This document shows positions 1-32,624 of a stretch of DNA of 32,624 bases, one piece after another (the stretch's first letter is position 1; each line of letters begins with the position of its first letter). The stretch lies in assembly GCA_017530275.1 (NCBI GenBank), contig JAFXMP010000032.1, positions 1 through 32,624 of the forward strand, read 5' to 3'. Made by a program: the position numbers and the translations under genes. The stretch comes from Clostridia bacterium. GTDB lineage: Bacteria; Bacillota_A; Clostridia; Christensenellales; Aristaeellaceae. The notes beneath the pieces are model-generated. The model saw only the letters and a program-made list of their open reading frames with translations. It searched no databases and was not told where the DNA came from.

Positions 1-222
1 AATTCCCTCCTGATTTACGAGGCTTTTCTTTTTCCCCCGATTTTATGTTCCAATTTGCTAATTCGCCTGTTATTCTCACTTGTAACTGAAAAAGATACGC
101 TGCCCTTCTTGTACCAGCGTACCTTTTTCAGTGACCTTGATATCGAGGCCTTTTCCGTAGAGCGCTCCGAGGCGGAATTGACAGCGGATAAAATGTGGCA
201 AAAGGCTGCTGGATATGGATAA
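1..222 (+). CDS. 3' end of an unidentified gene (partial, cut by the window start)
   Basis: A reading frame is open from the first base to a TAA at 220-222 and encodes about 73 residues. The first third is hydrophobic and could be the end of a membrane segment. The rest is charged and ends in ADKMWQKAAGYG. I do not recognise the family, and no start codon with a ribosome binding site is visible, so the gene probably begins outside the window. A Rho-independent terminator follows at 268-298, which fits a real transcription unit ending here. It could also be a decayed gene end. Confidence 0.4.
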   Translation, partial: NSLLIYEAFLFPPILCSNLLIRLLFSLVTEKDTLPFLYQRTFFSDLDIEAFSVERSEAELTADKMWQKAAGYG

Positions 223-267
223 ACTGGACAAGGCAGCGGGCGGAACGAATTGATTGGAAGACTTTTG

Positions 268-298
268 AGGAACTGCTTTTCGAGGGGCAGTTCCTTTT
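268..298 (+). terminator. Rho-independent terminator before murA
   Basis: The arms AGGAACTGC (268-276) and GCAGTTCCT (287-295) are perfect inverted repeats around a 10-base loop, followed by TTTT. It would end transcription of the partial gene at the window start and insulate the murA promoter. Confidence 0.75.
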
Positions 299-335
299 AT
301 ACTTGCATTTTACAATATGAATAAGAAAAAAGTGC

Positions 336-364
336 TTAACAAATTTGAAATAATATGGTATACT
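336..364 (+). promoter_or_regulatory. sigma-A type promoter of murA
   Basis: TTAACA (336-341), a 17-base spacer and TATACT (359-364) closely fit the -35/-10 consensus. A transcript starting near 371 would have a leader of about 45 bases before the ATG at 416. This placement also argues against the in-frame ATG at 317, which lies upstream of the promoter. Confidence 0.7.
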
Positions 365-415
365 AAAAATGGTGTTCTATCTGTGTATGCCTTTGAACGA
401 GGAGGAACGAACCGG

Positions 416-1699
416 ATGGATTCGTACAAGCTGCTGATCACGGGCGGCATACCGCTGATGGGCGAAACGTATGTTTCTGGCGGGAAAAACACATCGGTGG
501 CGGTGATCCCCGCGGCGCTTTTGTCGGACGAGCCCTGCACCATTGAAAACCTGCCGGATATTGAGGACGTGCGGGTGCTGGTGGATATCCTGCGGGCATT
601 GGGCGCGACGGTGGAGTATCAGGGCGAGGCCAGGCGGATGACCGTGGACCCGCGCACCGTTACCTCCTGCAAGGTGCCTTACCGGCAGAGCCAGCGGATG
701 CGGGCCAGCTATTATATGCTGGGCGCGCTGCTGGGCCGCTGCGGCGAGGCGGAGGTTGGCTATCCCGGCGGATGCTCCATCGGGGCGCGTCCGGTGGATC
801 AGCACTTAAAGGCCTTCCGGGCTATGGGCGCCAAGGTAGAGGAACGTGGCGCCACCATCACCGCCAAAGGCAAAATGCGGGGCGCACAGGTGTTTTTTGA
901 CCGGATCACCGTGGGCGGCACCATCAACGCCATGCTGGCGGCGGCCAAGGCGGAGGGCAATACCATCCTGTATAACGCCGCGCGGGAGCCCCACGTGGTA
1001 GACCTTGCCAACTTTCTGAACTCCATGGGCTGCCGGGTGCGCGGCGCCGGTACGGACACCATCCGCATCGTTGGCGCGAAGCACCTGCACGGCAGCACCT
1101 ATACCGTGATCCCGGACCAGATCGAAACGGGCACGCTGATGATCGCCGCGGCGGCCACCCGGGGCGACGTAGTGATCCGGGGCTGCATTCCCGCGCATAT
1201 GGACGCGCTGACAGCCAAACTGCTGGAAATGGGCGTGTCGGTGGGCGATATGGACGACGCCATCCGGGTGCGCACTGCCAGAGGTCACCGGGCCGTGAAT
1301 ATCAAGACTCAGGAATATCCCGGCTTTCCCACCGATCTGCAGCAGCCCATGAGCGCTTTGCTCACCCGGGCCAGCGGCGATTCGGTAGTGATCGAAACCA
1401 TTTTCGAGGCCCGATTCAAGCATTTGATGGAAATGCAGCGCATGGGCGCCCACGTGCGCATTTTGGAACAGACTGCGCTGATCGAGGGCGTGAGCGAACT
1501 GTACGGCGCGCCTGTTACCGCCACGGACCTGCGGGCCGGGGCCGCGCTGGTGATTGCCGGGCTGATGGCAAACGGCACCACGGAAATTTATGAACCCGGC
1601 TTTATTGAACGGGGCTACGAGCATATGGAAGATAAGCTGCGGGCTCTGGGCGCGAAGATCCGCCGGGAGCCCCTGGACCCGCAGGAACTGCACGGGTGA
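416..1699 (+). CDS. murA: UDP-N-acetylglucosamine 1-carboxyvinyltransferase (MurA)
   Basis: MurA transfers enolpyruvate from phosphoenolpyruvate to the 3'-OH of UDP-GlcNAc, the first committed step of peptidoglycan synthesis in the cytoplasm, and is the fosfomycin target. The 427-residue protein matches the usual length of about 420. The N-terminal GGKNTSVAV stretch carries the substrate-binding Lys24-Asn25 pair, and the loop GGCSIGARPVD holds the catalytic cysteine (about residue 120, equivalent to E. coli Cys115, so fosfomycin-sensitive type). The start at 416 is chosen because GGAGGAA sits at 401-407 with good spacing. The frame stays open to an ATG at 317, but that lies before the promoter. 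Many Firmicutes have two MurA paralogues, and I cannot tell from the window which one this is. Confidence 0.96.
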   Translation: MDSYKLLITGGIPLMGETYVSGGKNTSVAVIPAALLSDEPCTIENLPDIEDVRVLVDILRALGATVEYQGEARRMTVDPRTVTSCKVPYRQSQRMRASYYMLGALLGRCGEAEVGYPGGCSIGARPVDQHLKAFRAMGAKVEERGATITAKGKMRGAQVFFDRITVGGTINAMLAAAKAEGNTILYNAAREPHVVDLANFLNSMGCRVRGAGTDTIRIVGAKHLHGSTYTVIPDQIETGTLMIAAAATRGDVVIRGCIPAHMDALTAKLLEMGVSVGDMDDAIRVRTARGHRAVNIKTQEYPGFPTDLQQPMSALLTRASGDSVVIETIFEARFKHLMEMQRMGAHVRILEQTALIEGVSELYGAPVTATDLRAGAALVIAGLMANGTTEIYEPGFIERGYEHMEDKLRALGAKIRREPLDPQELHG

Positions 1700-1701
1700 T
1701 A

Positions 1702-1790
1702 GTAGGGATTAGACAGTAGGCAATAGGAATTAGTATAGCGAATTATTCTTTTTGTCTTTCTTTCCTCACCCTGCTCCCCAATCCCTAACC
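1702..1790. repeat. intergenic inverted-repeat segment after murA
   Basis: The gap contains TAGGGATT motifs near 1703-1730 and the complementary AATCCCTA near 1780-1787, with a T/C-rich centre. A transcript could fold back on itself, so this may work as a weak terminator or be an intergenic repeat. No gene is seen here. Confidence 0.35.
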
Positions 1791-1806
1791 GAAAGGGAAT
1801 GATGCT

Positions 1807-2337
1807 TTGAATGCTTTTGAAATATTAGGACTGAACGAAAACGCGGACGAAACGCAGGTGCGCCAGGCGTATCACCAACGGGTGAAGGCCTGCCACCCCG
1901 ATCAGTTTAAGGACGGGGACGTACAGCGTCAGGCCCAGGATCAGCTGATCCAACTGAACCTGGCTTATGAAGAAGCCCTTCGCCGTACCGTCGGAAAACC
2001 AAAGACCGTTTTTCATACCGTTTCCCCGGAGGAAGCCAAAACCATCGCGAAAAAGCTGCTGGAGCAGCAGCGCTATGAAAGCGCCCTGCTGCAATTGAGC
2101 CACGCCGAAAGCAAGGACGATGAATGGTATTATATTCACGGCCAATTGCTGATGGGCATGCGGCAGTACAATACCGCCCACCAGTCCTTCCGGGAGGCCG
2201 TGCGCTTGAAGCCGGAAAACAACGAATACCGCCGGGGCGCGCTGGACGCCGCCCTCGCCATGAAAAGGCACCAGAAATGGCCTTACCGCGTGGCGGAATG
2301 GGCCGGCGGTCTGCTGCACCGGCGCGGCAGGACCTGA
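1807..2337 (+). CDS. J-domain protein with C-terminal tetratricopeptide repeat
   Basis: The 176-residue protein starts with a J domain (about residues 1-63). It has the hallmark HPD tripeptide in KACHPDQF, which stimulates the ATPase of DnaK/Hsp70, and the usual helix II/III pattern around it. The C-terminal half (about 75-160) resembles one or two TPR repeats (YYIHGQLLMGMRQYNTAHQS), a protein-interaction scaffold. It lacks the Gly/Phe and zinc-finger regions of DnaJ, so it is a co-chaperone-like specialist and not DnaJ itself. The start is a TTG preceded by GAAAGGG with a 9-base spacing; the nearby ATG at 1799 runs into a stop after two codons. It is followed 25 bases later by pgsA and probably co-transcribed. 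Confidence 0.85.
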   Translation: MNAFEILGLNENADETQVRQAYHQRVKACHPDQFKDGDVQRQAQDQLIQLNLAYEEALRRTVGKPKTVFHTVSPEEAKTIAKKLLEQQRYESALLQLSHAESKDDEWYYIHGQLLMGMRQYNTAHQSFREAVRLKPENNEYRRGALDAALAMKRHQKWPYRVAEWAGGLLHRRGRT

Positions 2338-2362
2338 AAAAAACTAATGGAGCGTAACTGTC

Positions 2363-2884
2363 ATGAACCTGCCCAATAAGCTGACTCTGCTGCGCATCCT
2401 GCTGATTCCCGTGTGCCTGACGCTGTGGGCGCTGGGGCTGCCTGTTTTTTCGGCGGCAGTGTTTGCGCTGGCGGCGCTGACTGATTTTTTGGATGGATAC
2501 ATTGCCCGGAAGAAAAACATCACCACTGTATTCGGAAAGTTTGCCGACCCGGTGGCGGACAAGATCTTAGTGCTCACCGCTATGATCTTCCTGTGCGCGG
2601 ACGGCATCCTTCCCGCCTGGGCGGTGTGTATCGTGGCGGCACGGGAATTAATGGTGGATGGCCTGCGCCTGGTGGCTGTTGGCAAGGGCACGGTGATCGC
2701 CGCCGGCTGGCTGGGAAAAATCAAAACCAATTTGCAATTTTTCTGCATCCTGGGGGGCATGCTGCTGCCCAAGGGCCACATTGTCACCCTGATCCTCACC
2801 GTCGCCATGGCCGTGATGACCGTGTGGAGCGGGGCCAAGTATTTGTGGGGATATCGGGAGGTCATCACTTCCGGCGGGATGTAA
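2363..2884 (+). CDS. pgsA: CDP-diacylglycerol-glycerol-3-phosphate 3-phosphatidyltransferase (PgsA)
   Basis: PgsA makes phosphatidylglycerophosphate from CDP-diacylglycerol and glycerol-3-phosphate at the cytoplasmic membrane, the entry to phosphatidylglycerol and cardiolipin. The 173-residue protein has the N-terminal NLPNKLTLLRILLIP signature and the CDP-alcohol phosphotransferase motif D-x2-DG-x2-AR-x8-G-x3-D-x3-D, seen as DFLDGYIARKK (about residues 45-55) followed by GKFADPVADK. Several hydrophobic segments span the rest, as expected for this membrane family. GGAG lies 9 bases before the ATG. In many Firmicutes pgsA sits shortly upstream of recA, and the same order is found here. Confidence 0.94.
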   Translation: MNLPNKLTLLRILLIPVCLTLWALGLPVFSAAVFALAALTDFLDGYIARKKNITTVFGKFADPVADKILVLTAMIFLCADGILPAWAVCIVAARELMVDGLRLVAVGKGTVIAAGWLGKIKTNLQFFCILGGMLLPKGHIVTLILTVAMAVMTVWSGAKYLWGYREVITSGGM

Positions 2885-2896
2885 CGAAATGGAAGA

Positions 2897-3290
2897 ACCT
2901 GGGGCCTCCGCGGCCCCAGACCCCGCGGCAGGGGATGATCCCCTGCACCCTCTCCCGCGGAATAAACTTGATGCGACGAACAAACAATCTCCCGCTGCTG
3001 CATAAAAAAACAGCCCAGCTTGCCGCCTTTGTGCTTCTGGCCCGGCCGCTGAAAGCGGCCAACCCGGATGCAAAGCATCCGGGGAAAGCCAGGGAATAAT
3101 CCCCAGGAAAAAGCAAGCTTTTTCCCTGGGATTTTCCCGGCTTTCTGTGGGCCAGAAGCCCTCTATCTTTCGTATCTCCCGGCGACAGGCGGATGTTGTT
3201 TGTTTTTTCTATCCAAGTTGATTCGCCAGGATGGGTCCAGGGCCAAGCGGCCCTGGTTCGGGGGTTTAGGGGGCTGAAGAAGCCCCCTGC
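2897..3290. repeat. nested palindrome block between pgsA and recA
   Basis: This gene-free stretch is packed with inverted repeats. Examples are GGGGCCTCCGCGGCCCC (about 2901-2917), AGGGGATGATCCCCT (about 2931-2945), GGCCGCT/AGCGGCC (3044-3060), CCGGATGC/GCATCCGG (3064-3082) and AAAAAGC/GCTTTTT (about 3108-3123). GGGGGCT/AGCCCCC is near 3269-3287. An outer pair, GCTTCTGGCCC (3033-3043) and GGGCCAGAAGC (3149-3159), encloses several inner hairpins. AACTTGAT near 2965 is nearly matched by ATCCAAGTT near 3212. The short frames inside are not convincing as genes. It may be a structured RNA, a palindromic intergenic repeat or a MITE-like element. Confidence 0.6.
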
Positions 3291-3344
3291 CTCGTATCTT
3301 CTACTAACCTACGTGTACATTATAAAGTATCAAGGAGAATGACC

Positions 3345-4448
3345 ATGGCAAAGAAAGAATCCGCGAAGAAAGACCTGAAAACAGACAACACCCAGCAGGA
3401 AAAAATGAAGGCGCTGGAGGCCACCCTGTCCAGCATTGAAAAAGAATTCGGCAAGGGCACGGTGATGAAGCTGGGCGAAAAGACCGCCATGCAGGTGGAC
3501 GTGGTGCCCACTGGGTGCCTGGACCTGGATATGGCGCTGGGCGTTGGCGGCATTCCCCGGGGCCGCATCATCGAAATCTTTGGCCCGGAATCCTCCGGTA
3601 AAACCACGGTAGCCCTGCATGTGGTGGCTGAGGTGCAGAAAAAGGGCGGCGCGGCGGCCTTTATCGACGCGGAACACGCCCTTGATCCCAATTACGCCAA
3701 GAATTTGGGCGTGAATATCGATGAATTGTACGTAAGCCAGCCCAACTGCGGCGAGGACGCTTTGGAAATCGCCGAAGCGCTGCTACGCTCCGGGGCCATC
3801 GATATCGTGGTCATCGACTCCGTGGCCGCGTTGGTGCCCCGGGCCGAAATCGACGGCGAAATGGGCGATTCCTTCGTAGGCATCCAAGCCCGCCTCATGA
3901 GCCAGGCCATGCGCAAGCTCACCGGCGTGGTGGCGAAAACCAACGCCATCGCCCTGTTCATCAACCAGATCCGCGAAAAAGTGGGCGTGATGTACGGCAA
4001 CCCCGAAACCACCCCCGGCGGACGGGCCCTCAAATTCTACGCTTCCGTGCGGCTGGACGTGCGGCGGGGCGAACAGCTCAAGAACGGCAGCGACGTGATC
4101 GGCAACCGCACCAAGGTGAAGGTGGTCAAAAACAAGGTGGCCCCGCCCTTCCGTTCCTGCGAATTCGATCTGATCTACGGCCAGGGCATCAGCCGGGAAG
4201 GCAGCCTGCTGGATATGGCTGTTGCTAAGGATATCATCGTCAAGTCCGGGGCCTGGTTCTCCTACAACGATCAGCGTATTGCCCAGGGCCGGGATAACGC
4301 ACGCCAGTATTTGAAGGATCATCCCGACATCGCGGACGAGATCGACGCTCTGCTGCGCCAGCAGATGGCCCAGATGACGGTGCCCGCAGTGGACGAAGGC
4401 GACATCCCTGAAATGGACCCGGAACTGGGCGACGGCGATGAAGCGTGA
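3345..4448 (+). CDS. recA: recombinase RecA
   Basis: RecA forms filaments on single-stranded DNA, drives homologous strand exchange and activates LexA self-cleavage. The 367-residue product has Walker [10 protein letters not shown] (about residues 67-75), the catalytic EHALD region, Walker [13 protein letters not shown], the loop L2 region around [20 protein letters not shown] and the signature [14 protein letters not shown]. The acidic tail ([12 protein letters not shown]) is typical. AAGGAG at 3332-3337 is only one base from the ATG at 3339 but 7 bases from the ATG at 3345, so the latter (MAKKES) is preferred. I see no Gram-positive SOS box in the 60 bases upstream. The end overlaps the start of the ABC ATPase gene by 11 bases. 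Confidence 0.98.
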
Positions 4449-5241
4449 GCGCCCGCAGCCTGCCCAGGCGGACGCCTGCGGCCTTTGCCGGATCGAACTG
4501 GACCATGTGAGCGTAAAAGCCGGGGCGGATGTGCTGGTAGAGGACGTGAGCTTTCATATCCACTGCGGTCAGCTCACCGCTCTGGTGGGGCCAAACGGCG
4601 CGGGAAAAACCACCCTGGTGAAGGCCATTTTAGGCCAGCGGCCCTATACCGGCGCCATCCGCCATGTGGACGCGGACGGCCATACATTCCCCGCACCCCG
4701 CATTGGCTATGTGCCCCAGCAATTGCCTTTTGATAGGGAAATGCCGCTGACGGTGTGTGATCTCATGGCTGCCAGTCTGACCCGCCATCCAGTGTGGACG
4801 GGGGTAAGCAAGGCCATGCGTGAGCAGGTGCATAAAGCTCTGGAGGAAACTCAGGCAGCCAGCCTGATCGACAAGCGGCTGGGTGCTTTAAGCGGCGGCG
4901 AATTGCAGCGGGTACTGCTGGCCATGGCCCTGACGCCCCTGCCAGACCTGCTGGTGCTGGACGAACCGGTTTCCGGTGTGGATCAGAACGGCCTTGCGCT
5001 GTTTTTGCAGACCGTGGCTGCCCTCCGCCAGACCCACCACATGGCGATTCTGATGGTGAGCCACGATTGGGACCTGGTGCGAAGATTTGCCGATTTTGTG
5101 GTGCTGGTGCAGCAGAAGGTGCTGAAAACGGGCGCGCCGCAAGAAGTGTTTTCCTCTCCCGAATTTGCCAACGTGTTCCGGGGAGAAATGCCGCCCATAC
5201 TGGAAAGGGACGCCACCGCCGGAGCGCTGTTCAAGCCGTGA
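4438..5241 (+). CDS. metal-type ABC transporter ATP-binding protein (ZnuC/MntB-like)
   Basis: This is a 267-residue ABC ATPase that would power metal-ion uptake through a membrane permease. It shows Walker [10 protein letters not shown] (about residues 47-55), a Q-loop in [10 protein letters not shown], the signature LSGGELQRV, Walker B LLVLDEP and the switch histidine in MVSHDW. Overall layout and the [14 protein letters not shown] stretch fit the zinc/manganese family. The ATG lies inside the last codons of recA, suggesting coupled translation. The likely partner permease is at 7138-7980, three genes downstream, and no solute-binding protein gene is present in the window. The ion specificity cannot be read from the sequence. 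Confidence 0.88.
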
Positions 5242-5251
5242 GGAGGCATAT

Positions 5252-5737
5252 ATGGAACGTCAGTATACCCGACTGGATGAAACCAGAAAACTGATCGACG
5301 CCATCATCATGAGCTTGGAAAACGAAGCGGACAAGCGCGGGGCCTATGTGCATCTGTACGGTGTAGGACTGCTGGCTTCCCTGCTTGCCCTGAAAAGGGG
5401 CTTTGACCGGGAAACAGCAGAAATGGCCGAAATCGCTGGCATGCTCCACGATCTGCTGACCTATGTGGACCGATCCTCAGATACGGACGATCACGCCCAT
5501 ACCTGCGCGGATTACGCGAAAGAGCGCGTATTGGATCACCTCACTTGCTTTACGGATGAGGAAAAAGCCGTAATTTATCAGGGGATTTACAATCACAGCG
5601 ACAAACGCGTGCAAGGCGATCCCTTTGACGAAATCATTAAGGACGCCGACGCCGCTCAGCATTCCCTGCGCAACCCCATGGAGGATTTTTTCTATGACAA
5701 TCCCCGCATCCAGCGGGTGATCCGGGAACTGCTGTAA
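5252..5737 (+). CDS. HD-domain phosphohydrolase-like protein
   Basis: The 161-residue protein has metal-binding HD-superfamily features: an early histidine in AYVHLYGVG, the HD pair in AGMLHDLLTY (about residues 68-77), a later His in YNHSDK and a conserved-looking Asp in IIKDADAAQH. HD proteins of this size hydrolyse nucleotides or other phosphate esters; the substrate is unknown. The start at 5252 is chosen because AGGAGG ends 5 bases before the ATG, although the frame is open further upstream inside the ABC gene. It begins 10 bases after the ABC ATPase stop, so it is probably in the same operon. Confidence 0.8.
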   Translation: MERQYTRLDETRKLIDAIIMSLENEADKRGAYVHLYGVGLLASLLALKRGFDRETAEMAEIAGMLHDLLTYVDRSSDTDDHAHTCADYAKERVLDHLTCFTDEEKAVIYQGIYNHSDKRVQGDPFDEIIKDADAAQHSLRNPMEDFFYDNPRIQRVIRELL

Positions 5738-5750
5738 TACATACTTGAAC

Positions 5751-6293
5751 ATGAGAGAAAACGAAACGGAACACCGTGCTGTATATCGAAAAGATGGCAC
5801 GCCAACGGGCGAAATCGTCGAAAAGCACGCTCCCAAGCGTCCGGGCGATTATTTCCGCCATGTAGTGCTGGTGATGAAAACGCAGAACAGCCCCCCGCCC
5901 GGTCAGGGAGAGGGGCGCTATATTGTTCAGCAGCGTTCTTTGAAAGCCCGGTATTTCGCCGGGAAATGGGATGTGACCGGCGGCGGCGTACAGGCCCATG
6001 AAACGCCTGCTCAGGCAGCCGTCCGGGAAGCTAAGGAAGAACTGCATCTGGATGTATGTCCGGACGAGCTTTCCCTGGTATACGAATATACCGTTCATTG
6101 GCAGGATGGCACCGGCCTGTTCATTTCCATGTACGCCTGCCGCGTTTCCGTGCCGGAAAAGGGCTTCACCTGGGACGAACGGGAGGTAAACGATGTGGGC
6201 GTTTTCCCTTTCCACGTGTTCCGCGCACACGTGATGGACCACAATGACGAAGCATTTGGCCAAGCGCTGGACCGCATTGAAGCTACCTTGTAA
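5751..6293 (+). CDS. Nudix hydrolase
   Basis: Nudix enzymes hydrolyse nucleoside diphosphates linked to another group. The 180-residue protein has a Nudix box G-x5-E-x7-RE-x2-EE (GGVQAHETPAQAAVREAKEE), in which the usual glycine after the EE pair is replaced by histidine. The N-terminus (VYRKDGTPTGEIVEKH) resembles the isopentenyl-diphosphate isomerase-like/YfcD branch of Nudix proteins. The strand-rich core GKWDVTGGGV is typical. No good ribosome binding site is visible; the ATG at 5751 is preferred over the TTG at 5745. It follows the HD gene by 13 bases and sits in the same run. The substrate is not predictable. Confidence 0.82.
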   Translation: MRENETEHRAVYRKDGTPTGEIVEKHAPKRPGDYFRHVVLVMKTQNSPPPGQGEGRYIVQQRSLKARYFAGKWDVTGGGVQAHETPAQAAVREAKEELHLDVCPDELSLVYEYTVHWQDGTGLFISMYACRVSVPEKGFTWDEREVNDVGVFPFHVFRAHVMDHNDEAFGQALDRIEATL

Positions 6294-6305
6294 AGGAAAA
6301 AACTC

Positions 6306-7082
6306 ATGTTCAGCAAGGAAGAAATCAAACGAATCGCCATGGAGCAATCCGCCCGGGACCTGAACTGCAGGCCGGAGGATTTTTCAAAATTGCAGCCTGT
6401 GCTGACCTCCGGCGGCAGTGGACTGAGCGCCCAGGCCAAGCGATACTATAAAGAGCCCCTTCCCATCAATTTTGTCTCCTACGGCAGCAATGTGGTGGCT
6501 TCAGCAATGCCGGAATATCAGGAAATTGCGGCAGAGTATATTCACAAATTTGAATTTTACCGCTGCTTTGAAACGCCTGCCATCCATTGGCTGGACGAGC
6601 ACATCGCCCCGATGGGGCAAAAGGTGTGCTTCATGGCGGAATATCAGTTGCCCGATCCCGATAAAGTGCGCGCTTTGCCCTGCGCTTATCCCCTGCGGGT
6701 ATTGGAACAAAAGGATTTTGCCGGGCTGTATTTGCCGGAGTGGCACAACGCCCTGTGCGAACAGCGCAAGGAGCTGGACGTACTGGGCATAGGCGCTTAC
6801 GACGGGGACAAGCTTATCGGTTTGGCCGGATGCTCGGCGGATGCTGAAAACATGTGGCAGATCGGCGTGGATGTGCTGCGGTCATACCGCCATCAGGGCG
6901 TCGCCGCCGCGCTGACCAGCCGTCTGGCTTTAGAAATATTGGACCGGGGCAAGGTCCCATTTTACTGCTCCGCCTGGTCCAATCTGCTCTCCATGCGAAA
7001 CGCCCTCCGATGCGGCTTTACGCCCGCCTGGGTTGAAATGACCGTTAAACCTGAAAGCATTGTGAAAGAAATACTTGGTTGA
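6306..7082 (+). CDS. GNAT-family N-acetyltransferase
   Basis: The 258-residue protein has a C-terminal GNAT fold (about residues 150-240). The acetyl-CoA binding region is seen as IGVDVLRSYRHQGVAAALTS, which contains the R/Q-x-x-G-x-A-like pyrophosphate loop, followed by FYCSAWSNLLSMRNALRCGF, a common GNAT end motif. The N-terminal half is less conserved and may set the substrate. It lies 12 bases after the Nudix gene and is probably part of the same operon. The acetyl acceptor is unknown. Confidence 0.8.
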   Translation: MFSKEEIKRIAMEQSARDLNCRPEDFSKLQPVLTSGGSGLSAQAKRYYKEPLPINFVSYGSNVVASAMPEYQEIAAEYIHKFEFYRCFETPAIHWLDEHIAPMGQKVCFMAEYQLPDPDKVRALPCAYPLRVLEQKDFAGLYLPEWHNALCEQRKELDVLGIGAYDGDKLIGLAGCSADAENMWQIGVDVLRSYRHQGVAAALTSRLALEILDRGKVPFYCSAWSNLLSMRNALRCGFTPAWVEMTVKPESIVKEILG

Positions 7083-7137
7083 TTTGTGTATTTGTCCATT
7101 CTTCCGGCTTCTCTGATCATGAAAGCGAGGATTTTTC

Positions 7138-7980
7138 TTGACGACGATTTATCAAATCATGAACACTATTCTGCCCTTTGAATGCTTCGAGCTGGATTTT
7201 ATGAAGCGGGGGCTGCTGGCGATCCTGCTATTGACCCCCTTGCTGGCCCTCATGGGCACCATGGCGGTGAACCGTCGCATGGCGTTCTTTTCGGACGCGC
7301 TGGGCCACTCTGCCCTGTGCGGCGTGGGTTTGGGACTGCTGCTGGGCATCCAAAGCCAATTGGTCAGCATGATCCTATTCGGCGTGATCTGGGCCGTGAT
7401 GATTTCCCGCATCAACCGCACTGGCGGCGCGTCGGCGGACACCATCATCAGCGTGTTTTCCTCCACGGGCATCGCTGCGGGGCTGATGATCCTATCCCGG
7501 AACGGCAGCTTCGCCAAGTATTCCGCCCTGCTGGCAGGGGATATCGTGTCCGTGCCGGAAGGCGATCTGCTGTGGCTGCTGATTGCCCTGCCCCTGGGCG
7601 TTGGCGCATGGGCGCTGCTGTATAACAAGCTGCTTCTCACCGCCGTGAACCCCGCCCTGGCCCAGAGCCGTGGCGTGAATACCAAATGGGTAGAATACGC
7701 TTTTGTTTCCCTGGTAGCGGTGGTGGTCATGCTGTCTATCCGCTGGGTAGGTGTGCTGCTGATCAATGCATTGCTGATCCTGCCAGCGGCCGCAGCGCGA
7801 AACGTATCCCGGACCGCTGCCCAGCACGCTCTGTTCAGTATACTGATCGGCCTGTTCTGCGGGGTCGCCGGGCTGGTGGTTTCCTACTATATGGAAAACA
7901 CTGGCGCAGGCGCTGCCATTGTGTTATGCGCCGCGATTTGTTACGCGGCAACGCTGCCCTTAAGGAAAAGAGTGCAATAA
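7138..7980 (+). CDS. metal ABC transporter permease (ZnuB/MntC-like, ABC-3 family)
   Basis: The 280-residue, strongly hydrophobic protein has about eight predicted membrane segments. Its family-typical N-terminal region includes LMGTMAVNRRMAFFSDALGH and the central LAQSRGVNTKWVEYAF. ABC-3 permeases form the channel for zinc, manganese or iron uptake and pair with an ATPase such as the one at 4438-5241. The start is taken as TTG at 7138, 9 bases after GCGAGG; an internal ATG at 7159 is the alternative. No periplasmic-binding lipoprotein gene is nearby, so the complete transporter needs a component from elsewhere. Confidence 0.87.
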   Translation: MTTIYQIMNTILPFECFELDFMKRGLLAILLLTPLLALMGTMAVNRRMAFFSDALGHSALCGVGLGLLLGIQSQLVSMILFGVIWAVMISRINRTGGASADTIISVFSSTGIAAGLMILSRNGSFAKYSALLAGDIVSVPEGDLLWLLIALPLGVGAWALLYNKLLLTAVNPALAQSRGVNTKWVEYAFVSLVAVVVMLSIRWVGVLLINALLILPAAAARNVSRTAAQHALFSILIGLFCGVAGLVVSYYMENTGAGAAIVLCAAICYAATLPLRKRVQ

Positions 7981-7995
7981 TACATTCTGTGATCG

Positions 7996-8024
7996 TTTAC
8001 ACCTTTGGAAAATTATGCTACAAT
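7996..8024 (+). promoter_or_regulatory. sigma-A type promoter of the GH5 gene
   Basis: TTTACA (7996-8001), a 17-base spacer and TACAAT (8019-8024) lie directly after the permease stop and 34 bases before the glycosidase ATG. The gene is therefore probably its own transcription unit. Confidence 0.68.
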
Positions 8025-8057
8025 CGGCTTAGAGAAAACGTTGGGAGGAAACGAGCA

Positions 8058-9011
8058 ATGCAGATGAAGGATTTGGGGTTTTACCGGGGCGTTAACCTGG
8101 GCGGATGGATGTCCCAGTGCGATTACTCCAAGGAACGGCTGGATGGGTTCATTACGGAAAAGGATATCGCGGTGATTGCGGACTGGGGACTGGACCATGT
8201 GCGCCTCCCCCTGGACTACAACGTGATACAGCGAGAAGACGGCGCCTTCATCGAGGACGGCTTCGCCCGCATCGAAAAAGCGCTGAGCTGGTGCCGGGCG
8301 AACGGCCTAAACGCGGTGCTGGACCTGCATAAAACAGCGGGCTTTTCCTTTGACGCCGGGGAAAAGGAAGCTGGGTTTTTTGACAGTGAAAAATACCAGC
8401 AGCGGTTTTTTAGCTTGTGGGAGGAGCTGGCCCGGCGTTTCGGCGGCGACAGCGCCCACATAGCCTTTGAGCTGCTGAACGAAGTGACGGATCAGGGCTT
8501 TATCGACGCCTGGAACCGCATTTCCAGCGAGTGCATCCGCCGTATCCGGCCCATCGCCCCAAACACCCTGATTTTGGTGGGCAGCTACCACAACAACAGC
8601 GCCGCCGCCGTGCCGGACCTGGCCGCCCCAGCCGACAGCCAGGTGGCCTACAATTTCCATTGCTATAATCCGGTGCATTTCACCCATCAAGGTGCGTACT
8701 GGGTTCCCTTCCTGGACCGCAGCGCACGGTATACCTTTGAGGAAGCCTCCATCCCCGACGATTACTTTGAAAAGGATTTCGCCCCCGCCATTGAAGCGGC
8801 AGGCAAGTACGGCGCTATGCTCTACTGCGGTGAATATGGCGTGATCGACATCGCAAGCCCCGAGGATACGGTGAAATGGTATCGCCAGATTCACGCCGCC
8901 TTTGAAAAATACGGCATTTCCCGCTGCGCCTGGAGCTATAAGCAAATGGACTTCGGTCTTTCCGACGCCCGCATGGACGGCGTGCGGCAAGAACTGATCA
9001 AGTTGCTGTAA
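8058..9011 (+). CDS. glycoside hydrolase family 5 (cellulase/beta-glucanase type), cytoplasmic
   Basis: The 317-residue protein matches the GH5 catalytic domain: RGVNLGGWMSQ at the start, DHVRLPLDY in strand 3, the acid/base glutamate in AFELLNEVTD and the nucleophile glutamate in LYCGEYGVID. The family cleaves beta-linked glucans or mannans with retention of configuration. No signal peptide is present, so the enzyme is probably intracellular and acts on short imported oligosaccharides. The ATG at 8058 has GGAGGA 8 bases upstream; the frame is open back to 7686 but that part overlaps the permease gene. It has its own promoter and a strong terminator. Confidence 0.9.
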   Translation: MQMKDLGFYRGVNLGGWMSQCDYSKERLDGFITEKDIAVIADWGLDHVRLPLDYNVIQREDGAFIEDGFARIEKALSWCRANGLNAVLDLHKTAGFSFDAGEKEAGFFDSEKYQQRFFSLWEELARRFGGDSAHIAFELLNEVTDQGFIDAWNRISSECIRRIRPIAPNTLILVGSYHNNSAAAVPDLAAPADSQVAYNFHCYNPVHFTHQGAYWVPFLDRSARYTFEEASIPDDYFEKDFAPAIEAAGKYGAMLYCGEYGVIDIASPEDTVKWYRQIHAAFEKYGISRCAWSYKQMDFGLSDARMDGVRQELIKLL

Positions 9012-9044
9012 TCTTCTCTCACCTTTTTTACCGCGCGGCATATG

Positions 9045-9094
9045 AAAACACAGAGGAACCAACCTGCTGCCAGGATCCGTTCCTCTGTGTTTTT
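9045..9094. terminator. strong hairpin terminator, bidirectional
   Basis: AAAACACAGAGGAAC (9045-9059) and GTTCCTCTGTGTTTT (9079-9093) form a perfect 15-bp stem with a 19-base loop, with A-runs and T-runs on both sides. It ends the GH5 transcript and can also end the leftward pyrE/LOG transcript, since the genes converge here. Confidence 0.9.
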
Positions 9095-9185
9095 ATGTTC
9101 AAAATGGAAATTGGAAACGGCATTGGAAGGGTTCTATATGCATTGCATCAAGTGATGTTTCAGCGTAAAGAACCGTCCCCGTATA

Positions 9186-9731
9186 TCAGGATGCTTCTTC
9201 ATCCAGCAGTTTGAGCAGCGTTTCCGGGTCGTCGGCAGCAATGAGCCGATGGAAATCGCTGTCGTTCAGGAAGCCGTCCTGGTTTGCGCGGCGAAGCTGG
9301 GAAAGCAGACCGTCGTAATAGCCGTTCACGTTCAGCAGGCCCACAGGCTTTTCCAGGATACCGGCCTGCACCAGGGCGTATACGTCCATGAGCTCATCCA
9401 GGGTGCCCACGCCGCCGGGCAGGGCGATGCACGCTTCGCCCCGTTCGATAAGGGCGGCTTTGCGCTCCGGCAAGGTATCCAGCATGATCAGCTCATCGGT
9501 GCCGGGCAGGGGCAGGTGTTCTTCAAAGCGGCGCACGTTGATGCCCACGATGCGGCCTTTCTCTGCCTTTGCTCCCCGTGCCACACAGCCCATGAGGCCG
9601 CAGTACCCGCTGCCGTAAACCATTTCCCGTCCCTGACGCGCAATCAGGCGGCCCAACTGTTCCGCCGCTTGTTTATAAACCTCCGGACAATTATCCGCCG
9701 ACCCGGCGAACACGGTGACAGCTTTGTGCAT
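9186..9731 (-). CDS. LOG-family protein (nucleoside 5'-monophosphate phosphoribohydrolase type)
   Basis: The 181-residue protein has the LOG/TIGR00730 hallmarks: an N-terminal VTVFAGSADN, the GSGYCGLMG nucleotide-binding loop and the PGGVGTLDE motif (about residues 104-112), equivalent to the PGGxGTxxE active site. Members release the base from nucleoside monophosphates such as AMP or cytokinin ribotides. In bacteria they are often annotated as lysine decarboxylase, which is wrong. The gene starts 14 bases after pyrE ends, so the two are probably one operon and linked to nucleotide metabolism. Confidence 0.9.
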   Translation of the reverse strand: MHKAVTVFAGSADNCPEVYKQAAEQLGRLIARQGREMVYGSGYCGLMGCVARGAKAEKGRIVGINVRRFEEHLPLPGTDELIMLDTLPERKAALIERGEACIALPGGVGTLDELMDVYALVQAGILEKPVGLLNVNGYYDGLLSQLRRANQDGFLNDSDFHRLIAADDPETLLKLLDEEAS

Positions 9732-9745
9732 GCTTCGCGCCTCCC

Positions 9746-10381
9746 TTACTTCATCCAGCTTTCATCTCCGGGGTTGTCCCGGAAGCGGCGCAGACGGGTG
9801 CAGGCTTCCGGCTCAATATATCCTTCCTGGGCAGCCACTTCCACCAGGATGTCCAGGTTACACAGGCTGATATTGCGCACGTTGGCGGCGGCCAGGCGTT
9901 CCAGGCCCTTCTTCATGCCGTAGGTGAAGATGCTGACAATGCCCAGCACTTCCGCCCCCGCTTCCCGCAGAGCGTCCACCACTTCGATCACACTGCCGCC
10001 GGTGGAGATCAAATCCTCCACCACCACCACCTTCTGGCCTTTTTCCAGCCTGCCTTCGATCTGGTTGCCCCGGCCGTGATCCTTGGCCCCTGAGCGCACA
10101 TAGCCCATGGGCAGGCCCATCAAATGGCCGGTAATGGCGGCGTGGGCGATGCCCGCGGTGGACGTGCCCATTAATACTTCCACATCGGGGAAATTTGCTT
10201 CAATCAGAGCCTTCAAGCCTTCCTCCACGTGGGTGCGTACTTCCGGCGCGGTCAGCGTCAGGCGGTTGTCACAGTAAATGGGGCTTTTGATGCCGCTGGC
10301 CCAGGTAAAAGGCTCCTGGGGCCGGAGGAATACGGCGCGGATGGACAAAAGATCGTGGGCGATGGTCTGGGCGGTGATCAT
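9746..10381 (-). CDS. pyrE: orotate phosphoribosyltransferase (PyrE)
   Basis: PyrE joins orotate and PRPP to make orotidine monophosphate, the fifth step of pyrimidine synthesis. The 211-residue protein has the family's [16 protein letters not shown] substrate region, [10 protein letters not shown], and the PRPP-binding motif [13 protein letters not shown] (about residues 118-130). GAGG lies upstream of the ATG. It leads a two-gene operon with the LOG protein. Other pyr genes are not in the window. Confidence 0.95.
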
Positions 10382-10452
10382 GGGTGTTCCTCGCTTTCAG
10401 ATGGTTTTTGGTGTTTGTAGCTGTTCTTTTCAAGGACGCTTTAAGCATTGAA

Positions 10453-10547
10453 AGAGTTGAGAGTTAAGAGTTGAGATTATATGGTCGATCAAATTTGTTT
10501 CTCCCACATGAAACACTATATTATCTCAACTCTCCACTCTCAACTCT
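10453..10547. repeat. long imperfect hairpin built from GAGTTGAGA repeats
   Basis: The left arm (10453-10480) and right arm (10520-10547) pair over 28 bases with about four mismatches, around a 39-base loop. Each arm is itself a tandem of the unit AGAGTTGAGAG. Outer flanks (GACGCTTTA near 10436 and TAAAGCGTC near 10564) also pair. It lies in the 194-base gap between pyrE and the Nudix gene, both on the - strand. It may end transcription or be a small palindromic repeat element. Confidence 0.7.
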
Positions 10548-10575
10548 AACTTAAAGTGTTCAATAAAGCGTCTGT

Positions 10576-11133
10576 TCACGCATCGGCGGTCAGCATCCCA
10601 AGGATGAGCATGCAGGTTTCGGTGATTTTTACGTTCTCCTGTTTCAGCAATTCACGAATCTGATCAACGGACATTTTGCAGGGCCGGATATCCTCGTAAG
10701 CTTCGTTGCAGGGCTTCATTTCGCCCCGGACGGTAACAAACAGAGGCACGATGATTTCGTCCGTCAGACCCACGCAGTAGCAGGCGGGAGGCAGGGCACG
10801 ATCTATAGAAACCAGCTCCAGCCCTGTTTCCTCTCTCAGCTCCCGGGCGGCGGCCTGCTCTGGCGTTTCATCCCCATCGATGACGCCGGTGGGGAATTCC
10901 CACACATAATCGTTCACAGCGAAGCGGAATTCCCGGCACAGCAGATAATCCCCGTCCTGAAAGCGCGCGATGATCTCCACCGCTGTTTTGCGGCAGGCCA
11001 AGTCCTTTTCCGTTTTCAGATCGTTCAGGGAAATGACCTCCCAGCACACAGGCTGTCCGTCAGAATCGTAATACAGCTCGTACTTTTTCAGGAATCCGCC
11101 GTCCGCTGGACGGATCTCCTTCAGCGTCTTCAT
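10576..11133 (-). CDS. Nudix hydrolase (ADP-ribose pyrophosphatase-like)
   Basis: The 185-residue protein has a complete Nudix box G-x5-E-x7-RE-U-x-EE-x-G-U. It is seen as GVIDGDETPEQAAARELREE followed by TGLEL (about residues 96-120). The upstream sequence FRFAVNDYVWEFPTGVIDGD resembles ADP-ribose pyrophosphatases (NudF type), which hydrolyse ADP-ribose to AMP and ribose phosphate. It lies 18 bases after the leucine-rich-repeat gene on the same strand, so the two are probably co-transcribed. Substrate specificity is an inference from the family. Confidence 0.88.
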   Translation of the reverse strand: MKTLKEIRPADGGFLKKYELYYDSDGQPVCWEVISLNDLKTEKDLACRKTAVEIIARFQDGDYLLCREFRFAVNDYVWEFPTGVIDGDETPEQAAARELREETGLELVSIDRALPPACYCVGLTDEIIVPLFVTVRGEMKPCNEAYEDIRPCKMSVDQIRELLKQENVKITETCMLILGMLTADA

Positions 11134-11151
11134 CGTTTTTCCTTTCCCGTT

Positions 11152-12084
11152 TTAGTCCAGCGTGGTGAAGGGAATATACTCCGTTCCGGCAAACATGGTA
11201 TTAATGGTAACGTACCGGGGATGCTCCCGCCAGCCACCCAGGGTGGAATAGGATACATCGTCCACCTTGCAGTCCGGCAAAGCCTGGCGCAGAGCGTCCA
11301 CCGCATCCTTGGGCACAGGGATATTATCGGAATAATTGTTGCTGTTGAACAGCCACAGACGGCGCAGATGGGTCAGACTCTCCAGCGCCGACCAATCGCT
11401 GATGCGATTGAAACAGATATTCAGGTCCACCAGCTCAGTGCAGTTGGCCAGGCAGGAGATATCGTTAATATCATTTTTGAAAATCTCCAGATATTGCAAT
11501 TCTTTCAGACTGCCTATAGGCGTGATGTCCTTTAGGTCAATATTGCAAGCCATGATCAGTACCTTCAAATGGGGCAGATCGTACAAAAAGCTCAAATCAG
11601 TGACCCTATTGTGGCCGATGTCCAGGGCTTGGAGGTTTTTGCAGTATTTCAGAATTTCAAAATCCTTGGCAGAGTGCTCTGTGCAGGTGGTGTTGTGCAG
11701 CGTCGAAAAGGCCGTATCATCCGTGCGAATATGATGGGCTGTGCGCTCGGGGTGCAGTTCGTTATGACAGGGAATGATCATGGTCCAGCCAAATTCGATA
11801 TCCGGGTACCGGCTGGACATTTCGTCGATCCTGGCGCGGCGGATTTCAGAGGAAAACATATCCACCTTTTTCACATTGGGCAGTTGATCGAGAAATTTAT
11901 ACAGCGCTCTGTAATCATCATCGTTATTGGGCACCTTCACGCTGCCCAGATCCACATACTCCGCATTTCTGTCTACAGTCACAGTGCCATAAAAATTGTG
12001 ATAGGTCACGTCTTCGCCCAGCGCGCAGTTCGCAAAAGCCAGGCACAGAAGCAGCACATACAGGAACAGAATTTTTCTCATCAT
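11152..12084 (-). CDS. secreted leucine-rich-repeat protein of unknown function
   Basis: The 310-residue protein starts with a signal peptide (MMRKILFLYVLLLCLAFANC, cleavage near residues 20-24). Residues about 150-270 form leucine-rich repeats of the type LQALDIGHNRVTDLSFLYDL, with at least four units, often a protein-binding scaffold. A region before them (YPDIEFGWTMIIP) is unassigned. The start at 12084 follows GAGG on the - strand by 5 bases; the adjacent ATG at 12081 has 8 bases and is equally possible. The frame is open to 12180 but the signal peptide fixes the start here. The cysteine at residue 20 does not sit in a clear lipobox. The target is unknown. Confidence 0.78.
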   Translation of the reverse strand: MMRKILFLYVLLLCLAFANCALGEDVTYHNFYGTVTVDRNAEYVDLGSVKVPNNDDDYRALYKFLDQLPNVKKVDMFSSEIRRARIDEMSSRYPDIEFGWTMIIPCHNELHPERTAHHIRTDDTAFSTLHNTTCTEHSAKDFEILKYCKNLQALDIGHNRVTDLSFLYDLPHLKVLIMACNIDLKDITPIGSLKELQYLEIFKNDINDISCLANCTELVDLNICFNRISDWSALESLTHLRRLWLFNSNNYSDNIPVPKDAVDALRQALPDCKVDDVSYSTLGGWREHPRYVTINTMFAGTEYIPFTTLD

Positions 12085-12292
12085 TTTTTCCTCGTTTCGT
12101 TGGCAGATCAGGCGCATAAACCGAACAGAGCGGAGTTTTTCCCGCGTTGTTAGTCCGTTTTCCCTCTCATAATATACCATAATTCTCTTTGCTTGTTAAG
12201 AATATTTCACAAATTCTTTTCAAAAAACGATTCCCAATAAAAATGCTTCAGAAGCCGGTAAACGCGTCCTGTTCCTTCAGTGTTTGCTGCAA

Positions 12293-13423
12293 TTATAGGG
12301 TATCTTCCTTGTCCGCATTTATGATTCCTTCATCGCTTCCGCATTCGCGGATATTTCCGTTTTCCACTCGCAGAACGCAAGATGGACGCGCTCCGATGAA
12401 ATCCGACTGATCGGTGCAAGTCAGCAGGGCCTGGGCGCGGCCAATGCGCGCAATCAGGCGGCGGCGGCGGTCCGGGTCCAGTTCGCTGAGCACATCGTCC
12501 AACAGCAGCAGCGGCGGTTCGCCCTGATGCGCTTCCAGCAGGTCAAAGGCGGCCAGCTTCATGGACAGAGCAGCAGTGCGCATTTGTCCTTGAGAACCAA
12601 AAGATTTGATAGGTTCACCACAAAGGTTCAGGATCAAATCATCCCGATGAGGGCCAAAGCAAGTGGTTTGACGGCGCAAATCTTCCTCTCGGCTGGCTTG
12701 CAGCCCGTTCAGCATATCTTTCTCTACCTGCTCGCTTTCGGCCAAAACACCCTGATAATGCAAAGCGAAGATTTCTTCCTCTCGGCCCCCGATATAGCGG
12801 TAATGGACCGCAGCCTGCTTATGCAGCTGATCACAGGCCGCGCGGCGCAGGCGCACCACCGGCGCGGCGGCAGCGGCCAACTGTTCGTCCCAGGCAGACA
12901 AAGAGCGAACATCCCCTTGTTTCAGCAGCGCGTTGCGCTGTTTCAGGGCGGTCATATAAGTTTGCAGCGCATAAAAGTACGCTTTCTGCTCCTGCGAAAG
13001 CAGCATATCCAGGAACCGGCGTCGGGCTTGGGGCCCTTCCTTCACAAGCGCCAGATCCTCCGGTGAAAAGATCACACAGGTGGCGTGGCCCATCAGTTCC
13101 CCCAACCTGGAGGCTGTTTTGCCATTGACATAGACCACCTTCCGGCGGCGGGCGTTTTCATACAGCCGCACGCCCACCTCGTGCCTGCCGTCCTTCCGTT
13201 CTACAATCAGCTGCACCGCGGCGGTTTCCTGTCCCCGGCGGATCATTTCCTTATCAGCGCTGGTCCGGTGGCTGCGGCCCAGGCAGCACAGGTGCACCGC
13301 TTCCAACAAGTTTGTTTTGCCTGCGCCGTTTTCACCCACTAAAACCGTAACGCCTTCCGGCAGGGAAAGCATCACCTGCCCATATCCCCTAAAATCGCGC
13401 AATCTCAGCGCTGTCAAACGCAT
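12293..13423 (-). CDS. recF: DNA replication and repair protein RecF
   Basis: RecF is an SMC-like ATPase that helps load RecA at single-strand gaps with RecO and RecR. The 376-residue protein has Walker A GENGAGKTN (about residues 30-38), the ABC-type signature SFGSQGQMRTAALSMKLA and Walker B LLLLDDVLSELD. AGGAGGG precedes the ATG. In most Firmicutes recF sits in dnaA-dnaN-recF-gyrB; here its downstream neighbour is the LRR gene and upstream are parS sites with a divergent transporter gene, so the cluster is rearranged. Recombination genes recA and recF are about 8 kb apart. Confidence 0.96.
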   Translation of the reverse strand: MRLTALRLRDFRGYGQVMLSLPEGVTVLVGENGAGKTNLLEAVHLCCLGRSHRTSADKEMIRRGQETAAVQLIVERKDGRHEVGVRLYENARRRKVVYVNGKTASRLGELMGHATCVIFSPEDLALVKEGPQARRRFLDMLLSQEQKAYFYALQTYMTALKQRNALLKQGDVRSLSAWDEQLAAAAAPVVRLRRAACDQLHKQAAVHYRYIGGREEEIFALHYQGVLAESEQVEKDMLNGLQASREEDLRRQTTCFGPHRDDLILNLCGEPIKSFGSQGQMRTAALSMKLAAFDLLEAHQGEPPLLLLDDVLSELDPDRRRRLIARIGRAQALLTCTDQSDFIGARPSCVLRVENGNIRECGSDEGIINADKEDTL

Positions 13424-13492
13424 ATTCCGTCCCTCCTGATCTTTCCCGTTCAGTTTGCCACATCCCTGTCAGAAAGTCAACGGCAAGGTGAA

Positions 13493-13508
13493 TGTTTCAC
13501 GTGAAACA
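13493..13508. promoter_or_regulatory. parS site 1 (ParB/Spo0J binding)
   Basis: TGTTTCACGTGAAACA is a perfect 16-bp palindrome identical to the Firmicutes parS consensus TGTTNCACGTGAAACA. ParB loads here and spreads to organise and segregate the origin region. It lies in the recF/AI-2E intergenic region. Confidence 0.93.
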
Positions 13509-13530
13509 GTATCAAACACACAGACTGCAA

Positions 13531-13546
13531 TGTTTCACGTGAAACA
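13531..13546. promoter_or_regulatory. parS site 2 (ParB/Spo0J binding)
   Basis: This is a second perfect TGTTTCACGTGAAACA, 38 bases after the first. Two sites so close together make chance occurrence very unlikely and point to an origin-proximal position on the chromosome. Confidence 0.93.
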
Positions 13547-13568
13547 TTGATATACATTGAAAATACCG

Positions 13569-13598
13569 TAGACGAACAGGCTCTTGCTGTGCTATAAT
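13569..13598 (+). promoter_or_regulatory. probable promoter of the AI-2E family gene
   Basis: TAGACG (13569-13574), an 18-base spacer and a perfect TATAAT (13593-13598) precede the gene by about 67 bases. The -35 match is only partial (4 of 6). It starts 22 bases after the second parS site. Confidence 0.5.
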
Positions 13599-13665
13599 CG
13601 AGTTGTAATTGTTATTTCTGTGTTTTCATTTATATATTAGCCCAACTTATCAAGGAGGAAATTTG

Positions 13666-14829
13666 ATGACCGAACGTGAACATCCTCTCTCCAAATGGTT
13701 TGGAGAAAGAAAAATCGTCCGTCTGATGCTTCTGGCCGCCATTCTAGCCCTGGCGGTGATCCATATAGAGTTTATTATCAATACAGCGGTGATGCTCTGG
13801 CGGGTGGCGAGTCCTCTGATCCTTGGAGGAATCATTGCTTATATCCTGGAGATCATGATCAAGCGGTTTGAAAAAATCTTCCTGTCAAACAGCAATAACA
13901 AATGGATCTGCAAAGCTCGAAGACCAGTCTGCATCTTGCTGGCAACGCTATTGGTGCTGTTTCTGGCCGTATTGCTGGTGTCCACCATTATTCCCGGATT
14001 GACGGAAGCTTTTACGGTACTTAGCCGAGAGTTCCCTAACTATTTCATTCAGGTCAAAAGCTGGGTGATGGAAACCTTCAGTGACGTACCTTCCATTACA
14101 GATTATGTGAAGGATATAGAACTGGATTGGAAATTTATTCAGGACCGCGTGGTAAAATGGGCCATCAGCGGTATTGCCGATAATAGCCTGCTTTCCAATA
14201 CGGTGACAGTGATCAGCGCCGTGACAGGCTCTATTGCGAATTTCCTCATTTCCATGATCTTCGCCATTTTTCTATTGGCTGGCAAGCAAAAGCTGCAAAG
14301 CCAGTACCATAATGTAATGCTTGCAGCCGTAACGGATAAAAACAATAACAAATTGCAGCATGTACTGCAAACCGCGAACCGCTGTTTCTCTGGCTTCATT
14401 ATCGGCCAGACCACTAACGGCCTGATCTTGGGTGTGCTTACATGGTTGGGCATGCGCATTTTCCGCATGCCATACGCCCTGATGGTGGCTGTGCTCAGCG
14501 GTACCACCTCCCTGATTCCCATTATTGGCGGCTATATTGGCGCTGCTTTGGGTACATTTCTGGTGTTTACGGCGAATCCCAGTCTGGCTCTGTGGTTCCT
14601 GATCTTCATCGTTGCCCTTCAAAATCTTCAGGGCAATATCCTTTATCCGCGTCTTGTTGGCAATTCCGTGGGCCTCCCCAGCCTGTGGGTACTGGCCGCG
14701 GTTTCCGTTGGTGGCGGTCTAAGCGGCGTTGGCGGCATGATCCTGGCCGTTCCTATCACAGCCACTCTGTACTCTCTGGTGCATGAATGGGTACAAAAGA
14801 AAAAAGAGGTTATGAAACAAGAAATGTGA
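13666..14829 (+). CDS. AI-2E family transporter (PerM-like membrane protein)
   Basis: The 387-residue protein has about seven to eight hydrophobic segments in the AI-2E/PerM pattern: two N-terminal helices, a less hydrophobic region around residues 120-180, and a C-terminal cluster. That cluster has family-typical motifs (GTTSLIPIIGGYIGAALGTF, VALQNLQGNILYPRLVGNSV). Family members have been linked to autoinducer-2 export or Na+/H+ exchange, so the substrate here is open. The ATG at 13666 has AAGGAGG 7 bases upstream; an ATG at 13609 has no such site. It is divergent from recF across the parS region. Confidence 0.88.
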   Translation: MTEREHPLSKWFGERKIVRLMLLAAILALAVIHIEFIINTAVMLWRVASPLILGGIIAYILEIMIKRFEKIFLSNSNNKWICKARRPVCILLATLLVLFLAVLLVSTIIPGLTEAFTVLSREFPNYFIQVKSWVMETFSDVPSITDYVKDIELDWKFIQDRVVKWAISGIADNSLLSNTVTVISAVTGSIANFLISMIFAIFLLAGKQKLQSQYHNVMLAAVTDKNNNKLQHVLQTANRCFSGFIIGQTTNGLILGVLTWLGMRIFRMPYALMVAVLSGTTSLIPIIGGYIGAALGTFLVFTANPSLALWFLIFIVALQNLQGNILYPRLVGNSVGLPSLWVLAAVSVGGGLSGVGGMILAVPITATLYSLVHEWVQKKKEVMKQEM

Positions 14830-14931
14830 TCCTGAAATAAAAAGAGGCGTTTCCCTTTTGCTCCGAGAACAGCATTACTGCTTGATTAACCTAAACCCTC
14901 CACATATATGGATTAGTGACCTCCAAGATGT

Positions 14932-15240
14932 CAGGTGACGTCCTATCAAGTCGGAACTGTCACCATCACCGCCACGGCGGACAGGGGTGTTTCTACGTCC
15001 TGCACGGTAAAAGGAGTTACCGCCCTGACAGCGAGTTTGAAAGCCATTGAAGCCGAAGCTTTCGCAGGCACAGCCTTTGAAGCAGTCGCCCATCCCGGAA
15101 GGCTGCATATCCATCGGTAGAGGGCTTTTGCAGACTGCGCGAATTGTTTTACGCCTGTATTCCCGCCAGCGTGACCGAAATTGCAGGCTACGCTAATTGA
15201 AGGCTGCCCGAACGTCGTTCTTGAACGTGCGGCGCAATGA
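14932..15240 (+). pseudogene. remnant of a Big_2 / LRR_5 (BspA-like) surface protein
   Basis: The frame from about 14932 reads as the end of a bacterial Ig-like (Big_2) domain (SYQVGTVTITATAD, then TSCTVKG), followed by a BspA-type leucine-rich repeat (LKAIEAEAFAGTAFEAV). The frame then meets a TAG at 15118. Pieces of the next repeat occur in two frames: RAFADCANCF, then IPASVTEIAGYA one frame over, then IEGCPNVVLERAAQ back in the first frame before a TGA at 15238. At least two indels and a missing 5' end show decay. Intact relatives are secreted or wall-bound adhesion-type proteins. Confidence 0.72.
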
Positions 15241-15349
15241 TTCAATGAAAATTAACCGTTCCTTCCAAATCTTCCCGCCGCTTCCTTTCGCATAAAAGCC
15301 GCTTCCATGGAAAACCTATGGCTGATGAAAGTCAAGGAGGCGCGAAGCA

Positions 15350-15529
15350 TTGCGAGCGACAGGCATTGTAAGAAGGATAGACGAACTGGGCCGGGTCGTA
15401 ATCCCCAAGGAAATCCGCAGAACGTTACGGATTCGTGAGGGTGACCCGTCACAGATGGTATTGACACAGATGGAGCAATTTTGCCTCGCCATGATGGACA
15501 CAGCGGACAGATTTGGGGAGAAAGGCTGA
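15350..15529 (+). CDS. short AbrB/SpoVT-type DNA-binding domain protein (probably truncated)
   Basis: A TTG start 9 bases after AAGGAGG opens a 59-residue frame. Residues 1-33 (RATGIVRRIDELGRVVIPKE, then IRRTLRIREGDP) are a textbook AbrB/SpoVT swapped-hairpin DNA-binding domain. Instead of the usual continuation (EIFTDREGEVI-like), the sequence changes after residue 33 to MVLTQMEQFCLAMMDTADRF and stops. SpoVT is about 180 residues and AbrB about 95, so this is likely a rearranged or truncated copy. It could still bind DNA. It may have been paired with the Doc fragment just downstream. Confidence 0.6.
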   Translation: MRATGIVRRIDELGRVVIPKEIRRTLRIREGDPSQMVLTQMEQFCLAMMDTADRFGEKG

Positions 15530-15554
15530 TAAAATAGGTTGAATCCTGCCTAAA

Positions 15555-15920
15555 ATGATTCGCTTTTCACAGGAAAAGGTGCTGCTTCTGCACCAATTGC
15601 TGATTCAGGAAACGGGCGGTTCTCCCGAGCTTCGGGGCGTGAATTTGCTGGACAGCGCTATGGAAAGCGTCTTTCAAACCTTCCCGCATAAGGATGAAGG
15701 CATTCAGAACGAAATGTTTCTGGATGCTTTTTTTCTTTTCAATTCGTGGATGAATGAAAGAACTGATTCAACGCAAGTCCGCCTGTCTTTTCAAGCGTCC
15801 TTGGAATCCTCCGTTCATCGTTTCATCAGGAATGTCATGACTTCCCGCAGGTCATCGGTAAAGCCGTCCAGATCGTCCAATGTGATTGCGCCTTCGATCA
15901 GCAGCGCAAGGATATTTTGA
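15555..15920 (+). pseudogene. truncated Doc/Fic-family toxin
   Basis: Residues 1 to about 46 (MIRFSQEKVLLLHQLLIQET, then GGSPELR, LLDSAMESVFQTF) match the N-terminus of death-on-curing (Doc) proteins, which inactivate EF-Tu by phosphorylation. The catalytic motif HPFxxGNKR, expected about 30 residues later, is missing. The sequence after FQTFPHKDEG is unrelated and its last part overlaps the opposite-strand gene at 15815-16138. The start lacks a good ribosome binding site. It is probably a dead toxin remnant. Confidence 0.65.
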
Positions 15921-16138
15921 TACATGCAGGATCGGCTCATATGCGCAACCACGCCGACCTGCTTCTGATCCCCACGGATGCGTTTATCCAATTTCCAAAA
16001 CTTATCGGACGCTTTGCCGGGGCCCGCCAAAATAGAAGCGTATTCTTCCACCAGCCGCTCCATGTGGGCTTCCTGCCAGCCGGGGAGCCTGGAACGAAAC
16101 AGCTTCCAATCTGATTCATTTACTGGTCTCATGTTCAT
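15815..16138 (-). CDS. conserved small protein of unknown function
   Basis: The 107-residue, mostly helical protein starts MNMRPVNESDWKLFRSRLPG and ends in ITLDDLDGFTDDLREVMTFL. It has the look of a small cytoplasmic protein family seen in Clostridia, sometimes mislabelled as a multidrug transporter; no membrane segment is present. AAGGAG lies 7 bases before the ATG. It starts 18 bases after the ATPase gene upstream on the same strand and is probably co-transcribed. Its function is unknown. Confidence 0.7.
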   Translation of the reverse strand: MNMRPVNESDWKLFRSRLPGWQEAHMERLVEEYASILAGPGKASDKFWKLDKRIRGDQKQVGVVAHMSRSCMYQNILALLIEGAITLDDLDGFTDDLREVMTFLMKR

Positions 16139-16156
16139 CTGTTTTACTCCTTCGGT

Positions 16157-17971
16157 TCATCGTTGCTTGAGCCATTTTTCCACATTTCGATATACGATCC
16201 CATTGGGCAAATCCTGATCGGCGCCGCGGTAGAGAATACATTTGGTGGTGATCTCGCCGTATTTGCGTTCCGCGTCGGCGCAGAGTTCATCATCATTCAG
16301 GACGTGATACTGCCGCTCGACGATTTCCCGGCTGTGCTTGATCTCATAGGCTTCGCTGGTGTTATTCCCCGCGTGGTAAATGAACATATCAAACTCACTC
16401 CGGCTCAGCACTAGCTTGAAAGCACGATCCTCTTTACGCAAGGAACGAGCGATTTCCAGCAGAACGATATCTTCCATCATACGGCCCCGAACCTCTTCCA
16501 GAATTTTCTCTGTCGCGAGTTTCTTATCATGTTCGCTGAAGCTTTGGAAAAGGGAATCTTTCATCAAAACATGAACCAATGCCTGCGCCTGGCAGTAGCG
16601 CATGCCGGGCTGTGTGAAGAGCACGTATTCCGTCGGTTCTGCGTCAATGACCGTAGTTTCCACGGGGCAGTCCACCACCAGATCGAGGGCTTTCAGGTAT
16701 TCCTTGATTTCCTCCACATGCGCCTGGGTAATGCCGACCTTCTGATCCTCCTGATTGCGGATTTCCAGCATTTCCATCAATTTCTTCGTGACGGCTTCCC
16801 GGTCAATTTGATCCAGGATATCCGTCCGCTTTTCAGGATCGGGCTGCTTCCGCAGTACCTCGGCAGCAGAGCCCAGGTCGTGGGATTTGAAGCGCTGGAT
16901 CAGCGTCCGCAGCAGGAACTGATGGTTCATGCTCTCGATGATGCGGTTGATGGCTCCGGTGAGTTCACCAGCCTCATACAGGGTGCGCAGATGCCGGAAA
17001 TAATTCCCACGATCACAGCAGGCCAGGGAATGCTGGATGTTTTTGCAGATGGCCGTATCGATGTATCTGCGGGTGGATTCGTCATCCCGGAAAGCGGCGT
17101 CCGCTTCCAGCGCGTCTTCATCGTCGAAAGCCAGTTCCCCGGCGCGGAGCGTTCCGCCATAGCGGATGTATTCGTCGATATCGTCGATCCCCAGTAATCG
17201 GCTGTACTCCCGGAAGGGAATATACGTGGTGTGCAAGGTATAAGCGCGATCATAAAGCTCCTGATTCAGCGTAAACCAGAAGCCCAACGAATCCGTGCCG
17301 GACAGAACGATCTTCCGCCCCATCATGGCGTAAACATCGGAAAACAGAGAGGCGGAATCGATGAAGTCCTCCATCAGGGTCACTTCGTCGATGAAAAAGT
17401 AACGATAACCCAAGCTGTCCAACAATTTCAGATCCCGGTTCATGTCGGCCATGGTATCCGTTACTCTGGCCTTGATATAAACTGCTTTTTTTCTCTCGTC
17501 CGGGTGCATTTCGGCAATCGCCTGTAAAAGCAGCGTAGTTTTTCCGGTGCGACGAAGGCCGTAAAGCAGACAAACTTTGCCGGGTGTGTTCCCTTGCATG
17601 TATTTTTGCAGGGAAGTGAAGCAATCCCGCTTTTGAAGCCCCTCGACGCTGGAGATCATATGATCGAGCTCCACGCCAGAAACCACGCGGGTATGATAAA
17701 CAGGCGCCTCCGCTTTCACGGAAGACACCCCCGCTTCTTTTCTCAGCTTTCTCAATTCCTGCTGGATTTCTTTCCGGCGTTCCAATTGCTTCATCGTTAT
17801 TTCCCGCTCATCCAACTTGATATAACGGGATTTCGTCTTTCCACCATCCGACCATTGAAGATAAGGCTGCTCTTTGCCCTTGATCTTCTTCATGACAAGG
17901 TTTCCCATGGGCAGCCGGGCAAGTTCTTCTTCCAATGCCGCTATGCGGGCGCTCATTTCGATGGATGTCAC
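16157..17971 (-). CDS. AAA ATPase with C-terminal PD-(D/E)XK-like domain (AAA_14/DUF4143-like)
   Basis: The 604-residue protein has three parts. Residues about 5-80 are a charged helical region with the KKIKGKEQPYLQW...YIKLDE pattern. Next is an ATPase domain with Walker A LLYGLRRTGKTTLL and Walker B YRYFFIDEVTLM, then a C-terminal domain with EFDMFIYHAG and YEIKHS, which fits the D...ExK core of PD-(D/E)XK nucleases. Such ATPases are widespread accessory genes of unclear role. The GTG at 17971 is chosen because GGAGG lies 8 bases upstream; the open frame back to 18025 crosses the promoter. A perfect TTGACA promoter overlaps a large inverted repeat, so the gene is probably tightly regulated. 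Confidence 0.75.
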   Translation of the reverse strand: MTSIEMSARIAALEEELARLPMGNLVMKKIKGKEQPYLQWSDGGKTKSRYIKLDEREITMKQLERRKEIQQELRKLRKEAGVSSVKAEAPVYHTRVVSGVELDHMISSVEGLQKRDCFTSLQKYMQGNTPGKVCLLYGLRRTGKTTLLLQAIAEMHPDERKKAVYIKARVTDTMADMNRDLKLLDSLGYRYFFIDEVTLMEDFIDSASLFSDVYAMMGRKIVLSGTDSLGFWFTLNQELYDRAYTLHTTYIPFREYSRLLGIDDIDEYIRYGGTLRAGELAFDDEDALEADAAFRDDESTRRYIDTAICKNIQHSLACCDRGNYFRHLRTLYEAGELTGAINRIIESMNHQFLLRTLIQRFKSHDLGSAAEVLRKQPDPEKRTDILDQIDREAVTKKLMEMLEIRNQEDQKVGITQAHVEEIKEYLKALDLVVDCPVETTVIDAEPTEYVLFTQPGMRYCQAQALVHVLMKDSLFQSFSEHDKKLATEKILEEVRGRMMEDIVLLEIARSLRKEDRAFKLVLSRSEFDMFIYHAGNNTSEAYEIKHSREIVERQYHVLNDDELCADAERKYGEITTKCILYRGADQDLPNGIVYRNVEKWLKQR

Positions 17972-17990
17972 ACGAAACACCTCCATCAGC

Positions 17991-18019
17991 ATGATAACAC
18001 GCGATAACCATTTTGTCAA
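17991..18019 (-). promoter_or_regulatory. consensus promoter of the 16157-17971 ATPase gene
   Basis: Read on the - strand, TTGACA (18019-18014), a 17-base spacer and TATCAT (17996-17991) form a near-perfect sigma-A promoter 20 bases before the GTG start. The spacer is occupied by one arm of the inverted repeat at 17993-18046. Confidence 0.82.
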
Positions 18020-18046
18020 TCTCATTGTTGGTTATCTCGTGTTATC
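17993..18046. promoter_or_regulatory. putative operator: inverted repeat with four GTTATC half-sites
   Basis: GATAACACGCGATAACC (17993-18009) and GGTTATCTCGTGTTATC (18030-18046) are inverted repeats with one mismatch in 17, separated by 20 bases. Each arm contains GATAAC (or GTTATC) twice, 10 bases apart, about one helical turn. The left arm covers the promoter spacer and -10, so a bound protein would block transcription. Confidence 0.75.
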
Positions 18047-18060
18047 TCTCTGCTCACTTT

Positions 18061-18075
18061 GTCCCAACTTGGGAC
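18061..18075. promoter_or_regulatory. palindrome GTCCCAACTTGGGAC, possible operator or remnant
   Basis: A 15-bp perfect palindrome with a single central base, extended to TTxGTCCCAACTTGGGACxAA. It lies in the 156-base gap between the ATPase promoter region and the end of the tag pseudogene. No gene depends on it clearly; it may be an operator of a lost gene. Confidence 0.45.
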
Positions 18076-18202
18076 GAATGATCGAAAAAAGCGTATGACA
18101 GTAGGACGAGTTGTTCATAGCAAGTATCTACGGAGTAATAAGATCATCGTCCAGCAAGAAATTAATGATGTTGCAATGAATGATGCTTTCCTCATAAGTC
18201 AC

Positions 18203-18809
18203 TTATGGTTTTTCCAGATACTGCCTTTTCCGAACCGTAGGGTATTGCGCGTTGATGGCATGATAGCAAGGGCAGGCGTCGTCGTGATCGTTGACGATAC
18301 CGCATGCCTGGAGATGGGCATACACCGTTACCGTGCCCATATACTTAAAGCCGTATGCCTTCAGCTCCTTGGCGATCTGGTCAGACAGGCCGTTGCTGAC
18401 GGGGGTTTTTTCCCTTTTCGTGCCCTATATACAGGATGGTCTTGCCGCCGGAATGGGCCCACAGCCAATCGCAAAAGCTGCCGTGTTCCCGCTGGATTTT
18501 CTGGAAGCACCGGGCGTTGTTGATCACCGCTTCGATCTTCCGGCAGGAGCGAATCATGCCGTCGAAGCCGAGGATGCGCTCCACATCGGCTTCCGTGTAG
18601 GCGGCAATTTTATCATAATCGAAACCGTCAAAGCAGGCACGAAAAATCTCCCGCTTCTTGAGCATCAGGCTCCAGCTGAGGCCGCATTGCATGGCCTCCA
18701 TCATCAAATGCTCAAACATCACCCGGTCATCGTGTACCGGCACGCCCCACTCTGTATCGTGGTATGTTTTCATGGCTTCAAAGGCGAAGCCCCAATCGCA
18801 GGAACCCAT
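18203..18809 (-). pseudogene. tag: 3-methyladenine DNA glycosylase I (Tag), single-base frameshift
   Basis: The 5' part (MGSCDWGFAFEAMKTYHDTE, WGVPVHDD, LSWSLMLKKRE, WLWAHSGG) is a clear TAG glycosylase, which removes 3-methyladenine from DNA. It reads to GHEKGKN and then leaves frame. The rest of the protein continues in the +1 frame (VSNGLSDQIAKELKAYGFKY, VYAHLQACGIVNDHDDACPC) to a TAA at 18203-18205. The break is in a run of six T followed or preceded by five G on the + strand (18401-18411), so one extra base explains it. The zinc-binding Cys/His ends are present in both parts. It is a recent pseudogene or a homopolymer sequencing error. AGGAG precedes the start. Confidence 0.85.
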
Positions 18810-18823
18810 GGCATTTCTCCTTT

Positions 18824-19837
18824 TTAACTATGCTTTGTTTCCTTACTTTTTTGCTTGGCTTCTTTTTCCAGCCCCTTCACTGTTTCCAGGTAGGCTTTTT
18901 CCACCGGGGACAGCGTCTGTGCCTGGAATTTGCGATATTCCGCCTGCGCCTTATCCAGCGCCTGCTGATGGCTAACGCTTCCGGCGTCCTGCAATAACTT
19001 CCGCCCGCCGGAGGAAAGCACTGCGTCCAGCTGCGCGATATAATCCCGCATATACATTGGCCGGTGCTCGATGGCCGCGATTTCGGCCAGGTCGAAGTAA
19101 CCGGAGACCAGGTTGTTCAGCACTCGCAATTCCTGCTCATCCAGATAATTCTTGGCGACGCCCACGTCCCGCAGCACGGGCAGATCGCCGGAGAAAGTGC
19201 GCAGGCCCATGAAAGGCTGCTCGGCGTCGGCACGTTGATAAATCACTTCCGCTGCCGTATGACCGTGGGCGGCGAAATGCAGCTTGTTCTGCACGATCTG
19301 GAAAAAACGGACGGAATCCTCGCTGTGTGGATCATAATCTACGCTGGTGGCGTACAGGTCCAGCACCTGCCGGTACAGCATCTTTTCCGAGGATCGAATA
19401 TCCCGGATGCGGTCCAGCAGTTCTTTCCAATAGCTGCCGCCACCATTGCCTTTCAAGCGTTCGTCGTCCAGCGTAAAACCCTTTTGCATGTACTCCTTCA
19501 AGCGGGCAGTAGCCCACTGGCGGAAACGGGTAGCTGTGATGGATTTCACGCGATAACCCACGGAGATAATAGCGTCCAGGTTATAGTAATCGACCTGATA
19601 GGTTTTCCCGTCCGCCGCAGATGTTGCATAATTTGCAACAACTGAATCCTTGGTCAATTCTCCCTCCGCAAAGATATTTTTCAGATGGCGGGAAATGGTC
19701 GATTTGCCACGGCCAAACAGCAGCGCGAGCTGATCCAGGGAGAGCCATACGGTATCCCCCTCAAACCGCACATCCACGCGGGTCAGGCCGTCGTCGGACT
19801 GGTAGACGATGATTTCGCCAAAGCTTTGTTCGGACAT
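18824..19837 (-). CDS. RhuM-family (COG3943) protein
   Basis: The 337-residue protein matches the virulence-associated RhuM family over its length. It begins GEIIVYQSDDGLTRVDVRFE, followed by LFGRGKSTISRHLKNIFAEG (a helix-turn-helix-like segment at about residues 40-60), DYYNLDAIISVGYRVKS and RFRQWATARLKEYMQKGF. The biochemical role is unknown, and members often sit next to or inside type I restriction-modification operons. That fits the truncated HsdR at 22784-23071. It precedes tag by 14 bases and follows the 150-residue gene by 60 bases on the same strand. Confidence 0.88.
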   Translation of the reverse strand: MSEQSFGEIIVYQSDDGLTRVDVRFEGDTVWLSLDQLALLFGRGKSTISRHLKNIFAEGELTKDSVVANYATSAADGKTYQVDYYNLDAIISVGYRVKSITATRFRQWATARLKEYMQKGFTLDDERLKGNGGGSYWKELLDRIRDIRSSEKMLYRQVLDLYATSVDYDPHSEDSVRFFQIVQNKLHFAAHGHTAAEVIYQRADAEQPFMGLRTFSGDLPVLRDVGVAKNYLDEQELRVLNNLVSGYFDLAEIAAIEHRPMYMRDYIAQLDAVLSSGGRKLLQDAGSVSHQQALDKAQAEYRKFQAQTLSPVEKAYLETVKGLEKEAKQKSKETKHS

Positions 19838-19897
19838 TCTTTAGACCTCATTTTTCTACAAAGGATATTTCAGCTATAATCAATATCATTGAAGCGC

Positions 19898-20350
19898 TTA
19901 ATCACGGCAGACCCATTCGATCTCCTGCTTTGTGTATTTGCCGCTGGTTTTCATGTGCCTTCGCAGGCATTCCTTGAATGCTTTCTGGCTGGTTTTGAGG
20001 ATGCGGATGGCGTAAATGGCGCCGATCAGGATGTCGATTTGGCTGCGCACATCCTGGATGGTCATGCGATCGTAGGATGCCTGATCGACGGGAATGACGG
20101 CGACGCCGATCAACGGGCCGTAAGCACGGATTTGCTGTTGGTTTTCGCGCATATGCTGCTGCATGACGCGCCACATCCCGTCCTTATCGCACGATTGTTG
20201 GGCGCCGCGCAGCGCGCGGCATTCCCTTTCCGCGGCTAGATACGCATGAATCTCCCGGGCGGCGATTTGGATCAGCTGGGCCAGTTCCAGCGACTTTTCT
20301 TTGTTCTCCTGGTATTGTTGGAAGAAAAAGCCGGTATTATAAGTGTCCAA
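19898..20350 (-). CDS. hypothetical helical protein
   Basis: The 150-residue protein starts at a TTG about 9 bases after AAAGG. It is mostly helical with a Q/R/K-rich middle (MQQHMRENQQQIRAYG) and a C-terminal basic stretch (CLRRHMKTSGKYTKQE). One mildly hydrophobic stretch (IDILIGAIYAIRIL) is too short to be convincing as a membrane segment. A TATAAT-like -10 is present upstream on the - strand near 20380. I do not recognise the family. It leads into the RhuM gene and may be co-transcribed. Confidence 0.6.
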   Translation of the reverse strand: MDTYNTGFFFQQYQENKEKSLELAQLIQIAAREIHAYLAAERECRALRGAQQSCDKDGMWRVMQQHMRENQQQIRAYGPLIGVAVIPVDQASYDRMTIQDVRSQIDILIGAIYAIRILKTSQKAFKECLRRHMKTSGKYTKQEIEWVCRD

Positions 20351-20421
20351 AATACCAATTCCTTTCGTAGATGATTTTGCATTATATAAAGAAAAACATC
20401 ATGTAGGCTGTTTGTTTTTAT

Positions 20422-21546
20422 TCATTCTTCAAGCTGCTTTTTCCACACAAGGACATCTAAGAATCGACCTATCCGATCGACTATTTCTTTTTCTTTGTCT
20501 CTTTGAAATGCTGTATTTACAGCAACAATAATGTTTGCATCGTTTTGTAGATCAATTTTATTGGAATAACATTGATAATCCCATTTCTTAGTCTTGATTA
20601 AACTACCAATTTGCAGAGCAGTTTTTTCCTCTTCTTTATCCAGATTGATGGCAAAAGAATCAATAAAATCACAAGGGAAACTGCCATGATATAGTACTAT
20701 TGCCACAGAAGTATTATTCCTTATAAATAATGTGAGAAGGTGTATACACTCTCTTACCATCCAGTCTTGCATATTAAATGTCTTTTGGGGTCTTTCCCAA
20801 AACTCCTTTGTCAATTCTTCTTCCTGGCAAAAGAACTTCAGCCCTTCCCGCTTATCAAAGTATTTATTCGCATAACCGATTATCTTATAACAGTTTTCGT
20901 ATAGTTCCAACGAAAAGAAACTGTTGAGTGTGGCTTGGTGTATCTCTTCAATGCATCGATAGGTGACTGCAATATATTTGAACAGATCTATTTCATCATG
21001 TTCTTCCAGGTGTTTCCTCTCATCAGATTTCCAGTCGCTTGATACTGACAACAAATAACTGCACTTTGTTTTTGCTTCAATATATATTGCCCCATCTTCT
21101 GCAATACCCATTCTAAGATTTTGGATTATACTGTCACAATGCTGATCGACATTGCGAAGCCGGTACACAATTTGGTATTCGATGTGTTCATCGTAAGCTT
21201 TATGAGTTGCTTCAGTAAACGCCTTTAAGCGTTCAGGAATTTCCTTACATTTCCTCTTTAAATAGGTTTCCCAATTATCCAAGAATTTTCGTAATTGAAA
21301 GAGAAAACCTGAGATAGCATCACCTAAATCATATTGATTGTATTCGCCTGTTTGTTTCATTAATGCAATGTTGATAGTTGAAATCTTCTTATATGCCCTT
21401 TTAAGTGGGTCTATCCTACGATTGGCAGAAAAAAGAATAGTTCTAATCGGCTCTTGTAATTGCTCAATGCGTTTATACTCTTCCTCGCTGCATTGACGTA
21501 ATACTTCAAATTTCTTATTTTGAACATTGGCAATATAGTAAAACAC
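20422..21546 (-). CDS. unidentified protein with a HEPN-type RNxxxH motif
   Basis: The 374-residue protein starts at a GTG with AGGAGAGG 6 bases upstream; the frame is open further but that start lacks such a site. A helical region contains YRLRNVDQHCDSII, in which R131-N132 and H136 fit the R-x4-6-H catalytic signature of HEPN ribonucleases, usually found between two helices as here. The C-terminal part includes a segment with FINQD-like features and a mixed alpha/beta pattern (VAIVLYHGSFPCDFIDSFAI, ANIIVAVNTAF). HEPN nucleases cleave RNA as toxins in abortive infection. It follows the AbiTii-like gene by 135 bases on the same strand and is more AT-rich than the core. The full-length family was not recognised. 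Confidence 0.65.
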   Translation of the reverse strand: MFYYIANVQNKKFEVLRQCSEEEYKRIEQLQEPIRTILFSANRRIDPLKRAYKKISTINIALMKQTGEYNQYDLGDAISGFLFQLRKFLDNWETYLKRKCKEIPERLKAFTEATHKAYDEHIEYQIVYRLRNVDQHCDSIIQNLRMGIAEDGAIYIEAKTKCSYLLSVSSDWKSDERKHLEEHDEIDLFKYIAVTYRCIEEIHQATLNSFFSLELYENCYKIIGYANKYFDKREGLKFFCQEEELTKEFWERPQKTFNMQDWMVRECIHLLTLFIRNNTSVAIVLYHGSFPCDFIDSFAINLDKEEEKTALQIGSLIKTKKWDYQCYSNKIDLQNDANIIVAVNTAFQRDKEKEIVDRIGRFLDVLVWKKQLEE

Positions 21547-21681
21547 TTTTGACCTCTCCTGTTTAGTATTCAGATTAGCCTTCGCACAGCGGCAGCAGTT
21601 CTTCCTGCTTGGCAACGATGCGTATTTTTTTGTGAGGTAGAAAGGGTTTTGTTTGCAGAATTGATTGTGCACATTGAAAAA

Positions 21682-22752
21682 CTATTCTACAGCCTTTATA
21701 CCCCTCATGTTTTTTAGCTTATCTACATCTGCTTTCAATGAAAGAATATCTCCCAAAGCAATGTATGTATGAATAATGCATTGCATTGCTTGCTCTCGTG
21801 TAACACTAGAATGAACGCCTGCATTCTGCTTGCTGTTGATTTGTTCCATCCAGTCAACTAGATATGTTGTTTCACTACCAACAAGCGTGTTTTTGGCTGC
21901 TTTTGATTGAAGGGTTTCTATTACTGCGGATAACTTGTTATTATCATGATCTCCTGAAACATCTATTTCTTTTCCTGATTTTGTTTTAAAGGTCTTATTG
22001 GGATAATTCGGTAAAACTTCATTAAAAAGCATTTTTGCAGTATCTGACCACAATCTCCGACAAGAAGTAAGAACTTGTGCATTGCGTTCGGGGTTTCCAT
22101 CTTCTATCATATCTTCAATGGCATTAAGTTTTTGAATTGTTGTTGTTGGCAATGAAGAAAAATAACGATTTACTCTTTCTTGATACTCCTCAAACACAGT
22201 TTGGGCTGCTTTCCCAAATTGTAACTCGATTTGCCACTTTACAGCATAATCATAATACTGTGATTTAAGTATAGACAAACGTCGCTCATGAGTTTTAATT
22301 GATCTCAATAATTCACTTGTATTCTGAGAAACTCTCAAAGTCATGCGTTCAGTGGCAACAAGTGCGTGTTCCCCTGATACCGAAAATCCATGAGTAGTAT
22401 AGTTAGCTAAAGCTTTCTTTTCGCTTTCAATAGATGTGTCTAACTCGTCAGAGAGGTCTGTAAATATATAGGTCACTTTTTTGCCTGTGTCATCTTCTTT
22501 TTGATAAGATCGTCCATGATCAACAGCAATTTTCCATGCGTTTTGAAGGATAAAACCATCTTGGTCTCGAGGATAACCACCATATTCATAGCCAAGCCAT
22601 TCTTGCCCTTCAGGATCATTGACAAGACGAGCGATTCGCATGCAAAGTAATAATGATGCGGAAACAGAAATAGTTCCATCTTCGATTCCATTTATAGCTT
22701 TTCCACAGGCTTCAAGCGCTTGTTCTCTTTTATTGGCAATACTACTCATCAT
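21682..22752 (-). CDS. AbiTii-like abortive infection protein
   Basis: The N-terminal 90 residues match the AbiTii domain pattern: helix, LLLCMRIARLVNDPEGQEWL, then GYEYGGYP. The same arrangement of a helical segment, DP..EW and an acidic/Gly-Tyr-Pro stretch is known from abortive infection proteins. The remaining 260 residues are helical and unassigned, with a long coiled region near 130-190. The first ATG at 22752 follows AAAGG by a short gap. The gene begins 31 bases after the stop of the truncated HsdR and precedes the HEPN-motif gene, so it may be read from the old hsdR transcript. The role in phage defence is an inference. Confidence 0.65.
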   Translation of the reverse strand: MMSSIANKREQALEACGKAINGIEDGTISVSASLLLCMRIARLVNDPEGQEWLGYEYGGYPRDQDGFILQNAWKIAVDHGRSYQKEDDTGKKVTYIFTDLSDELDTSIESEKKALANYTTHGFSVSGEHALVATERMTLRVSQNTSELLRSIKTHERRLSILKSQYYDYAVKWQIELQFGKAAQTVFEEYQERVNRYFSSLPTTTIQKLNAIEDMIEDGNPERNAQVLTSCRRLWSDTAKMLFNEVLPNYPNKTFKTKSGKEIDVSGDHDNNKLSAVIETLQSKAAKNTLVGSETTYLVDWMEQINSKQNAGVHSSVTREQAMQCIIHTYIALGDILSLKADVDKLKNMRGIKAVE

Positions 22753-22783
22753 AATTTTCCTTTCCCTAAATGTACGAGGGGAA

Positions 22784-23071
22784 TCAGATTGTCATACCAA
22801 AGACCATACCAACTTGCGGATGGGTGGCATAATCTTCCGCCTGTTTTTGGATATCTTCCCCTAGCGGGTTTTCCTCCCGCTTGGCTTCGAGGAGGGCAAT
22901 CGCTTTATCATCCACAAACAGGAGGTAATTGCTTTCCGTGTTTCCCTGCATCAGCGCTTCTTGAATGGCAGAGGCACGACGGGGGATGTATTCTTCGCGA
23001 GAAATAATCTCCCAACCGGCTTTTTTCAATTGTCGGTTGATCCGCTCTCGCGCTTTTTCTTCGGGAAGCAT
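22784..23071 (-). pseudogene. hsdR: truncated type I restriction subunit R (HsdR N-terminus)
   Basis: The 95-residue frame resembles only the N-terminal nuclease domain of HsdR-type proteins. It has ARERINRQLKKAGWEII, then YLLFVDDKAIALLEAKREEN, with the D...ExK catalytic triad of the PD-(D/E)XK fold, and QAEDYATHPQVGMVFG. HsdR is normally 800-1,000 residues, with helicase motor domains that are absent here. The frame stops right where the AbiTii gene begins. A functioning type I enzyme would also need hsdM and hsdS, which are not in the window. Confidence 0.75.
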
Positions 23072-23199
23072 TGGGATACATCCTTTCGGCGGTACTGGTC
23101 ACGATTTAGGAAGATAAGCAGGAAATGACGATCAATCCCTGTAAAATTCATTCTGATTATACCAAAGTTTTTTGAGCAGTACAAGATGCATATCCCATC

Positions 23200-23224
23200 A
23201 GCCGCTTCTTCGGAGGCGGCTTTT
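23200..23224 (+). terminator. Rho-independent hairpin with TTCG loop
   Basis: AGCCGCTTC (23200-23208) and GAGGCGGCT (23213-23221) pair around the stable tetraloop TTCG and are followed by TTTT. It lies in the gap between divergent genes and would stop + strand transcription before it reaches the ATPase operator at 23261. Confidence 0.7.
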
Positions 23225-23260
23225 CATGATGACAGCTCCCTATACGAAATTCTTCGCTTC

Positions 23261-23312
23261 AATTTCGCGAAATTGTTGCTTTATTTCGCGAAATCGGTTA
23301 TAATGATTTCGC
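23261..23312. promoter_or_regulatory. putative operator: two ATTTCGCGAAAT palindromes plus a half-site
   Basis: AATTTCGCGAAATT (23261-23274) and ATTTCGCGAAAT (23283-23294) are perfect palindromes about 20 bases apart, with a half-site ATTTCGC at 23306-23312. The second copy fills the promoter spacer and the half-site follows the -10. The downstream gene encodes an N-terminal helix-turn-helix, so autoregulation is likely. Confidence 0.8.
23276..23304 (+). promoter_or_regulatory. promoter of the 23338-25188 ATPase gene
   Basis: TTGCTT (23276-23281), a 17-base spacer and a perfect TATAAT (23299-23304) precede the ATG by 33 bases. The -35 is weaker than consensus, as often seen with operator-controlled promoters. 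Confidence 0.68.
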
Positions 23313-23337
23313 AATCCGAGAAACGAGGTGTGCATTT

Positions 23338-25188
23338 ATGGATTATATGACGATATCGGAAGCGGCGAAGCAGTGGGGTATTTCTTCCCGCCGTGTTCAG
23401 CAGCTCTGCAAGGAAGGAGCCATCGCAGGCGCAAAAAAGGAAGGGCGATCCTGGCTGATTCCTGCTGATACGCAAATGACTGTCAGGACGAAAGCAATGA
23501 ACCGCAGGCAACTTCTTCCGTTGCCGGTCGGGATTTCTAGCTATATTGAAGCTGTGACCAAATACTATTATATCGACAAAACGCTGCTGATCAGGGACTT
23601 GCTCGATTCCCTGCCCAAGGTATCGCTGTTTACAAGGCCGCGACGCTTTGGCAAAACGCTGAACATGGATATGCTGCGCGTTTTCTTTGAACGAACGAAA
23701 GCGGATACATCCCAATATTTCAAAGAAAAAGCCATCTGGAAATGCGATGATTACTACCAACGCTTCCAAGGGCAATACCCTGTCATCTATCTCTCGTTCA
23801 AGGACGTCAAATATACGACCTGGGAAAATGCGCTGAAAGACATTGCCGCCAATATTCGTGGCGAATACGCCCGCCATCAGGAGCTGGCGGAAAGCACTGC
23901 CTGCAATGCGGTTGAGCTGCAAACCTATCAGGCCATCGTGGCAGGGCAGGCGGATGAAGTCATGCTCTCCCGTTCGCTGGCTGTCCTTTCCTCCATGCTT
24001 CATAAGCATTATGGCGTGGAGACCGTAATTATCATTGATGAATACGATACGCCCATCCAGCAGGGTTATACCTGTGGATACTATGATCAGGTGATCGGCT
24101 TTATCCGGAATCTGTTTTCAGGAGCCTTCAAGGATAATGCGGATTTGGCCTACGGGTTCTTGACCGGCATCCTGCGGGTAGCCAAGGAAAGCATTTTCAG
24201 CGGCATGAACAACCTGAAGGTCAATACGATCCTGGATGACCGCTACAGCAGCTACTTCGGTTTTACGAAAGAAGAAGTAGCCCAAATGCTGGCGTATTAC
24301 GGCAGTGAAGAAAAGCTGGCCGAGGTCTGCGAATGGTATGACGGCTACCAGTTTGGGCAATCGGAGATTTTTAATCCCTGGTCGGTCATCAATTATGTGG
24401 ATGATAACTGCCGTCCGAAAGCCTTCTGGCAGTCCACCGGCAGCAATGAGATCATCGGGGAGATCATTGCGCAGGCGTCCCCTGCCATTATGGAAAACCT
24501 TCGCCTGCTGATGCAGGGAACGCCTGTCACGACCTACGTGGATACTGGCGTAATCTATCCCGAAGTCAAAAAGAATCCATCCAGCATCTACAGTTTTCTG
24601 CTCGTCGCCGGTTATCTTCGCTGCATGGAAATTATCCCGCAGGATGACGGCAATTTCATGTGCCGGGTTTCCATCCCGAACAAGGAAATCTCTTTCGTAT
24701 TTGCCAAAGAGATCATTTCCAGGCTGAATACTGTCTGCGCGGAATCCACAGCAGCGGCCATTCAGCAGGCGATCTTCGAGAAAAAAACGGATCACCTGCA
24801 TCAAAGCATCGCGGCCTACCTGACCGAATCCATCAGCGTCTATGATACGGGCAGCGAAGCATTCTATCAGGGATTGATGATCGGCCTGTGCGCCATCCTC
24901 AATCACCGGTATGCTGTTCGTTCCAATCGGGAGGCCGGGCTGGGGCGTTTTGACATTCAACTGGCCCCGATAGATCGGCAGTTGCCGGGCTTTATCTTTG
25001 AACTAAAAGCATCAAAGAAAGACACCGAGAGGCTGGATGCCCTGGCGGCCAAGGCGCTTGATCAAATCAAAGAAAAACAGTATATCTCTGAGATGAAAGC
25101 AGCCGGCATCAAAGAAATTGTCTTGATTGGCATTGCTTTCCGAAGAAAAGAAGTCGCGCTGATCAGTGAAAGCTGTGATGAATGCTGA
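23338..25188 (+). CDS. HTH-AAA ATPase-PD-(D/E)XK fusion (AAA-ATPase_like plus PDDEXK_9/DUF1703)
   Basis: The 616-residue protein has three parts. Residues 4-45 are an excisionase/MerR-like helix-turn-helix (TISEAAKQWGISSRRVQQLC, KEGAIAGAKKEGRSWLIP). Residues about 60-290 are an AAA-ATPase_like domain with Walker A FTRPRRFGKT and Walker B VIIIDEYDTPI. The C-terminus (about 535-600) is a DUF1703-type PD-(D/E)XK fold with GRFDIQLAPID and FIFELKASK. The family is common in anaerobes and its role is unknown. GAGG lies about 8 bases before the ATG. The HTH fused in front is not universal and makes direct binding to the ATTTCGCGAAAT sites upstream plausible. Confidence 0.85.
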   Translation: MDYMTISEAAKQWGISSRRVQQLCKEGAIAGAKKEGRSWLIPADTQMTVRTKAMNRRQLLPLPVGISSYIEAVTKYYYIDKTLLIRDLLDSLPKVSLFTRPRRFGKTLNMDMLRVFFERTKADTSQYFKEKAIWKCDDYYQRFQGQYPVIYLSFKDVKYTTWENALKDIAANIRGEYARHQELAESTACNAVELQTYQAIVAGQADEVMLSRSLAVLSSMLHKHYGVETVIIIDEYDTPIQQGYTCGYYDQVIGFIRNLFSGAFKDNADLAYGFLTGILRVAKESIFSGMNNLKVNTILDDRYSSYFGFTKEEVAQMLAYYGSEEKLAEVCEWYDGYQFGQSEIFNPWSVINYVDDNCRPKAFWQSTGSNEIIGEIIAQASPAIMENLRLLMQGTPVTTYVDTGVIYPEVKKNPSSIYSFLLVAGYLRCMEIIPQDDGNFMCRVSIPNKEISFVFAKEIISRLNTVCAESTAAAIQQAIFEKKTDHLHQSIAAYLTESISVYDTGSEAFYQGLMIGLCAILNHRYAVRSNREAGLGRFDIQLAPIDRQLPGFIFELKASKKDTERLDALAAKALDQIKEKQYISEMKAAGIKEIVLIGIAFRRKEVALISESCDEC

Positions 25189-25588
25189 GACTCATTTTGT
25201 GATTTGAAAAGGAATGATCTGTTTGTAAGCATGATACGGAAACTCAAATGCTTCTCTCTTGAAATGAAGATGAAAATGTGATAAAATGTCAAAGCATGTA
25301 GAGTCATTTCTTTAATACATATCGAAATGAACGGTGTGTGCATAACAGTTTATAGATGCTTTACAAAAAGAACTATTAATACAGAAATGCTGGGGATTAT
25401 GATTTTGGCATAGGAATTGATAATGATGATAGTTTATATTATGGATGAGTAGAACCTACAATCAGCAGTAAAATAATCCTAATACAGACTCTTTGTCAAG
25501 AACTATATAATTTCAAAAGACGACTATTTAATAATACAGTAACAGTATACTTGTTGCATGAACTAATATATTAGTGGAGGTATTAAAA
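25189..25588. other. AT-rich gene-free stretch before the DUF262 pair
   Basis: About 400 bases hold no convincing gene. Base composition changes here from moderate GC to strongly AT-rich, which marks a boundary of a transferred segment. A perfect 12-bp palindrome CTAATATATTAG (25563-25574) overlaps the ribosome binding region of the next gene. A TATAAT is present at 25506-25511 without a clear -35. Confidence 0.5.
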
Positions 25589-27304
25589 ATGACTACAATT
25601 AGGCTTATGACAGTGAATGAATTATCTCAGTATTCTTTCTTTATACCATCTTATCAAAGAGGATATCGTTGGACGAAGTTAGAGGTTGAAGATTTATTAA
25701 ATGATATCAATGAATTTAAACCTAAAGAGATTAATGAATCTGGAGAGAAAACGTGGTACTGTTTACAGCCGATAGTTGTAAAAAATGATTCGGAATTGAA
25801 GTATGAAGTAATTGATGGTCAACAAAGGCTAACAACGCTCTATCTAATCTTACATTATCTAAATCAGGATTTTATCGAATCAAAAAGAGATAAACTATTT
25901 TCAATTGATTATGAAACAAGAGAGACTTCAAAGGAGTTTTTACAACACCCTGAACAAGAGGATAATAGCAATATTGATTTCTTTTATATTCATTCTGCTT
26001 ATATTACCATACAAAACTGGTTTCAAAAACAAAGCGAGGATTTGAACTATGATCAAAATAATTTTCGTTCCAAATTGAAGTTTTCAACAAGGGTAATATG
26101 GTACGAGACTGAAGAAGTTGCTTCTACCCAAGTATTCACAAGACTCAACATTGGAAAAATAAGTTTAACGAATGCCGAACTTATTAAGGCATTGTTTTTA
26201 AACAGTTCCAACTTTCGTTCAAACGACGAGGAAGGAATGCGTTTGCGACAAGTTGAGATTGCGAACGAATGGGATCAGATTGAAATGGCTTTACATAATA
26301 GTTCCCTTTGGTATTTCTTAAATAACGATGAAAAAGAAGATAATAGAATCGAATACATTTTTAATCTAATGAATGAACATATCAGCGATGATAATTATTC
26401 GACTTTTAGGTTTTTTAGCGAAAGACTTATTGCTAAGACAGAATCAGTATTAAAAGAGAACTGGGAAGAAGTACACAATTATTTCCAGCGCTTTGATGAA
26501 TGGTTTCATGATAGAGAGTTGTATCATAAAATAGGATTTGTTCTTACATCTAGGATACTTTCATCAAAGATCATTTCGCCAATCGCTGAATTGTACAATG
26601 CTGCAAGCGAAAAAACAAAGAGTGAGTTTAAATGTTACCTGGATGACTTAATCAAAACAAAATATAAATCAAAGCAATTGCTTGATATGGACTACAGTGA
26701 TGATGAAACACGAAATATATTGCTACTTTATAATATTCTTACTATGCTACAAAATAACAATGAAGGTTCGTATTTTCCTTTTGATATATATAAACTAAAC
26801 AAATGGAATATTGAGCATATTACGCCAAGAAAAGACATCAGTTCAGTCCCGCCTAATGTAAGAGAACAATGGAGCAAAGATGTTAAATACTACATTGACT
26901 TAACGGTTGATGGTGCTTCTGAATTGAATGAAAGTATTGATCATTATCTATCTCAAAAGACTTGGGATGATGATACTGTTTTTGAGCCTATTTTCGACAA
27001 AGTGATTGAACATTTTAATCATCACATAAAACTTGAAACAGAGATAGACAACATATCCAACTTGACTCTTTTGGATGAAAAGACAAATAAAAGCTATAAA
27101 AATGCAGTATTCCCGCTGAAAAGAAAAAGGATTATTGATTTGGATAAAAGCGGTGGATTTGTCCCGCTATGTACCAAAAATGTATTTCTAAAATACTTTA
27201 GTGACTATCCACCTAAAATCTCTTTTTGGACTGATGAAGATCGAAGAAAATATGAAGAAGACTTGATAAGGGTTTTAAGTGACTATTTGGAGGTGAATAA
27301 CTAA
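25589..27304 (+). CDS. DUF262-DUF1524 protein (GmrSD/BrxU/SspE-like)
   Basis: The 571-residue protein has an N-terminal DUF262 (ParB-like fold) with IPSYQRGYRW (residues 19-28) and the DGQQR motif (76-80) followed by LTTLYLIL. The C-terminus is DUF1524, an HNH-like nuclease, with EHITPRKD (His410) and NLTLLDEKTNKSYKN (Asn491). In GmrSD, BrxU and SspE this combination uses nucleotide hydrolysis to cut modified or unmodified phage DNA. The ATG at 25589 has GGAGGT 8 bases upstream; an in-frame ATG at 25574 overlaps that site. The stop overlaps the next ATG (TAATG), so translation is coupled. Very AT-rich compared with the neighbours. Confidence 0.85.
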   Translation: MTTIRLMTVNELSQYSFFIPSYQRGYRWTKLEVEDLLNDINEFKPKEINESGEKTWYCLQPIVVKNDSELKYEVIDGQQRLTTLYLILHYLNQDFIESKRDKLFSIDYETRETSKEFLQHPEQEDNSNIDFFYIHSAYITIQNWFQKQSEDLNYDQNNFRSKLKFSTRVIWYETEEVASTQVFTRLNIGKISLTNAELIKALFLNSSNFRSNDEEGMRLRQVEIANEWDQIEMALHNSSLWYFLNNDEKEDNRIEYIFNLMNEHISDDNYSTFRFFSERLIAKTESVLKENWEEVHNYFQRFDEWFHDRELYHKIGFVLTSRILSSKIISPIAELYNAASEKTKSEFKCYLDDLIKTKYKSKQLLDMDYSDDETRNILLLYNILTMLQNNNEGSYFPFDIYKLNKWNIEHITPRKDISSVPPNVREQWSKDVKYYIDLTVDGASELNESIDHYLSQKTWDDDTVFEPIFDKVIEHFNHHIKLETEIDNISNLTLLDEKTNKSYKNAVFPLKRKRIIDLDKSGGFVPLCTKNVFLKYFSDYPPKISFWTDEDRRKYEEDLIRVLSDYLEVNN

Positions 27305-29274
27305 TGTCTGTAACCGATAACACTATTTATACTTTTTATGAGCTTGCCAAACAATATCGTATTCAAATTCCAATTATTCAACGTGATTATGCGCAAGGAA
27401 GGACTACCAATACAGATGTTTGCAAAAATTTCTTAAACGCTCTTTACGACAGTATAAAAAATAATCAGTCAATAAATTTAGATTTCATATACGGAAATAT
27501 AAAGGATGATGTTTTTCTTCCTCTCGATGGTCAACAGCGGTTGACAACGCTCTTTCTTCTTCATTGGTATGCATATCAAAAAGATAATAAGACCGAAGAA
27601 GCAAAAAAACTCTTGTGTAAATTCTCGTATGAAACGAGAATTTCTTCAAGGCGGTTTTGCGAATCGTTAGTTATGCACCAAACAGATATAAATGAAAGTT
27701 CTAAGATAAGTGATGATATTATCAATTCAAAATGGTTCTTTTTGTCATGGAAATTAGATCCAACTGTACATGCTATGCTTAACACAATAGATTTGATTCA
27801 CTCCATCTTCTTTCAAGTTGATGAACTCTGGAGTGCTTTGGTCGATAATAAGATTATAACTTTTCATTTGCTGATATTGGAGCATTTTGGATTATCGGAT
27901 GATCTGTACATAAAAATGAATGCCAGAGGTCGACTATTAACGCCTTTTGAAAATCTCAAGGCTGAATTGCAGGGAAAAATTGAAAAAAATAGCTGGGAAA
28001 AAGAAAAGCCCACTATAGAGAGATTTGCTAATAAAGTGGATACGATATGGACTGATTTTTTATGGTCAAATTATCGAAAAAATAATACTATCGACGATGC
28101 TCACATGAATTTTATAACATCTTTAGTAATGTACAGAATTTCTATTAGTCAAAATTATAATTATTCTGAAAGAATCAATCTCATCCAGAAATTGAACGAA
28201 AACAACGCAGTAAGGAATTTGATCCAATATATTGATAAGGAAGATTTCGAGTATATTTGCAAATGTTATGATTTGTATGCAGAACTTGTGAAAACTAATA
28301 CTGTTCCGAAACTTGATCTTGAAATGTGGAGGCACAATCCAGACACCGATTTACTGTATCAAATATTAGTTGGAAATAATACATCCTATACTCATAGAGT
28401 ACTATTTTATGCACAAACTGAATTTTATTTGAATAACAGTAATAGAGACCAGGATCGCTTCTTAAGTTGGATGAGAGTTGTAAGAAATATCATTTCAAGA
28501 GCAGATGTTACTGCTGAAGGGAAAAGGCCTGATATTATTAGAAGTCCTGAAAATTTTGCAGGTGTAATAAGCCTTATTTATGAATTGGCAAAAGGGTCAG
28601 AATCAATTTATGATTTCTTAAATACAAATAATGTAGTATCTTCGTTTGCAAGAGAACAGACCAATGAAGAAAAGCTTAAAGCGAATATTATTTGCATGTA
28701 TCCGGACAAAAAACAATTGATTTTCCATACAGAAGATAATCAATTACTGAGAGGAAAAATAACATTTGCGTTAAAGTGCTCTGGATACAACGGAACCATT
28801 GAATCTATTGATTTTACCCTTTTAGAAAAAGTGCAGTCTGTGTTTGAAAAAAACTTCAACAACGAAGAATTAGAAGATTTTGACAAACTACGGAGAGCTA
28901 TGCTAACAATTCCTTTAGACGGAAAATATAGATTTTATGAGTATTGGTATTCTTATTGGTATGCTGGAGAAGCAGATAAGTATAAGCTTTTTTCAAATTT
29001 CAGAGAGATTGAGTTCTTTATTGGGAAAGATGATTTTAGTGGATATTTTAAAGAATTAGTGTTGAAACTAACTGTTCTCGATTATGATGGTATTATTGAA
29101 GATTTTAAAAAACCGGAAACAATGGAAAATTGGCAATTTAGAATTATTAAAGAAGAAGAACTAATAAAAAAATGCAATAACAAGTATATAGCAATTCCTA
29201 AGGATCGGTCATTCTGTTATTTGCTAAAAGGGAAAAGGCCATCAAAATTAGAGAGTGCTGAAAAAGTTGAGTAG
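27304..29274 (+). CDS. second DUF262 protein, partner of the gene upstream
   Basis: The 656-residue protein has the DUF262 signatures PIIQRDYAQGR (residues 23-33), DGQQRLTTL (75-83) and KMNARGRLLTPFENLKAEL, but no HxxP/NLTLL pair at its end, so it lacks a recognisable DUF1524 nuclease. The rest is helical and unassigned, with a Tyr/Trp-rich stretch near residue 540-555 (YRFYEYWYSYWYAG). The ATG shares one base with the stop of the first gene, which argues for a fixed two-protein unit, perhaps sensor plus nuclease. AT-rich like its partner. The function as a defence pair is an inference. Confidence 0.8.
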   Translation: MSVTDNTIYTFYELAKQYRIQIPIIQRDYAQGRTTNTDVCKNFLNALYDSIKNNQSINLDFIYGNIKDDVFLPLDGQQRLTTLFLLHWYAYQKDNKTEEAKKLLCKFSYETRISSRRFCESLVMHQTDINESSKISDDIINSKWFFLSWKLDPTVHAMLNTIDLIHSIFFQVDELWSALVDNKIITFHLLILEHFGLSDDLYIKMNARGRLLTPFENLKAELQGKIEKNSWEKEKPTIERFANKVDTIWTDFLWSNYRKNNTIDDAHMNFITSLVMYRISISQNYNYSERINLIQKLNENNAVRNLIQYIDKEDFEYICKCYDLYAELVKTNTVPKLDLEMWRHNPDTDLLYQILVGNNTSYTHRVLFYAQTEFYLNNSNRDQDRFLSWMRVVRNIISRADVTAEGKRPDIIRSPENFAGVISLIYELAKGSESIYDFLNTNNVVSSFAREQTNEEKLKANIICMYPDKKQLIFHTEDNQLLRGKITFALKCSGYNGTIESIDFTLLEKVQSVFEKNFNNEELEDFDKLRRAMLTIPLDGKYRFYEYWYSYWYAGEADKYKLFSNFREIEFFIGKDDFSGYFKELVLKLTVLDYDGIIEDFKKPETMENWQFRIIKEEELIKKCNNKYIAIPKDRSFCYLLKGKRPSKLESAEKVE

Positions 29275-29284
29275 TAGAGCATAA

Positions 29285-29413
29285 AAGGCATTGCTCCCCA
29301 TTACTTCGGCTGTGGATATTGGAATCGTTTCTTCAGACTTGGTAGGAGCATTCAGTTTAATTTTCTATTCAACCCCGCAGGAGGCTGTGTTTAAGGCGCT
29401 GGGAGTAGATTGA
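29285..29413 (+). pseudogene. brxL: C-terminal fragment of a BrxL-like (BREX Lon-related) protein
   Basis: A 42-codon open stretch reads KALLPITSAVDIGIV, then SSDLVGAFSLIFYSTPQEAV and FKALGVD before a stop. It has the pattern of the last residues of BrxL/Lon-related proteins, where a LLPMxSVxDI start, an FxxxFYxxPxxAVFKALGVE end and an immediate stop are typical. No start, ATPase or earlier protease part is present. It is directly downstream of the DUF262 pair and in the same direction, as expected if the pair sat in or next to a BREX locus. Confidence 0.6.
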
Positions 29414-29533
29414 ATTCTGAAAAGAATAAGCTGAAATGTGCATCAGGAAAAATGAGTATTCAGAAAATCCTCCCTTGTATGCATTATTAACCGATTTGAT
29501 CTGCTATATGATCTGATTTCAATATTTCCCAAA

Positions 29534-29609
29534 TTAAAGCGGCGGTGAACGCGTAAAAATAGCGTTGACAGCCGTTTTAATTATGATTATAATTTAAAAC
29601 GGCGGTGAA
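29534..29609. promoter_or_regulatory. putative operator: GCCGTTTTAA inverted repeat and 16-bp direct repeats
   Basis: GCCGTTTTAA (29571-29580) and TTAAAACGGC (29594-29603) are perfect inverted repeats; the left arm fills the promoter spacer and the right arm follows the -10. In addition TTAAAGCGGCGGTGAA (29534-29549) and TTAAAACGGCGGTGAA (29594-29609) are direct repeats exactly 60 bases apart. A regulator bound here would block the promoter. Confidence 0.78.
29565..29593 (+). promoter_or_regulatory. perfect consensus promoter of the 29661-31094 ATPase gene
   Basis: TTGACA (29565-29570), a 17-base spacer and TATAAT (29588-29593) match the sigma-A consensus at all 12 positions. Such a strong promoter would be expected to need repression, consistent with the overlapping inverted repeat. 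Confidence 0.88.
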
Positions 29610-29660
29610 ATGTAAAAAATCTTCTTCGCAGCCGGTTAAAGCGATCGGGGGTATGAAAAA

Positions 29661-31094
29661 ATGATCGGGCGGGAAAAAGAAGTCAAGGAACTGAACAAGC
29701 TGTATGACAGAAACCGTGCGGAGCTGGTAGCCGTTTATGGAAGACGCCGCGTTGGCAAAACTTATTTGATCGACGAAACCTTTGCGGGCAGGATCACTTT
29801 CCGCCATGCCGGGCTTTCCCCGGCAGATGAAGACGCGAAAGGTCTGCTTCGAGCCCAGCTCGATCACTTTTATAACTCTTTGATTCTTTTCGGTATGGAG
29901 AAAAGCAGCAAGCCGGATAACTGGCTGGATGCCTTTCTGCTGCTGGAACAATTTCTGCAAAAAAAAGACGATGGCTCACGGCAGCTTGTATTTCTGGATG
30001 AATTGCCTTGGCTGGACACGCCGCGGTCAGGGTTTATCAGAGCTTTTGAAGGCTTCTGGAATAACTGGGGCTGTCATCGGAAAAACCTGATGGTCATTGT
30101 ATGCGGCAGCGCCAACTCCTGGATGATGAACAGCCTGATCAACAATCACGGCGGTCTGTATAACCGGGTCACCTATGAAATCAAGCTCGCTCCCTTCACG
30201 TTGCGAGAATGTGAAGCGTTCTTCCAGGCAAACAATATCAGGTTTTCGAGATACGATATTGCCCAGAGCTACATGATCTTTGGCGGTATTCCGTATTATC
30301 TGGGGTATTTTGACGGCGAATATAGCCTGGCTCAGAATGTGGACAGGATGATCTTTGCCAGAAACGCAAAGCTGAAGGATGAATACGACAGGCTGTATCA
30401 ATCGGTGTTTATCAACCCGGACACAGAAAAGGCTATCGTAACCTTCTTAGCAACCCGCAACGCAGGCTATACCAGAAAGGAAATAGCCGACAAGCTCGGT
30501 ATGTCCGATGGAGGCAGGCTATCCAAGAATCTGAATGCGTTGATCGCCAGTGATTTTGTTGTAAAATATGTGCCTTTTGGTATGGGAAAGCGGGAGGAAC
30601 ACTATAAAGTTGTCGATCCGTTCTGCCTGTTCTATCTGCATTTTGCCCGTGAGATAAACGGCGGCAGCGAATCCTTCTGGCAGGAAAACGTGACCGCCCA
30701 ACCCGTTGTCACCTGGCGGGGCTTGGCTTTTGAACATGTTTGCTTTAATCACATTCTCCAGATCAAAAAGGCGCTGGGCATTTCCGGCGTCATTACCTCT
30801 GCTTCCGCATGGTCCAAACGGGAGGACGATCAGGACGGAACACAAATTGATTTGCTGCTAACCCGGAATGATAACGTTCTGAATATGTGTGAAATCAAGT
30901 ACTATGGCGGCAAATTCACCGTAAAAAAGGACGATTACCTGACGCTGCTCGGCAGACAGGAAATTCTGATGAGCAAAGTGAGTCCCAAAATGACGATCCG
31001 CAGCACGCTTATTACCACATATGGGCTGACGCAAAATGAATATAGCGGAGTATTTACCAATGTAATCACATTGGATGATTTGTTCGCTGATTAG
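29661..31094 (+). CDS. ATP-binding protein, archaeal-type ATPase with DUF234 (PD-(D/E)XK-like) C-terminus
   Basis: The 477-residue protein has an N-terminal ATPase domain of the PF01637 type, with Walker A VYGRRRVGKTYLI (about residues 25-37) and Walker B QLVFLDELPWLD. A winged-helix segment follows near residue 270-300 (GYTRKEIADKLGMSDGGRLS), and the C-terminal DUF234 region has IDLLLTRND and NMCEIKYYGGKF, the D...ExK core. These genes are scattered accessory elements of unknown function. GGGGG lies about 9 bases before the ATG. It is GC-richer than the DUF262 pair before it, so it was acquired separately. It is followed 27 bases later by the unidentified gene. Confidence 0.86.
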   Translation: MIGREKEVKELNKLYDRNRAELVAVYGRRRVGKTYLIDETFAGRITFRHAGLSPADEDAKGLLRAQLDHFYNSLILFGMEKSSKPDNWLDAFLLLEQFLQKKDDGSRQLVFLDELPWLDTPRSGFIRAFEGFWNNWGCHRKNLMVIVCGSANSWMMNSLINNHGGLYNRVTYEIKLAPFTLRECEAFFQANNIRFSRYDIAQSYMIFGGIPYYLGYFDGEYSLAQNVDRMIFARNAKLKDEYDRLYQSVFINPDTEKAIVTFLATRNAGYTRKEIADKLGMSDGGRLSKNLNALIASDFVVKYVPFGMGKREEHYKVVDPFCLFYLHFAREINGGSESFWQENVTAQPVVTWRGLAFEHVCFNHILQIKKALGISGVITSASAWSKREDDQDGTQIDLLLTRNDNVLNMCEIKYYGGKFTVKKDDYLTLLGRQEILMSKVSPKMTIRSTLITTYGLTQNEYSGVFTNVITLDDLFAD

Positions 31095-31121
31095 AATATG
31101 ATTTGAAAGGGAAGGATTTGC

Positions 31122-32513
31122 TTGAAAGAATATAAATTGGTTGCTCCAGATATTGACCGCCTTCTTCTCTTTTTTGACCGCGGGCACATCAATCCATCCA
31201 TCCCCTCCAAGGCGCTGGTCACGGCAATGAAACCGTTATTCTCCATGCTTTCTGATCTTGCTCCGATGGAGAACAATGAAGAAGTAAAGACGATTTGGCT
31301 GCAGATCTCCCGAGGCAGCATGGATGATTATGACCGCTATGAGGATTTATTGGAGTATGGAGAAATAAAAACAAGAGATGAATACAAAGCCCGTTGGCTC
31401 GATGATTATCCCAATGAAGTAAAATGGTATCGGCTGGTACTTGTGGAATCGCATAACAAAAACCATGAACTCAGTTTCCGCGGCGTCTCACTGGACAATA
31501 AAATGATTATCAGTGCGGAACTGGATCGGAACGAAGGTCCCTCGTCCTCCGTATTTACTGAAGAAGCCGCAGTAGCGCTTTGCGCTCTGATAGCGAAAGC
31601 TGCTGCTGTATCTATGGGGAAAGTCAGGGAGGGAACATATAATGAGGATGTCAATGCGCATCTTCCTTACTGGTTCCGCACAGGGGTCATCAAACGAAAC
31701 ATATTATGGGAAAACGACCCGGCATGGAAAGAGGATGCGTTGGATGGATTGAGTGCTGAGACCGTCACCGAATTCAGAAAACTCTTGGATAGCGGTGCTA
31801 ATGAGCCAGATAAGATAGGAAGAATAACAAGTTTTACCGCCAATGATTTCTTTCGTGCATGTGCCTGTGGCTATCGTGCGCTCGATTATGATTGCGGCAC
31901 GCTCTCGCCATCTGCGCTTTATCTTCGCTACGCCGATGGCAGAGATGAAGGACTTACGGGAACAGGACACGGACTAAACGAAGGCCCGGGTATTGATTTT
32001 AGTGACCCTGCCGCTTGGGATGTGTGGTTTTTCAGCCAGCGTGGTGGAGGGCATCCCTGGGAAGTGGTTCGTGGCGGAAACAGCACACATGTCGATCTTT
32101 TTGTGTGCCATGATAAGGAAGAACTGGAATGGAAATATCGCACTGGAAAAATCAATGAAGCAGAATATCATGATCTCATGTGCAAATCTGGATACTACTT
32201 TTCTGTCAGAGGAAAGCACCGGCCAAAGGAATCGGTAACCTTCTATACAGCACTATCCGCTGCTGGACTGCCTGTAATTCTTGAAGACGCCGACGAAATC
32301 ATGGCGCGATTTGACGGGAGCGACTATATAGGCATTGTTCCGCATCATGTGCTGCCCAAATACTGCGAGGAATTGTTTCCTGCCACTTATGGGCATGTGA
32401 TCGATTTCATGCATGTATATAAGGAAAACCTGGAAACGATAGGAGAAGCGATTGAGTGGCTGCCAATGGAGGAAGCAAAATTGGTTAAGATTATCGGGCC
32501 ATGTGCCGAATGA
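31122..32513 (+). CDS. unidentified protein
   Basis: The 463-residue protein starts at a TTG with GGAAGG about 8 bases upstream. It has no signal peptide or membrane segment. Central motifs include SFTANDFFRACACGYRALDY and a glycine-rich segment SQRGGGHPWEVVRGGNSTHV, and the end has GIVPHHVLPKYCEELFPATY. I cannot place it in a family. The 27-base gap after the ATPase suggests co-transcription, but this may be coincidence. A weak hairpin TGCCGA/TCGGCA (32504-32521) covers its stop codon and may help end transcription. Confidence 0.7.
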   Translation: MKEYKLVAPDIDRLLLFFDRGHINPSIPSKALVTAMKPLFSMLSDLAPMENNEEVKTIWLQISRGSMDDYDRYEDLLEYGEIKTRDEYKARWLDDYPNEVKWYRLVLVESHNKNHELSFRGVSLDNKMIISAELDRNEGPSSSVFTEEAAVALCALIAKAAAVSMGKVREGTYNEDVNAHLPYWFRTGVIKRNILWENDPAWKEDALDGLSAETVTEFRKLLDSGANEPDKIGRITSFTANDFFRACACGYRALDYDCGTLSPSALYLRYADGRDEGLTGTGHGLNEGPGIDFSDPAAWDVWFFSQRGGGHPWEVVRGGNSTHVDLFVCHDKEELEWKYRTGKINEAEYHDLMCKSGYYFSVRGKHRPKESVTFYTALSAAGLPVILEDADEIMARFDGSDYIGIVPHHVLPKYCEELFPATYGHVIDFMHVYKENLETIGEAIEWLPMEEAKLVKIIGPCAE

Positions 32514-32624
32514 TGTCGGCATTTCGTTTGGAAAATCACTGGTCATATGAAGCTGATGATCTTGTCAGAACAGATGGAACTGCCTCGTTGATTGATTCTT
32601 TCTTCTGATCCGCCAAGTTTTGTA
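32514..32624. other. window end without a gene
   Basis: I see no gene or clear site in the last 111 bases other than the right arm of the hairpin around 32504-32521. Confidence 0.4.

Follow-up and report, generated by a model that had tools for sequence, protein, structure and literature searches.

A GrwAB-like pair of DUF262 genes in a Clostridia bacterium, very probably a two-gene GmrSD-like system

Single-chain GmrSD, BrxU and SspE are each formed by one polypeptide, and DndI works as one polypeptide as well, whereas in the locus described here a second DUF262 protein adjoins the first. Three two-gene DUF262 systems have been published, namely TgvAB in 2024 (PMC11411939), GrwAB in 2025 (PMC12137116) and GmrS1-GmrSD2 of ECOR17, also in 2025 (PMC12373910), and, according to the accessible sections of these papers, all three need both partners. 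The requirement for two proteins is deemed unusual and worth more study in the available part of a review (PMC12409362). In GrwAB, from the WASA lineage of V. cholerae, the gene armed with the nuclease comes first and the second encodes a DUF262 protein that bears additional unknown domains; mutation of the DGQQR arginine in either protein (GrwA R81A, GrwB R86A), as well as the GrwA mutations H431A, N521A and N530A, abolishes defence (PMC12137116, in excerpt). Its targets include phages with hypermodified bases, Bas24 escapers alter the modifying enzyme DpdA, and its authors describe GrwB and TgvA as distinct outside DUF262 (same excerpt of PMC12137116).

The window, that is, the whole stretch of 32,624 nucleotides from a Clostridia bacterium that was analysed, contains two adjacent genes on the forward strand, both of them intact ORFs: the GrwA-like gene A (25589..27304, 571 aa) and the GrwB-like gene B (27304..29274, 656 aa). 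As the earlier note had read, these two DUF262 genes overlap by one base, the stop codon TAA of A (27302-27304) and the start codon ATG of B sharing base 27304 in a TAATG junction (27302..27306, forward strand). The mechanical ORF start of gene A is GTG 25574; ATG 25589 was preferred because a GGAGG, the likely ribosome-binding site judging from the sequence (25576..25580, forward strand), lies 8 bases before it. For gene B, an AGGTG within the end of gene A (27291..27295, forward strand) may act as the ribosome-binding site.

In protein A, Pfam recognised GmrSD_N (DUF262) with 105.6 bits against a cut-off of 33.2. This domain carries QR (residues 23-24), DGQQR (76-80) and FxxxN (183-187), and is followed by a linker and by the residues of a DUF1524-type His-Me nuclease (E409, H410, N491 and N500). 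GmrSD_C (DUF1524) stayed short of its cut-off of 23, with 20.7 bits, and was reached at E<=0.01 by the window protein alone among 16 members of the A alignment, so that the nuclease assignment is based on the residues. Of the 83 A rows aligned from the fetched loci, 82 conserve E409 and H410 (one gap) and all 83 conserve N491 and N500, no row bearing a letter deviating at these positions; DGQQR is kept in 80 rows, the other three having gaps. The nuclease end that had been noticed in the first protein only is therefore retained as E409, H410, N491 and N500, but its HxxP description is not, since the P column of the family holds S in 50/83 rows, A in 32/83 and a gap in 1/83. PADLOC gave 21 partial matches for A, mostly over its first 100-odd residues (Orf5, HEC-06, SspE, NsnA). 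The structure model of A was too poor and was left unused; in a copy of the PDB, the top sequence match of the A profile was an 818-aa DUF262 protein (20yv, 20yw).

Protein B also contains GmrSD_N (66.9 bits, cut-off 33.2); Pfam gave no match of GmrSD_C in B, this domain being found in A only, and PADLOC did not match B. Its DUF262 domain includes QR (26-27) and DGQQR (75-79), both conserved in 84 of 84 B rows, and a third motif, YxxxN (202-206), equally present in all 84, so that the occurrence of DGQQR in both proteins, pointed out beforehand, was borne out in their relatives. A YIKMNxRG segment is a further conserved element of this 84-row alignment, together with R391 and N395 in the helical part and E477, G484 and W610 in the C-terminal part, which is without nuclease signature. 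B is in fact a second full-size DUF262 protein rather than the complementary half of a single GmrSD, and the description of the genes as a split pair was abandoned. The helical and C-terminal parts diverge faster than the DUF262 domain of B, and the length of B is mostly about 640 to 890 aa across lineages, with relatives of the long form coming under the name Vibrio parahaemolyticus (P0251, P0257).

Among solved structures, SspE and DndI matched the B model best, and VIA-align paired the model with SspE, DndI and BrxU as far as roughly residue 488. Within the same model, the C-terminal part gave no Foldseek match at E<=0.001, which is not proof of a new fold; with Foldseek silent and the VIA-align matches ending at that residue, a known fold for this part was dropped as a candidate. 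The reading of B as a degenerate nuclease is not supported either: when deep profiles (84 and 85 rows) of the two proteins were compared with hhalign, DUF262 alone was aligned (residues 68-122 of B against 69-121 of A, probability 96.9), the parts beyond it reaching probabilities of 0.5 and 1.3%. Shallow profiles extended the alignment past DUF262 and set E409-H410 of A opposite R394-N395 of B, which are predicted to sit in a helix of the B model. After residue 470 of B, no window column carries H in at least 40 of the 84 rows, the highest count seen being 31 (column 479).

A scan with the profile of B alone yielded at least 545 confirmed stretches, of which the best 80 loci were kept, the A profile playing no part in their selection. 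In 79 of these best 80 loci a relative of A, recognised with its separate profile, immediately precedes the relative of B in the same orientation; the remaining locus, L073, is on a contig that begins inside the region. On mechanical ORF calls, 68 of 83 pairs have B starting -16 to +8 bases from where A ends. By record title, the hosts of the best 80 loci belong to Bacillota, Bacteroidota, Pseudomonadota, Campylobacterota, Spirochaetota, Verrucomicrobiota, Fibrobacterota and others. Moreover, draws of Clostridia and Bacteroidia genomes, chosen independently of both genes apart from one seed genome each, were searched at E<=1e-20 with at most 3 candidates scored per genome, thresholds which leave remote single GmrSD proteins uncounted. 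Both profiles matched the same five of 391 Clostridia genomes and the same nine of 395 Bacteroidia genomes, one seed included in each case; with the seeds removed, the pair occurs in 4/390 and 8/394 genomes, respectively, and the adjacency of A and B was confirmed on loci fetched from these draws. In Gammaproteobacteria, where the B profile alone was applied, 3 of 369 genomes match, including the seed, and all three have an adjoining A.

The pair is also present at all 4 fetched places of 17 plasmid matches, with A split into two ORFs in one of them (L011 and L083 are loci with a split A), and in all 11 viral-contig loci corresponding to the 11 relatives found in IMG/VR contigs; a phage collection gave no match for the DNA of the pair or for protein B. 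The distance matrix of A correlates with that of B at r=0.88 over 81 sequences, a value reached by 0 of 2000 permutations, with shared ancestry uncontrolled. In E. coli, the Limnobaculum pair was matched in 28 of 5426 genomes; 7 matches span at least 80% of the pair, and 13 of the 20 matches listed comprise B and, of A, no more than roughly the final 140 bases. In the one decayed case fetched (L089), IS elements stand beside a short A remnant and B is intact; these decayed copies indicate that B can persist without an intact A. A and B form a conserved two-gene unit, with decayed exceptions in E. coli. The recurrence of the pair in other genomes, proposed in the earlier note as a check, was thus confirmed by the best loci and by the coincidence of the genomes matched with both profiles, and the opposite outcome that it had considered, each gene usually standing alone, does not describe these loci.

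Regarding base composition, the G+C content of the pair is 31.7% (A 31.8%, B 31.6%, with GC3 under 0.30 in both), against means of 55.3% at 1-15 kb, 47.5% at 15-25.2 kb and 47.3% at 29.7-32.6 kb; within the window recA has 59.9%, the two genes flanking the pair 48-50%, and a second AT-rich stretch of about 36% lies at 20.5-22.5 kb. In 73 of 79 related loci, too, the pair has a higher A+T content than its flanks. The AT-richness of A and B suggests horizontal acquisition. It had previously been taken to mean that the segment is mobile; the contrast with the flanks stands, but mobility was dropped, since the repeat search around the pair gave nothing convincing and nothing framing it, and no integrase was present among the window ORFs scanned.

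The part of the window from 16 to 32 kb looks like a defence-rich region. Downstream of the pair, an ATPase_2 protein (29661-31094, forward strand) matches the PADLOC candidate PDC-S27 over its full length (629 bits). Upstream, an AAA-ATPase_like/PDDEXK_9 protein is encoded at 23338-25188 (forward strand), and the reverse strand carries an AAA_14 protein with a weak PDC-S01 match (16157-18025), a RhuM-family protein (18824-19837) and, in an AT-rich part, an AbiTii-like protein (21682-22752; 27.2 bits, cut-off 27.6) next to a 95-aa ORF (22784-23071) that matches HSDR_N weakly (22.8 bits, cut-off 25.1) and may be what is left of a type I restriction gene.

The neighbours of the pair were surveyed in 826 flanking ORFs of 84 loci. 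One exonuclease family accounts for 11 of these ORFs, and 9 of the 11 are the next ORF upstream of A (L029, L030, L031, L034, L037, L040, L050, L055 and L082; 9/84 loci), all in Bacteroidota by record title. The hypergeometric P for this placement is about 4e-8 if the ORFs are independent, which is not fully the case. A tenth instance was found in the Bacteroidia draw (L112), and the member scanned, from L050, matched RNase_T in Pfam and DEDDh in PADLOC. A three-gene variant formed by the DEDDh exonuclease, A and B is possible; a search of open-access papers found none treating both DUF262 and DEDDh. A DEDDh-type exonuclease gene also lies downstream of B in L106.

Type I restriction genes flank the pair in seven loci (L027, L051, L061, L071, L072, L076 and L078), with hsdR immediately downstream in L071, L072, L076 and L078. 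Pfam confirmed hsdM and hsdS in L027, L051, L072 and L078, hsdS in L061 and hsdR in L072, the remaining genes being assigned by clustering. An ORF for a YgjP-like metallopeptidase follows hsdR in six of these seven loci, all except L061. Two further families were observed near the pair: one in 17 of the 84 loci (e.g. L050:10148-11062), whose scanned member is a WYL/WCX regulator, and an AAA ATPase family, downstream in L037, L038, L040, L055 and L082 and upstream in L050, whose scanned member (L055) scores IetA-like.

By analogy with the published systems, and with a probability of roughly three in four, the pair would be a type IV (modification-dependent) restriction system of the GrwAB kind, made up of two proteins and regulated by NTP. 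A and B would be co-produced from one operon, the observed overlap pointing to coupling, and would act as one complex, as suggested by their conserved pairing here and by the published need for GrwA and GrwB. Recognition of base-modified phage DNA may fall to the DUF262 domains, to the C-terminal part of B, or to both. The complex would be switched as NTP is bound or hydrolysed in each of the two DUF262 domains, R80 of A and R79 of B corresponding to GrwA R81 and GrwB R86, and the DUF1524 part of A would then cut the DNA, with H410, N491 and N500 in the place of GrwA H431, N521 and N530.

Other readings were weighed against this one. A alone might be the restriction enzyme, with B as a regulator restraining it for the protection of the host, since A has every nuclease and NTPase residue that was sought and B is without nuclease signature. 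This is unlikely, given that neither protein of GrwAB or TgvAB protects singly, as far as the available portions report (PMC12137116, PMC11411939), and that GmrS1 or GmrSD2 of ECOR17 is unprotective alone, their co-induction being toxic (PMC12373910, in part); the published need for both partners would therefore argue for B as a required partner. The top solved-structure matches of the B model, SspE and DndI, could in turn suggest that the pair senses phosphorothioate DNA, as these do, instead of base-modified phage DNA. Nevertheless, this is quite improbable: the match is limited to the DUF262 and helical parts of B, and a Pfam scan of 15 window ORFs revealed no ssp or dnd gene. Very little credence is given to B serving chiefly as a shield or decoy by which the system evades phage GmrSD inhibitors such as Ip1-Ip3. 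T4 does inject separate inhibitors against different GmrSD variants (excerpt of PMC12373910), and the helical and C-terminal parts of B outpace its DUF262 domain in divergence; however, the DGQQR arginine of GrwB is required for defence, suggesting an active role (accessible text of PMC12137116), and the motif is present in every B row.

Within the restriction system of the GrwAB kind, a more specific and rather doubtful idea is that of a "two-key" enzyme, in which two non-identical NTPase sensors, one of them armed, would allow cutting only when both agree, the C-terminal part of B providing specificity and a three-gene DEDDh variant existing in some Bacteroidota. If this were true, lineages would vary or extend the part of B that confers specificity, within its more rapidly evolving C-terminal half, and the upstream DEDDh exonuclease of some Bacteroidota would degrade the cut DNA.

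Set beside GrwAB by its published description, the present pair is very probably a GrwAB-like two-gene GmrSD-like system, because gene order, motifs and type of partner match. In both cases the genes are adjacent, the DUF262-DUF1524 gene is first and a nuclease-free DUF262 protein is second; QR, DGQQR and the H-N-N residues are shared, the spacing of 9 between N491 and N500 equals that of GrwA N521/N530, and A carries, like GrwA, QR (Q23 R24), DGQQR (D76-R80) and FxxxN (F183/N187), always by the portion of PMC12137116 available. The numbering of the corresponding residues is shifted in both proteins, and the third motif of B, YxxxN, may differ from the FxxxN of the GrwAB type. The prevalence of about 1% of genomes reported there for GrwAB can be placed next to the 4/390 and 8/394 found here in Clostridia and Bacteroidia; V. 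cholerae GrwAB did not appear by name among the matches listed in the searches for relatives.

TgvAB, encoded in VPI-2 of V. cholerae, is likewise a two-protein GmrSD-like system with DUF262 in both proteins and DUF1524 in one, and it lies inside a type I restriction cluster, as do some relatives of the present pair; however, its order is reversed, with tgvA (DUF262 only) first (VC1767, then VC1766), and its catalytic residue is H571 (PMC11411939, available sections). The ECOR17 system also has two DUF262 genes, one of them armed, but with GmrS1 upstream of GmrSD2, again the reverse order, and catalytic E582 and H583 (PMC12373910, available sections). This order, with the DUF262-only gene first, was not encountered: the armed gene is first here and in 79 relatives.

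The earlier note had proposed a distinct sensor-effector system. Its two-protein, GmrSD-like frame is apt, since the unit is conserved, one partner is armed and the NTPase motif is in both, but a categorically new system was dropped because three two-gene DUF262 systems exist; by their published descriptions, TgvAB, GrwAB and GmrS1-GmrSD2 largely amount to the prior description under a name that the same note had foreseen as a possibility. The gene arrangement of GrwAB, which was characterised in a single V. cholerae island, seems to be conserved as a pair across many bacterial phyla, as judged from record titles, and in Clostridia among others. The comparison adds as new details the conserved, nuclease-signature-free C-terminal part of B and the DEDDh exonuclease gene added in some Bacteroidota loci, and the conserved residues of B (the YIKMNxRG segment, R391, N395, E477, G484 and W610) offer direct mutational targets for the two-protein question. 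Rather than a new kind of defence, the pair appears, from its gene order, motifs and type of partner, to be a useful new example among the GmrSD-like systems of two genes, with GrwAB as the nearest.
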